From NCBI GenBank assembly GCA_009780675.1, contig WQZP01000015.1, forward strand, positions 1 to 55,985: a stretch of DNA of 55,985 bases, written 5' to 3'. Below the pieces are notes generated by a model. The model saw only the letters and a program-made list of their open reading frames with translations, searched no databases and was not told the origin of the DNA. The stretch comes from Spirochaetaceae bacterium. GTDB taxonomy: Bacteria; Spirochaetota; Spirochaetia; CADAEX01. The number at the start of each line of letters is the position of its first letter. Position 1 is the first letter of the stretch. Both the position numbers and the translations under genes were made by a program. This document shows positions 1 through 55,985 of this stretch, one piece after another.

Positions 1-459
1 ATATAAAAATTCATAGAAATTCATGGGGTAAAGGGTTAAAAACTCCACCTTGCCAACAGGGAAAGAAGTTCCTCTTTTCATGGCAACACCAAGCAAAGAA
101 CCTGCTGAAACAATATGATATTCCGGCGCGTCTTCATGAAAATATTTGAGGCTTGTAACAGCATTACCGCATTCCTGAATTTCGTCAAATATAATAAGAG
201 TTTCGTGCGGCTTAATTGCTTTTCCGCGAGCAAGCCCCAAGTCTTTAATAATTCTTTTTGAGTCCAGGTCTTGCTGAAAAAACTCTTTGAGTTTAGCGTT
301 CTTGTCAAAACGATAATGGACATAGTCGGTATAATATCGTTTTGCAAATTCTACTGCCAAAAAGGTCTTACCGCATTGCCTTACTCCCTGTATGACAAGA
401 GGTTTTTTTTGGGGATTATCTTTCCAGGCTATTAAATCCTGCATTAATACTCTTTCCAT
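1..459 (-). CDS. AAA family ATPase of the AAA_14/DUF4143 type, N-terminal part
   Basis: Translation from the ATG at 459 stays open to the window edge (153 codons), so the 3' part is missing. A Walker A motif GVRQCGKT lies at about residues 25-32 and a Walker B motif LIIFDEIQE at about 95-103, followed by SAGSLLGVA. This order is typical of the AAA_14 plus DUF4143 ATPases, which are common, often mobile or toxin-like accessory proteins of unclear function. A consensus promoter lies just upstream on the same strand. The family assignment rests on motifs; the diagnostic C-terminal DUF4143 domain is outside the window. Confidence 0.8.
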   Translation of the reverse strand, partial: MERVLMQDLIAWKDNPQKKPLVIQGVRQCGKTFLAVEFAKRYYTDYVHYRFDKNAKLKEFFQQDLDSKRIIKDLGLARGKAIKPHETLIIFDEIQECGNAVTSLKYFHEDAPEYHIVSAGSLLGVAMKRGTSFPVGKVEFLTLYPMNFYEFLY

Positions 460-480
460 GGTATATATCCTACTTCAGCT

Positions 481-508
481 ATTATAACATTATTATAAAT
501 ATTGTCAA
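481..508 (-). promoter_or_regulatory. sigma-70 promoter for the AAA ATPase
   Basis: On the minus strand TTGACA (503-508) and TATAAT (481-486) are both perfect and 16 bases apart. The expected start near 474 gives a leader of about 15 bases, with a weak AGGA before the ATG at 459. Confidence 0.7.
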
Positions 509-513
509 TAATT

Positions 514-577
514 AGCAAAATTACACTATAAATTTGTGTTTTTTTCAGCAAAATTATACTTTATTTGCGTTTTTTTA
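514..577. repeat. imperfect direct repeat, two copies of about 31 bp
   Basis: Two adjacent units both start AGCAAAATTA and end in TTTGYGTTTTTT (about 514-545 and 547-577). The rest of 580-738 holds a GC-richer patch with short inverted repeats (for example AGCGCA/TGCGCT near 588-612). I see no convincing gene in 460-738. Confidence 0.5.
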
Positions 578-738
578 TGAAGGTGTAGCGCAGGAGGGTC
601 TTGATGCGCTGGTTTCGGAGCGAAGAGGAGTGGAAGACCGCAGCAGCAGGTTAAGAGAAGATTTTTTGGATCTTTTTTGATTAGAAATACCCATACTGTT
701 TTCTTGACCAACTTGACCAAGTAAAATATGATAAAATT

Positions 739-945
739 ATGAAGACACTACAATCAGCAAAAGCTCACTTTTCCTCTGTATTAAAAGATGTAGAAGCTGG
801 AAATGAAATTGCCATCACATATGGCAAAAAGAAGCAGACTATTGCTGTTATAGTTCCCTATGAAAATATGAATCAAAGAACTGCTTTAGTACATTTAAAA
901 AGTAGACTGGATTGCTTCCACCTGTTTTCGCAGGTGTCGCAATAA
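739..945 (+). pseudogene. Phd/YefM-type antitoxin, C-terminus damaged
   Basis: The first ~46 residues follow the Phd/YefM antitoxin pattern: the start MKTLQSAKAHFSSVLKDV and then ITYGKKKQTIAVIVPYE. These antitoxins bind DNA and neutralise a RelE, Doc or similar toxin. After that the sequence stops resembling the family and runs into a palindromic repeat at about 909-964, so the toxin-binding tail appears replaced. No toxin gene follows and no good ribosome binding site is seen. It is probably a remnant; a short functional DNA-binding version cannot be ruled out. Confidence 0.5.
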
Positions 946-964
946 CATTGGGGCTGGCAATGAC
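909..964. repeat. REP-like palindromic element
   Basis: Nested inverted repeats ATTGC (911-915)/GCAAT (939-943) and ACCTG (920-924)/CAGGT (931-935) form a hairpin, followed by GGCTGGCAATGAC. The layout resembles the short dispersed palindromes often seen in draft genomes (ATTGC...GCAATGAC). It overlaps the end of the antitoxin remnant and the start of the next gene. Confidence 0.45.
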
Positions 965-1418
965 TAATGTCAACGTGAGTAGACGCATACTGGCTCTTTC
1001 CATACTCTGCCTGTTTATAACCTTTATCAGTTGCAGGTCTGCTGCAAGTAATGAAAGAGATATAATCACTATTAATGGAAACACACTTAATATTGAAATC
1101 GCAGAAACAGAAGAACAAAGAAGAGTAGGGCTTATGCATAGAAAAAGCCTGGATAGAAATAGCGGAATGCTTTTTGTTTTTGAAAGCGACAGGATACTCT
1201 CTTTTTGGATGAAAAATACCTATATCCCCCTTTCCATAGCATTTATAAGCTCTGATGGCACTATAAGAGAGATAAGAGATATGACCCCTCTTTCTCGTGA
1301 GTCTGTAGTTTCAAGAAATCATGTGCGGTATGCGCTTGAAGTCAACCAGGGTTATTTTGAAGAGAAAAATATTACAGTTGGAGACAGGGTAATTCTCCCT
1401 GAAAGATTCAGGAGATAA
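960..1418 (+). CDS. DUF192 family lipoprotein
   Basis: The product has a signal sequence with lipobox FISC near residue 25 and then a complete DUF192 (UPF0127) domain, seen in EQRRVGLMHRKSL, GMLFVFE, FWMKNTYIPLSIAFI and ALEVNQGYF. DUF192 proteins are small secreted or periplasmic proteins of unknown activity. The reading frame is open further upstream, but the codons before 960 lie in the palindromic repeat, so I chose the ATG at 960; a GTG at 976 is also possible. The gene converges with xseB, and the two stop codons are only one base apart. Confidence 0.8.
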   Translation: MTNVNVSRRILALSILCLFITFISCRSAASNERDIITINGNTLNIEIAETEEQRRVGLMHRKSLDRNSGMLFVFESDRILSFWMKNTYIPLSIAFISSDGTIREIRDMTPLSRESVVSRNHVRYALEVNQGYFEEKNITVGDRVILPERFRR

Positions 1419-1419
1419 A

Positions 1420-1653
1420 TCATTTGTCAAGTTCCGGAAAAAGTTCCAGGACAGGTTTTTCTTCTGGTGTATCTGGCTGGTTTACAAGTATTTCAACTTT
1501 TCTTTCCATTTTATCAAGTTCTTTTTGAAGGGTTTTTGCTATTTTGATTCCCTCTTCAAACATCTGCATTGATTTATCGATAGGAAGTCCTTCATCTTTC
1601 ATCTCTTCACTTATTGTTTCAAGCCTGTTCAGCTTTTCTTCAAAACTTTTCAT
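1420..1653 (-). CDS. xseB: exodeoxyribonuclease VII small subunit
   Basis: This 77-residue protein has the XseB pattern SFEEKLNRLETISEEM, then LPIDKSMQMFEEGIKIAKT. XseB helices bind the large subunit to form exonuclease VII, which degrades single-stranded DNA from both ends. It starts 51 bases after xseA on the same strand and has a good AAAGGAG site five bases before the ATG. Length and partner gene fit the family. Confidence 0.95.
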   Translation of the reverse strand: MKSFEEKLNRLETISEEMKDEGLPIDKSMQMFEEGIKIAKTLQKELDKMERKVEILVNQPDTPEEKPVLELFPELDK

Positions 1654-1704
1654 ATGTGCTCCTTTTATACCATCAAGCTTTAGCCTACAGCCGGAAAGCG
1701 CGAC

Positions 1705-2940
1705 TTATGTCATCTTATCGCATTCATTGTTATGGTTCTTTTTAGACATAACCTTAGCAATAAGGGTATCATTTAAAAACCTTAAAGAAATATCTTTTCC
1801 TTCTTTTGTTTCAAACGCGGACTTTATTTGCTTTCCATTTACGTTATCAAAAACAGCAGCATACCCTTTTTTTAGTATTTCGACTGGAGAAGCTGCATTT
1901 ATGTTACTTATCAAAAGGTCCAGGTTCAGTTTTGTTAGTTTAAGTTTATTATTTATAATTTTTTGAATATCATACCTGACATCATCAAGCCATTGCGAAA
2001 ACTGGTTTAAATTCTTTCTTAAGACCCTTTCAAGTTCCTGAGGCGATACGTTATCCAGTCTCAAAGAAAGCATTTCAAGTTTGCGGTCTATGGAATTCTT
2101 TAATGAATCGCTTAGCTCTGTAATTTCTTCCTCTATCCGGGATGATTCCATAGACACTATTTCTGCAGCAGCCGAAGGGGTAGGGGCTCTTAAATCCGCG
2201 GCAAAATCCGACAACGATACATCAACCTCATGACCAACTGCGGATATAACAGGAATTTCCGAATCATATATTGCTCTGACAACCTCTTCGGAAGAAAATG
2301 GCAAAAGATCTTCAAGCGAACCGCCGCCCCTGCCAACAATAATAACATCCCCAAAATTAAACATATTTGCGCGCCTTATTTGAGCAGCAATCATTGAAGC
2401 AGCCTCATTTCCCTGCACTAAAGCAGGAAGTATAGTGATGTTGATTTTGTTATTTCTTCTTTTTAAAACTTTTAAAATATCTTTTATTGCAGCGCCAGTA
2501 GAGGAGGTTACTACAGCTATTTTTCTTGGCATCAAAGGGAGTTTTTTCTTCCGGCTCTCGTCAAAAAGCCCTTCTGCAGCAAGCCTTTTTTTCCTTTTTT
2601 CAAGCTCTGCAAGGATTTCTCCTTCCCCTGCTTTTTCTATTGTATTGCATATTATCTGATAGCTTCCCCTTTGCGGATAAACAGACACATCGCCTGTAAC
2701 CCTGACAAGCTGACCATCAGAAGGGGTAAATGTAATATTTTTCGCAGCATTTTTAAAAAAAACAGCAGAGATAACAGCATTTCCATCTTTAAGGCTAAAG
2801 TAGTAGTGTCCAGAACTTGCAGCTTTAAAATTTGAAATTTCCCCTTCTACCTGGATCGAATAAAATTGCGACTCCAGCGTCTCTTTTATAAGGGCCGTAA
2901 GTTCTGATACTTTTAGATATCTGTTTTTTGAATCCGACAT
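1705..2940 (-). CDS. xseA: exodeoxyribonuclease VII large subunit
   Basis: The 411-residue protein begins with an OB-fold nucleic-acid binding domain (VSELTALIKETLES, IQVEGEISNFK), followed by the catalytic core with VVTSSTGAAIKDI, IIVGRGGGSLEDL and ISAVGHEVDVSLSDFAAD and the coiled-coil C-terminal half. With XseB it forms exonuclease VII. It starts 15 bases after the stop of the upstream receiver gene, so it may be co-transcribed with the kinase-receiver pair, which is an unusual neighbour. It is slightly shorter than the E. coli enzyme at the C-terminus, which is common. Confidence 0.95.
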   Translation of the reverse strand: MSDSKNRYLKVSELTALIKETLESQFYSIQVEGEISNFKAASSGHYYFSLKDGNAVISAVFFKNAAKNITFTPSDGQLVRVTGDVSVYPQRGSYQIICNTIEKAGEGEILAELEKRKKRLAAEGLFDESRKKKLPLMPRKIAVVTSSTGAAIKDILKVLKRRNNKINITILPALVQGNEAASMIAAQIRRANMFNFGDVIIVGRGGGSLEDLLPFSSEEVVRAIYDSEIPVISAVGHEVDVSLSDFAADLRAPTPSAAAEIVSMESSRIEEEITELSDSLKNSIDRKLEMLSLRLDNVSPQELERVLRKNLNQFSQWLDDVRYDIQKIINNKLKLTKLNLDLLISNINAASPVEILKKGYAAVFDNVNGKQIKSAFETKEGKDISLRFLNDTLIAKVMSKKNHNNECDKMT

Positions 2941-2955
2941 ATTTATGCGATTGTC

Positions 2956-3327
2956 TCAAGTTTGCAGATATGTATTGATTTTCGCATTAACAATGGATTT
3001 GTCAAATGGTTTGGCGATGAAATCCACAGCGCCGAGTGACAGCCCTTTTTCCTCATTCTTGGCATCAGTCAATCCAGTTATAAAAATAACAGGAATATTT
3101 TTTGTGGACTCGGATTCTTTCAGCTTGACAATAACATCAAACCCGCTAATATCCGGCATAATTATATCAAGCAGAATAAGGTCTGGTATGTGCTTTTTTG
3201 CTGCTTCTATCGCCGAAGCGCCGTCTATCGCTACGATGATATCATATTGCGGCTTTAAAAAATGCGCCAACGCCATAATATTCATTTTCTCATCATCAAC
3301 TATAAGTATTCTTTTATTACAGCTCAT
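2956..3327 (-). CDS. single-domain response regulator receiver
   Basis: The 123 residues form one REC domain: acidic pair D11-D12, phospho-acceptor D54 in LLDIIMPD, the VIFITGL strand and the lysine of AKPF near 107. There is no output domain, so it acts through protein contact or as a phosphorelay step. Its ATG overlaps the stop of the upstream hybrid kinase (ATGA), which implies translational coupling and pairing. The sequence around FITGL..EEKGL and AKPF matches the receivers of the two REC-first kinases and the diguanylate cyclase on the other strand, suggesting shared phosphodonors. Confidence 0.93.
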   Translation of the reverse strand: MSCNKRILIVDDEKMNIMALAHFLKPQYDIIVAIDGASAIEAAKKHIPDLILLDIIMPDISGFDVIVKLKESESTKNIPVIFITGLTDAKNEEKGLSLGAVDFIAKPFDKSIVNAKINTYLQT

Positions 3328-6300
3328 GCTTGTTCTCCATTTGCTTCTTCCTCAGCAATACGCTGCTTGATAACAGCAAGCGTCTCCTGAGCTTGCTTGA
3401 ACTTAAAGTTCTCCACTTGCTCTACCAATTGCTCTGTTCCTGGAATCATACTCAAATCCTTCACAAGATTCAAGCTGTCGAAGTTATCAGTTTCAAGGAG
3501 CGAGTCAAGGGTTTCAAGGAGCTTAAGGGCATTTTTCGTATCAAAGGATCCATTCGCAGCAGGTTTGTGAACTTTACCCACGTGATTATTCATTAAAGGT
3601 GTAAGTTCCTCTAACGCTAAGTTCAACACACTTTCGAGCTCGCTTATTTGCTCATTCAAAAACTGGACTTTACCTGTGGAAAGAGAGGCTTCAACTGTCT
3701 GAGCAGTCTGCGAAAGCTTAGTCATGCCAACTATCCCTGCAACACTTTTAAGCGTATGCGCCAATCTATGCGCGAGTTTTACATTTCCTGTCTCCAGTGC
3801 ATGGTTTATATCTTTGATGGTAGTTTGATTGCCTTTTACAAAGGTTGTTATCAACTCCATGCGTTGCTCTTCCTCTTCAAGGTCATACTCAGTGTCTTTT
3901 TTTATAGACAACATACTGACAGGTTTTAAAAACTTGAGCAAGCAAGACCATAAGTCATGCGCTACAAAGGGCTTTGGCAAGCACTCGCGCATACCAGACT
4001 CAATATACGTTTCTCTGTCAGTAGCCATAATGTTTGCAGTCAAAGCAACGATTGGTGTATTGCTACCTATTTCTATAAGCTTTTTTGCTGCCTCGAGTCC
4101 ATCCATTTCCGGCATATGGATATCCATGAATATCAGATCAAAAGGTTTTTCTCCATTTTCGAGCCGGCTTTTTACATAATCTACGCCGATACTGCCATTC
4201 CCGGCAATAACAGTTTTTAACCCTACCTTGGAGAGGTGGTCGCTTATGACCAACTGATTAAGGGCATTGTCCTCACAAACCAGAATCTCTCCGTCAAAAA
4301 TGGGTTTTTCATCAGTGTTTATCGCAGTGACTATAAGAGGGTGGTTTGCGTCTTTGGCTATTGTTTCGAATGTTATATCAAAATAGAACCTGCTGCCCAG
4401 GCCAGAAGCGCTTTCAACCATAAGCTCGCTGCCCATAAGTTCAACAAAATTTTTGGTAATTGTAAGGCCAAGTCCTGTTCCGCCATATTTACGCGTTGTA
4501 GTGTCGTCTGCCTGCGTAAACGGCTGGAATACCTTTTTGATCTGCTCAGGGCTCATCCCGATACCACTATCCTTGACCTCAAAGTGTATTGTAATGCTGT
4601 TTTCGGTGTTTCCAGAGATGGCGGACAAGAGTTTTACCATGCCGGTATTTGTAAACTTGATGGCATTGGAAAGTAAATTCAGCAGTATCTGACGCAATCT
4701 TGTTGGATCGCCAAGCAGCAGCCTGTTGACCGAAGGCTCGGCGTAGCAAAACAGCGTTAACCCTTTTTCCCGCGCCTTTGGAGAAGCTATTACGCGGCAA
4801 AGTTTGAAAACTTCGCTTACATCAAACGGAATCTTTTCCAGCTCCATTTTTCCAGCTTCTATTTTTGATACATCAAGAATATCATTGATAATGAGCAGAA
4901 GACTTTCAGCGCTTGCTTTGATTTTCGACAAGTAATTCCTGGTTTTTGGCGCTATATTATCATCAAGGGCAAGTTCGGAAAAGCCTATGATCCCATGCAT
5001 AGGGGTCCTTATTTCATGGCTCATGCTGGCAAGAAAAACAGACTTTGTGCGCGATGTTGCTTCTGCATGTTCCTTTTTTTGAGTCAGATTAAGCGCTTCG
5101 TGTTCTGCCTTGATCTTTTCTTCTGTAACTATTTTGAAATCTGTGATATCAACAGAATGTTGCAAATGCATTTTGGCACCGTCAATCCAGTCGATATAAC
5201 GGTCTGTGTTATGGTAGTAACGTTTTGTTGCAGTATTAAACTCCTCCCATTCGATAGGTGTGTCTGGATCCTTATCAAGTTGGATGCACGGACAGAAATC
5301 ACAAATATCATCATATCCATTCTGCAAAACCTTATAGCAATGTTGGCCAATAATATTATCTGTAATGTTGAAGCCCTTCTTCATTTGATCATTAATAAAG
5401 ACTATTTCGCCGGTTTTTGGAACAGAAACATAAACAAACGCATTAATACCATTTAATATATTATGGAGAATGTGGAGTGTTTGCTCAGACTTTTCCATAT
5501 GCGTCCAGATACGTCCAACCATGAAGTTTACTGTATCTTTTAAGACAGCAAATTCATCCTGATAATTGCCTTCTATCCTGGTGGTGTAATCTCCATTGGC
5601 TATTTTATTGGCACTTTCCTTAAACTCATCTAATGGCTTCATTACTTTGCCTATCAGATAGTACAAGAATATAGCAATCAAGATCACAACAGCTGCGCTG
5701 AGCGTTATTACAAAGATCAATAACCGGGTTCCGCTGGCGTTTATCTCTCTGACAGGAGCTGCAACAGAAATATAAAAGCGGCTGTTGATCTGGGGGATAT
5801 ATATTGTATTGATCGCTATCAAGGTTTTATCATTGTTAAGGATGGATCGGGCATTAAAAACTATTGATTTTTCTGCTTCTGACGGCAAAGAGTAAGTAAA
5901 GCCCAATTCTGCCCGCTTTTTGCCAATATCCTCGAATCTGGGGCTGTAAATTACCTGCTCTCTGTCATTTACAATGATCATATAGCCTGTTTCATATATT
6001 TCTTCTGCCTGGAGCTGCATAAAAATCTCCCCAAGAAGAATATCTGCAGTAATAGCCCCGATAAATTCATTATTCTGGCCACGTATAGGAAACACGATAT
6101 TAAACATTAGAGTGTCTACTCCGTCTATTTCAAATATAGTCGGATCTGTGTAGATAGGGGCGTTTAACTTTTTGGTATCAACATAGAGCGGCATGGTAAA
6201 CTCTATATCATTTTCCATAGCCTCTGGCTTGTAACCTGTTTCTCCGTTAAAACGAAAAAAATAAAATCCGATTCTCCCTGAAAGGGCAGTTCCATATGCT

Positions 6301-6680
6301 GTGCCAATGTATTCAGCGTCTCTGCCATCATACATATTAGGTTCAAAATAGATGCTGGAACTGTCTATGTTGTATCCGTCAAAAATATAAAACATCTTTC
6401 TTTGCATTGTTTCCCTGTCTAATATACCTTCGGAAATCTGAAATTCCAAAACTCTTGTAACAAAAGACAAGTAATCAACAGCATTATTGATTTTTCTTTC
6501 AAAATTGGCTGTATGTCTATTTACTATGCTTTGAAGTTCGGCTTTTGCCATGTCTTGTTGTGAATTGAACAATGCAATAAAGAGAATAGAGCATATTGTA
6601 ATAAAGCTTACCACTACCGGGATTATTATATAAATTGTCGTTCTTGCTTTTATGCCCGAAAATGGTTTCAGTATTTTCAT
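3324..6680 (-). CDS. membrane hybrid sensor histidine kinase (dCache-HAMP-PAS-HisKA-HATPase-REC-HPT)
   Basis: I start at the ATG at 6680, which has AAGGAG nine bases upstream; an earlier in-frame ATG at 6704 lacks one. The protein (about 1118 aa) has a TM helix at about 16-38, a periplasmic double Cache region to about 310, a second TM at about 318-340, HAMP, a PAS-like segment with cysteines, HisKA with phospho-His H555 in MSHEIRTPM, HATPase, REC with D853 in FMDIHMPEMDG, and HPT with H975 in RLAHTLKS. A further helical tail follows the HPT domain. It can run a complete internal His-Asp-His relay and is coupled to the receiver at 2956-3327. The ligand is unknown. Confidence 0.93.
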   Translation of the reverse strand: MKILKPFSGIKARTTIYIIIPVVVSFITICSILFIALFNSQQDMAKAELQSIVNRHTANFERKINNAVDYLSFVTRVLEFQISEGILDRETMQRKMFYIFDGYNIDSSSIYFEPNMYDGRDAEYIGTAYGTALSGRIGFYFFRFNGETGYKPEAMENDIEFTMPLYVDTKKLNAPIYTDPTIFEIDGVDTLMFNIVFPIRGQNNEFIGAITADILLGEIFMQLQAEEIYETGYMIIVNDREQVIYSPRFEDIGKKRAELGFTYSLPSEAEKSIVFNARSILNNDKTLIAINTIYIPQINSRFYISVAAPVREINASGTRLLIFVITLSAAVVILIAIFLYYLIGKVMKPLDEFKESANKIANGDYTTRIEGNYQDEFAVLKDTVNFMVGRIWTHMEKSEQTLHILHNILNGINAFVYVSVPKTGEIVFINDQMKKGFNITDNIIGQHCYKVLQNGYDDICDFCPCIQLDKDPDTPIEWEEFNTATKRYYHNTDRYIDWIDGAKMHLQHSVDITDFKIVTEEKIKAEHEALNLTQKKEHAEATSRTKSVFLASMSHEIRTPMHGIIGFSELALDDNIAPKTRNYLSKIKASAESLLLIINDILDVSKIEAGKMELEKIPFDVSEVFKLCRVIASPKAREKGLTLFCYAEPSVNRLLLGDPTRLRQILLNLLSNAIKFTNTGMVKLLSAISGNTENSITIHFEVKDSGIGMSPEQIKKVFQPFTQADDTTTRKYGGTGLGLTITKNFVELMGSELMVESASGLGSRFYFDITFETIAKDANHPLIVTAINTDEKPIFDGEILVCEDNALNQLVISDHLSKVGLKTVIAGNGSIGVDYVKSRLENGEKPFDLIFMDIHMPEMDGLEAAKKLIEIGSNTPIVALTANIMATDRETYIESGMRECLPKPFVAHDLWSCLLKFLKPVSMLSIKKDTEYDLEEEEQRMELITTFVKGNQTTIKDINHALETGNVKLAHRLAHTLKSVAGIVGMTKLSQTAQTVEASLSTGKVQFLNEQISELESVLNLALEELTPLMNNHVGKVHKPAANGSFDTKNALKLLETLDSLLETDNFDSLNLVKDLSMIPGTEQLVEQVENFKFKQAQETLAVIKQRIAEEEANGEQA

Positions 6681-6829
6681 TAGCTTGCGCTCCTTGCACC
6701 GCAATAATATTTTTGTCTTAGCATTTTAATTTGGTGCAAATTATGGCAACAATTTAATATGTATATATATTTCAATAGTAATATTTGATTAGCAAAAAAT
6801 CAACCTTTTGCTGCTTTGTCTAGATGATT

Positions 6830-6858
6830 TTGACAGATATTCCTGATTATGTTATACT
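6830..6858 (+). promoter_or_regulatory. consensus sigma-70 promoter ahead of the kinase island
   Basis: TTGACA (6830-6835) and TATACT (6853-6858) are separated by exactly 17 bases. The predicted start at about 6865 lies only about eight bases before the ATG at 6873, so the mRNA would be almost leaderless. The rest of 6681-6829 is AT-rich and must also serve the divergent kinase operon, for which no clear -35/-10 is visible. A GGTGCAA/TTGCACC inverted pair sits at 6694-6700 and 6733-6739. Confidence 0.7.
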
Positions 6859-6872
6859 GATATTTGAGCATT

Positions 6873-9572
6873 ATGAATAAAGTCGAAAAAAATAAAGTAC
6901 TTATTGTAGATGATGAAAAATCGAATCTCGAGGTTTTGGTTAATATATTAAGCTTGGAATATACCATTTATATGACAAAAAGCGGTTCTGCTGCTTTTGA
7001 TATGGCTAGCAGATATATGCCGGATATTATTTTGTTGGATATTCTAATGCCAGATATGAGTGGGTTTGAAGTGCTTACAGCACTAAAAGCATCAGACAAA
7101 ACACGACATATTCCTGTTATTTTTATCACTGGGCTTAACCGCGTTGAGGACGAGGAAAAAGGGCTGGATATGGATGCTTCGGATTACATACACAAGCCTT
7201 TTAGCGGAAAAATTGTTAAGTTAAGGGTCAGGAATCAAATAAAAATTGTCAATCAAATCCGTGCCATAGAGGAATATGCGCAAAATATGCAGCTTACCCT
7301 TTCTAAAATGGAAGCCATTGTTAATAACTACAAAGGGATTATATGGAGTGTTGACAGTAAAGGCTTAATAACCTCTTTTAACGGGCAGTATTTAAAGACT
7401 ATTGGCCTTGAGCCTGCGCTTCTGACTGGGAAAAGTATTGAAACCATACGGGCAGAAAACAATCATGTTAACATTATTAATATTATTGATAATGTGGAAA
7501 AAACCTTCTCTGAAGGGCCGCAAGACTGGAACAGCGGAATAGATGACAATACGTTCCACACACACACAACGCCAATGTACGACTCCGAAGGCAATATGAT
7601 CGGCATAGTCGGCAGTACAGATGATGTGACTGAACTTATAAAACTCCATGCTGCTCTTAAGGCTACTGAGGAAAAGAGCAAATTTTTTGCCAAAATGAGC
7701 CATGAAATGCGCACCCCTCTAAGCGCGGTTATTGGACTGTCCGAGCTAACTCTTGAAGAGAGCGGGTTAAACGAGGAGGCCCGGGATAATTTATCGAAGA
7801 TATACAATGCCGGATCGAGTCTCCTTAGCATGGTCAATGATATCCTTGATATAAACAAAATAGAGGTGGGTAAATTCAAGCTTGAGCCGGTTGAGTATGA
7901 CACTCCTGCCATGATAAACGATGCTGTTACCCAAAGCATCATGCGTAAGGGAGAAGCCCCCATAGAGTTTGTACTAAACATTGACGAAAATATTCCCATT
8001 CGTCTTTATGGAGACGACCTCCGTATAAAGCAGATTTTGAATAATCTTCTGTCCAATGCTTTCAAGTATACCAAGGAAGGGACAGTAGAGTTGAACATGA
8101 AGATAGAACCAGAGGCAGCTGAGGCTGAAACTATTTGGCTGACTATTTCTGTCAAGGACACTGGTATTGGTATTCCGGACGAGGATATAAACAAACTGTT
8201 TGTAGACTATGGTCAAATCGATAGAACATCCAACCGTAAAATCGAAGGGATTGGTCTTGGATTGTCTATTACCAAGATGATAGTGGATATGATGGGTGGC
8301 TGCGTCTCTGTAGAAAGTAAATATGGCAAAGGCAGTATTTTTACTGCAAAACTTCCGCAAAAATTCGTCACTAATGAATCAATTGGACAGGATGTTATCA
8401 GTAATATTAAAAAACTCCGTTACTTAGTCAATAACAGCAACCGTATATCGCAGTTGTCGCGTATCAGCCTGCCATACGCGCGTGTAATGGTGGTGGATGA
8501 TGTAATGACCAACCTTGATGTGGCTAAGGGCATGATGAAGCCTTACAAAATGCAGGTTGACTGCTTGTTGAGTGGGCAGGAGGCTGTTAACGCTATTCGC
8601 GATGAAAAAGCCAGATACAATGCTATTTTTATGGATCACATGATGCCGGGAATGGATGGGATAGAAGCCACACGGATTATCCGCGAGGAAATCGGGACAG
8701 AATATGCGAAAACCATTCCTATAATAGCTTTTACTGCCAATGCGATTGCAGGGAACGAAGAAATGTTTTTGAGCAGAGGTTTCCAGGCATTTTTACCTAA
8801 ACCTGTTGAAATCAAACGTCTGGATGCGATTATACAGCAATGGGTGCGAAATGAGGAATTGGAAAGAGCCTACACCAGTGACACTGAGCAAGTTATAACA
8901 GGCGGGGAAACTTTTTTTGATATCCATTCTGGGCAGGACAGGCGTTCCGGCGGAGAGAGAAGGAGCGGATATGATCGGCGAAATTTAATCGCAGTCAAAG
9001 ATTTGGATTTTAGCAAAGGTTTGCAACGCTTTGACAATGATATAGAAACCTACCTGCAGATTATACGCTCATTTGCAGTGAATACCAGGCTTCTTCTTAA
9101 TACTATTATGGATGTAAATGAGGCTAATTTGACTAATTACGCTATCACTGTTCACGGGATAAAAGGATCATGCCGGGGCATTTGCGCCGAGTCTGTTGGG
9201 GTTCTGGCAGAAGCTTTGGAAAAAGCAGCCAAGTCCGGAGATATCAACTTTGTGATAGCCAATAATCCGGCTTTTTTAAAAGCAGCTTTGAGACTTATCG
9301 CAGATATTGATACCTTGTTCGCAAAAAGTGTAAGCACAAACAAAGATAAACCAGTAAAAGACAAGCCGTATGTGGAAGTGTTGTCAAAACTTCTTTTGGC
9401 CTGCGAAAATTACAATATAGAAGAAATAGAAACCACTATGAAAGAAATAGAGGTTTTCAGATATGAATCTGATGATGGCCTTGCGCTCTGGTTGCAGGAC
9501 AATGTGATTCAGATGAATTATTTAGAGATTGTAGAAAGACTTTCTGATTTGATCCCAAAATGGAAGGTGTAA
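6873..9572 (+). CDS. soluble REC-first hybrid histidine kinase (REC-PAS-HisKA-HATPase-REC-HPT)
   Basis: No signal peptide or TM segment is visible, so the 899-residue protein is cytoplasmic. It begins with a receiver (D56 in LLDILMPD), then a PAS domain at about 145-260, HisKA with H277 in MSHEMRTPL, HATPase, a second receiver with D588 in FMDHMMPGMDG, a short arginine-rich linker (DRRSGGERRSGYDRR, about 690-704) and an HPT domain with H761 in VHGIKGS. A helical tail follows. An in-frame TTG at 6864 is possible, but the ATG at 6873 is preferred. An N-terminal receiver means it can be controlled by another kinase. It is a paralogue of the next gene, which follows after 11 bases. Confidence 0.92.
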   Translation: MNKVEKNKVLIVDDEKSNLEVLVNILSLEYTIYMTKSGSAAFDMASRYMPDIILLDILMPDMSGFEVLTALKASDKTRHIPVIFITGLNRVEDEEKGLDMDASDYIHKPFSGKIVKLRVRNQIKIVNQIRAIEEYAQNMQLTLSKMEAIVNNYKGIIWSVDSKGLITSFNGQYLKTIGLEPALLTGKSIETIRAENNHVNIINIIDNVEKTFSEGPQDWNSGIDDNTFHTHTTPMYDSEGNMIGIVGSTDDVTELIKLHAALKATEEKSKFFAKMSHEMRTPLSAVIGLSELTLEESGLNEEARDNLSKIYNAGSSLLSMVNDILDINKIEVGKFKLEPVEYDTPAMINDAVTQSIMRKGEAPIEFVLNIDENIPIRLYGDDLRIKQILNNLLSNAFKYTKEGTVELNMKIEPEAAEAETIWLTISVKDTGIGIPDEDINKLFVDYGQIDRTSNRKIEGIGLGLSITKMIVDMMGGCVSVESKYGKGSIFTAKLPQKFVTNESIGQDVISNIKKLRYLVNNSNRISQLSRISLPYARVMVVDDVMTNLDVAKGMMKPYKMQVDCLLSGQEAVNAIRDEKARYNAIFMDHMMPGMDGIEATRIIREEIGTEYAKTIPIIAFTANAIAGNEEMFLSRGFQAFLPKPVEIKRLDAIIQQWVRNEELERAYTSDTEQVITGGETFFDIHSGQDRRSGGERRSGYDRRNLIAVKDLDFSKGLQRFDNDIETYLQIIRSFAVNTRLLLNTIMDVNEANLTNYAITVHGIKGSCRGICAESVGVLAEALEKAAKSGDINFVIANNPAFLKAALRLIADIDTLFAKSVSTNKDKPVKDKPYVEVLSKLLLACENYNIEEIETTMKEIEVFRYESDDGLALWLQDNVIQMNYLEIVERLSDLIPKWKV

Positions 9573-9583
9573 AAAGGTGAGAA

Positions 9584-11695
9584 ATGGATAATATCAAGAA
9601 AAACAGTGTACTCATTGTAGATGATGAAAAGTCAAATATTGAGGTTCTGATTCATATATTAAGCCCGGAATATAACGTTTATATGACAAAGAGTGGTTCT
9701 GTTGCTATTGAAATGGCTAATAAATTTTTGCCTGATATTATTTTACTGGATATTGTTATGCCTGATATGGATGGGTTTGAAGTGCTTGCAGCTTTAAAAT
9801 TATCAGCGAGGACACGACATATTCCTGTTATTTTCATCACAGGGCTGGATAGCGTTGAGGATGAAGAAAAAGGGCTGGATTTGGATGCTGTGGATTACAT
9901 CCATAAACCTTTCAGCGCCAAGATCGTTAAATCCAGGGTTCGGAATCAAATACAAATAGTCAATCAGATCCGGGAACTTGTTACGCTCCACCAGGATTTA
10001 GAGGCTGCGGTTAAAGCTGCTGAAAGTGCTAATCAAACTAAATCAGCTTTTTTAGCAAAAATGAGCCATGAAATACGTACGCCTTTAAATGCTGTTTTAG
10101 GCATCTCTGAAATCCATCTTCAAAAAGAAAGCCTGCCTCAAGATATAAAAGAAGCGTTTAGCAGAATTTTTACTTCCGGGGATTTACTCCTTGGTATTAT
10201 TAACGATATACTTGATATGTCAAAAATTGAGGCTCAAAAACTGGAATTGTCGCCAACGCAGTACGATGTTTCCAGCATGATTTACGACACTGCTTTTTTT
10301 AATATGATCAAATACGAAAACAAGCCAATTGAATTTATTCTTAACGTGGATGAAAATGTTCCATCTGCGCTGATTGGTGACGAGCTTCGCATTAAACAGG
10401 TTTTGAATAATCTTCTCTCTAATGCTTTCAAATATACAAAGGCTGGCAAGGTTGAGTTGTTGGTTACAGCAAAGGATGCTCTGGAGAAATCCGGGGAAAA
10501 TTCCAATACTACTGTAACACTGGTTCTCTCTGTACGTGATACTGGGCAGGGGATGACGCAAGAGCAATTGAGCAAACTATTTGATGAATATTCCCGTTTT
10601 AACATGGAAGCCAACCGTTCTACCGAAGGTACTGGTCTGGGGATGAGTATTACACAAAATTTGATACGTATGATGGACGGCAGGATTTTAGTGGAAAGCG
10701 AGCCGGGCGAAGGTACTCTGGTTACTGTGCGTTTGCCACAGGGGAATGTCGGCGCAGTGGCGTTAGGTAAAGAAGCAGTGGAGAAACTGCGGCAGTTCCG
10801 CACAAGTTACGAGGCAAAGGTAAAAAAAGCTCCACTTGTTAGCGAGCCAATGCCTTTTGGAAGAGTTCTGCTTGTGGATGACATGGATATGAATTTGTAT
10901 GTTGCTGAAGATATGCTGTCGCCTTACGGACTACAGGTAGACAAGGCTACAAGCGGGGCCGAGGCTATAGAAAAAGTAAAGAGCAACGAGTACGACCTTG
11001 TGCTTATGGATCATATGATGCCTGTAATGGATGGCATTGAAACAACCCAAGAGATAAGAAAGCTTGGTCAGGAATATGAGAAGCTTCCCATTGTTGCATT
11101 AACAGCCAACGCAGTTTCCGGCGCAAAAGAAATGTTTTTAGCTAACGGATTCAATGGTTTTATATCAAAGCCTATTAGTATGCAGAAACTGGACGAAGTT
11201 CTTAAAGAATGGATATTGTCAAAAGGAATCAAGAAAAGCGACGAGGCAGCACCCTCTGAAAGTCCTTCTTCTCCCCAGGAGGCGGAGGATGTTAGCCAGG
11301 AAGACTATGATAGTTTTTTGGATAATGTTGCCAAAATAGACGAAATTAACATTGAGATAGGATTAACCCAGTTTTCAAATACAAAAGATATGTATTGCAA
11401 TACATTGGATATGTTTCATAAAAAATTTATATTAAAATGCGATGATATTACTGCTCTTTTTGAGGCCAAGGATCTAAAGAATTTTTATATTTCCATGCAT
11501 GGGATTAAATCCTCCCTCTTTATTATCGGGGCAGTGAAGTTGTCCGAAATGGCAGCTGATATGGAAATTGCCTCAAAAAATGGGGCACTTGACTTTTGTG
11601 AGAAAAAGTTCCCAGAATTTAAGGAAAGGCTTTTGTTGTTGTGTAAGCAGTTATCTGTTGTTTTTTCCGGTGTGGATTTTTTTTCGGAAAACTAG
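9584..11695 (+). CDS. soluble REC-first hybrid histidine kinase (REC-HisKA-HATPase-REC-HPT)
   Basis: This 703-residue cytoplasmic kinase has receiver D56 in LLDIVMPDMDG, HisKA H162 in MSHEIRTPL, HATPase, second receiver D476 in LMDHMMPVMDG, and HPT H639 in MHGIKSS. Its first receiver is very like that of the previous gene, but there is no PAS domain between receiver and kinase. An AAGGTGAG site precedes the ATG, 11 bases after the previous stop, so the two are co-translated. It may be a relay node rather than a primary sensor. Confidence 0.92.
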   Translation: MDNIKKNSVLIVDDEKSNIEVLIHILSPEYNVYMTKSGSVAIEMANKFLPDIILLDIVMPDMDGFEVLAALKLSARTRHIPVIFITGLDSVEDEEKGLDLDAVDYIHKPFSAKIVKSRVRNQIQIVNQIRELVTLHQDLEAAVKAAESANQTKSAFLAKMSHEIRTPLNAVLGISEIHLQKESLPQDIKEAFSRIFTSGDLLLGIINDILDMSKIEAQKLELSPTQYDVSSMIYDTAFFNMIKYENKPIEFILNVDENVPSALIGDELRIKQVLNNLLSNAFKYTKAGKVELLVTAKDALEKSGENSNTTVTLVLSVRDTGQGMTQEQLSKLFDEYSRFNMEANRSTEGTGLGMSITQNLIRMMDGRILVESEPGEGTLVTVRLPQGNVGAVALGKEAVEKLRQFRTSYEAKVKKAPLVSEPMPFGRVLLVDDMDMNLYVAEDMLSPYGLQVDKATSGAEAIEKVKSNEYDLVLMDHMMPVMDGIETTQEIRKLGQEYEKLPIVALTANAVSGAKEMFLANGFNGFISKPISMQKLDEVLKEWILSKGIKKSDEAAPSESPSSPQEAEDVSQEDYDSFLDNVAKIDEINIEIGLTQFSNTKDMYCNTLDMFHKKFILKCDDITALFEAKDLKNFYISMHGIKSSLFIIGAVKLSEMAADMEIASKNGALDFCEKKFPEFKERLLLLCKQLSVVFSGVDFFSEN

Positions 11696-11765
11696 CTGAG
11701 AAATGCTAATACATGATGTCCGCTTTTGAGGCTCATAGATTCGTTGATGTTAAGAGGTAAAAAAA

Positions 11766-14489
11766 ATGACTGCTAAAATGGGGATTGCCAGAACAAAAGG
11801 CAAAGGCAATAAAAAAATCTATTTGAGAATTTTTATTGTGATTATCATCGTAGCAAGTGTCATAAATGTTTGCGGACTTACAGTGGGCGCTGTGTTCCTT
11901 ACGCGCAGCATAAGCCATGCAATAGAAAATGATATGTTGGTTGCTATTGACATCGCTGATCTGTATGTTACAAAAGAAATAGAATTGCTAAAAATCAAAG
12001 CAGCTGAGGCTGCCAGAGATATCAGGCTGTTTTTTGAGGCTGGCGAGAGAGAAGGGATTCTGGATCGTGTTTGCGCGAAATATCTAATGTATAAAGGGCT
12101 GGGTGTTTTTAGTGAAACAACATTGCTGGATTTTTGTGGCCAGTTCTCCGTATCGCAGGACTTGCTCCACGAGCCGTTTATGCAAATCGCTTTTGCTGGA
12201 GGTCAGGCTGTCTCAACCACCATGTACAGCTTGGAGAACGACCTTGTTATGTATGTGTCTGCGCCTATAAAAGATGGGCTTGTTCTGGCAGCTGTTCTGC
12301 CTGGTTTATATTTAAGCAATAAGGTGTCACAGCTTAAGTTCTGGCAGTCTGGTCATTTGTTTATTGACGATGCAGAAGGTGTGGTTATATCCAATATCCG
12401 CGAAGACTGGGTGCTGCAGCGGCGCAATTTTATTGAATTGGCTAAAACAGATAACAGGTATGAATGGGTAAGCGCCATGGTAAAGCGTGGAATCGCAGGG
12501 GAACGGGGTACTGCCAGGTTTAGTGTGGATGGTGTGCCGCGGATATGCGCTTTCCGCCCCATATCCAGTCCAACCGAAGAGTGGTTCGTTGGTATAATCG
12601 CGCCCCTGAATGAGAGCGTGTTAAGTGATATTCCCGGCAGTATATTGTTGATGGGGATAATAACGTTTATTCTGAGTATAATAGCAGCTACCGGAGCTGC
12701 CATTATATTAAAACGTCCATACGAAGAAGCGGATAATCTGCGGAGAGATGCTGAAATCGCATCAATTTCAAAGACTACTTTTCTTGCTAATATGAGTCAT
12801 GAGATAAGAACACCAATGAATAGTATCATAGGATTTTCCGATTTAGCCATGGATGGTGAAACATCTCCGAAAACAAGGGATTATCTGGATAAAATCCACA
12901 CGAACGCAGAGTGGCTGTTGCATATTATTAATGATATATTGGATATTTCTAAAATTGAGTCTGGCAAAATGGAGCTGGAAAATATCCCTTTTGATCTGCA
13001 TAAATTATTTTCAAGCTGTCGGACATTGATTATGCCAAAAGCCATTGAAAAAGGTATTATATTGCACTTTTACGCTGAGCCGTCCATAGGCAGAATGCCG
13101 GTGGGTGACCCCACAAGGCTGCGCCAGGTGCTTATAAATTTATTGACCAACGCTGTAAAATTTACAAATACCGGCATGGTCAAACTCCACACTGCCATAA
13201 AAAATATTAGCAGAAAGAACATCACAATGTATTTTGAAGTAAAAGACAGTGGTATTGGCATGACGCCGGAACAGATAAAGAAAGTATTCAAGCCATTTGC
13301 CCAGGCAGAAGCTGGTATAACGCGTAAATACGGCGGTACAGGACTTGGTCTTTCCATATCAAAAAATATTGTGGAAATGATGGGGGGGACACTTTCTGTG
13401 GAAAGCACTTCCGGAATTGGCAGCAAGTTCAGCTTTGAACTAACGTTTGATACAATAGATGTAGCTGACGATGAAATGTTCGAAAAAAAAGTAGCGCTCA
13501 ATGTGCTTGAAAAGCCCACATTTGAAGGCGAGATCCTGCTGTTTGAGGATAATGTAATGAATCAACAGGTTATATGCGAACATCTTTCCAGAGTTGGGCT
13601 TAAAACCATTGTGGCAGAGAACGGCAAGATAGGTGTTGAAATTGTTAAAAATAGAATAGCAAATAACGAAAAACTATTTGACTTGATTTTTATGGATATA
13701 CACATGCCTGTTATGGATGGTCTTGAAGCATCCAATAGAATTTTTGAGCTTAACACCGGTATCCCCATTGTAGCCATAACTGCAAACATTATGTCCGAAG
13801 ACATGAAGATTTACAAGCAAAGTGGTATGAGTGATTGCATGGGCAAGCCATTCACCTCTCAGGAACTGTGGCACTGCCTCATGAAATATTTCACGCCAGT
13901 GTTCCATGAACCAGGAGATAAGCACACACAGGTTGAAGCAGACGTGGAATTACAAAGAAGCCTTCAATTATTATTTATAAAAAGTAATAAAGAAAGATTT
14001 CATGAAATTATCAAAGCACTTGAGGCGGGTGACATAAAGCTTGCGCACAGGCTTGCACATTCCTTAAAGGGCAATGCAGGGCAGCTTGGTAAAATCATTT
14101 TACAGCAAGCTGCCTCAGATGTGGAATCCCGGCTCAAAAGCGGAGAAAACAAAGTTACAAAAGAACAACTGCAGACTCTTGAAACAGAACTGAATGCAGT
14201 GCTCACGGAATTCTCGACCCTGCTTGATGGGTGCAGGGAGGAGCCAGAGTTTCAATCCTACCCAGATAAACAATTGCTTGACGAGGAATCAGCGCAAAAA
14301 TTAATTGAGGAACTGGAGCCAATACTTAAAATGGGAAATCCTGATTGCGGGAAGTTTATCGATGGCCTTCGTTTAATACCGTATGACGATGATTTAAAAA
14401 TCAAATTGATACAACAAATAGAAGATTTTGACTTTGGGCCGGCTTGTATTACGCTTGCTGAATTAAAGGAAAAATCTAAACTGTGCTAA
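11766..14489 (+). CDS. membrane hybrid sensor histidine kinase (Cache-like-HisKA-HATPase-REC-HPT)
   Basis: The 907-residue protein has a TM helix at about 20-44, a periplasmic Cache-like sensor to about 285, a second TM at about 297-317, HisKA with H345 in MSHEIRTPM, HATPase ([16 protein letters not shown]), REC with D644 in [14 protein letters not shown] with H765 in RLAHSLKG, and the C-terminal helical module seen in its paralogues. The phospho-acceptor region reads LLFEDNVMN, so the acidic pair is E-D. A ribosome site (AGAGG) precedes the ATG; the 70-base gap before it shows no clear promoter. With the next gene it forms the first copy of a duplicated Cache-kinase/SBP-kinase block. Confidence 0.9.
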   Translation: MTAKMGIARTKGKGNKKIYLRIFIVIIIVASVINVCGLTVGAVFLTRSISHAIENDMLVAIDIADLYVTKEIELLKIKAAEAARDIRLFFEAGEREGILDRVCAKYLMYKGLGVFSETTLLDFCGQFSVSQDLLHEPFMQIAFAGGQAVSTTMYSLENDLVMYVSAPIKDGLVLAAVLPGLYLSNKVSQLKFWQSGHLFIDDAEGVVISNIREDWVLQRRNFIELAKTDNRYEWVSAMVKRGIAGERGTARFSVDGVPRICAFRPISSPTEEWFVGIIAPLNESVLSDIPGSILLMGIITFILSIIAATGAAIILKRPYEEADNLRRDAEIASISKTTFLANMSHEIRTPMNSIIGFSDLAMDGETSPKTRDYLDKIHTNAEWLLHIINDILDISKIESGKMELENIPFDLHKLFSSCRTLIMPKAIEKGIILHFYAEPSIGRMPVGDPTRLRQVLINLLTNAVKFTNTGMVKLHTAIKNISRKNITMYFEVKDSGIGMTPEQIKKVFKPFAQAEAGITRKYGGTGLGLSISKNIVEMMGGTLSVESTSGIGSKFSFELTFDTIDVADDEMFEKKVALNVLEKPTFEGEILLFEDNVMNQQVICEHLSRVGLKTIVAENGKIGVEIVKNRIANNEKLFDLIFMDIHMPVMDGLEASNRIFELNTGIPIVAITANIMSEDMKIYKQSGMSDCMGKPFTSQELWHCLMKYFTPVFHEPGDKHTQVEADVELQRSLQLLFIKSNKERFHEIIKALEAGDIKLAHRLAHSLKGNAGQLGKIILQQAASDVESRLKSGENKVTKEQLQTLETELNAVLTEFSTLLDGCREEPEFQSYPDKQLLDEESAQKLIEELEPILKMGNPDCGKFIDGLRLIPYDDDLKIKLIQQIEDFDFGPACITLAELKEKSKLC

Positions 14490-14508
14490 GCAAAGAGAGA
14501 GGTTTTAT

Positions 14509-17500
14509 ATGCGTATGATAAACAGGATTACTTGCTTAATCTCAATTGTCATACTTTTGTTGGGTTTAATTTCGGGGTGTAAAAAATCTCTTATAGATCA
14601 GGGTGGGGAATCTATGAGATTCTCTTCGTTCCGGGATGTTCCCGGCGTGACACAAGATGAAATAAGAGCAATCGAAGCGCTCCGGGAGCAGGTTCTTAAT
14701 AGGCCTTCCGGACATTTTGTATACAGTGTGCTGCTATCCACTGAAGCTTTTATAGATAGTAATGGTAATATTAGAGGATGGTCCGCCCTGTTTTGTGAAT
14801 GGCTGACAGAATTTTTTGATATCCCGTTTAAACCTGAATTTGTTGCATGTTATGATTTTATGGCCAAGCTTGCAAGTTTCGAGGTAGATTTTACAGGCGC
14901 CATGAAAGCTAATGAAGAAAGGCGAAGAACCTATTTTATGACCTCTGCCATAGCTTTGCAGTATGTGAGCTCCTTCAGACTTATAAACAGTATTCCTCTT
15001 GAGATCATCGCGCAAACACGTCCGCTTCGATACGCATTTATATACAACACTTTAACGATTCAGCAAGTTACCTCCAGGCTTGAACCAGGCACTTTTGAAG
15101 TTGTACTGGTCAGCAATACTGCTGAAGCTCGCCAAATGCTCCACTCAGGCGAAGCAGATGTTTTTTTCAATCCTAATATTACAGAAGTCGCCTTTGATAT
15201 TTATGGAGATGTGGTTGCCAGGGATTTTTTTCCCATGATTCTTAATCCTGTTCCATTAACAACTAAAAATCCAGAGCTGGAACCTGTTATCTCAGTTATG
15301 GAAAAAGCGCTGCAGACAAGTGGTACTCGCCGTTACCTTGCAGAATTATACAATACAGGGTATCAGGAATACCTCAGGCATAAGCTTTTTACTCAGCTTA
15401 CCGAAGAAGAGCGCCGTTTTATACAGACAAACCCTGTTATACCTGTTGCGCTTGAGGCAAGCAATTACCCTGTCAGCTTTTTTAATACTCACGAAGGGGA
15501 ATGGCAGGGCATTGCAGTCGATGTGCTTAAAGAAGTCAAGGCGCTTACTGGCTTGCGCTTTGAGCGCGTCAACAATGAAAACGCCACCTTCCCTGATCTG
15601 CTTGGAATGTTGGAAAACCACGAAGCATCCATGATCTCGGAGTTGATGCGCACAAGAGAGCGGGAAGGCTCTTTCTTATGGCCAGATACTGCATTCATGA
15701 AGACTTATTTTTCTTTGATCTCCAGACAGGGTTATAAATATATCTCTTTAAATGAAATCTTTCACACCAGAGTAGGTTTGCTTAAAGGTTATGCAACTAC
15801 GGATTATTTCCATAAATGGTTTCCTGATCACCCTTTTGCCATAGAATATGAGAGCAATTTAGCTGCTTTCGATGCTTTGGATCGTGGTGAGATTGATGTT
15901 GTTATGACTACCAGTCACGAACTGTTGTTCCTGACTCATTTTCTGGAACAGCCGGGTTATAAAATCAATTTTCTGTTTGATTATTCTTTTGACTCTACTT
16001 TTGGAATTAACAAAGACAACGTTATTCTGCACTCTATAGTCAGTAAGACGCTTCGCCTGATAAATACAAATATGATTTCGGGTCAATGGATGCGCAGAAC
16101 CTTTGACTATCGTGTAAACGTCGTAGAAGCGCAACGCCCCTGGCTAATAGGGGCATCTGTTTTGCTTTCCAGCATACTCATTCTAATTACAGTTCTGTTT
16201 GTAAAAAACCGCCGCGCTGGCAAGCATCTGGAAAATCTTGTAAAAGAAAGGACACGTGAACTTGAACTGCAAACTGTAACGCTTACCACTTTATTTGATA
16301 CAATTCCCGACCTTATTTTTACCAAGGATTTGAATTTGCATTTTACACAATGTAACAAAAGTTTTGCAGAGCATTTTGGTATGTGCAAGAAAGATTTCAT
16401 CGGGAAGAGTACTACAGAATGTCTGGACTTACCAATTGAGTTAGCGAATGAATATGATGAAAGAGACAGCCAGGCTGTCAAAGAAAACCGAACTTTCATA
16501 TTCGAAGAATACATACCGCGTATTGACGGGGCAAACCCGTTTTATGAAACAGTTAATGCGCCCTTGATAGTGGATAACTCTGTAGTCGGACTCTTGATAA
16601 TATCACGCGACATAACAAAGCGGAAAGAACTGGAGCGCAGATTAGCCTCTGATTATGAATACGCAAACAAACTGAGCGATTCTTTGGCGAGAATTACGAA
16701 GTCGCCGGCTATTTCTGCCGGGGATTTGAAGGCTGCTGCAGACATCATTGTACAGGAGGGGTGCGTTGCTTTGAATACCCACCGCGTCAGCGCCTGGACC
16801 CTGGCCAAAGACTCAGAGGCTCTCGAAAATATTTCCTGCTATGACAGTTCAACCAGAAAACATCGCGTCCAGGACAACTTTGACTTGTTAAGCCGCAAAG
16901 AATATGCTGAGTTACTAAAATCCGAACGGCTGGTTGTCACAAGCAATGTTGAAGAGTGTTATGCGTTGTACCTCGCAGAAGAAGGTTCCGGCAGTTTATT
17001 CTGCGCTTTACTTGACGCCCCCATACGCATTGACGGCACAATGGTTGGGGTTGTCTGTGCAGAACAGGATCGGTGTGAAGAATTTCCCGAAGGACGTGAA
17101 TGGACGATAGCAGAAAAAAGCTTTGTTTCCTCTCTTGCTGATTTAATGGCGCTTGCAATCTCCGGGGCAGAACGACGCAGGGCGTACGATGCTGCTAAAA
17201 TGGCCAGCCAAATTAAGTCTGCGTTTCTTGCTCATATGAGTCATGAAATAAGGACACCGATGAATAGCATCGTGGGTTTTTCCGAGCTGGCAATGGGTGG
17301 AGAAATTCAGCCCAAAACAAAGGACTATCTGGCCAAAATTATGGAAAATTCACAGTGGCTTTTACAGATAATAAATGATATTCTGGATATATCCAAAGTT
17401 GAATCAGGCAAAATGGAGCTGGAAAGAGTTCCTTTTGATATGCATTCGTTATTTCTCTCCTGCCGGACAATCATGATGCCAAAAGCCATTGAAAAGGGCA

Positions 17501-18981
17501 TTACCCTGCACTTTTACGCTGAACCAAATATAGGAAAAATGCCATTGGGCGACCCCATCAGGCTGCGTCAGGTACTTGTGAACCTTCTGTCCAATGCTGT
17601 AAAGTTTTCGAACACCGGCACAGTCAAGCTCCTTGCAAAAATAAAAGAAAAAACAAATGAAACCGTTACAATGTATTTTGAAGTAAGTGATTCAGGCATT
17701 GGCATGACTGCAAAGCAATTAGAGAAAATATTTGAACCATTTGCCCAGGCAGAATCTGGTATAACACGTAAATACGGAGGCACTGGGCTGGGGTTGACCA
17801 TTACAAAAAATATAGTGGAACTTATGGGCGGAAAGCTTTCGGTTGAAAGTATTTTCGGAGTTGGCAGCAAATTCAGTTTTGAGCTGTGTTTTGATATAAC
17901 AGACGAAATAAGCAATGCGGCTGAGCAAAAAAATATATTTAATGAACTTGAAAAGCCGGTATTCAAAGGCGAAGTGCTGTTGTGTGAAGATAATGCCATG
18001 AACCAAAGGGTTATCTGCGAACATCTTGAGAGAGTTGGTCTTAAAACTGTTGTGGCTGATAACGGCGAAATAGGTGTGACTATGGTGCGGGACCGCAAAG
18101 AAAAAGGCGGGGAACAGTTTAACCTTATTTTCATGGATATCCATATGCCTGTGATGGATGGTCTTGAGGCAGCTGCAAAAATCATTGAGCTGAACCCGGA
18201 AATTCCAATAGTAGCCTTGACAGCGAACATTATGCCCAGTGATAAAGAGGCTTACAACCAGAGCGGCATGAAAGACTGCGTTGGCAAGCCATTTACATCC
18301 CAGGAACTATGGCGTTGTTTGATGAAGTACTTTGAACCCATAAGCTGGCAACATGTGGATGAAGGCAATCGTGCAAAATCCGAAGCAGAACTTTGGCAAA
18401 AACTTACGGGTAGTTTTGTAAAAGACAATCGAAACAGATTAAGTGAAATAGAGACAGCGATAAACACAGGCGATATAAAGCTTGCACATAGGCTGGTGCA
18501 TACTCTAAAGAGTAATGCAGGGCAGCTTGGAAAAACCCTTCTGCAGCAAGCTGCAGCGAATGTTGAACACCAGCTCAAAGATGGCAAGAATCTGGTTACA
18601 GAGGAACAGTTAAAGATTCTCGAAACAGAGCTTAATACAGCGCTGGCGGAACTTGATGAGGATTTAGCGTTATCCCTTGACAAATCTTCTGAAGCAGCGT
18701 CTCAAAGCAAAGGCGAGCAGAAATATCTTGATACGAAATCTGTGCAGAAGCTGATTGAAAAACTGGAACTGTTGCTTGACATGGGCAATCCTGATTGCTT
18801 GCAACTTGTTAACGATATTCACCGGATACCGGAACCCTGCGCTGAACCGTTAAGTGACGATGGTTCTTCTTCACAAGCCAGCGGGTTGAAAGCCAAAGTG
18901 ATACAGCAAATCGAGGATTTTGATTTTGTTCATGCAATTGTTACGCTTGCTGAATTTAAGAAAAGACTGGAGATAAAGTAA
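14509..18981 (+). CDS. BvgS-like hybrid kinase with two SBP domains, PAS, GAF, HisKA, HATPase, REC, HPT
   Basis: The 1490-residue protein starts with a hydrophobic signal ending in the lipobox ISGC, so its N-terminus may be lipidated. Two solute-binding (SBP_bac_3, Venus flytrap) domains follow at about 45-290 and 295-530, a TM helix at about 544-565, PAS at about 590-710, GAF at about 730-890, HisKA with H912, HATPase, REC with D1210, HPT with H1331 in RLVHTLKS, and a helical tail. Periplasmic binding of a small solute such as an amino acid is inferred from the fold. It begins 19 bases after the upstream stop. Its paralogue at 21761 lacks the GAF domain. Confidence 0.9.
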   Translation: MRMINRITCLISIVILLLGLISGCKKSLIDQGGESMRFSSFRDVPGVTQDEIRAIEALREQVLNRPSGHFVYSVLLSTEAFIDSNGNIRGWSALFCEWLTEFFDIPFKPEFVACYDFMAKLASFEVDFTGAMKANEERRRTYFMTSAIALQYVSSFRLINSIPLEIIAQTRPLRYAFIYNTLTIQQVTSRLEPGTFEVVLVSNTAEARQMLHSGEADVFFNPNITEVAFDIYGDVVARDFFPMILNPVPLTTKNPELEPVISVMEKALQTSGTRRYLAELYNTGYQEYLRHKLFTQLTEEERRFIQTNPVIPVALEASNYPVSFFNTHEGEWQGIAVDVLKEVKALTGLRFERVNNENATFPDLLGMLENHEASMISELMRTREREGSFLWPDTAFMKTYFSLISRQGYKYISLNEIFHTRVGLLKGYATTDYFHKWFPDHPFAIEYESNLAAFDALDRGEIDVVMTTSHELLFLTHFLEQPGYKINFLFDYSFDSTFGINKDNVILHSIVSKTLRLINTNMISGQWMRRTFDYRVNVVEAQRPWLIGASVLLSSILILITVLFVKNRRAGKHLENLVKERTRELELQTVTLTTLFDTIPDLIFTKDLNLHFTQCNKSFAEHFGMCKKDFIGKSTTECLDLPIELANEYDERDSQAVKENRTFIFEEYIPRIDGANPFYETVNAPLIVDNSVVGLLIISRDITKRKELERRLASDYEYANKLSDSLARITKSPAISAGDLKAAADIIVQEGCVALNTHRVSAWTLAKDSEALENISCYDSSTRKHRVQDNFDLLSRKEYAELLKSERLVVTSNVEECYALYLAEEGSGSLFCALLDAPIRIDGTMVGVVCAEQDRCEEFPEGREWTIAEKSFVSSLADLMALAISGAERRRAYDAAKMASQIKSAFLAHMSHEIRTPMNSIVGFSELAMGGEIQPKTKDYLAKIMENSQWLLQIINDILDISKVESGKMELERVPFDMHSLFLSCRTIMMPKAIEKGITLHFYAEPNIGKMPLGDPIRLRQVLVNLLSNAVKFSNTGTVKLLAKIKEKTNETVTMYFEVSDSGIGMTAKQLEKIFEPFAQAESGITRKYGGTGLGLTITKNIVELMGGKLSVESIFGVGSKFSFELCFDITDEISNAAEQKNIFNELEKPVFKGEVLLCEDNAMNQRVICEHLERVGLKTVVADNGEIGVTMVRDRKEKGGEQFNLIFMDIHMPVMDGLEAAAKIIELNPEIPIVALTANIMPSDKEAYNQSGMKDCVGKPFTSQELWRCLMKYFEPISWQHVDEGNRAKSEAELWQKLTGSFVKDNRNRLSEIETAINTGDIKLAHRLVHTLKSNAGQLGKTLLQQAAANVEHQLKDGKNLVTEEQLKILETELNTALAELDEDLALSLDKSSEAASQSKGEQKYLDTKSVQKLIEKLELLLDMGNPDCLQLVNDIHRIPEPCAEPLSDDGSSSQASGLKAKVIQQIEDFDFVHAIVTLAEFKKRLEIK

Positions 18982-18983
18982 TA

Positions 18984-21737
18984 ATGTTTAATATTCATTT
19001 TTTTATAAAAAAAATTCGAATGATACGCCCCTTGTTTTTGCATATGTTTTTTGCGTTATTGGCGTTTTTCATTATGATTACAATATATCACCTTAATATT
19101 AGCACTACAATGCGAAACATCTATAGCAGGACCGGGATTGAGCTGATTAATCAAACTGAACTCAAGATTATGGCAGAACTGCGTGAGCCGGAAACAGCGC
19201 TCCTTATTATTTCAGGAATAATACGCGAAATGATTATGAGAGGTGAAAGTGAAGAAGCCGTAGAAAGATATATGCGGACCATTTACTACGAAATGCGAAA
19301 TAAAGCAAAAGGATTCGAGTTTTGTGGAGTTTTCGGATACTTCGAGGTATTTGGAGGCACATATCTCACAGCTCCCCAATGGGACTTGCCAGAAGACTAT
19401 AACCCCACAACCAGGCCATGGTTCAAGACAGCTATTGAGGCAGGGAGCAGTGGCGACATTGTTATTACTCCGATATATTGGAATTTACGGATAAATGATT
19501 TCGTTATTACTTTTGTCCGCCGCATTTTTGACGATGAAGGAAATCCGCTGGGCATAGTGTGCCTGAATGTACACCTGAATGTTATCAGAAATTATATTGC
19601 CAATATGACCCTTACAGAGAGCGGGTATGGCTTTTTTGTGGATGAAAGACTGTATGTATACCATCATCCCAATCCAGAGTTTCTTGGTGTGAATCTCTCT
19701 GAAATAGAGAGCGATCTGGCGCGTCTTATAAAGGAATTTCCTGACCGTGATTTTTATGAACATGAAACCAGAAATTATAGAGATAAATTAGTAGTCATGT
19801 TTTCAAGCCAGCTTGATAACGGCTGGTTTATAATGAGCGTAGCTCCCAGGAGAGAATATTATAAGGAGCTGCACAGATTGGAACTGGTGCTTTTTTTACT
19901 TAGTGCTGTTTTGGCAGTTGCCCTGCTTATTGTTTTGATACATTTTGATCATGTAAAAAGGAAAAAAGAGCAGGAAAATAGGGTAGTAGAAGCTGCAAAT
20001 TTTGCCAAATCAACGTTTCTCGCTCATATGAGCCATGAAATAAGGACGCCAATGAACAGCATCATAGGTTTTTCCGAGCTGGCTATGGACAGTGACGTTC
20101 CTCCAGGAGTCAGGAACTATCTCCGCAAAATTCTTAGTAGTGCAGAGGGGCTTTTGCAGATTATAAATAATATTCTGGATATAGCCAAAGTTGAATCTGG
20201 TAAAATGGAGTTGGAAAAAATCCCTTTTGATATGCATGAACTGTTTGTTTCCTGTCGTGCAATCGTTATGCCAAAAGCCTTTGAAAAGGGCATTTTGCTC
20301 CACTTTTTCGCAGAACCAAGTTTAGGAAAAATACCACTGGGTGACCCTGTCAGGCTGCGTCAAGTGCTTGTGAATCTCCTGTCCAATTCCATAAAGTTTA
20401 CGAACACCGGTATTGTCAAGCTTCTTGCAAAAATAAAAGAAAAAACCGATAAGACCGCTACAATGTATTTTGAAGTAAGTGATTCAGGCATTGGTATGAC
20501 AAAAGAACAATTAGAGAAAATATTTGAACCCTTCGCGCAGGCAGAATCTGGTACAACACGTAAATACGGAGGCACAGGGCTGGGGTTGACCATTACGAAA
20601 AACATAGTGGAACTAATGGGTGGGAAACTTTCTGTTGAAAGCACTCCTGGGGTTGGCAGCAAATTCAGCTTTGAGCTGTGTTTTGATATAACAGACTTAA
20701 CCAGAGATATGCTTGAGCAAAAAAATATATTCAATGAAATTGAAAAACCCACTTTCAAGGGGGAAGTTTTATTATGCGAAGACAACAGAATGAACCAGCA
20801 GGTTATCTGCGAACATCTTGAGAGAGTTGGTCTTGAAATAGCTGTGGCTGATAATGGCAGGGCAGGTGTGGATATGGTCCAAAACCGCAAGAAAAAAGGG
20901 GAAAAACAGTTTGATCTTATTTTCATGGATATTCATATGCCGGATATGGACGGTCTTGAGGCAGTTGCAAAAATTCTTGAACTTGACACGGGAATTCCCA
21001 TAGTAGCCATGACCGCAAACATTATGTCCAGTGATTGGGAGATTTATAAAAAGAGCGGTATGAAAGACTGTATTGGCAAGCCGTTCACATCCCAGGAGCT
21101 ATGGCGTTGTTTGATGAACTACTTTGAGCCTATAAGCTGGCAACCAGTGGATGGAGACAATAGCAAGCAAGCTGAAACAGAACTTTGGCAAAAACTGTTG
21201 TGCAATTTCGTAAAAGACAATCGGAACAAGTTGAGTGAAATCGAGACAGCGATCAATGCAGGCGATATAAGGGCTGCGCACAATTTGGCACATACCCTAA
21301 AAGGCAACGCAGGGCAGCTTGGAAAAACCCAGCTGCAACTTGTAGCAGCAGATGTTGAGTATCAACTCAAGGATGGTAAAAATTTTGTTACAAAAAAACA
21401 GTTAGAAGCTCTCGGAGCAGAACTTGATACAGTGGTGGCAGAACTCGAAAAGGATTTTGCGTTATCGCTTGAGAAATCTCTTCAACCTGCGACTCAGGGC
21501 AAAGACGCCAAGAAATATCCGGATATAGATATGGAATCCCTGCAGGAACTGTTTGAAAAATTAGAGGTGCTGCTTAAAATGGGTAGCCCTGAGTGTCAAA
21601 AGTTTATCGATGATATCCGGCGGATACCGACTGACAGTGGGTTGAAAATTAGATTGATACAGGCGATAGAAGATTTTGATTTTGAACAGGCAGTCATTAT
21701 ACTTGCCAAATTGAAGAAAAAACTGGAGATAGCCTAA
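18984..21737 (+). CDS. membrane hybrid sensor histidine kinase (dCache-HisKA-HATPase-REC-HPT)
   Basis: The 917-residue protein has an N-terminal TM at about 16-36, a periplasmic dCache_1-type region with the familiar PTTRPWFKTAIEAG stretch, a second TM at about 298-320, HisKA with H351, HATPase, REC with D649 in FMDIHMPDMDG, HPT with H770 in NLAHTLKG, and the helical tail. The ATG lies two bases after the stop of the preceding kinase, so the genes are translationally linked. The kinase core is close to the preceding gene even at the DNA level (compare 17671-17830 with 20461-20620), pointing to recent duplication or gene conversion. The dCache fold commonly binds amino acids or other small metabolites. 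Confidence 0.92.
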   Translation: MFNIHFFIKKIRMIRPLFLHMFFALLAFFIMITIYHLNISTTMRNIYSRTGIELINQTELKIMAELREPETALLIISGIIREMIMRGESEEAVERYMRTIYYEMRNKAKGFEFCGVFGYFEVFGGTYLTAPQWDLPEDYNPTTRPWFKTAIEAGSSGDIVITPIYWNLRINDFVITFVRRIFDDEGNPLGIVCLNVHLNVIRNYIANMTLTESGYGFFVDERLYVYHHPNPEFLGVNLSEIESDLARLIKEFPDRDFYEHETRNYRDKLVVMFSSQLDNGWFIMSVAPRREYYKELHRLELVLFLLSAVLAVALLIVLIHFDHVKRKKEQENRVVEAANFAKSTFLAHMSHEIRTPMNSIIGFSELAMDSDVPPGVRNYLRKILSSAEGLLQIINNILDIAKVESGKMELEKIPFDMHELFVSCRAIVMPKAFEKGILLHFFAEPSLGKIPLGDPVRLRQVLVNLLSNSIKFTNTGIVKLLAKIKEKTDKTATMYFEVSDSGIGMTKEQLEKIFEPFAQAESGTTRKYGGTGLGLTITKNIVELMGGKLSVESTPGVGSKFSFELCFDITDLTRDMLEQKNIFNEIEKPTFKGEVLLCEDNRMNQQVICEHLERVGLEIAVADNGRAGVDMVQNRKKKGEKQFDLIFMDIHMPDMDGLEAVAKILELDTGIPIVAMTANIMSSDWEIYKKSGMKDCIGKPFTSQELWRCLMNYFEPISWQPVDGDNSKQAETELWQKLLCNFVKDNRNKLSEIETAINAGDIRAAHNLAHTLKGNAGQLGKTQLQLVAADVEYQLKDGKNFVTKKQLEALGAELDTVVAELEKDFALSLEKSLQPATQGKDAKKYPDIDMESLQELFEKLEVLLKMGSPECQKFIDDIRRIPTDSGLKIRLIQAIEDFDFEQAVIILAKLKKKLEIA

Positions 21738-21760
21738 CGGTTTTATAAAAAGGTTTTTAT

Positions 21761-24700
21761 ATGAGCATAATAAATAGAACTATCCGCCTGATCCCAATTG
21801 TCATATTTTTGTCGATTTTAGTCTTGGGGTGTGAAAAATTCGCTGCAAATTACTCTGGAGAACAACATGCAAGATTTACTTCATTTCGGGATACTCCGGG
21901 CATAACAGAAGATGAAATAATGGCCATCGAAGCGCTCCAAAGGGAATACGATTTTTTTGTATACGGAATGCCGTTGAGCTACGAGGCATTTAAATACGAA
22001 AGCAGTAAAATCGGAGGATTTGCCGCTCTGTTATGCGAGTGGCTAACGGAATTTTTCGGAATTCCTTTTCAGCTCAAGCTGTATGAATGGCATGATCTGT
22101 TTCCGGGTCTTGCGACCGGAGAAATTTCTTTTACCAGCGGAATGGCGATCACAGAGGAGTATCCGAGAATTTACCACATGACCAGCCCCATTGTTTCGCG
22201 TCCGCTAAAGAGTCTGCGTCTTGTTGGCTCAAGACCCCTTGCGGAAATAGCTGAATACCGCCTGCTGCGCTGTGGCTTCCTTGAGGGTGCTGCTACTATC
22301 GAGCGCGTTACTTCTGCGCTGGTACCAGGCACGTTTGAAGTTATTGAATTAAGCGACTTTGATCTTGCTTACGATGCACTCAGAAAAGGGGAAATAGATG
22401 CTTTTTTTTACAGTATGCCGGGAGAAGTAGACTTAATCGAACACAGAGACATGATTGCACAAGATTTTTATCCATTGATTTTTATGCCAGTTCCTCTGAT
22501 AACCCAGAATCCGGCGCTCTTACCTGTTATTTCGGTTGTAGAAAAAGTGCTACGTAACGGTGGCGCGCGCCATTTTGCTGAATTATATACTGCTGGGTAT
22601 CAGGAATACCGGAAGCATATACTGTTTATGCAGCTTACCGAAGAGGAGCGCCGCTACATACAGACCAATCCTGTTATTCCAGTTGTGTTTGATGCTGCCA
22701 ATTATCCTGTCAGTTTTTATAGCGCGCGTGAAAGAGAGTGGCTGGGCATTGCTTTCGATGTATTGCAGGAAGTGGAGGCACTTACAGGGCTGCGCTTTGA
22801 GAGAGTCAATAACGAAACAGCCAACTGGTCTGATCTTATTAAAATGCTGGAAACCGGCGAAGCATCCATGAGCTCGGCGTTGCTGCGTACAGGAGGGCGT
22901 GAGGGCCGCTTTTTATGGGCAGATACCCCATTCTTGGCAGCTAATTCCGCGTTGATATCCAGATCAGATTATCACGATATCACTTTAAATGAAATATTAT
23001 ACACAAGAGTAGGTTTTCCAAGAGGTTATGCCCACGCATATTTTTTCCGGATGTGGTTTCCCAACCACCCTTTTGCCGTAGAATATGAAAGCATTTTTTC
23101 CGCTTTTGATGCTTTAAGACGCGGCGAGGTGGATGTGGTAATGATAAGTGATCATAGTATTTTGTTCCTGACGCATTACATGGAATGGCCGGACTTCAAG
23201 ATCAATTTCTTGTTCAATGATCACGTTGGCGTCTCGTTTGGATTTAATAAAGATGAAGTTGTCTTGAGCTCTATTGTCAATAAGGCGCTTCGCTTGGTAG
23301 AGACAAACAGGATTTCTGATCAATGGATGCGCAAAACCTTTGACTACAGGAGTAAGCTGGCAGAAGCGCGGCTACCATGGCTTATAAGCGCATCTGTTTT
23401 GTTTTTGTGTGTACTCACTCTTCTTGCTGTTCTTTTTGTAAGAAGCCGCCGTGTTGGCAAGCAGCAGGAAAAACTTATTAAAGAACGGACACACGAACTC
23501 GAAGTACAAACTGTTATGCTGACCACTTTGTTTGATTCAGCTCCAAGTCATATTTTTGCCAAAGATTTGGATCTTTATTATACGCAATGTAATAAAAGCC
23601 TTTTGAAGCATTTTGGTTTGCGCAGGGAAGATCTCATTGGTAAAAGTGATATAGACGGGCTAGGTATATCTGCTGCAATGGCGAAGGCATTCAGAGAACG
23701 CGATCAGTATGTTATTAATGAACGTCAAGTTTATAAGAGCGAAGAACATATACCAGGTGTTGACGGAACAAATCCGATTTATGAAATAGTTAAAGCGCCG
23801 CTTATACTGAACGATTCTGTAATTGGAGTTTTAGGAATAGCTCACGACATAACAAAGCGCAAAGAAATGGAAGAGGCAGCGCTGGCAGCTTCTCGTTCCA
23901 AGTCAGTGTTTCTGGCCAATATGAGCCATGAAATAAGGACGCCGATGAACAGCATCATTGGCTTTTCCGAGCTGGCTATGGACAGCCAAATTTCTCCTAA
24001 AACCAAAGCATATCTGACAAAGATTCTTGAAAACGCAGAAGGACTTTTGCAAATTATAAATGATATTCTTGATATATCCAAAGTTGAATCAGGTAAAATG
24101 GAATTGGAAAACATACCCTTTGTTCTGCAAGAGTTGTTTACCTTCTGTAGAACTATCATGATGCCAAAAGCCTTTGAAAAGGGTATTATTCTGCATTTTT
24201 ATGCTGAACCAAACATAGGAAAAATGCCATTGGGTGATCCAACACGGCTGCGGCAAATACTTGTGAACCTTCTCTCAAATGCCATAAAGTTTACAGATTC
24301 CGGAACAGTAAAGCTCCGTGCGGAAATAAAAGAAAAAAATGAGAAAACTGTTACAATGTTTTTCGAGGTAAAAGACAGTGGCATTGGCATGACAAGCGAG
24401 CAAATAGAGAAAATATTCGCTCCATTTACGCAGGCGGAAAGCGGTACAACACGTAAATACGGCGGCACCGGGCTAGGTCTTGCCATAACCAAAAATATAG
24501 TGGAGTTGATGGGCGGAACACTTTCGGTTGAAAGCACACCCGGAATTGGAAGTAAGTTCAGCTTTGAGTTGACCTTTGATACAATAGATGTGTTAAGCGA
24601 AGAGGTGTCTCAAAAAAAGATCGTATTTAATGAATTCGAAAAACCTATTTTTGAAGGCAAAATCCTGTTGGTCGAAGATAACACAATGAATCAGCAAGTC

Positions 24701-25657
24701 ATTTGCGAACACCTTTCCAGAGTGGGGCTTAAAACTGTTATAGCTGAGAATGGCAAGATAGGCGTGGGAATGGTTCAAAGCCGCATAGAAAAAAACGAAA
24801 AGCAGTTTGACCTGATTTTTATGGATATACATATGCCGGTAATGGATGGTCTTGAAGCGACTCAGAAAATCCTTGAACTTAACACGAAAATTCCTATAGT
24901 AGCCATGACAGCGAACATTATGTCCAGTGATAAGGAGACTTATATGAGGAGCGGCATGAGTGACTGCGTGAGTAAACCGTTCACATCCAAGGAACTGTGG
25001 AATTGTTTGCTTAAGTACTTAAAACCTGTAATCTGGCAGCCCGTGAATGGGAACAGTCATGCACAAGCAGAAAAAGAACTTAGACAAAAGCTTATAAATA
25101 ATTTCGTAAAAGATAATCAAAACAGATTCACTGAAATAGCGACAGCTATCAGCGCAGGTGACATAAAGCTTGCGCACCGGCTTGCGCATATGCTGAAGGG
25201 TAATGCAGGACAGCTTGGAAAAACCAGCCTGCAGCAAGCAGCTGCGGAAATGGAGCATAATCTTAAAAATGGCAGAACCCTGGTTACAGAGAAACAATTG
25301 AAGCTTCTTGAAACTGAGTTGACCATGGTTCTGAACGAACTCGCGTTGTTGGTTACTGACCGCCGTTCACCCCAGCCTGTAGATCAGGAGGAGTGGTTGG
25401 ATGCGGAATCCTGTTGGAAACTGTTTGAAAAGCTTGAGTTCATGCTTAAAATGGGTGATCCTGGATGTCTGCAGCTTATTGCCGATCTTCGCCGGATACC
25501 AGAACCTTGCAGCGAGCCATTAAGCAATGATGACTCCTCTCTGCCAGGCAATGACTTAAAAACCAATTTGCTGCAGCAGATAGAAGATTTTGACTTTGAG
25601 CAGGCTATTGTTACACTTGCTGAATTGAAGAAAAAATTGGAGATGGATCTGGTATGA
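21761..25657 (+). CDS. BvgS-like hybrid kinase with two SBP domains, PAS, HisKA, HATPase, REC, HPT
   Basis: The 1298-residue protein is a paralogue of the 14509 gene, sharing FRD.PG.T.DEI.AIEAL near the N-terminus and the same double SBP layout. The signal sequence ends in VLGC, again a possible lipobox. Two SBP domains lie at about 45-525, TM at about 540-562, PAS at about 590-705, HisKA with H723, HATPase, REC with D1022 in [14 protein letters not shown] with H1143 in RLAHMLKG, and the helical tail. The GAF domain of its paralogue is missing, which explains most of the 192-residue difference. It follows the Cache kinase by 23 bases, with a purine-rich site before the ATG. Confidence 0.9.
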
Positions 25658-25749
25658 TATACAGAGTAAAAAATTTATCCTTTTACTCGTTTTGCAAATA
25701 TGATATGATTTTTAATTAGTGGTTTTCACTTTTATATAATTCGGAGAAA

Positions 25750-26691
25750 ATGATGTCTGAGGAAAAGAAAAATAGCCTGCTCATTGTTGATGATGAAAAA
25801 ATTAACCTCAAAATTCTAACCCTAATATTGAACCCGGAATATATTATTTATACAGCAACAAATGGGTTAGATGCCATTGAAAAAGCAAAAGAATATATGC
25901 CGGATTTGATTTTACTGGATATTCTTATGCCGGAAATGGATGGGTATCAGACGCTTTCTGCGCTTAAGAAATGTGAAAGAACTCATAAAATTCCTGTTAT
26001 TTTTACTACAGGCCTTTGCAGCGTTGAAGATGAGGAGAAAGGGTTATCTCTTAATGCAGCGGATTACATAACCAAACCCTTTAGCGGAATTATTGTAAAA
26101 CTAAGGGTGCGCAATCAGATTCAAATTATCAATCAACTCCGCACAATAGAGCGCTTGAGTATGATCGATCAGTTGACAGATATGCCCAACAGGCGCAGTT
26201 TCGATGAACGGCTGCACATGGAATGGAATCAGGCAATAAGAGAGCATACTCCCATCAGTATTTTGATGATGGACCTGGACAGATTCAAAAATCTAAATGA
26301 TGTATACGGACACCAGCAGGGTGACATTGTTCTACAGAAAATCGCGAAAGTTTTTCAAAACACTTTCAGACGTTCGGGTGATTTTGCTGCTCGCTGGGGT
26401 GGTGAGGAATTTATTGTTTTGCTGCCAAATACGCGTTTAAGTGGCGCTATGGATGTTGCAGAAAAAATACGTTCCGCTGTTGAAAGTGCAGTGATTCCCT
26501 GTGCTGATGGTTCGAATTTAAAAATTACTATAAGTATTGGTGTGAATTCAGAAGAACCAGTACAAGACAGTTCGATTTACGACTTTATTTACAATGCTGA
26601 CAAGGCGCTTTATGCTGCAAAGGATGCTGGCAGAAACAGGGTGTGTGGTTTTGGTATTGAGAAGCAAGTGTTTCTGGAGGAAAATATATGA
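25750..26691 (+). CDS. response regulator with GGDEF output: diguanylate cyclase
   Basis: The 313-residue protein joins a receiver (D57 in LLDILMPEMDG, residues about 8-125) to a GGDEF domain. The active-site motif GGEEF is at 217-221, and an intact inhibitory I-site RSGD sits at 208-211, five residues before it. It should make c-di-GMP from two GTP when phosphorylated, with product inhibition. Its receiver is close to those of the REC-first kinases upstream, so they may share a phosphodonor. The start is one of two adjacent ATGs behind GGAGA; the 92-base gap upstream contains a TATAAT box near 25735 without a good -35. Confidence 0.95.
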   Translation: MMSEEKKNSLLIVDDEKINLKILTLILNPEYIIYTATNGLDAIEKAKEYMPDLILLDILMPEMDGYQTLSALKKCERTHKIPVIFTTGLCSVEDEEKGLSLNAADYITKPFSGIIVKLRVRNQIQIINQLRTIERLSMIDQLTDMPNRRSFDERLHMEWNQAIREHTPISILMMDLDRFKNLNDVYGHQQGDIVLQKIAKVFQNTFRRSGDFAARWGGEEFIVLLPNTRLSGAMDVAEKIRSAVESAVIPCADGSNLKITISIGVNSEEPVQDSSIYDFIYNADKALYAAKDAGRNRVCGFGIEKQVFLEENI

Positions 26692-27800
26692 GCATTGGTC
26701 AGAAAAGCATATTTTTAGTCGATGACGATGTAACAAATTTGGCAAGAAGCAACGATTCACTTGGGAAGTCATATAAACTTTTTACGATGAATTCCAGCGG
26801 CCGACTATTAAAAATGCTCGAGAGCCATGTTCCTGATTTGATTCTTTTGGATGTTGAAATGCCGGAACTTGATGGGTATGAAACCATCAAGCTTCTAAAA
26901 AGCAAAGAAGAAACAAAGAATATTCCTGTTATTTTTCTGACAGCGCACAGAGATGAAGAAAGCGAGCTAAGGGGGCTGTCGTTAGGTGCAATTGACTATA
27001 TCGCCAAGCCATTTTCTCCTCCCCTTTTGCAAAAGCGGATCGAAATGCACTTGCTTGTAGAATCACAAAAAAAGTTGTTGCTCAATTTTAATAATAATCT
27101 GCAACTTATGGTGGATGAAAGAACTAAAACAGTTGTGGAGCTTAAAAATGCCTTTTTGGGAACAATGGCGGAGCTGGTTGAGTGGCGTGACGGTTCTACT
27201 GGCGAACACATAGGAAGGACAGAGCTTTATATGGAAATTTTAATTGATGCGCTGCAGGAACATGATTCATACAAAGAAGAGATATCAGCATGGGACAAAA
27301 CACTTGTTTTGCAGTCAGCACAGCTTCATGATGTTGGAAAAATCGCAATTAAGGATAACATCCTCCAAAAGTCAGGCAAGCTTACAAAAGATGAATTTAC
27401 CGAAATAAAGACACATGTTGGTTTTGGCGAAATGGTAATTGAGAAAATAAAACAAAAAACAACAGAACGGGCTTTTTTGGATCAAGCGAAAATTTTAATA
27501 GCTACACACCATGAAAAATGGAATGGAAACGGCTATCCAAGAGGTCTAAAGGGAAAAGAAATTCCTCTCCAGGGGCGATTGATGGCAATTGCCGATGTAT
27601 ATGACGCTCTTACCTCTGACAGGCCGTATAAAAAAGCCCTTTCCCATGAAGAAGCAATTGAGATTATTGTCAATGACAGTGGGGAGCATTTTGATCCTGA
27701 CTTGGTAGATGTATTGTTGAGTGTTTCCGACAAATTCACCGAAGTCTCTGTATTGGTCAGCGCTGAGTATGGATATATTGAAGCATTGGAAGAAAAATAA
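26688..27800 (+). CDS. response regulator with HD-GYP output: c-di-GMP phosphodiesterase
   Basis: The 370-residue protein has a receiver (D55 in LLDVEMPELDG), a linker coiled coil, and an HD-GYP domain with H214-D215 in LHDVGK, the HHEKWNGNGYP segment (GYP at 282-284) and the ADVYDALTSDRPY motif. All key HD-GYP motifs are present, so an active c-di-GMP hydrolase is expected. The ATG overlaps the stop of the diguanylate cyclase (ATGA), so the opposing enzymes are co-translated. Confidence 0.95.
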   Translation: MSIGQKSIFLVDDDVTNLARSNDSLGKSYKLFTMNSSGRLLKMLESHVPDLILLDVEMPELDGYETIKLLKSKEETKNIPVIFLTAHRDEESELRGLSLGAIDYIAKPFSPPLLQKRIEMHLLVESQKKLLLNFNNNLQLMVDERTKTVVELKNAFLGTMAELVEWRDGSTGEHIGRTELYMEILIDALQEHDSYKEEISAWDKTLVLQSAQLHDVGKIAIKDNILQKSGKLTKDEFTEIKTHVGFGEMVIEKIKQKTTERAFLDQAKILIATHHEKWNGNGYPRGLKGKEIPLQGRLMAIADVYDALTSDRPYKKALSHEEAIEIIVNDSGEHFDPDLVDVLLSVSDKFTEVSVLVSAEYGYIEALEEK

Positions 27801-27905
27801 TAAAGTAAAAAACTATACATAATGAAAGAGATTGATTGCTGGGCTAAGGGCGACAGGGTGTGTTGCTTCAGGTGTACTGTCAATAATAAGGAATAAGTAA
27901 GCGTT

Positions 27906-30905
27906 ATGAAAGAATTTGAAGGAGATTCCGTAGAAAGCCAGGACCCTTTTAAGCCAGTTGCAGATATACTTTTGGCGTATTTGAACGACATTGTTCATAA
28001 CCCATCAAGCGCATCATTGGATATTGAAGCTTTGCCAGAATCTTTCCATGAATTTGGTAAAGGATTGCAATATTTTAGCCATTGTATTAATGAAAGCAAG
28101 GCGTTGACAAAAGAGCTTGCCATAGGAAATCTTGATTGCGCGCTGCCGTCACCAGGAAATGAAATCGCTTCCTCCCTAAAAATGTTGTATGCGTCGCTAA
28201 AGCATCTCACATGGCAGACCCAACAAGTAGCAAAAGGCGATTACAGGCAGCGTGTTAGCTTTATGGGAGATTTTTCTGCAGCCTTTAATAACATGGTCGA
28301 ACAGTTGGAACAAAGGCGAAAAATCATCCTGGATGAAAAAAATAAGCTCGAAATGTATGTGCAGTTGATACTCGAAAACTGTCCAAATCCAATATTGCTG
28401 TTCGATAGAGATGGGAAATTGGCATACGCGAGCGATTCCTACTTTTACTTCTGCAGAACTTCCAGTGATGTCAGAATTTATGGAAAACAAATTCACGATT
28501 TGTTCTCCACTATTGTTTCGGAAGACTCTCTTTATGAAATCGAACAGATATACCAGAAAGCAATAATTGAAAAAAAAGTATTTGAGACAGAACAGGACAT
28601 AGTTTTCAAAAGCGACAGGTTTGACAAGTATTTAAAGATACAGATAGCGCCCATGTTGAATGAAGGAAGAAATGTCGATGGTGTGATTTTATTTATTTTT
28701 GACATGACAGAAACTATACGGGCGCGTCGGGAAGCTGAGCGCGCCAGAGAACTCGCAGAGCAGTCAACGCGTACTAAATCTGATTTTCTCGCCAAAACGA
28801 GCCACGAAATACGTACGCCAATGAACGCAATACTTGGCATGGTGGAGCTTGCTCTGCGGGAAGATATTTCATCAATTGCAGGGAAACATCTTCGCACCAT
28901 CAGACAGGCTGGATTTAACCTCATGACCATTATTAATGATATTTTGGATTTTTCAAAAATTGAGGCTGGAAAACTGGAAATTACTCCGTCAGAATATTCA
29001 TTCCGTTCTTTGATAGATGATATACTAAATATAATCAAAATGAGAATATTGGACTCACGTTTGCGATTTGTAGTAAACATAGACAGCAACATACCAAGCG
29101 TGTTATTCGGAGACACAATCAGAATTCGCCAAATATTGCTAAACCTGTTAAGTAACGCTATTAAATATACTGAAAAAGGGTTTGTGGGCCTTTCCATAAC
29201 TGTAGAGACAATAAATGATGATATCGTTACCTTGAAAATGGAAGTTAGCGATACCGGGAGAGGTATAAGGCAAGAAGAGATGGGGCTGTTGTTTAGTAAC
29301 TTTACGCGGCTTGATTTGAAGAAAAATGCAACTATTGAAGGGACAGGTTTGGGGCTTTCCATAACTCTGGGCCTTGTCACAGCCATAAATGGCAAGATCG
29401 ATGTTCAATCCGAATATGGCAAAGGGAGTACCTTTACCATCACCTTGCCTCAAAAGATCCTGGATAACGAAAAAATAGCAGTTGTTGAAAATCCGGATAA
29501 AAAGAGCGTACTGGTTTTTGAGCGGCGCGAAGTATACTCCAATTCCATTATTAGTACCCTGCTCAATCTGGGTATTGGCTACAAGCTTGTACTAACTGCT
29601 TCTGATTTTATCGACTGTCTGACAAGCAAGGATTACTCTTTTGCGTTGCTTGCGTCAGCATTATATGAAGAAGTCAAAGATAAATGCATAGATTTTAAAC
29701 AAGATGTCAACTTCGCGGTAATTGTGGAATTTGGCGAAGTTATTTCAAACTGGAATATGAGTATCCTTTCCAGGCCGGTTTTTTCTATCTCTCTTGCCAA
29801 CTTTTTGAATGGTGTTTCTGATAGCGATACTGACAGTTTAAAAATAGAGGCAAAGACGAGATTTATCGCGCCGGAAGCAAAACTTCTGATTGTCGATGAT
29901 ATAAACACTAATCTGGAAGTAATCAAAGGATTATTGCTGCCTTACAAAATGCAGACCACATTGTGTAAAAGTGGCATTGAAGCGATCGAAGAAATAAAAT
30001 CTACCCAATATGATTTAGTGTTCATGGATCTCATGATGCCAGAGATGGATGGCGTTGAAACTGTATCGCATATAAGAGCCCTGGATAACAATAACCCATA
30101 CTATAAGAATGTGCCAATTGTGGCGTTTACTGCTAATGCTGTTTCTGGCACCAGGGAAATTATGCTAAAAAAAGGTTTCGATGATTTTTTGTCAAAACCA
30201 ATCGATATAACAAATCTGGATACAATTCTTGAAAAGTGGACCCCAAAGGAAAAACAAAAGATCCCGACAGAAAATGACAGCCAAAATACTGTGAGTCCTG
30301 GCTACAAAAAAAGTATAAAAATTGGCGGAATAAATGTGGAAAAAGGCATTATTATGGCTGGTGGAAAAATCGAAAGATATCAGGAAATACTTGCCCTGTT
30401 TCATAAAGATGGAATTGATAAAATCAGGAAAATCAAAACGTGCCTTGAAACGGATAATATAACGTTGTATGTAATTTATATCCATGCGTTAAAAAGCGCT
30501 GCTGGTATTGTCGGGGCCGACAAGATATCTGAAACCGCGAGCGTATTGGAAAATGCAGGAAATAATGATGACTTTGCTTTTATCCAGGCCCACAGCCCTG
30601 CATTTCTTGCAGAGTTTGAAACGCTCCTTCGCAATATTAATCTATTTCTGTCCAAAGGAGCAGAAAAAAGTCAAGTGAATCTTGTAGATATAGACAAGGA
30701 ATTGCTCAGAGCAGAACTTTCCAAACTAAAGGCAGCGCTTGATAATTTTGATTTCGATGGAATCAACAATGCTGTTCAGTTCCTGCAGGGGTTTACTCAA
30801 GCAGATGGTATTGGTGATTCTATAAGCAGCATATTACAATACAAGCTGATCGGTGAATATGACGAAGCAATCTTGTTGATCGATGCGCTGCTGGGATGGC
30901 TCTAA
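27906..30905 (+). CDS. hybrid histidine kinase (HAMP-like-PAS-HisKA-HATPase-pseudo-REC-REC-HPT)
   Basis: The 999-residue protein has no clear TM segment. An N-terminal helical region with a HAMP-like stretch (VAKGDYRQRVSFMGD, about 108-122) leads to PAS at about 150-275, HisKA with H300 in TSHEIRTPM, HATPase, a degenerate receiver at about 535-640 that lacks both the acidic pair and the phospho-acceptor Asp, a normal receiver with D708 in FMDLMMPEMDG, and HPT with H860 in IHALKSAAG. It follows the c-di-GMP genes after 105 bases in which I see no convincing promoter. It converges with the antiporter gene 24 bases away, with no terminator hairpin between. Confidence 0.9.
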   Translation: MKEFEGDSVESQDPFKPVADILLAYLNDIVHNPSSASLDIEALPESFHEFGKGLQYFSHCINESKALTKELAIGNLDCALPSPGNEIASSLKMLYASLKHLTWQTQQVAKGDYRQRVSFMGDFSAAFNNMVEQLEQRRKIILDEKNKLEMYVQLILENCPNPILLFDRDGKLAYASDSYFYFCRTSSDVRIYGKQIHDLFSTIVSEDSLYEIEQIYQKAIIEKKVFETEQDIVFKSDRFDKYLKIQIAPMLNEGRNVDGVILFIFDMTETIRARREAERARELAEQSTRTKSDFLAKTSHEIRTPMNAILGMVELALREDISSIAGKHLRTIRQAGFNLMTIINDILDFSKIEAGKLEITPSEYSFRSLIDDILNIIKMRILDSRLRFVVNIDSNIPSVLFGDTIRIRQILLNLLSNAIKYTEKGFVGLSITVETINDDIVTLKMEVSDTGRGIRQEEMGLLFSNFTRLDLKKNATIEGTGLGLSITLGLVTAINGKIDVQSEYGKGSTFTITLPQKILDNEKIAVVENPDKKSVLVFERREVYSNSIISTLLNLGIGYKLVLTASDFIDCLTSKDYSFALLASALYEEVKDKCIDFKQDVNFAVIVEFGEVISNWNMSILSRPVFSISLANFLNGVSDSDTDSLKIEAKTRFIAPEAKLLIVDDINTNLEVIKGLLLPYKMQTTLCKSGIEAIEEIKSTQYDLVFMDLMMPEMDGVETVSHIRALDNNNPYYKNVPIVAFTANAVSGTREIMLKKGFDDFLSKPIDITNLDTILEKWTPKEKQKIPTENDSQNTVSPGYKKSIKIGGINVEKGIIMAGGKIERYQEILALFHKDGIDKIRKIKTCLETDNITLYVIYIHALKSAAGIVGADKISETASVLENAGNNDDFAFIQAHSPAFLAEFETLLRNINLFLSKGAEKSQVNLVDIDKELLRAELSKLKAALDNFDFDGINNAVQFLQGFTQADGIGDSISSILQYKLIGEYDEAILLIDALLGWL

Positions 30906-30929
30906 AATTAAGCACCTGGGCTTGATTTA

Positions 30930-33017
30930 TTACTTGGCAGGCGGATTTTTACTCTGAAAAAGTTTCACTATCTGTTTTGGAGAAGTGGCATTGATCACCT
31001 CTTCGCGGATATCTTTATTTGACAAGATAGAGCTAATGGCAGCGAGAAACTGAATATGCGGCCCTGTTGTTTTTTTTGGCGAAACCAACAAAATAAAAAT
31101 CCGTGATATTTCTCCATCCATAGATTCAAATTCTATCCCTTCTTTTTTAATACCAATCGCTACCTCAATATCTTCAACACCATCTGTTTTAGCGTGGGGC
31201 AGGGCAATACCATTACTCATGCCGGTACTCATGGTTTTTTCCCGTTCAAATACATCACTAAGAGCCATATCCCGATCAAGAAGCTTGCCCTGAGCAGCCA
31301 ATATATCCACCAGTTCAGTAATTACCTCTTCCTTGGTAACACTGGAAAGATTAACAGAAATACATTCCTGGGTAATTTGCGCCAGCAAATCCTGACGGCT
31401 CCTGCCATCGCTCAAAAGACCTTTTTTCATGCTCTTTGGATCAGAAGATTCTTTTAGTTTCCGGATCGATTCGTGCAGCATCACAATAACTTCATAGACC
31501 TCGGTCTTTACAAATTGCATATCTGTTTTGGAAGTTTTGATAGTTATAGAATTTCCTTCCTCGGCAATTGAAAGGATAATATCATCTTTTCTGGCTTGAC
31601 AAACCCTTTTATCAAAATTCATCACTTGTACATAAAAACCTTCATCGCGGAGATCATCATATATGGTATTTACAACAAGGTCTGCGATTTCACTGGAAGG
31701 AAATTTCCAGGTCATTGATTCTGTGTCATCGCCTTTGACTGGCTTGCGTGTGCCTGAACCTGCAAGTTTTAAGCTCGCATTAAGCAAGGGAGGGACCACA
31801 ACTGTTGTGAGCAGGATCATAAGGATAAGAACAGCAAACAACTCCTGGCTTAGAATACCTATTGCAAGGCCAATGCCTGCCAGAATAAGAGTCATTTCAC
31901 CGCGAGGCGCCATGCCTAAACCAATACGCATTGCCCCTTTTACATTAAAACCCAAAAACAGGGCAGAACCACCACAACCTATAAGCTTTGCGATAATAGC
32001 TGCTGCTGCATATATTCCGCCAAATGCAAGCACAGGCAATGAAATCATGTCGCGGAAATTTACCATCATCCCCATGACAGCAAAAAATATTGGGACAAAA
32101 AATTCATAAAGTCCCCGGGTGCACTCTTGAATTACAGGGGCAATGTCGGTCTTTGAAAGGGCAAGACCTGCAATGTATGCGCCAATGATCATGGCAAGCC
32201 CCTGTTTCTCAAAAATCCCACCCAAAATTAGTGCAATACCCAAAGCCAATATGGAGAAACTAATGGAATCCTTAAACAATTTGAGAAAGTTTGCAATTTT
32301 TTTTGAAAAAATAACTCCAAGAGCAACGCACCCCAGCCAAATGCCAAAAACCTTGGCAGCAGTAGCCAAAATCGGCGGCAAATGTAAAACTTCTCCAGCA
32401 TGAGGATCCCCGGCAATTACTGCGATTATTCCCAACACTACTGACAGGGCAATAATGGTAAGTACATCATCAAAGAGCGATGCTGCAAGAATTGTTACAC
32501 TTTCAGGAGAATCCATCTTTTTTTGGTCTGATAATAGCCGGGCTACGATTCCAAGAGAATTAGAGGTAATGAGCACTCCCAAAAAAAGAGATCGCGGGTC
32601 TGTAAAAGAGGTTTGGAACATCAGCATTCCTACAAAGCAGCCTGCTGCAAAAGAAGCAAGTACCCCGCCTGTACTAATGATACCCCCTGCCAGGGAATAG
32701 CGGAGGAAAAGCCTGATATTGGTTTCAAGACCAGAAGCAAAAAGGAGAATAATCGAAGCAACTATGGCAAAAGCATATAATTCAGTGCTTACTGACAGAG
32801 AACCAGCAGCCAATGGAAAAATGCCATGCGGAAAGCCTGGCAATTGTATTCCCCCAAGGGCATACGGGCCAATAATGATCCCCGCGATAAGTTCTCCCAA
32901 AACTTGTGGAACACCAATTTTTTTTGCTAAATTGCCAAAAAAACGTATTGCAAAGAGGATTATTCCCAGTTGCAAGATCAAAATTGCCATTAATTCTGTT
33001 ACTGACTCGTGTTCCAT
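30930..33017 (-). CDS. CPA2 cation:proton antiporter fused to a PTS EIIA domain
   Basis: Residues about 1-425 form a 12-13 helix Kef/NhaS-type exchanger (GELIAGIIIGP, ASLFDDVLTI, GMAPRGEM). After a cytoplasmic linker, residues about 545-690 form a PTS EIIA type-2 (Ntr/fructose-like) domain with the phosphorylatable His in GIALPHAKT. The transporter should exchange Na+ or K+ for protons. The EIIA part suggests control by PTS phosphorylation state, which is inference. It is a single gene with AAGGA before the ATG and AT-rich -10-like repeats upstream. Confidence 0.92.
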   Translation of the reverse strand: MEHESVTELMAILILQLGIILFAIRFFGNLAKKIGVPQVLGELIAGIIIGPYALGGIQLPGFPHGIFPLAAGSLSVSTELYAFAIVASIILLFASGLETNIRLFLRYSLAGGIISTGGVLASFAAGCFVGMLMFQTSFTDPRSLFLGVLITSNSLGIVARLLSDQKKMDSPESVTILAASLFDDVLTIIALSVVLGIIAVIAGDPHAGEVLHLPPILATAAKVFGIWLGCVALGVIFSKKIANFLKLFKDSISFSILALGIALILGGIFEKQGLAMIIGAYIAGLALSKTDIAPVIQECTRGLYEFFVPIFFAVMGMMVNFRDMISLPVLAFGGIYAAAAIIAKLIGCGGSALFLGFNVKGAMRIGLGMAPRGEMTLILAGIGLAIGILSQELFAVLILMILLTTVVVPPLLNASLKLAGSGTRKPVKGDDTESMTWKFPSSEIADLVVNTIYDDLRDEGFYVQVMNFDKRVCQARKDDIILSIAEEGNSITIKTSKTDMQFVKTEVYEVIVMLHESIRKLKESSDPKSMKKGLLSDGRSRQDLLAQITQECISVNLSSVTKEEVITELVDILAAQGKLLDRDMALSDVFEREKTMSTGMSNGIALPHAKTDGVEDIEVAIGIKKEGIEFESMDGEISRIFILLVSPKKTTGPHIQFLAAISSILSNKDIREEVINATSPKQIVKLFQSKNPPAK

Positions 33018-33052
33018 ATCGCAAAATTCCTTATTATATAGAAGAATTATAC

Positions 33053-33092
33053 TATATAATAAAAAATTCTTCTATATAATAAAAAATTCTTC
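33053..33092. repeat. 20-bp tandem repeat, two perfect copies
   Basis: The unit TATATAATAAAAAATTCTTC occurs twice in direct succession (33053-33072 and 33073-33092), with a partial related copy at 33035-33052. It lies just upstream of the antiporter start and supplies several -10-like boxes on the minus strand. Confidence 0.85.
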
Positions 33093-33143
33093 TGGGGCCA
33101 AAGAGAAAAGAAGATAATCGTGAAAAGAGGATAATCTAAAATT

Positions 33144-33181
33144 AAGGCTGTCCAAAAGCCAGTAAGCTTTTGGACAGCCTT
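33144..33181 (-). terminator. strong terminator of the envelope operon
   Basis: A perfect 16-bp stem (33144-33159 with 33166-33181) and a six-base loop start four bases after the stop of the large lipoprotein gene. On the minus strand it is followed by TTAATTTTAG. Confidence 0.85.
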
Positions 33182-33184
33182 ATA

Positions 33185-35632
33185 TTACCATATTGCCGAT
33201 GGACCGCGCACTACGCGGAACCCATTAACCCATGTTGCAGTATCGGGAGTATCGCTCATCCTTACCACGCTTCGTACATTACTGACAGCATTACTCCATG
33301 CACCGCCACGTCTTACCCTCTGATGAGAAAGTGCGCCGTGGTAGGCTTGGTCTATGGAGGGACCTCTGGGGTTAATAAATCTGTCCGCGGAAGTAGTATA
33401 ATAACTGCTGTTGTAAGAAGCGAAAACGTCCCAGACCCACTCAGATATATTTCCGCTCATGTCATAAATACCCAAAGCATTGGGTTGCATTCTTCCTACA
33501 GTTTGAGTAGCTCCTGCGCCCTGAGTAGCAACGGTAGTGTTATACCAGGCAACAAGGGTCGGGTCATTACTTCCAGAATAAATAAAGCCGCCCGGCGAGT
33601 TATGCCCACCCCTTGCTGCGAATTCCCATTCTGCCTCGGTTGGCAGACGGTAACCTCGCTTGGTAAAATCAACATTTATTGTCCCACCGGTAATGGGGAA
33701 TGCGCCCAATTCACTTGTTATTATGGTATTCTGCCGAGTTCCAGTTCCGGCTAACATAGCACCTCTGGTTGGACCTGTAGCCCAGGAATAGACCTGTTCA
33801 GAAGGGCCCAGGCTCGGGTCCGAATTGGTAAGCCTGATGCAATACTCAATCGCATCAAACCAGGATACCCTATCAACTGGACGGACATCATTTAAGTAGA
33901 ATTGGCTGGGGTTAATTCCCATTACCTGTGCATACGATCTGTTTGTATCAACTCTGCCTAACTGCGTTATTGGAAATCTGCTTATGAAAAAACCGTCCAC
34001 AGTTACGCGGCGCGTTGGATAGGCATGATAGGCCGCAGGGCTGCCAGAGACTCCGGAATCACCCATAATAAAGCTGCCGCCCGGCACCCAAACCATATCT
34101 GGTAAAGCTTCAACCCACCTGGCGTAGAGGTTTAAATCAGCGGTTATTTGCTCATTGAAATTCCATTTCGTTGGTCTGAGTAAACCATCTCTGGTTGCAC
34201 GATTAGCACCGTTGATATCGCCTGGAGGAGTAGAAGGGATATTGCTGGGATACCAGCCTAAAAATGACCATCTGGTATCAACTGTACCCGAAGGTAATGG
34301 CGGAAGCGCAGGCATAAACGGTTCAATAGCTCTACCGCCAGTGCGCACACGCTGAGGTGCCGGTTCCCTAAAGTGGTTTCTATCTATTGTAAACCCTGGA
34401 GGGTTCCCCAAGTGAAATACAACAGTGTATTCCCGAGGTACCCAAGTAGCAGACAGAGTCATGTTACGGGTCACTCCTCTATTGAAGTCCCAATCATTAC
34501 CTGACTCATCAACCCAGCCATTAAAAGCCATTTCTGAAAATGTCATAGGTGGTGGTTCTACAATCCTATTGCCATGTGTAATTTCCTGGGCAGGAGGAGC
34601 TGGTGTTCCCCCAGCAGCATTAAATGTTACGCGGTAGATATTTGGAACCCATCTTGCATGAAGAGTAAATACATCATTTATTAACATGCCATACTGCCGA
34701 AGATCAACTTCCCTTATTGAACTTGTCGCGAAATCCCATTGATTGCCTCTATCATCAAACCACCCCTCAAAAGTATGTCCTTCTCTGACTAAAGGGCCTG
34801 GATCTATGATTCTACCGCCAGTGTTTCCCTGCAGCCCTGTATATATAGTAAAATTCACACGCGTTAATTCTGTGCCATTTGGCCTGGTTCCGCCATTCAC
34901 CTGTAAATGCACAGTGCGGACATAAGTACCCCACCAGGCGTAAAGGGTTGTAGTGCTATCATTTTGACCAGCGACTGTGTCTTCCGCGAAGTTCCATTGC
35001 CGACCGCCGCCATCTGACTCTGTAAACCAGCCGATCAAACCGTGTGTACCATTAGTTGGTAAAACAGGAGGCTCTGTGATTTTAGCTCCCTGTACTACTT
35101 TTTGGGTTATTATCGGTGGTGATCCTTGGGATATTATCAGAAATCCGGCGGGAGTTGCTATAGGATCACCAACACCACCCTGGTTTCTTGGAAAATTCGC
35201 TGGGTTGTTCTCGAATATATTGAGATAGTCTGTTTGGAATCGTACATTAACAAAGTTGGTTCTCCATTGAGCTGTAAGGGTAATAATACCATCGCGGTTC
35301 ACATCATCTTCTGGTGTTACCCTGCGCGTATTCATATCCCAAGGTTCGCCACGTTCATCAATCCAACCAGCAAATCCTAAGGAGGTGTCAGGGTGGGTTA
35401 TAGCACGAATTCTTGGGACAGTGTTGCCCCAAAGTACCCTTATGGGGTATGGCTGCGGGCTTCCGCCCCTTGTATCCAGGAATACAACGGCAAAATTTAC
35501 TCCACTTGTTTCTACTGGAACAACAGTGTCCTCAGGCCACCAGGTTGCCATAATAGGGTTATGACAAGCTACAAAACAAGCGCATATCAACGCTATAAGG
35601 CCTAAAACAAGCTTAGCATATCTATTTTTCAT
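33185..35632 (-). CDS. lipoprotein with InlB-type B-repeats and an FGE/SUMF1-like domain
   Basis: The 815-residue protein has a lipoprotein signal (FVAC, about residue 23). At about 60-505 there are at least five Listeria-Bacteroides (InlB B) repeats of the form F.GW....G..WDF....(T)L.A.W. Residues about 512-812 match the formylglycine-generating-enzyme/sulfatase-modifying fold: MVWVPGGSFIMGD, GYRLPTEAEWEFAARGG, MSGNISEWVWD, RVRRGGAW and GFRVVRG. The cysteine pair of true FGE enzymes (SxCxxYC-like) is absent; the segment reads RGGAWSNAVSN. A binding or adhesion role is therefore likelier than catalysis. It should be anchored in the envelope facing outward. It is last in a three-gene minus-strand set. 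Confidence 0.88.
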   Translation of the reverse strand: MKNRYAKLVLGLIALICACFVACHNPIMATWWPEDTVVPVETSGVNFAVVFLDTRGGSPQPYPIRVLWGNTVPRIRAITHPDTSLGFAGWIDERGEPWDMNTRRVTPEDDVNRDGIITLTAQWRTNFVNVRFQTDYLNIFENNPANFPRNQGGVGDPIATPAGFLIISQGSPPIITQKVVQGAKITEPPVLPTNGTHGLIGWFTESDGGGRQWNFAEDTVAGQNDSTTTLYAWWGTYVRTVHLQVNGGTRPNGTELTRVNFTIYTGLQGNTGGRIIDPGPLVREGHTFEGWFDDRGNQWDFATSSIREVDLRQYGMLINDVFTLHARWVPNIYRVTFNAAGGTPAPPAQEITHGNRIVEPPPMTFSEMAFNGWVDESGNDWDFNRGVTRNMTLSATWVPREYTVVFHLGNPPGFTIDRNHFREPAPQRVRTGGRAIEPFMPALPPLPSGTVDTRWSFLGWYPSNIPSTPPGDINGANRATRDGLLRPTKWNFNEQITADLNLYARWVEALPDMVWVPGGSFIMGDSGVSGSPAAYHAYPTRRVTVDGFFISRFPITQLGRVDTNRSYAQVMGINPSQFYLNDVRPVDRVSWFDAIEYCIRLTNSDPSLGPSEQVYSWATGPTRGAMLAGTGTRQNTIITSELGAFPITGGTINVDFTKRGYRLPTEAEWEFAARGGHNSPGGFIYSGSNDPTLVAWYNTTVATQGAGATQTVGRMQPNALGIYDMSGNISEWVWDVFASYNSSYYTTSADRFINPRGPSIDQAYHGALSHQRVRRGGAWSNAVSNVRSVVRMSDTPDTATWVNGFRVVRGPSAIW

Positions 35633-35666
35633 ATTTTATATCTCCTGCTGCTTTGACAAGGGTTGT

Positions 35667-35921
35667 TTATTCTGTCTGCAATCGCCACCGCATATATGCC
35701 TGAAAAGAAATAACCTGAGATTCTTCAGGTGGATCAATATAATTTGGCGAAAGAGTTGTTTCAAGTATAGCATCATTAGTATCCGAAAGCAAATTTTTTT
35801 CTTCTATAGTAGCTGATGGCGTCCTGCCCCAACAAGATCTGACAGCAGGTTGGCACTCACATGATGCGACAAAAAAGAAAATAACAAAGATCGCAGCAAT
35901 ATAAAATACTTTTTTCCCCAT
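35667..35921 (-). CDS. small lipoprotein, unknown function
   Basis: This 84-residue product has an N-terminal hydrophobic stretch and the lipobox FVASC near residue 21, then a short mature region with no family I recognise. It sits 34 bases upstream of the large InlB/FGE lipoprotein and downstream of the putative barrel protein, so it may be expressed and exported with them. Confidence 0.7.
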   Translation of the reverse strand: MGKKVFYIAAIFVIFFFVASCECQPAVRSCWGRTPSATIEEKNLLSDTNDAILETTLSPNYIDPPEESQVISFQAYMRWRLQTE

Positions 35922-35957
35922 ATTTTTTCCCTTCTATTACTAAAAATAAAAGCCAAA

Positions 35958-35981
35958 GCCCCAATCCTGATGGACTGGGGC
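35958..35981 (-). terminator. hairpin after the putative barrel gene
   Basis: GCCCCA (35958-35963) pairs with TGGGGC (35976-35981) around a short inner stem. On the minus strand it is followed by a T-rich run ending TTTTATTTTT. It may attenuate, rather than fully block, reading into the two lipoprotein genes. Confidence 0.65.
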
Positions 35982-36009
35982 AATGTGCTGTCTGGAAATG
36001 CTCAACTGC

Positions 36010-37392
36010 CTAAAATCTGTAACTAACTGTAATATCGAATCTTACGCCAGAGAAGACATTGTCAATCCATGCGCCTGGCTGATTCCTTTGTTTTTCAAAG
36101 AAATCCCCAGACTCAAAGACCAGGCTTTTGAGGCTAAAGAAAAAGAATCTGTCCAAAAAAGCATTAAGCCCAGCGCCAATTACCAGATTATTAAAAGGAG
36201 ACAAGGTCATACCCAAGCCAAGGCTATTGGCTTCGGCTGAACCTGAAAGGTCCCATTTATTGCCCCATTCAAATCCAGCTAATGCCCAAGATGTGTAATC
36301 TGAGTTGCTAAGGAGCAACCAGTCAATAAGATGAAGGCTGGCGCCAGTATAAAAAGTAAGTTTTTCGCAATTATGATATCTAAGACCTGCGTCAAGACCA
36401 GCAGAAACTCCAAACAAATCAGTAGAAAAAGCATTATGGCTTTCTATAAAGCTTGCAGTCATATAAGCTACAGTAAAATTTGGGCTAAAACCTGCTGATA
36501 ATTTTCCAAAATCAAATATTTGACTATATGCTGCTCTAAATCCAATTCCCCAACTGCCATCGAATCTATTGGCATTAGCGCCAGCAATTATTTTTTCATC
36601 ACCACTAAAGCTGTCTGCAAATGCTTTTATAAACGAAATATCTCCCCAGATTCGGGAATTATCGTTAAAATTGTAATTTACACCTGTTTGTATACCAAGT
36701 CTGCTTCCCCATGTATAAGTTGCTTCAATATAATCATCATTACCAGGGAATGTATCTGGGCGTCCCAAAATATGTCTATTTGCAAATTGATACCCTACTG
36801 TTATATAAGGCTCAAGATTACCCAGATATACACCACCACGGGTTATTGAAATGAGCGGAGCATTTTGTCTGAATCTATTGACGGTTTCAAGACCTGAATC
36901 GTTTTCTTTTATTGTTTCTGTATTGAATTTAAAATCAAGTCGAAAAGCTCCAAAAACTGGAGAAGCAACAAGAAATGCCAGATTATTCTCCCATAATAAA
37001 TTGGAAGAGGAAATTGTGTCATTACCAATGGTTAATCTGTCTCCTCCTGCATTTAACATAGAACCATGGTAGTAAATAGCAAGATATAAGCAGTCAAATG
37101 TTCTTGCAAACCCAATGCTACCAGGGTCAGTGCTCATAAAAAAGAAGTTTCTGATACTTGGATCAAAAAAAGTTGCATCGATATAATTATCAATATCAGA
37201 AGTAAAAATCCCGGCGCTATACCTTGCTTCCGTAGACATAGTAGATGTAGCGTAGAAGGAGTCAAACAAGCCGCCCAGCAAATTACGAGGTGGTGTTATA
37301 AGGTCTGGTGTTACGGGTTTTGTGCCTAACTGCGCCCAAACTGTTCCTAATAACAAGAAATAGAGTGTAAAGCATAAAATAATCTTTTTCAT
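36010..37392 (-). CDS. putative outer-membrane beta-barrel protein
   Basis: The 460-residue protein has a clear signal peptide (cleavage near VWAQ, about residue 20). The mature part is built of alternating, aromatic- and glycine-rich strands (for example GYQFANRH, SWGIGFRAAYSQ, WALAGFEWG) and ends in VSYRF, a terminal phenylalanine typical of barrel proteins. I do not recognise a named family; treponemal genomes carry many such proteins. The start has AAGGTGAT before the ATG and a recognisable promoter upstream. Surface or porin-like function is inference. Confidence 0.75.
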   Translation of the reverse strand: MKKIILCFTLYFLLLGTVWAQLGTKPVTPDLITPPRNLLGGLFDSFYATSTMSTEARYSAGIFTSDIDNYIDATFFDPSIRNFFFMSTDPGSIGFARTFDCLYLAIYYHGSMLNAGGDRLTIGNDTISSSNLLWENNLAFLVASPVFGAFRLDFKFNTETIKENDSGLETVNRFRQNAPLISITRGGVYLGNLEPYITVGYQFANRHILGRPDTFPGNDDYIEATYTWGSRLGIQTGVNYNFNDNSRIWGDISFIKAFADSFSGDEKIIAGANANRFDGSWGIGFRAAYSQIFDFGKLSAGFSPNFTVAYMTASFIESHNAFSTDLFGVSAGLDAGLRYHNCEKLTFYTGASLHLIDWLLLSNSDYTSWALAGFEWGNKWDLSGSAEANSLGLGMTLSPFNNLVIGAGLNAFLDRFFFFSLKSLVFESGDFFEKQRNQPGAWIDNVFSGVRFDITVSYRF

Positions 37393-37418
37393 AAATCACC
37401 TTTTTAGTAATTATTTAT

Positions 37419-37447
37419 TTTATAATACATAATCCTAAAGATATCAA
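37419..37447 (-). promoter_or_regulatory. promoter for the putative barrel/lipoprotein operon
   Basis: On the minus strand TTGATA (37442-37447) and TATAAA (37419-37424) are 17 bases apart, about 26 bases before the ATG at 37392. The remainder of the 200-base divergent gap (37448-37593) is AT-rich; no clear promoter for the rightward operon stands out. Confidence 0.5.
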
Positions 37448-37593
37448 ATCTTTATTCCGAAACATTATATTTCTTATAATATATCGGTTCTCAAGGTGTT
37501 TAAACTAAATACCTGAAACGTATATTAAGATAAAAAGTCAAGCTTTAGATTATCCTTTATACACCCATATCTCTTGACGATAAGTGAAATAGT

Positions 37594-39138
37594 ATGAAAA
37601 ATTCACTCTTTATTAATTGTATCGGGTTATCTGAATATGCTTTTAAAAAACTCCCCTCTGGTAATACAAGTTTTGAAACAGTTATTGAATACTCAAAAAC
37701 AGTGCCAGAATGTAACAATGTTTTTATTATGTGCCTGGAGCAGGAAAAAGAGAAGTATCAAAAGCTTAGTGATAAAATAAAAACCGATAAGCAATTAAAT
37801 TTCCATATTATTAGCCATGAGAATTGGGACTCAAGCCTCCTTTTTGAATCACTTATTACAGCAAACAGGGTTTTGCCTGACCATAAAAATATTTTTTATA
37901 TTTATGGGGATACCCCTTTTCTTGATCCAGACCTTTCCAGAAGGATTTATAGCAACCACGAAGTATATAGCGCCCAGTACAGCTTTTCGGATGGCGGTCC
38001 ATACGGTATTGTTCCGGAAATTATTGCAGTTGAGATCGCGGATGCTTTAAAAGTCCTTTCAGATAAAGATAAACTGCCAATCAAAAGAGATACGATTTTT
38101 ACAATAATACAGCGCGATATCAATTCATTTGATATTGAAACACATCTTACAATAAAAGATTTAAGAATGCTTAGAATCACGCTTGCAGCAGATTCCAAAA
38201 GAAATTTCAAACTTCTTGAAAACTTTGATAAAGCAGGGATAAAAGGCGAAAGTAAAATAATAAATATTTCAAATGCCGAAGAGGAAATGCTCCGTACAGT
38301 TCCTGCGTTTTATGCAATACAAATATCAGGCAAATGTTTTCAGTCATGCAGCTACTGCCCTTATCCAGTAATCAATCCAAATCTTTTAAACAGTGCTGAT
38401 TTTATGAGCCTTGAAAACTACTCCATGATTCTTGAAAAAATCGCTGATTTTTCGGAAGATGCTGTGATATCGCTCTCTTTATGGGGAGAGCCCTCCACCC
38501 ATCCTGATATTGAAAAATTTATTTTTAAAACTCTTGAGTATGAAAATTTTACCCTTTTGATCGAGACTTCGGGCATTGGCTGGAAAAATGAAACACTAAA
38601 AATGGTGGCAGAAAAAACAGGTAATACAAAAAGGATCATTTGGATACTTTCTCTTGATTCAGATAACAAGGAAGTTTATAAAACACTCCGCGGTGAAGGT
38701 TTTGATAAAGCTATTGGCATGGCAGAAACTCTTGCTGGATATTTCCCGGAAACAACATACATTCAGGCAATAAGGATGAATGAAAATGACTCTGTTCTTG
38801 AAAAATTCTACAAATCGTGGAAAGCAAAAGGGAAAAAAGTAATTGTGCAAAAGTATGACAACTTTTGTGGATATATTCCTGACAGAAAAGTAACAGATAT
38901 TTCCCCTCTTAAAAGGATCCCATGCTGGCATTTAAAAAGAGATGTATCAATACTTTGTGATGGTACAGTCCCCTTGTGCAGAGAAGATATTGAAAATAAA
39001 AATGTTCTGGGGAATATTTTTTCAGATTCTATGGAAAAAATATGGGATAACGGAATAAAGTATTATAAAGAGCATCTTGTACAACAATATAATGGGATAT
39101 GCAGGGAATGCGATGAGTACTATACCTACAACTTCTAA
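37594..39138 (+). CDS. spiro-SPASM type radical SAM protein with N-terminal nucleotidyltransferase-like domain
   Basis: The 514-residue protein has two parts. Residues about 1-230 resemble a nucleotidyltransferase fold, with IYGDTPFLDPDLSRRIY and GGPYGIVPE. From about residue 240 there is a radical SAM core with CFQSCSYCPYP (Cx3Cx2C, binding a 4Fe-4S cluster and SAM) and a C-terminal SPASM-type cysteine region (CWHL, CDGTVPLCRED, CRECDEYY) for extra clusters. This layout matches the family named spiro-SPASM, known from spirochaetes, whose substrate is unknown to me. It heads an overlapping gene set with glycan genes, so modification of a sugar or an envelope peptide is a reasonable inference. 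Confidence 0.82.
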   Translation: MKNSLFINCIGLSEYAFKKLPSGNTSFETVIEYSKTVPECNNVFIMCLEQEKEKYQKLSDKIKTDKQLNFHIISHENWDSSLLFESLITANRVLPDHKNIFYIYGDTPFLDPDLSRRIYSNHEVYSAQYSFSDGGPYGIVPEIIAVEIADALKVLSDKDKLPIKRDTIFTIIQRDINSFDIETHLTIKDLRMLRITLAADSKRNFKLLENFDKAGIKGESKIINISNAEEEMLRTVPAFYAIQISGKCFQSCSYCPYPVINPNLLNSADFMSLENYSMILEKIADFSEDAVISLSLWGEPSTHPDIEKFIFKTLEYENFTLLIETSGIGWKNETLKMVAEKTGNTKRIIWILSLDSDNKEVYKTLRGEGFDKAIGMAETLAGYFPETTYIQAIRMNENDSVLEKFYKSWKAKGKKVIVQKYDNFCGYIPDRKVTDISPLKRIPCWHLKRDVSILCDGTVPLCREDIENKNVLGNIFSDSMEKIWDNGIKYYKEHLVQQYNGICRECDEYYTYNF

Positions 39139-40081
39139 GCGAATAAGAATTTCCTATACAGTACTTGGGGGAACAGAAAAACCTGAAACTAAAAACAGGC
39201 TCGACAGGCTTTCCCTTCTTGTACTTAACAGGGGAAAATCAATATTCAAAACTGAATTTTTCAAAGAAATAGAACATCTTGGGTTCTCCAAAGTCATATC
39301 AATTGAAAACCCAGGTGTAAACTATGAAATTGAAACTGTATCCAGGAAATTCCCTTTTGTAAAATTTCTCCTTTTGCAGGAGAGCTGCAGCGCAGGAGAG
39401 CAAATAAATATAGGGATCGAAGAAGCAAAAAGCGAATATATCTATGTTATATGGAATGATATAAAGCCTTGCCAATCATCTATTTCATTAAGATTATTTG
39501 AAAATTTAGGAAAAGAAGATTTTTTATGCACAGTGCCTATCATGAAGCCCAACATGGGAGAGGCGATCCCTTCTATTGTTATTCCTGCTTTTAAAAAACG
39601 GGGTCTTAAAATAATATATACAGTTCCAAACAAAAACAGTGTTATCTCTCTTTTCCCTTATGATTACTGCGGAATATATAACAGAGAAAAATTTCTTTAT
39701 ACAGGCGGGTATGATTATTCGATTTTAAACCAGTATTGGCAGAAAATGGATTTTGGATTCAGGGCAAATATGTGGGGAGAAAAAATCGTATGCAATACAT
39801 CTCTCCAAGCTACATACACTACAGATGTTATTGGCGATGATACTTCTATAGATAAATATTACCGTATTTTTTTCCTGAAAAATCTTGCAGTAAGGTTTAA
39901 TGGAGACTCAGGGTATCTGCCATGGTCAAAATTCCTGCATTACTTTTTAAGATCCGGGGAAGGTTTTTTTTCAGCAAAAAAGAATTTTAAAGAAGCAAAA
40001 AAATGGGTTGAGCTAAATAAATTCCGATTTAACTTTGATAGCAGGAGTTTGATGGAACTATGGTCAGATCCGGAAAAATAG
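39113..40081 (+). CDS. GT2-like glycosyltransferase family protein
   Basis: I start at the ATG at 39113, which has AGGGA eight bases upstream and overlaps the previous gene by 26 bases; an in-frame start at 39077 is less likely. The 322-residue product has a GT-A type pattern: VISIENPGVNYE, then EEAKSEYIYVIWNDIKP, where the usual DxD is replaced by WND, and later YTGGYD..., typical of family 2 enzymes. Sugar donor and acceptor are not predictable. Its position between the radical SAM and SpsF-like genes argues for a shared glycan pathway. Confidence 0.7.
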   Translation: MSTIPTTSKRIRISYTVLGGTEKPETKNRLDRLSLLVLNRGKSIFKTEFFKEIEHLGFSKVISIENPGVNYEIETVSRKFPFVKFLLLQESCSAGEQINIGIEEAKSEYIYVIWNDIKPCQSSISLRLFENLGKEDFLCTVPIMKPNMGEAIPSIVIPAFKKRGLKIIYTVPNKNSVISLFPYDYCGIYNREKFLYTGGYDYSILNQYWQKMDFGFRANMWGEKIVCNTSLQATYTTDVIGDDTSIDKYYRIFFLKNLAVRFNGDSGYLPWSKFLHYFLRSGEGFFSAKKNFKEAKKWVELNKFRFNFDSRSLMELWSDPEK

Positions 40082-40773
40082 CAGTTTTTCTTCAGGCAAG
40101 AATAGGTTCTGCCAGATTACCATCGAAGACTCTCTTACAGCTTGGCAACATGACTACAGTAAGCAATGCAATGGTGAGGTTAAAAAAAATCAATGCAGAT
40201 TACCATGTTCTTCTTACAGACAAGGAGAGCATAACAGCGCTTGAAAAAGAAGCATTGCAATGTGGTTTTGACATAATGGAAGGGCCTGGCGAAGATGTTC
40301 TAAAAAGATTTACAAATGCTATTGAAAAATATAACCCTCATACTTTTATAAGAGCTACAGCAGATAATCCGTTGGTTTTTTATAAAGAAGCTTCATTGAT
40401 ACTTGAAAAACACCTTGAGAAAAATGCAGACCACAGTTGGTTTTTGGGAATGCCTCTTGGCGCAGGAGTTGAGATCGTAAAAGCAGAAAAACTTCTTGAA
40501 GCAGAGAGACTTACCAATGATCCCTATGACAGGGAACATGTTACCCCATATATTTATAAAAACAGCGCAAAATATATGCTTAACCACTTAAAAGCGCCCG
40601 AAGAAATTTGTTATCACCTGGGGAGAATAACTATAGATACTTTGACTGATTACAATTATCTTCAAAAAATATTTTGTCTACAACCAGACTTTATTAATGA
40701 TACTGTAAAACTGGTAGAATGGCTTAAACAAAACCCTCATCCAGATGTAAAAAATGCTGATGTGAAAACATGA
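40060..40773 (+). CDS. SpsF-like cytidylyltransferase
   Basis: The 237-residue protein has the N-terminal nucleotide-binding signature FLQARIGSARLPSKTL and TFIRATADNPL, placing it in the CMP-sugar synthetase/SpsF group (CTP_transf_3). Such enzymes activate acidic sugars such as nonulosonic acids with CTP. It overlaps the genes on both sides (by 22 and 4 bases), so it is translationally coupled. The exact sugar is unknown. Confidence 0.82.
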   Translation: MVRSGKIAVFLQARIGSARLPSKTLLQLGNMTTVSNAMVRLKKINADYHVLLTDKESITALEKEALQCGFDIMEGPGEDVLKRFTNAIEKYNPHTFIRATADNPLVFYKEASLILEKHLEKNADHSWFLGMPLGAGVEIVKAEKLLEAERLTNDPYDREHVTPYIYKNSAKYMLNHLKAPEEICYHLGRITIDTLTDYNYLQKIFCLQPDFINDTVKLVEWLKQNPHPDVKNADVKT

Positions 40774-42626
40774 AAAAAATACTTTTTATCCCAACAATAA
40801 AAAAAAACAATGGCACAGGGCATTTAAAACGCACTATTAAGTGGGCAAAATCAACTCTGTATGAGTCATTTATCTATTTGCCATTGATTCCCCCATATTT
40901 CCCTGATTTAAAAGAAGTTGAGAAATCTATTGTCTTTGACCTATCGGGAAAATATGATATCGCAGTTTTTGACATGAAAAAAAGTAACCCTTTACTGATA
41001 AAAAACCTTGAAAAAACAGCAGAAATATTAGTTTCTGTAGATGAAGGGGGAAAAGAGAGGGAAAATTTTGATTACCTTATTGATACTCTCCCAAACACTG
41101 TTTCCAAAACAGCGCCTGCTAACATTTTTTCAACAGATCTGCTTGGGTATCAAGATAAACGTAACATCGAAGGAAAATCTCTCTCTACAAAAAAAATCAA
41201 TAATATCCTTATAAGTTTTGGGGGAGAAGATAGTAAAGATATTACAAGAAAATTGCTTGAAAAGGGGCAAAAGGATAATCTTTTTAAAGACCCTTTGCAG
41301 AATGTAACTGTTGTTATAGGGCCTCTTTTTAAAGACAAAGAGTATATAAAAAATAACTTTGGTTTTTTTAATATAGTGGAATCACCTCCATCTCTGTTAA
41401 ATCTTATAGAAGAAGCAGACATTGTTTTTACCTCTTTTGGGCTTACTGCTTATGAAGTATTATATGCAGGCAAAGAGCTGGTATTAATAAATCCTTCAAA
41501 GTATCATAGAAAACTCACCAGGCTTGCAGGCTTTTGCGAAGCAGGGATCATAAATCCAGATATTAAAAAAATAAAAAAGATAATTAACAATCCTGCATTA
41601 TGCAGACTCATTGCCCCAACGCAGGCCAAGGCAGAGCAATTATCAAAAATCGATGAACTATTCCTAAAAATAGCAGAAACAGAAAAAATCCCCCTTAAGG
41701 GTGAGTGCCCTGTGTGTAAAGGGGATGGGAAAATATATAAAAGATATCTTTATAAAAATTATTTAAAATGCAAAAAGTGCAGCATTGTATATCTGCAAAA
41801 TATAGGGAAAGAAGAAAAAGTATATAATAAATCATACTTTTTCGAAGAATATAAAAAACAATATGGCAAAACATATATCGAAGATTTTCATCACATATCA
41901 ATTGCTTCTCAAAAAAGGGGAGATATAATCAACAAGTTTGTAAAAAAAGGAAAAGTGCTTGATATAGGCTGCGCTTATGGCCCTTTTTTATATGTAATGA
42001 AAGATAAATATAACTGTTATGGGATCGATATTTCCGAAGATGCTGTAGAATATGTTAATAAAGAGCTTGGGATAAAAGCTATTACCGGAGATTTTTCCTG
42101 CGCTTTATTGCGGCATCCCTGCCACGGCGCAGGACGTGACATCCATGTCGCAGTCCTTGATTTTTCTGAAGGTGCTTCGCAGTCTGAAGGCGCTTCGCAG
42201 TCTGAAGACGCTACGCAGGATGAAAAAGAGGACTGCTCAAAATTCGATATAATTACAATGTGGTATGTTATTGAGCATTTTAAGAATGGTGGAGAAATTA
42301 TTGAAAAAGTTGGAAAACTTCTTAATAAATCAGGAATGTTTGCTTTTTCAACCCCTAATTTATCAGGCATAAGCGGTATACATAATAAAAATAAATTTCT
42401 GGAATCAAGCCCTTCTGACCACTATACTCTCTGGAATATTTTATCTGCTAAACATATACTTTCAAAGTTTGGATTTAAAGTAGTCAAAGTAAGATGTACA
42501 GGACATCATCCGGAAAGATTCCCCTTGATTTTGCAAAAGATTTTCGGATTCAAAATATTAAGTCTTATAAGCAGGTTTTTTAAACTTGGTGATACATTTG
42601 AAATTTATGCGATGCGTAAAAATTGA
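40770..42626 (+). CDS. SpsG/PseG-like protein fused to a class I methyltransferase
   Basis: Residues about 1-300 match the SpsG/PseG fold (GT-B half), with NGTGHLKRT near the start and SFGLTAYEVLYAGK. In the pseudaminic acid route PseG removes UDP from an amino-sugar. A zinc-ribbon-like segment (CPVCKGDG...CKKC, about 311-336) links to a SAM methyltransferase with VLDIGCAYGPFL and FDIITMWYVIEHF. Between GDF and KFD, where the loop should be short, there is a roughly 45-residue insertion encoded by a palindrome and a three-unit tandem repeat. The frame is kept, so the protein may still fold. Confidence 0.8.
   Translation: MKKILFIPTIKKNNGTGHLKRTIKWAKSTLYESFIYLPLIPPYFPDLKEVEKSIVFDLSGKYDIAVFDMKKSNPLLIKNLEKTAEILVSVDEGGKERENFDYLIDTLPNTVSKTAPANIFSTDLLGYQDKRNIEGKSLSTKKINNILISFGGEDSKDITRKLLEKGQKDNLFKDPLQNVTVVIGPLFKDKEYIKNNFGFFNIVESPPSLLNLIEEADIVFTSFGLTAYEVLYAGKELVLINPSKYHRKLTRLAGFCEAGIINPDIKKIKKIINNPALCRLIAPTQAKAEQLSKIDELFLKIAETEKIPLKGECPVCKGDGKIYKRYLYKNYLKCKKCSIVYLQNIGKEEKVYNKSYFFEEYKKQYGKTYIEDFHHISIASQKRGDIINKFVKKGKVLDIGCAYGPFLYVMKDKYNCYGIDISEDAVEYVNKELGIKAITGDFSCALLRHPCHGAGRDIHVAVLDFSEGASQSEGASQSEDATQDEKEDCSKFDIITMWYVIEHFKNGGEIIEKVGKLLNKSGMFAFSTPNLSGISGIHNKNKFLESSPSDHYTLWNILSAKHILSKFGFKVVKVRCTGHHPERFPLILQKIFGFKILSLISRFFKLGDTFEIYAMRKN
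42097..42218. repeat. palindromic element plus three 18-bp tandem repeats inside a coding region
   Basis: CCTGCGC (42097-42103) and GCGCAGG (42127-42133) bracket an inner GGCA/TGCC hairpin, followed by GACAT-CC-ATGTC. Three tandem 18-bp units with consensus TCTGAAGGYGCTTCGCAG then run 42165-42182, 42183-42200 and 42201-42218. Together they encode the extra loop of the methyltransferase. Base composition is GC-richer than the flanks. Confidence 0.8.
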
Positions 42627-42652
42627 TCAATGTTTTATAGGAACAGGTTGAT

Positions 42653-44293
42653 ATGTCAAATAAAATTGATAACAAAAAAAGTGCTATTGTAATATTAGGC
42701 GCAGGAATTATGCAAATACCAGCAATAAAATCTGCAAATAATATGGGGTTTGCTTCTATTGTATTTGACGGAGACAGCAATGCTCCTGGTAAAGATTTTT
42801 CAAGTTATTTTGAAAATATAGATTTTTCAGATAAAGACGCCCTTTTGGAAAAATGCCTTTCCTACAACGTTATTTGTAATATTAAAGCGGTTTTTACAGC
42901 AGGAACAGATTTTTCCTATATAGTTGCATGGCTTTCGGAAAAACTTGGATTAAAAACAATAAGTTATGAAACTGCTCTTAAAGCAACAGATAAATCCCTT
43001 ATGAGAGAAGCATTTTCAGCTGCAAATGTTTCATCTCCCAAATTTATTATGACAACCAGCAGCAATATTGATGAAGATCAGGTGCAAAACCTTGGATATC
43101 CGCTTGTAGTAAAGCCTGTAGACAGTATGGGCGCAAGAGGGGCAGTAAAAATAGATAATTTTGCGCATCTTAAAGAAGCAATTGAAAAAGCAGTGAAATT
43201 TTCACGATTAGGGAAAGTCATAATAGAGCAATTTCTGCAGGGACCTGAGTTTAGCCTTGATGCTGTAATAAAGGATGGAAACATACATATTTGCGGAGTT
43301 GCAGACAGACACATATATTTTCCCCCCTATTTTGTTGAAATGGGACACACAATGCCCTCTGCATTCCCAAAAGAAGTAGTAGATGAAGTTATAAGTGTTT
43401 TTTGCGACGGGATACGAGCAATAGGGATAGATAACGGAGCTGCCAAAGGGGATATAAAATATGTAGATGGGAGAGCTATTGTAGGAGAAATTGCAGCAAG
43501 GCTTTCCGGCGGCTATATGTCTGGCTGGACATTCCCGTATTCTACAGGGTTCTCTGTTATAGATGCTGCTTTAAAAATAGCTTTAGACAAAGATCCAGGA
43601 GAAGTAAAATATTCATACGATAATACATCAGCAGAAAGGGCTTTTATATCAATATCTGGTATTGTTGATTCAGTTTATATTCCTGAATATTTAAAAAACA
43701 GATGTTCAGATAACGCTGTAAAAGAGCTTTTTATAATTGTTAATCGCGGGGATAAGGTAAATTTTCCCAAAAATAATGTAGAAAAGTGCGGAAATGTTAT
43801 TGCTGTGCATAAAGAGCGCTCCGAAGCTGTTTATGCTGCAGAAGAAGCGTGCCGTAACATTATTGTTAAGCTAAAACCCGGTGATGAAACAACATTTAAT
43901 TTTATTTTTGGTGAAAAAGAAAAGTGGATACCCGATGCTTTTGCTTTTGACAACAATATACTTGATTCCATGCCAGATTTTTATGGAAACCCCGAAATAT
44001 CAGTCTTAAAAGAGAAAATCAATGTTTTTTTGCCTGATATTTTTAACAGTAATAACGAAAGTTTTGGAACAGACTGGCATGGAAACTCGCTTAAAAAAGC
44101 AATTGAGGCAATTGAAAACTTTGCAAATCTTAGGTTTATAAGAGAAATCCCGGAAAATAACAAGTTTGCTCTTGGTAAAATTTTCTGGAAAAGTGTAACA
44201 AGAGGAAGTATTCAAGGAAGTATATGGATTGTTGAAACAATTGCCGATTATATAAAAAATGGGAGGAATTTAAATAATATAAAATGGGTATAA
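42653..44293 (+). CDS. ATP-grasp ligase, unknown substrate
   Basis: The 546-residue protein begins with a nucleotide-binding fold (IVILGAGIMQIPAIKSA) and has an ATP-grasp core at about 100-310: LGYPLVVKPVDSMGARG, VIIEQFLQGPEFSLDAV and GEIAARLSGGYMSG. ATP-grasp enzymes couple a carboxylate to an amine or thiol through an acyl-phosphate. The C-terminal ~180 residues match nothing I know. Its operon neighbours suggest an amino acid or peptide is attached to a sugar or envelope component; that is inference. The end overlaps the amidase gene by 10 bases. Confidence 0.82.
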   Translation: MSNKIDNKKSAIVILGAGIMQIPAIKSANNMGFASIVFDGDSNAPGKDFSSYFENIDFSDKDALLEKCLSYNVICNIKAVFTAGTDFSYIVAWLSEKLGLKTISYETALKATDKSLMREAFSAANVSSPKFIMTTSSNIDEDQVQNLGYPLVVKPVDSMGARGAVKIDNFAHLKEAIEKAVKFSRLGKVIIEQFLQGPEFSLDAVIKDGNIHICGVADRHIYFPPYFVEMGHTMPSAFPKEVVDEVISVFCDGIRAIGIDNGAAKGDIKYVDGRAIVGEIAARLSGGYMSGWTFPYSTGFSVIDAALKIALDKDPGEVKYSYDNTSAERAFISISGIVDSVYIPEYLKNRCSDNAVKELFIIVNRGDKVNFPKNNVEKCGNVIAVHKERSEAVYAAEEACRNIIVKLKPGDETTFNFIFGEKEKWIPDAFAFDNNILDSMPDFYGNPEISVLKEKINVFLPDIFNSNNESFGTDWHGNSLKKAIEAIENFANLRFIREIPENNKFALGKIFWKSVTRGSIQGSIWIVETIADYIKNGRNLNNIKWV

Positions 44294-45405
44294 AAAAAGT
44301 TTTTGTTATTTTTTTACTATTTTTAATAATTCCATACTTATCTGCGCAGGAAATAGCTCTTGATGAATTTGTAAGGGCAAATAATTTTGTATACACATGG
44401 TCACCATTTCTTAATACAGGCGAGCTAAGACATGGTAATAACAGCTTCCGCTTTAAAGTTGGAGAAGACTTTATAGTGTATAATCATAGAGAGATTATAA
44501 GCAACAGTCATATATCAAGAAAAAATGGATCATTGATGCTCGATGCAAAAACCGCAGATGTAATATTGCGAAAAACAAGAGTTTCTGCGGCAAATGTTCC
44601 CACAGCTAATGTGCCTCCAGTTAATGTTCCCACAACAAATGTCGCAAATACCAGAGTAGATAATAGAAATTTACACCCTTCGGGCTATAGAGTCGCAGCA
44701 ATTTTAATTGATCCGGGTCATGGCGGAAGAGACCCTGGAGCAATAGGCCGCCATACAGTAAATGGAAAGCCTTTTGTAATAAATGAAAAAGATATAGTTC
44801 TTGATATTGCGCTTGAGCTTAATAGAAGGCTTTTAGCAAGATATAATGATAAACGGATAATCTTGTCCAGAAGGGATGACACTTTTATTTCTCTTGAAGA
44901 CAGGGTAGAAATAGGAAATAGCTTTAAACTTGAAGAAAATGAAGCAATTATTATGGTATCAATACATGCTAATGCTTCGCTTAATAGAAATGCAAGGGGT
45001 TTTGAGGTTTGGCATTTACCTCCTGAGTATCGAAGGAATTTAATCGATGCAACAACCATTGATAATAGCAGAAGAGATATCCTCCATATTCTTAATGAAA
45101 TGCGTGAAGAGGAATTCACTATACAAAGTCTGCTTCTTGCTCAAAATATCCTTGCTGGTCTTGATACTTCGATAGGAGGTGGTGATAAAGAGCTAAACAG
45201 AGGTTTAAGGGAGCGAACCTGGTTTGTTGTCAGAAATGCGAAAATGCCTAGTGTTTTAGTAGAAGTAGGGTTTGTAACAAATACAGAAGAGGCGCAACAA
45301 CTTGCAAATAGAGCCCACTTGATGAAAATAACAGAAGGGATTTATAATGGCATAGTAAAATTTATTGATAATTTTGAAACAATAAATTTTGGTGGAGAAA
45401 GATAA
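44284..45405 (+). CDS. N-acetylmuramoyl-L-alanine amidase (Amidase_3)
   Basis: The 373-residue protein has a signal peptide (cleaved near LSAQ), an N-terminal region to about 95, a linker of repeated N-V-P-T units (about 100-120), and a catalytic Amidase_3 domain. Zinc and catalytic residues are visible in IDPGHGGRDPGA, INEKDIVLD, SIHANAS and LVEVGFVTN. It should cleave the amide between muramic acid and the stem peptide in the periplasm. It overlaps the ATP-grasp gene, with GGGAGG upstream, and is followed by the GerMN protein. Confidence 0.93.
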   Translation: MGIKKVFVIFLLFLIIPYLSAQEIALDEFVRANNFVYTWSPFLNTGELRHGNNSFRFKVGEDFIVYNHREIISNSHISRKNGSLMLDAKTADVILRKTRVSAANVPTANVPPVNVPTTNVANTRVDNRNLHPSGYRVAAILIDPGHGGRDPGAIGRHTVNGKPFVINEKDIVLDIALELNRRLLARYNDKRIILSRRDDTFISLEDRVEIGNSFKLEENEAIIMVSIHANASLNRNARGFEVWHLPPEYRRNLIDATTIDNSRRDILHILNEMREEEFTIQSLLLAQNILAGLDTSIGGGDKELNRGLRERTWFVVRNAKMPSVLVEVGFVTNTEEAQQLANRAHLMKITEGIYNGIVKFIDNFETINFGGER

Positions 45406-45409
45406 CTCG

Positions 45410-45910
45410 ATGATTAAATTAAAAAATTTAAAAGCCAGATCCTCGGATTTTGAAATAACTCCAAGAACAGTTATTTCGCTGTTATTATTAGTAATATTGA
45501 TTATTTCACTAACATTATATTTTACATCAAATTTTCGCAGAACAGACAGAATTTTCTTTTTTCCGGACAGCAGGAGCGGTAATACAATAGGGGAAGCCAG
45601 AAAAATACCCAGAATTCCGTTTGATAGAGAAAAAAATATGGAAATCTTTGTTAAAGAACTCCTTTTGGGGCCTATGAGTATAAATCTTGACCCTCTTTTT
45701 TCTACAGGAACAAGGCTGGAAAAAATTCTTTTTAGAAATAAAATTGTCTACCTAGACCTCAATTTTATGGCACTTTTGCCCGATAAAAGAGCAGTACATG
45801 ATTTTAGCAGTAGCATTATGCTTGTTGAGAAAAATATAAAATTTAATTTTCCGTTTGTTGAAAATGTGATTATAACGATTTTAGGACAAGTGCCTGAAAT
45901 TGGTTTGTAG
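45410..45910 (+). CDS. GerMN domain membrane protein
   Basis: The 166-residue protein has one TM anchor near residues 19-38 and then a GerMN domain (FVKELLLGP, LDLNFMALLP, VENVIITILGQVP). GerMN domains occur in envelope proteins and often sit beside cell-wall amidases, as here. An in-frame GTG at 45389 exists, but the ATG at 45410 fits better with the GGAGAAAG stretch. It is the last gene of the 37594-45910 set. Confidence 0.85.
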   Translation: MIKLKNLKARSSDFEITPRTVISLLLLVILIISLTLYFTSNFRRTDRIFFFPDSRSGNTIGEARKIPRIPFDREKNMEIFVKELLLGPMSINLDPLFSTGTRLEKILFRNKIVYLDLNFMALLPDKRAVHDFSSSIMLVEKNIKFNFPFVENVIITILGQVPEIGL

Positions 45911-45981
45911 CAAATATTTTTTTCAATAAAAATAAGTTATAGTGTTTAATATTGTAAAATATTAAAAAAATATAAAAGTTA

Positions 45982-46009
45982 TTGACAAAATCTGTACCTA
46001 TTTTATAAT
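45982..46009 (+). promoter_or_regulatory. consensus promoter of the flaA gene
   Basis: TTGACA (45982-45987) and TATAAT (46004-46009) are both perfect and 16 bases apart. A strong AAAAGGAG (46029-46036) lies six bases before the ATG at 46043. The leader is about 25-28 bases. These signals fit high expression. Confidence 0.8.
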
Positions 46010-46042
46010 TATATAAAGGTTTATAAACAAAAGGAGCAATAG

Positions 46043-47050
46043 ATGAGACGTTTCTCCATCTTTTTAACAACATTATTTTTTGTATTTGGTGCAACTTTAT
46101 ATGCTAATGAAGCTGTATTAATTGATTTTTCAAGATTGGCCGCGGATTTTCCGCCTGATAATCCAAGAGAAAATGCAAGAACAATGGTGGATTTTTCTGC
46201 AAGAGCTGGTACGTCCTTTAGTGACACAGACAGAGCAGCAATGAGAACATCACTTGCTATAGATAACTGGGAAGTAAGATTAGCTCCCTCTGCAAGAAGG
46301 ATCAATAATCAACGTTTGACAATGGCAAGAGAAGTGCCTGTATTGCCAACAGCCAGAAGATTTGCTGGTGACAGAATAATGGGTGTAAGGGTTAATTTCC
46401 CTAACGAGCCATTTAATTCATGGGCTTCAATAAGACCACCTTTTGAAATCCCGGCTTTCCAAAGAATGTCTTCTGTAGATGAAAGTGGTAATGTCATTGA
46501 AGATATGAGCGACAGACATGGTAATAAATTTACCGATGGTTTTGGAGTTGTAAAGAATGTTGGAGTTCTAAGAACAGTATCAATGAATATGTACGGTTCT
46601 AACTTTCCTCATGGAATTGAAGTAGTTCTTAAAGATCAGAATAATAGAGAACATGTAATTTTTATGGATTATATGAATTTCGAAGGCTGGAGAACTATTA
46701 CATGGAGAAATCCTAATTATATCGCGGAAGTAAGAAATAGAACTTTGCACGCTATACCACTTTATCCAAATGCAACACCATATGTAAAACTTGCGGGCAT
46801 CAATATCAGAAAGGATGCAATGCAGGAAGGTGGAGATATAATTACCTATATTAGAGATATTACAATAACTTTTGACAGAGCTATTAATGAGTTTGAAAGA
46901 GATATTGATGAAGAAGCAATATGGGGAATCATGACCGAAAGGGAAGATGCAAGAAGAACTGCGGAATTCGAAAGACTCGGACATATACAAGTGTTAAGAT
47001 ATCTTGAAACACAGAGAATGTTTAGAGAAACTGAAGCAGCAGGCAATTAA
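46043..47050 (+). CDS. flaA: flagellar filament outer-layer (sheath) protein FlaA
   Basis: The 335-residue protein has a signal peptide ending LYAN and a FlaA-type body, with DNWEVRLAPSARR, GVRVNFPNEPFNSWA, DGFGVVKNVGVLRTVSMNMYGSNFPHGIEV and LAGINIRKDA. FlaA forms the sheath around the FlaB core of the periplasmic flagella in spirochaetes and is exported by Sec. Its own promoter, strong ribosome site and terminator make it a single transcription unit directly ahead of the che operon. FlaA-like paralogues exist in treponemes, so which one it is cannot be fixed. Confidence 0.9.
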   Translation: MRRFSIFLTTLFFVFGATLYANEAVLIDFSRLAADFPPDNPRENARTMVDFSARAGTSFSDTDRAAMRTSLAIDNWEVRLAPSARRINNQRLTMAREVPVLPTARRFAGDRIMGVRVNFPNEPFNSWASIRPPFEIPAFQRMSSVDESGNVIEDMSDRHGNKFTDGFGVVKNVGVLRTVSMNMYGSNFPHGIEVVLKDQNNREHVIFMDYMNFEGWRTITWRNPNYIAEVRNRTLHAIPLYPNATPYVKLAGINIRKDAMQEGGDIITYIRDITITFDRAINEFERDIDEEAIWGIMTEREDARRTAEFERLGHIQVLRYLETQRMFRETEAAGN

Positions 47051-47090
47051 CTAATAGATTTGGTGAAGATAACTTAATACAAATTAAAAA

Positions 47091-47123
47091 GCTCTCCATT
47101 TGGTAAAATTGGAGGGCTTTTTT
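47091..47123 (+). terminator. terminator after flaA
   Basis: GCTCTCCA (47091-47098) pairs with TGGAGGGC (47110-47117), including one G-T pair, and is followed by six T. It separates flaA from the che operon. The next 120 bases are AT-rich with a TATACT box near 47211 but no clear -35. Confidence 0.85.
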
Positions 47124-47245
47124 AAAATTTAGGGTTGTTAAAAAGTAAAATAGTGATTTATATTATAGATAAATAATAGTAGAATAGTAAGTGTAAATAA
47201 ACTGGCAGATTATACTGCTAAATCTTATTTTAAAATTGAGAAAAT

Positions 47246-49630
47246 ATGAGTGATTATTTAGATCCGGCAAATGAAGAACTGTTGAAAGATTATTTTATGG
47301 AAGCGCAAGCTCAAATAGAGATTCTGGAAAGAAACATTCTTGTCCTTGAAGATGATCCTAAAAACAGAGAAGCAATTGATGAGATATTTAGGGCAGCTCA
47401 CACTCTTAAAGGGAATTCCGGAGCTGTTGAGATGTTTGAAATAGCAGAATTTACACATCAGATGGAAGATCTTCTTGACGAAATTCGGGGTGGAAAAGTT
47501 TCTGTAAACGGCGAAATTATTGACACAATGTTGGAAGCAATCGATATTGTCAAGGAAATGATAGAGTCCAGAATGGCTGGAGAGATTTACAGTGCAGATT
47601 ATAAAAAGGTAAAGGATCGGCTTAAATCTTTTATGGCAGGTCAGAGTGGAGCTGGTCAGAGTGCTCAGGCCGGAGCTGGCAAAGGTGGTCTGCTTAAAAA
47701 AGGAGAAGCTATTATTAAACAAGCTTCGGAAGCAGCAGCTGTAGTCAGTGAAAATAAAAAACTTAGTAAAAATGAAATAATTGAACTATATAGTTCTGTA
47801 GAAAAAGGTGAGCGCTTATATAATGTTGAGGTTGCCTTTAATAAAGATAACCCCATGAATTCCATAGGCGGAGTACAGGTTTTTGCAAAGCTTAAGGAAA
47901 TCTCCAGCGTACTAATGACAAAACCTGATTTTGATATGCTTTACGAAGATAACTATTATCCTATTGTTGACTATTTTGTTGCAACAACAATTTCCCAAGA
48001 TGAACTTCCAAATATGGTAAAACTTGCAGATGTAACAGATAATATAATTGTTACAGAGATTAAATCTCCTGAAGGCAGCGATATGCCTGTGGAAAAGCAA
48101 GTTTCTGAAAAACCTGCTGCTGTTGTTGCAGAAGCTCCAGGCAACGCAATGGATGATGAAAAAGTTGCTGATGACAAGGTCGACCTTTCTGAAGAACAAG
48201 ATGATGATAAGGATGATAAATTAAGACAACAGAAAACTAAAAAAGCTGTTACATCAGAGTCTACTATCCTTAAAGTTGATTCAAAAAGAATTGATAATCT
48301 TCTAAATCTTGTAAGTGAAACTGTAATAAATAAAGCAACATTTAACCAGATTAGCACACAATTCCTGGGCGTTCTTAATGATATGCATAGTAAATATATA
48401 AAGATTAATGACGTAGTTTCCAGTATTTATGATAGTATGGAAAGCTTTAAAGAAGATGGCAATGAAAAAAATGTAAAAAAAGACCTATATGTTGAATATG
48501 AAAAAATTAAAACAGATACCTACAATATAGAAGCTTCATTAAAGAATACAATTACAAAACTTGTTAATGCAGCGCAAAATTTTGGACGAATAGCAAATGA
48601 GCTCCATGAGGGTGTCTTGCAAATTAGAATGGTTCCCATAGCGCAAATTTTTTCAAGATTTCCAAGGCTGGTAAGAGATGTTTCTAAAAAACTTAACAAA
48701 AAAATACAACTTGTAATAGAAGGTGAAGAGACAGAGCTTGATAAATCAGTAATTGAGCAGCTTCTTGATCCTTTAATACATCTTGTAAGAAATTCTATGG
48801 ATCATGGAGTTGAAACGCCTGAAATAAGAAAACAGAGCAATAAAAAAGAAGAAGGAACAATTATTCTTAGGGCAAGAAATGAAGGAAACATGATCCACAT
48901 TGAAATTGTTGATGATGGAAAAGGTATTGATGTAGATATTGTACGTGAAAAAGCAATAAGTAGAGGAATTATCCATCCCGGAAAGAATTTAACCGATGTA
49001 GAAGCTTATAATTTGATTTTTGAACCAGGATTTTCAACTGCAAAGGAAATTACAGATATTTCTGGTCGCGGTGTGGGTCTTGATGTTGTAAGAAAATCAA
49101 TAGATAAATTAAATGGCTCTGTAAATGTATGGTCGAAAAAAGGGGTAGGAACAACAACATCAATAAGGCTTCCATTAACGCTTGCGATAATTCAGGGCTT
49201 TCTTGTAAGGATTGGAAAAGAGATATATGCAATTCCAATTACATCTGTTATTGAGAGCCAGAGAATACTCTCTTCTGAAATAAAATTTCTTGATAATTAT
49301 GAGGTATTTGATTTAAGAGAGGATGTTGTCTCTTTAATGAGGCTTAACAGATTATTTGGAATACCTACAGATGAGGACAAAACTACCAATTATGTTGTTG
49401 TAGTAGGAAATGCCGATAAAAAAATAGGTTTAATGGTTGATCAACTTATAGGTGAGGAAGATGTTGTTATTAAACCACTAAAAGATAAATATACAGGTGT
49501 GCAGGGTATTGCAGGCGCTACAATACTTGGGGATGGCCAAGTATCGCTTATTCTTGATATCAACCAGATAATGGAATTGTGTCTCAAGAAAGAACATTCT
49601 GCAAAAAAAAGTAAAATTTCAAACTATTGA
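47246..49630 (+). CDS. cheA: chemotaxis histidine kinase CheA
   Basis: The 794-residue protein has an HPT domain (H52 in RAAHTLKGNSGAVEMF), a central linker rich in Q, S, G and acidic residues with a P2-like segment, a dimerisation domain (about 345-470), an HATPase P4 domain with HLVRNSMDHGVE and DDGKGID and SGRGVGLDVVR, and a C-terminal CheW-like P5 domain from about 645. It takes signals from chemoreceptors and phosphorylates CheY. It is the first gene of the operon and starts about 120 bases after the flaA terminator. Confidence 0.97.
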   Translation: MSDYLDPANEELLKDYFMEAQAQIEILERNILVLEDDPKNREAIDEIFRAAHTLKGNSGAVEMFEIAEFTHQMEDLLDEIRGGKVSVNGEIIDTMLEAIDIVKEMIESRMAGEIYSADYKKVKDRLKSFMAGQSGAGQSAQAGAGKGGLLKKGEAIIKQASEAAAVVSENKKLSKNEIIELYSSVEKGERLYNVEVAFNKDNPMNSIGGVQVFAKLKEISSVLMTKPDFDMLYEDNYYPIVDYFVATTISQDELPNMVKLADVTDNIIVTEIKSPEGSDMPVEKQVSEKPAAVVAEAPGNAMDDEKVADDKVDLSEEQDDDKDDKLRQQKTKKAVTSESTILKVDSKRIDNLLNLVSETVINKATFNQISTQFLGVLNDMHSKYIKINDVVSSIYDSMESFKEDGNEKNVKKDLYVEYEKIKTDTYNIEASLKNTITKLVNAAQNFGRIANELHEGVLQIRMVPIAQIFSRFPRLVRDVSKKLNKKIQLVIEGEETELDKSVIEQLLDPLIHLVRNSMDHGVETPEIRKQSNKKEEGTIILRARNEGNMIHIEIVDDGKGIDVDIVREKAISRGIIHPGKNLTDVEAYNLIFEPGFSTAKEITDISGRGVGLDVVRKSIDKLNGSVNVWSKKGVGTTTSIRLPLTLAIIQGFLVRIGKEIYAIPITSVIESQRILSSEIKFLDNYEVFDLREDVVSLMRLNRLFGIPTDEDKTTNYVVVVGNADKKIGLMVDQLIGEEDVVIKPLKDKYTGVQGIAGATILGDGQVSLILDINQIMELCLKKEHSAKKSKISNY

Positions 49631-49648
49631 TTTAGTATGAGGAATTAA

Positions 49649-50974
49649 ATGAGTACTGATTTATTGGAAATAAACGGACAGGCTGTTAAAACAGAAAATA
49701 TTAATCAGATAGATTTCAAAATGGTTTCTTTTTCGCTTGGCGGTAAAGGTTATGGCATCAATATAATGAAGGTAAAAGAAATATTGAAAGTAAATAAATT
49801 TACCTATGTTCCAAATAGTGAGCCATATGTCAGAGGTGTATATAACCTTAGAGGGGATATAATCTCAATAATTGATTTAAGAGTTATGTTCCATGTGAAA
49901 AAAGAGCAAAAGAAAGATGATTTTGAAGATGTAATTGTTCTTTCAATGCATGAAAAAAAGATTGGCGTTATTGTAGATTCTATAAGCAAAGTTATAGGAA
50001 TCGAATCTTCCACAATCCAACCTCCTCATCCCATTTTTAGTAATATTAGCATTAAGTATATAAGTGGCATTGTTGAAAAAGATGCAAAAATTTATGTAAT
50101 TCTTGATGTTGAAAAAGTACTGGGTGCAGAATCTTCTGAGGAAGATGTCGCAGATTCTGCAGATGCTGCTGCGCAGCCCGAAGATGAAAGAAAAGAACTT
50201 TTTAAAGCGCCTGAAAAAGAAACAGATATAAATAAAGATTTTATAAAAGAAACCTTAAAAACACTTATTGGCTTTAATATTACAGAAATGAATAATGACT
50301 GGTTTTTGAGCCGTTATACTGAGTGGGTAAGAGAAAGAGGTAGAAAGAACGAGAATGTCCAGTTGGCAAGCGCTGAAGATGGTTATCTTTTTGTAGAACC
50401 TTTTAAATCAAAATTTACCGGCATTTTCTTTAGTGATGCATATGTAGATATGTTAAAGAAAGTATTGCCTTCCGGAATCAGGGGTAATTATTTTGTATGG
50501 AATATTGGATGTGCCAATGGGTATGAAACTTATTCAGTAGCTGCTATTCTTAAGAGCCAGAATCCAGATGCAGCAATAAAAATTTGGGCAAATGATAAAG
50601 ATCTTTTGAGTATTTCAACAGCGCCAAGTTTACCCGTTGATGTGACAGCAGCGCCTAAATTCCTTAAACCATATATAACAAAAGGGACCAAAGGAGATGC
50701 AATAGCGCAGGTACTTAAAAGTATTGTTTATTTTGAATATCATGATATTAAAAATCATAATCCGTATCCAGAAGTAGATATGATTTTTTGCAGGGACGTA
50801 CTTCCTGTCTTTGATTATAATGAACAATTTAATATTATAAGTGAATTTTATGATAAATTGAAACAGAACGGTATTCTAATTGTTGGAGATAATGAAAAAA
50901 TAAAATTTGATGGGTTTGAAGAAAATGAAGAAGAAGGTATAATTTTTTATCGAAAAAAAGGTGGGTCTAAATAG
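49649..50974 (+). CDS. cheW: CheW coupling protein fused to a CheR-like domain
   Basis: Residues about 15-165 form a CheW domain (GINIMKVKEILK, VRGVYNLRGDIISIIDLR, KIGVIVDSISKVIGI). After a charged linker, residues about 195-435 look like CheR, with VWNIGCANGYETYSVAA, IWANDKD and MIFCRDVLPVFDYNEQF. Compared with true CheR, the SAM-binding motif (usually G-C-S-T-G-E-E-P-Y-S) is altered, so methyltransferase activity is doubtful. This CheW-CheR-like fusion is known from treponemes, where it is reported in chemoreceptor arrays. It starts 18 bases after cheA. Confidence 0.93.
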   Translation: MSTDLLEINGQAVKTENINQIDFKMVSFSLGGKGYGINIMKVKEILKVNKFTYVPNSEPYVRGVYNLRGDIISIIDLRVMFHVKKEQKKDDFEDVIVLSMHEKKIGVIVDSISKVIGIESSTIQPPHPIFSNISIKYISGIVEKDAKIYVILDVEKVLGAESSEEDVADSADAAAQPEDERKELFKAPEKETDINKDFIKETLKTLIGFNITEMNNDWFLSRYTEWVRERGRKNENVQLASAEDGYLFVEPFKSKFTGIFFSDAYVDMLKKVLPSGIRGNYFVWNIGCANGYETYSVAAILKSQNPDAAIKIWANDKDLLSISTAPSLPVDVTAAPKFLKPYITKGTKGDAIAQVLKSIVYFEYHDIKNHNPYPEVDMIFCRDVLPVFDYNEQFNIISEFYDKLKQNGILIVGDNEKIKFDGFEENEEEGIIFYRKKGGSK

Positions 50975-50986
50975 GAGGAGTTTTTT

Positions 50987-51451
50987 ATGAGAGTTGAGTA
51001 TATTAATCCTTTTGTAGAGGCAGCATTTGATGTGCTAAAGGAAGTCCTCAATACAGATATAAAACGGGGAGAACTTTATTTAAAGTCTACATCAAAGCCT
51101 GTTTTAGGTGTTGCTACTATAATAGGGTTGGCTGGAGATGTAGAAGGAAGAATTCTGCTTGATATGGCGCCTGATACTGCTTTAAAAATTGCATCTGCAA
51201 TGAATATGGAGGAATTAAAAGAGCTTGATGAGCTTGGAAAAGCCACTATAACAGAGCTTGCAAATATGATAACAGGTCAGGCAGTAACAAAGTTGCATGA
51301 TTTGGGATTTAGATTTGATCTTACCCCACCATCAATAGTTACTGGAAAGGATATGGTAATATCTGATAGTGGTGTGGAAGCCCTAATAGTTCCTATTCAC
51401 CTTCCACAAGGTAAAGTGGAAATCAATGTTGCAATAAAAGAAAAGGCATAG
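50987..51451 (+). CDS. cheX: CheY-P phosphatase CheX
   Basis: The 154-residue protein has the CheX/CheC phosphatase pattern, with E90 and N93 in TELANMITGQA. CheX dephosphorylates CheY-P and is the usual signal terminator in spirochaetes, which lack CheZ. A strong GGAGGAG site precedes the ATG, 12 bases after the cheW stop. Confidence 0.95.
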   Translation: MRVEYINPFVEAAFDVLKEVLNTDIKRGELYLKSTSKPVLGVATIIGLAGDVEGRILLDMAPDTALKIASAMNMEELKELDELGKATITELANMITGQAVTKLHDLGFRFDLTPPSIVTGKDMVISDSGVEALIVPIHLPQGKVEINVAIKEKA

Positions 51452-51463
51452 GGAGGTTTTTAT

Positions 51464-51904
51464 ATGAGAACGAAATCTGATTTCCCCAATATTAATGCAA
51501 AAAAACCAGATGGAATGAGACCAGAAGGTACGCCATTTAGGGTATTGATTGTTGATGATTCAATGTTTGTAGCAAAGCAGATCAGTCAGATATTAAATTC
51601 TGAAGGTTTTGAAATTATTGGGACAGCTAAAGATGGTCTTGAAGGTGTTGAAAAGTATAAAGAACTGCATCCAAATGTAGATCTTGTTACAATGGATATC
51701 ACAATGCCAAATATGGATGGTGTTACAGCGTTAAAGAATATAGTTGAATTTGATCCAAAAGCAGTAGTAATTATGATTAGCGCATTGGGCAAACAAGAGC
51801 TTGTTAAGCAGTCTTTACTTGCAGGAGCAAAAAACTATATTGTAAAGCCGCTTGATCGTGTAAAGGTTCTTGAAAGAATTACATCTGTATTGAAAAACCT
51901 TTAA
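51464..51904 (+). CDS. cheY: chemotaxis response regulator CheY
   Basis: The 146-residue protein has one receiver domain with the acidic pair in VLIVDDS, phospho-acceptor D78 in TMDITMPNMDG, and the lysine in VKPLD. A roughly 25-residue N-terminal extension precedes the domain, as in other treponemal CheY proteins. CheY-P binds the flagellar switch. GGGAGG precedes the ATG, 12 bases after cheX. The operon ends with the tRNA 17 bases downstream. Confidence 0.96.
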   Translation: MRTKSDFPNINAKKPDGMRPEGTPFRVLIVDDSMFVAKQISQILNSEGFEIIGTAKDGLEGVEKYKELHPNVDLVTMDITMPNMDGVTALKNIVEFDPKAVVIMISALGKQELVKQSLLAGAKNYIVKPLDRVKVLERITSVLKNL

Positions 51905-51921
51905 TATAATCTCATTTAATT

Positions 51922-51995
51922 GGGTGGCTAGCTCAGCTGGTTAGAGTACTTGCCCGACACGCAAGGGGTCGGCAGTTCGAATCTGCCGCTACCCA
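51922..51995 (+). tRNA. tRNA-Val (anticodon GAC)
   Basis: The 74-base cloverleaf has acceptor GGGTGGC/GCTACCC, D stem GCTC/GAGT, anticodon stem CTTGC/GCAAG with loop CCGACAC (anticodon GAC at 51956-51958), and T stem GGCAG/CTGCC. CCA is not encoded. Position 33 is C (51955) instead of the near-universal U. A TATAAT at 51905-51910 could place its own start just upstream, but no -35 matches; it may instead be processed from the che mRNA. The 3' end is the likely insertion target of the neighbouring integrase. Confidence 0.92.
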
Positions 51996-52000
51996 ATATT

Positions 52001-52031
52001 AAGTCCTTATACTATAAGGACTTATTTTTTT
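52001..52031 (+). terminator. terminator after tRNA-Val
   Basis: A perfect 10-bp stem AAGTCCTTAT/ATAAGGACTT (52001-52010, 52014-52023) with a three-base loop is followed by A and seven T. It starts six bases after the tRNA. It may belong to the host operon or to the element, depending on the length of the attachment core. Confidence 0.9.
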
Positions 52032-52065
52032 ATATAGGCTTTAGCAGGCCATGAAAATCACTTAC

Positions 52066-52084
52066 TGTTAACAAATTGTTAACA
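52066..52084. promoter_or_regulatory. palindrome upstream of the integrase gene
   Basis: TGTTAACAA, one central A and TTGTTAACA form a perfect 19-base inverted repeat 40 bases before the integrase ATG. It could be an operator or an integrase arm site. Function is inferred from symmetry and position only. Confidence 0.45.
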
Positions 52085-52123
52085 CCTGCTTTATTTTTTT
52101 ATTAAATCTGCTATATTTACTGC

Positions 52124-53248
52124 ATGAATTTGTTTAAAAGAAAAGTAGGTGAAAAAACCATATGGTATATATCGTATCGGGATAAAAACGGAAACCGCCA
52201 GCAAAAATCTACCAAGACAAGTAAAAAAGCAGAAGCTCTTTTAGAACTAAAAAAGCTTGAAATAGAGGAAGTTGCAAAAAGCAAAGTGTTGTTAAAAGAC
52301 TTTACTTTTAATTTTTTTGAGTATGAAACATCTTTCTGGATAAAAAAACAACTTGCAAAAAACAAAAACATCTCAAAAGATACAGCGCTTTTTAAAGAAC
52401 GAATTTTAAAAAAACATATATTGCCAGCTTTTGGTGATCTGGAAATTAGAAGTATTAAAACTTTTGAAATAGACAAATGGCTTTTAAATAAAGATTGTGC
52501 AAACCAAACGAAAAACCATATTTTGTATACGTTTTCTCAGGTATTAAAAGAAGCAGAATATCAAGAAATAATTGAAACAAACCCATGCAAGAAAATTGAT
52601 AAATATGTTGATGACCACAAAACTAAACCACCATTAAATAAAGATACTCTTGAAAAATTATTTCCAATCGAGCGCAATAATTTTAAAAGTGTGTGGCCAG
52701 ATTTTAATTGGGGCGTAATGTTTGCGCTTATGACATCTTCGGGGATGCGTTCTGGAGAGGCAAGAGCTTTGCAGTGGAAACACGTTTTATGGGATATGGG
52801 AGCAGTACTTATAGAACAGGGATTTTCAAATAGCGAAACTTTAAAAAGCACAAAAGCAGGATATGGAAGAGGAACATATATTCCAGATAGAACCATTACT
52901 CTTTTGTCCGACTTGCGAGAAATGACTGCATATAAAGAAAGTGAACATTATATTTTTTGCAGTGCTGGAGGAACTCCGTTTAATAGAAAGTGGGTATATG
53001 ACCAGTTTAAAAGAGGGGTTGTAAGAGCAGGTCTTGAAGTAGACGCTTCTCCACATTCCTTGAGGCACACATATAATGTTATGATGCGCAACTTACTTGC
53101 GCAGAAAAACCTACCAGAATCTATTCTAAGAAATCAAATAGGGCATAAATCAGAGCGAATGACACAAAACTATGATAATGCTGAAATAATTGAAAAGATG
53201 CACCGTAATGAGCTTGTAAAGCCTGTTTTAAATGACTTTTGGGGTTGA
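52124..53248 (+). CDS. tyrosine recombinase (integrase)
   Basis: The 374-residue protein has an N-terminal arm-binding region (RKVGEKTIWYISYRDKNGNRQ), a core-binding SAM-like domain at about 70-160, and a catalytic domain with R209 in SGMRSGEAR, H311 and R314 in HSLRHTYN, H341 in IGHKSE and nucleophile Y350 in TQNYDNA. All catalytic residues are present, so it should be active. It starts 128 bases after the tRNA and reads inward into the element. The ribosome site is weak. Confidence 0.95.
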   Translation: MNLFKRKVGEKTIWYISYRDKNGNRQQKSTKTSKKAEALLELKKLEIEEVAKSKVLLKDFTFNFFEYETSFWIKKQLAKNKNISKDTALFKERILKKHILPAFGDLEIRSIKTFEIDKWLLNKDCANQTKNHILYTFSQVLKEAEYQEIIETNPCKKIDKYVDDHKTKPPLNKDTLEKLFPIERNNFKSVWPDFNWGVMFALMTSSGMRSGEARALQWKHVLWDMGAVLIEQGFSNSETLKSTKAGYGRGTYIPDRTITLLSDLREMTAYKESEHYIFCSAGGTPFNRKWVYDQFKRGVVRAGLEVDASPHSLRHTYNVMMRNLLAQKNLPESILRNQIGHKSERMTQNYDNAEIIEKMHRNELVKPVLNDFWG

Positions 53249-53332
53249 GAAATATTTATATAAAAAAATAGCTTTTTTTGGGATTGCTTCGGTGAGGATT
53301 TCGGTATAAGATGAGAGGTATTGGGAGAGTGT

Positions 53333-53575
53333 ATGAATTTTGATAAAGAAGAAGAACAATTTCTCGATGAACTCAATTCTGGAAAATTCAAAATAGAACG
53401 CATTCCTAATGCAGCGGATGATTATCAAAACTATGAAGATCGAGATTTAGCTGCTTACAAAAGTTATTTGCAGTCAGATGCTTTTAAATCCCTTGAATTT
53501 CATATTCGGTGGAATCTACTTCTGTTTTTATATCTGAGCCATCATCCCAGCATAAAAACGTTTTTCCATTTTTAA
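53333..53575 (+). pseudogene. truncated antitoxin-like gene (BrnA/CopG-type N-terminus)
   Basis: Behind GGGAGAG, the ATG at 53333 opens MNFDKEEEQFLDELNSGKF, then IPNAADDYQNY, which recalls the N-terminus of CopG-like antitoxins found beside BrnT or RelE toxins. The ribbon-helix-helix part that normally follows is missing; after about residue 50 the sequence changes to an unrelated hydrophobic tail. No toxin gene is present. The family call is moderate, because only the N-terminal segment remains. Confidence 0.4.
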
Positions 53576-53590
53576 TTAAAATCCTTTTTA
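53484..53590 (-). pseudogene. short C-terminal coding remnant
   Basis: On the minus strand a frame closed by TAA at 53484-53486 reads KRILIKNGKT, FLCWDDGSDI and KTEVDSTEYE, which looks like a real protein end, but there is no ATG, GTG or TTG start after the upstream stop. It overlaps the tail of the antitoxin-like frame and abuts the YbjQ gene. It is most likely a leftover of a disrupted gene; the family is not recognised. Confidence 0.35.
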
Positions 53591-54235
53591 TATATTTTCT
53601 AAAAATCCAGCGTTAATCCAGCCACTGTAAAGACCGCTTGAGGTTTTTGCATAAATCCACATAGTTTTGTCTTCGCCTTCTTTGTGTTCAATTTCTATTA
53701 TAATTTCACCTGCGCCTAATTCAATGACCTTTTTTGCTGAATGTGAAGGCTTTTCAAACAAAAAGGTTGTTTCTCGTATTTTTAAACGGCGATTTTTTGT
53801 TTCTTGTTTTTTGTCAAATTTTATCGTCTTTATTCTTTCCCGCTCTAATTCCATTTCTTTAAATTGTTTTATTAATTCTTCCTTTTTATCCATATAATCA
53901 TCTTCGGTTGCAATTATTACTGGTGTGCCTATGGCATTTAACATAAACATTTGTATGCCTTTACCTGAAATTTCACCCAAATCAAATTTTACGCCTAATA
54001 CACAATTTGCCCCATTTTTTTCTGCTGAAATTTTTAATTGATTAATTGCATCGTTATACATTTCGGTCAATTTTTCTTGGTATGCATTAGAACGCCCGCC
54101 AACAAGATCTCTTACTCCTGCAAATAAATCAGTAAAAATACCACCACTAATTACAATATTGGAAGTTATTGGCGGCAAGTATTTTAATACCTTAAAACCT
54201 TCAATTGTATTTGTAGTAGTAATGATAATGTCCAT
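53588..54235 (-). CDS. YbjQ (UPF0145) family protein with SH3-like C-terminus
   Basis: Residues about 1-105 match the YbjQ/UPF0145 family: TTTNTIEGFKVLKYLPP, GGIFTDLFAGVRDLVGGRS, and GANCVLGVKFD. The family forms small pentameric or decameric proteins of unknown role. A charged helical linker (about 113-150) leads to a beta-rich end (TTFLFEKPS, WIYAKTSSGLYSGWI) resembling a bacterial SH3 domain. It lies inside the element in the same direction as the repressor, so it may be lysogenic cargo. Function is unknown. Confidence 0.75.
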   Translation of the reverse strand: MDIIITTTNTIEGFKVLKYLPPITSNIVISGGIFTDLFAGVRDLVGGRSNAYQEKLTEMYNDAINQLKISAEKNGANCVLGVKFDLGEISGKGIQMFMLNAIGTPVIIATEDDYMDKKEELIKQFKEMELERERIKTIKFDKKQETKNRRLKIRETTFLFEKPSHSAKKVIELGAGEIIIEIEHKEGEDKTMWIYAKTSSGLYSGWINAGFLENI

Positions 54236-54326
54236 AAATATTTACCTCTCAATTTTTATTTATTTTTTAAATTATTTGTCTATACTATAATCCCGATATA
54301 TGAAGAAGGGGGTAACGGTAACAATT

Positions 54327-54725
54327 TTACCCTGTAGTCTCTCTTTTCCCCTCTTTTTCAGCAACTGCTCCATTGACCATAGCTCTAACCATTTTTAATT
54401 CTTCATCAGATAACTTGTTTAAGCCATTGACAATATCTGCTATTTTTTCTGGTGGATGATAAATATTTCCTTCATTAATAGCCAGACTTCTAATATACTC
54501 TGCTCCTTTGTCTCCGTCAACTAAATATTCTACTGATGTATTTAATGCTTTTGCACAGCAATATGCAGTATCAACACTAGGGCTGCTTTTTCTTGTTATT
54601 CCTTGTGAAATAGAATTATCAGATAGTTTGCAACTGGCTATTATTTTTTTTCTTTCAATGCCAAGTTTTGTAATTAAGTTATCTAAATTTGTCCAAAATA
54701 CTGATTTTTCTGGCTTCTTTTTCAT
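54327..54725 (-). CDS. XRE-family (CI-like) repressor
   Basis: I start at the ATG at 54725, preceded by AGGAAT; the frame extends upstream, but those codons overlap the operator region. The 132-residue protein has an N-terminal helix-turn-helix (about 8-62) with ITKLGIERKKIIASCKLS, DNSISQGI and SVDTAYCCAKALNTSVEYLVDG, and a C-terminal helical part for self-association. It reads away from the operators and early genes, as a phage repressor does. It should bind the GTACCAATTGGTAC sites. Confidence 0.85.
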   Translation of the reverse strand: MKKKPEKSVFWTNLDNLITKLGIERKKIIASCKLSDNSISQGITRKSSPSVDTAYCCAKALNTSVEYLVDGDKGAEYIRSLAINEGNIYHPPEKIADIVNGLNKLSDEELKMVRAMVNGAVAEKEGKRETTG

Positions 54726-54785
54726 ATTCCTATATATATCGGTAATTTTATCATAAAAAAATGTAACAAAAGGTATTTTTTTTAC

Positions 54786-54815
54786 TTGACAAAGTACCAA
54801 TTGTGACGATATATT
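54786..54815 (+). promoter_or_regulatory. rightward early promoter of the element
   Basis: TTGACA (54786-54791) and TATATT (54810-54815) are 18 bases apart, pointing into the early genes. A half-conserved operator (54794-54807) sits in the spacer, so repressor binding would block polymerase. The expected start is near 54822. Confidence 0.65.
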
Positions 54816-54838
54816 GAATGAAAAGTACCAATTGGTAC
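54794..54838. promoter_or_regulatory. two repressor operator sites
   Basis: GTACCAATTGGTAC (54825-54838) is a perfect 14-bp palindrome. GTACCAATTGTGAC (54794-54807) shares its left half. The two centres are 31 bp apart, close to three helical turns, which suits cooperative binding on one face. They lie between the divergent repressor and the early genes. Confidence 0.7.
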
Positions 54839-54902
54839 AAATCTTATTTATACTACATATAAATAATTTAGATACCACTTGACAGTGCTATCTAATAAAG
54901 AA

Positions 54903-55015
54903 CCTTGCCAAAGTTCGGCAGGGGGAAAAGAGCTTTTAAGTGAAGTGTGCGGTGACTTAAAAGCTTTTAAAGCAAGCCATCAAAGAAGCGCACACTTCGG
55001 AGATGGCTTTTTTTT
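54903..55015 (+). ncRNA. structured leader RNA with loop-loop pairing and terminator
   Basis: Three hairpins follow each other: CCTTGCC/GGCAGGG (54903-54923), AGCTTTTAAGT/ACTTAAAAGCT (54931-54965) and AAGCCATC/GATGGCTT (54974-55009), the last followed by eight T. The loop of the second (GAAGTGTGCG, 54942-54951) is perfectly complementary over 10 bases to the loop of the third (CGCACACTTC, 54989-54998). This permits a kissing complex or an alternative long-range helix. It starts about 80 bases after the early promoter and ends 125 bases before the first early gene, so it could be an attenuator or a separate small RNA. Positions 55016-55139 hold another AGCTTTTAAG copy, a TCCTG/CAGGA hairpin, and no gene. 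Confidence 0.6.
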
Positions 55016-55139
55016 GGGTAGGTGGCGAGGTTTACAGTGTTACGGCCTGAAGCTTTTAAGCCTGACTTTTATTGTAATTGGAAAAAATCCTGTCTTTGGC
55101 AGGAAGGGCGAAGCTTTGCAATTTTGAAAAGGGGGAAGT

Positions 55140-55379
55140 GTGATAGTAACTACAGATAGAAAAATTAAATCCATAAAAGATGCTGTAATAGCCGTAATTG
55201 ATAACTATCCAATCGGATATCGTTTTTATGGACATCGATTACATAGCGATGTTATCCGAATATATCCAGCGGCTGAAAACGCTTATGTGGATACCGTATT
55301 AAGAAAAGCCCGCCAGTATCGCAGAAGTTCCTTTAGGGCAGTAAATCAGAAAAGTTTATATGAAAAAATAGCGGGGTAA
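55140..55379 (+). CDS. small early protein, possible winged-helix DNA-binding
   Basis: The GTG at 55140 follows AAGGGGGAA closely. The 79-residue basic protein contains IKDAVIAVIDNYPIGYRFYG, then YVDTVLRKARQYRR, whose helix pattern resembles small winged-helix proteins of mobile elements. I cannot name a family. It is first in a set of closely spaced early genes after the repressor-operator region. Confidence 0.6.
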   Translation: MIVTTDRKIKSIKDAVIAVIDNYPIGYRFYGHRLHSDVIRIYPAAENAYVDTVLRKARQYRRSSFRAVNQKSLYEKIAG

Positions 55380-55382
55380 AAA

Positions 55383-55463
55383 ATGAATGCAGCAGATTTG
55401 CTTTTGATTATGTTTGCAATTGGCATATTCGGTTTTATGGTTTGGGTTGTTTGGCGGAGATAA
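55383..55463 (+). CDS. 26-residue single-span membrane peptide
   Basis: The ATG is three bases after the previous stop, with GGGG six bases upstream. The product is almost entirely one hydrophobic helix (LLLIMFAIGIFGFMVWVVW) with an RR end. It resembles tiny phage membrane peptides, but no function can be named. Spacing to both neighbours supports that it is translated. Confidence 0.5.
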   Translation: MNAADLLLIMFAIGIFGFMVWVVWRR

Positions 55464-55467
55464 AAAT

Positions 55468-55803
55468 ATGAATATACAGATACCAGAACTAGATAAAATT
55501 ATCCAGCAAAACAATCTCTTGTTATCTGTAATTCAAGACTTAACTATTCCTGAATGGGTTACTTTGGAAGATGCCTGTAAGCGAAAGGGTGTAAATATAA
55601 ATACAGCAAGAAACAGTATATTTTATCAGCCTCGTTGTGGCAGGGCAGATGAACATATGCACGGTCGAAAGGTTTGGCATAAGACAACTATATTGGAATG
55701 GTTCTCTATTACTGATAACAACCGCGAGCAATATATTGAGAAAATATTAGGCTCGGAATATGTCATTAAATATTATGAGCGTGAAAAGAAAAAAGCAGGG
55801 TGA
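55468..55803 (+). CDS. helix-turn-helix protein, excisionase-like
   Basis: The ATG at 55468 has GGAGA seven bases upstream; an earlier in-frame start at 55414 would overlap the membrane peptide. The 111-residue product has an N-terminal helix, then a MerR/excisionase-like segment: PEWVTLEDACKRKGVNINTAR, then HGRKVWHKTTILEWF. Such proteins control excision or early transcription in integrative elements. The role is inferred from fold and position. Confidence 0.6.
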   Translation: MNIQIPELDKIIQQNNLLLSVIQDLTIPEWVTLEDACKRKGVNINTARNSIFYQPRCGRADEHMHGRKVWHKTTILEWFSITDNNREQYIEKILGSEYVIKYYEREKKKAG

Positions 55804-55807
55804 GGAC

Positions 55808-55930
55808 ACATCCTGTCTCCTTATAAAAAGTTGCAAGGCTGCTTACCGTGTGCAGTTATACACGGGATTCCCCTCCTCAAGGGAAATAGTTACATTGCGT
55901 TGCTGGGCTGCATCTGGCAGCGCATTTTTA
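55808..55930 (+). other. intergenic stretch with several RNA hairpins
   Basis: CCGTGT/ACACGG (near 55848-55867), TTCCC/GGGAA, and a 9-bp stem GCGTTGCTG/TGGCAGCGC (near 55898-55924) with G-T pairs followed by ATTTTTA are visible. No reading frame of note is present. It lies directly ahead of the last early gene and may be a second regulatory leader or weak terminator. Confidence 0.4.
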
Positions 55931-55941
55931 AAGGGCTAAAA

Positions 55942-55985
55942 GTGAATTATCAAGAGTTTCTAAAAGATAAGATAAAAATTGCTCC
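55942..55985 (+). CDS. start of an early gene, truncated by the window edge
   Basis: A GTG at 55942 follows AAGGG by about six bases and opens VNYQEFLKDKIKIA to the window edge. The opening resembles phage helicase-type proteins that begin with FLK.KI, but 14 residues are too few for a firm call. It is the fourth gene of the early set. Confidence 0.35.
   Translation, partial: MNYQEFLKDKIKIA

Follow-up and report, generated by a model that had tools for sequence, protein, structure and literature searches.

An early prophage leader with complementary loops in a hairpin and the following terminator: a candidate kissing-loop attenuator in spirochaete phages

Introduction

The lysis-lysogeny switch is usually described in terms of repressor control of initiation and of protein antitermination. 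RNA elements have also been described in phage control regions. In phage P4 immunity (CI RNA) and in the c4 RNA of P1-type phages, complementary segments of a prophage leader RNA control termination and immunity, while the put RNA of HK022, a structured RNA near the start of the phage early transcripts, acts on elongation; we know of no loop-loop pairing in put RNA. Paired loops are found in the purine riboswitch aptamer, where two hairpins with kissing loops occupy a leader with a terminator downstream, and in the pRNA of phi29, whose two loops stay complementary while their letters vary among phages and pair between molecules in the packaging motor.

The leader described here has no Rfam match, which separates it from the purine riboswitch, from the P4 and c4 RNAs and from pRNA. 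It differs further from the riboswitch in having no conserved ligand core, in that the partner of its kissing loop is a terminator and in that the kissing sequence is free to vary; from P4 and c4 in that a protein repressor is present too, P4 itself giving no hit in the scan that recovered our leaders; and from pRNA in being an early leader that ends in a terminator. The HK022 segment that we scanned gave one weak AT-rich hit only.

Two other systems come close. In the I-complex plasmids (IncI-alpha ColIb-P9, IncB and IncK), which have a repZ leader and an antisense RNA, RNAI, loop nucleotides decide compatibility (PMC10724649, which cites Asano and Mizobuchi 1998 for the pseudoknot switch). 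The likeness lies in kissing loop sequences within a leader that controls a key gene. However, the plasmid pseudoknot acts on translation and has a separate antisense RNA as its competitor, whereas here the partner loop is that of an intrinsic terminator. For IsrK of the Gifsy-1 prophage, PMC4825925 describes a prophage leader that yields a small RNA upon termination and an mRNA upon read-through, with alternative structures; IsrK itself pairs with an ORF further downstream and acts on translation, and it is not known to us to engage in loop-loop pairing with a terminator loop. None of the open-licence papers searched describes a prophage leader in which a hairpin forms a kissing pair with the terminator. 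The element reported here has probably not been described before, and it probably serves as an RNA control of the dormancy switch of the virus.

Results

The genome has 82 contigs, one of which is the window (the whole stretch of 55,985 nucleotides analysed). Two matches indicate that the host belongs among the spirochaetes: one to the spirochaete-specific spiro-SPASM radical-SAM protein (564.5 bits, where the cut-off is 250), the other, which is weaker, to the TDE2508 outer-membrane family. The right end of the window is a prophage edge, where an integrase is followed by leftward genes and by an HTH regulator, also leftward, before the rightward early region, which the contig end truncates. 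The tyrosine integrase (52124..53248, plus strand) matched Phage_integrase with an E value of 5e-20. The divergent Cro/CI-type regulator (54327..54725, minus strand), which matched PHROG transcriptional regulators at 1e-6 and, weakly, HTH_3 and Phage_CI_repr, is likely the repressor of this prophage. The first early gene (55140..55379, plus strand) encodes 79 amino acids and matched no family.

The candidate early promoter lies at 54786..54815 on the plus strand (TTGACA, 18 nt, TATATT; 11/12 of the consensus) and was identified by consensus match alone; transcription from it would start near 54822. Two candidate repressor operators were recognised in the sequence between 54794 and 54838, namely GTACCAATTGTGAC at 54794-54807 and the palindrome GTACCAATTGGTAC at 54825-54838. 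Four hairpins follow on the plus strand. Hairpin A (54868..54895) has 10 pairs with a single C.C mismatch and the loop TTGACA. Hairpin B (54903-54923) is formed by CCUUGCC/GGCAGGG, and GAAC at 54900-54903 could form an H-type pseudoknot with GUUC in its loop. Hairpin C (54931-54965) has an 11-bp stem and a loop at 54942-54954, which contains the first kissing segment, GAAGUGUGCG (54942-54951). Hairpin D (54974-55015) is a predicted intrinsic terminator with an 8-bp stem (54974-55009), a 20-nt loop (54982-55001) that contains the second kissing segment, CGCACACUUC (54989-54998), and, as is expected of such a terminator, a U8 tract (T8 in DNA) directly after the stem at 55008-55015. GAAGTGTGCG (54942-54951) and CGCACACTTC (54989-54998) are perfectly complementary over 10 bp, so that the perfect pairing reported in the initial annotation, between the loop of an 11-bp hairpin and that of the terminator, was correct to the base. 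The terminator is followed by a conserved untranslated stretch (55021..55115, plus strand) that contains CCUGUCUUUGGCAGG.

The same annotation had placed a structured early leader here, and the structure was borne out between the promoter and the start of the first early gene at 55140: the RNA of positions 54880-55030 folded at -54.2 kcal/mol against -37.3 +/- 3.6 kcal/mol in shuffles (z = -4.8). GAAGTGTGCG and CGCACACTTC each occur once on the plus strand of the window. With random loops of the same lengths, the chance of the loop match in the window was about 4e-5, and that of the matches in the single leaders of the set described below was 3e-5 to 1e-4. No antisense gene was found by a scan for minus-strand promoters, none of which reached 9/12 of the consensus in the window; a 9/12 match is present on the minus strand of the second copy described next, and its equivalent in the window has two extra bases of spacing.

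A second prophage of the same genome (G000), on contig C23, carries an integrase, cargo, an S24-type CI repressor, a leader, a homologous small gene and a helicase-methylase gene in the order found in the window, and the two leaders are homologous. The C23 promoter (TTGACA-17-TAATAT) is at the equivalent place and the operator palindrome is different (AAGTAATGCTAGCATTACTT). The promoter and operator region is divergent between the two prophages, while the stretches flanking the module of hairpins C and D are nearly identical. The post-terminator stretch has about 95% identity, whereas the next gene, the first early gene, is 65% identical at the protein level. We also observed, at 53485-53590 on the minus strand of the window, the remains of an S24 repressor gene, 92% identical to the 3' end of the C23 copy and with a stop codon inside the match; the window prophage seems to have swapped its repressor for a YbjQ-SH3 gene and a new HTH regulator.

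Comparison of the two leaders showed that the kissing pair GAAGTGTGCG/CGCACACTTC of the window is replaced by GGAGTCAGGA/TCCTGACTCC in C23. Five of the 10 kissing pairs are the same, the other five show two-sided compensatory changes and none is broken, and the starts of the two segments are 47 nt apart in both leaders. Two-sided compensatory changes were also found in stem C (3 of 11 pairs, the other 8 being the same), in stem D (1/6 shared pairs) and in hairpin A (three pairs), where the C.C mismatch of the window is a C-G pair in C23. Hairpin B, like the GAAC and GUUC of its putative pseudoknot, is unchanged, and no other pair was broken or half-changed. Such a pattern is what selection for pairing would predict, and neither chance nor a protein-binding sequence would be expected to produce it; we thus consider the loop-loop pairing to be maintained by selection because the second copy shows compensatory changes. 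The absence of homologues with compensatory changes had been named in advance as one of the results that would refute the initial reading, and the C23 leader is such a homologue. These counts rest essentially on this one aligned pair; the only other alignable leaders, G237:C7 and G218:C2, are near-identical, and the remaining types described below support the model by architecture alone. RNAalifold on the covariance-model alignment was uninformative, three of its rows being minus-strand echoes.

Several smaller features of this region were noted. The sequence AGCTTTTAAG (near 55052-55062), considered as a competitor of hairpin C, was rejected, as it is constant in C23 though stem C has changed. 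GAAGTGTG (55135-55142), which overlaps the ribosome site and the GTG start of the first gene and is absent in C23, equals 8 nt of loop C and could pair with the terminator loop. A terminator-like hairpin, TCCTGCCAAAGACAGGA, lies on the minus strand at 55104-55083, is followed by T6 and is kept in C23; its loop region resembles hairpin B. Positions 55061-55084 of the post-terminator stretch are a 24-nt exact match to a coding gene of another spirochaete (L012:796-819). Further downstream, positions 55816-55985, just 5' of the helicase-methylase gene, have 94% identity to L009:4915-5083 and contain hairpins and the terminator-like GCGTTGCTGGGCTGCATCTGGCAGCGC-ATTTTT; they look like another conserved structured leader of this operon.

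Searches for sequence homologues of the leader in 10 family genomes, 393 phylum genomes, GenBank phages, plasmids and, by exact patterns, IMG/VR returned none besides the window and C23, and 40 relatives searched with a covariance model built on the window leader likewise gave none. A pattern search of 84,980 genomes gave one hit, on a Paraburkholderia contig, which is about the chance expectation, and DNA-search hits in other spirochaetes (L012-L025) were judged to be chance or coding matches. No Rfam 15 family reached its gathering score in the window and there was no meaningful match in the leader at E values up to 5, in agreement with the earlier failure to recognise a known RNA family; that release should include models of the purine riboswitch, C4 and pRNA. 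The other kissing leaders had no Rfam match either, with weak chance-level hits only in L155.

Since no sequence relatives of the leader were found elsewhere, loci gathered by homology to the repressor or to the early gene were scanned for the architecture itself, two consecutive hairpins with complementary loops of which the second is terminator-like. In dinucleotide-shuffled blocks, the loose rule gave a background of about 3 sites per Mb of strand for matches of at least 8 nt and about 0.5 for at least 10 nt. The scan of the entire window on both strands returned the leader site at 54942/54989 as its sole hit. Under the tight rule, 235 loci (1.32 Mb scanned on either strand, with some redundancy) yielded nothing but members of the kissing-leader set; C23, with its 6-bp terminator stem, and G237:C15a were recovered by the looser rule only.

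The element is thus recurrent beyond the window to which the initial annotation was confined: the set comprises the window and six other leaders, together six loop types, each with a perfect loop match of at least 8 nt. Besides the window and C23 types, there are four that have the architecture of the window and unrelated sequences, three in other spirochaete prophages and one in a metagenomic phage. Their loops are GGGACATTT in G237:C15a, AGGTCTACTT in G237:C15b, CGTCATCT in the type common to G237:C7 and G218:C2, and GCCGAATT in the IMG/VR phage 3300031993_000153. The G237:C15 prophage (L074:6100-9200) has two successive modules of repressor and kissing leader, which lie 2 kb apart and differ in loop type. 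IMG/VR also lists the G218:C2 and G237 prophages as viral contigs; the comparison genomes are draft assemblies. Each leader found sits precisely in the interval that separates the first early gene from a divergent CI-like repressor (recognised by Pfam HTH, S24 or Phage_CI_repr matches); in two of the further types, this gene encodes an excisionase-like HTH_17 protein. The terminators of the other types have stems of 6-12 bp and U-rich tails, and those of the further leaders end about 15-30 nt before the start codon. Relatives of the first early gene in other spirochaetes are mid-operon phage genes without an adjoining leader; as a guide, they nevertheless pointed to prophages carrying kissing leaders.

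The kissing leader was missing from most of the repressor-adjacent loci screened. It seems to be confined to some phage lineages because about 28 other such loci of the Treponema-like family gave none. No comparable leader was found in the control regions of lambda, P4, HK022, P2 and TP901-1 or in about a dozen further phage regions, Fels-1 among them. Weak scan hits that were AT-rich or coding matches, and those in TP901-1 (operator repeat), HK022 and Cronobacter ENT47670, were dismissed, and metagenome loci with loose loops were dropped from the set.

When the kissing letters were kept unpaired, both hairpins formed in every type folded in this way, so that the kiss can be added on top of them. 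The kiss of each loop with its own partner was worth -9.8 to -17.7 kcal/mol, while cross pairs among the six types reached no better than -4.7 kcal/mol; all six are orthogonal and none cross-pairs. Adding the kiss to the two-hairpin fold is thus predicted to be favourable, before a loop penalty of unknown size. A long-range helix between loops C and D in place of both hairpins was worse than the two-hairpin fold by 15 kcal/mol in G237:C15a, 12 kcal/mol in the metagenomic phage leader, 6-8 kcal/mol in G237:C7 and G218:C2, and 0-4 kcal/mol in G237:C15b, C23 and the window. What all types share is therefore kissing between a hairpin and the terminator hairpin that follows it. Three terminator stems contain G-U pairs and one C stem shows a C-G to U-G change, which points to an RNA rather than a DNA element. 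In the window and in C15a, the A-tract that precedes hairpin C can pair with the U-tract of the terminator, but not so in C15b, and such pairing was rejected as a general feature; comparison of the folds showed that this tract more often extends stem C.

Within one genome, the loop types are all different (2/2 in G000, 3/3 in G237), a pattern drawn from five prophage contigs in three genomes. The single shared type belongs to two different genomes (G237:C7 and G218:C2), in which the DNA-binding parts of the repressors and the operators differ; the loops therefore do not track repressor specificity.

Discussion

We consider it reasonably probable, on the evidence of sequence comparison, that these leaders are cis-acting kissing-loop transcription attenuators that add an elongation checkpoint to the lysis-lysogeny switch. 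RNA polymerase would start at the repressor-controlled early promoter and make hairpin C and then the intrinsic terminator D. As D emerges, an intramolecular kissing complex between loops C and D would form, because the sequence of loop D perfectly complements that of loop C. Early expression would need read-through, since the terminator stands before every early gene, and for the same reason the kiss most plausibly sets the frequency of that read-through, adding to the protein repressor a second checkpoint at the level of elongation. Loop C might capture loop D before the 3' arm is out, so that closure of D would be delayed and a fraction of the polymerases would pass. We only slightly favour such hindrance of termination at D, because terminators this strong, with stems of 6-12 bp and U-rich tails, hardly need help.

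A purely cis role does not predict very different loops in nearly identical frames. A role in trans, on the whole, we find unlikely. The terminated leader would then be a small RNA that pairs with the nascent leader, disrupts the cis kiss and shuts off the early genes; the resident leader RNA would compete for the loops of an incoming phage of the same type and give immunity or incompatibility beside the protein repressor. The loop sequence would be a specificity tag, and co-resident prophages would therefore have to differ in it, as they do in both genomes with several types. Selection for orthogonality would likewise explain why the window and C23 leaders, almost identical in hairpin B and in the post-terminator stretch, differ at half of their loop pairs. 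The orthogonality of the loop types fits as well, as does the precedent of the I-complex plasmids, in which loop nucleotides of the antisense RNA set incompatibility (PMC10724649). It is suggestive that co-resident leaders may have to avoid cross-pairing and, by extension, that a trans role may exist by analogy with these plasmids. However, each leader is self-complementary and, once terminated and free, ought to close on itself in cis. A lysogen should keep the early promoter repressed, one loop type is common to G237:C7 and G218:C2 despite different repressor HTH regions and operators, and the sample is small. If true, this would be an RNA-based superinfection immunity beside the protein repressor, with a homotypic recognition tag.

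The initial annotation had offered either a kissing complex or a long-range helix that forms instead of the hairpins, and the energies and the maintained stems favour the former. As a mutually exclusive switch, the helix between loops C and D would act as an antiterminator, which we regard as rather improbable. In the window, the forced long-range fold came within 0-1.4 kcal/mol of the minimum free energy and would also pair the U-tract with GGGAAAAGAGC, and the predicted nested helix within 0-4 kcal/mol counts against a pure attenuator in the window and C23. Nevertheless, it was clearly worse in three of the six types, those of G237:C15a, of G237:C7/G218:C2 and of the metagenomic leader, whose stems have 7-12 bp, and the hairpins appear to be needed as stems because these show compensatory changes.

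We hold it very unlikely that the kissing segments are a DNA-level element, such as inverted protein-binding sites (operator half-sites, for instance) whose position in the loops is accidental. Operators adjoin the leader and the weak TP901-1 scan hit TGAACTTT resembles what we take to be the repeated operator of that phage, but the kissing segments are non-palindromic and bear no resemblance to the local operators, they lie within loops of paired stems in 6/6 types, and the G-U pairs and the C-G to U-G stem change fit RNA. Chance hardly deserves consideration as the source of the loop complementarity, having nothing for it except the number of places open to search, whereas six different types occur at one genetic position and the compensatory changes of the second copy refute it.

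A recurrent RNA attenuator at the immunity region would be a second layer beside repressor control, one that annotation overlooks for lack of sequence conservation. It would raise the clean question of whether kissing helps or hinders an intrinsic terminator and whether it acts between phages. The comparison also provides naturally occurring kissing pairs that are mutually orthogonal, and a simple search rule, the complementary loops of a hairpin and of the next terminator. One further hit, in a metagenomic phage, was left out of the count, as about 0.6 such hits were expected by chance in that scan; it is possibly the same device elsewhere, or chance. In L158:5594-5690 (identical in L159 and L166), a hairpin and a terminator with 10-nt complementary loops, AGAGTCGTCG, lie directly before a GIY-YIG endonuclease gene.
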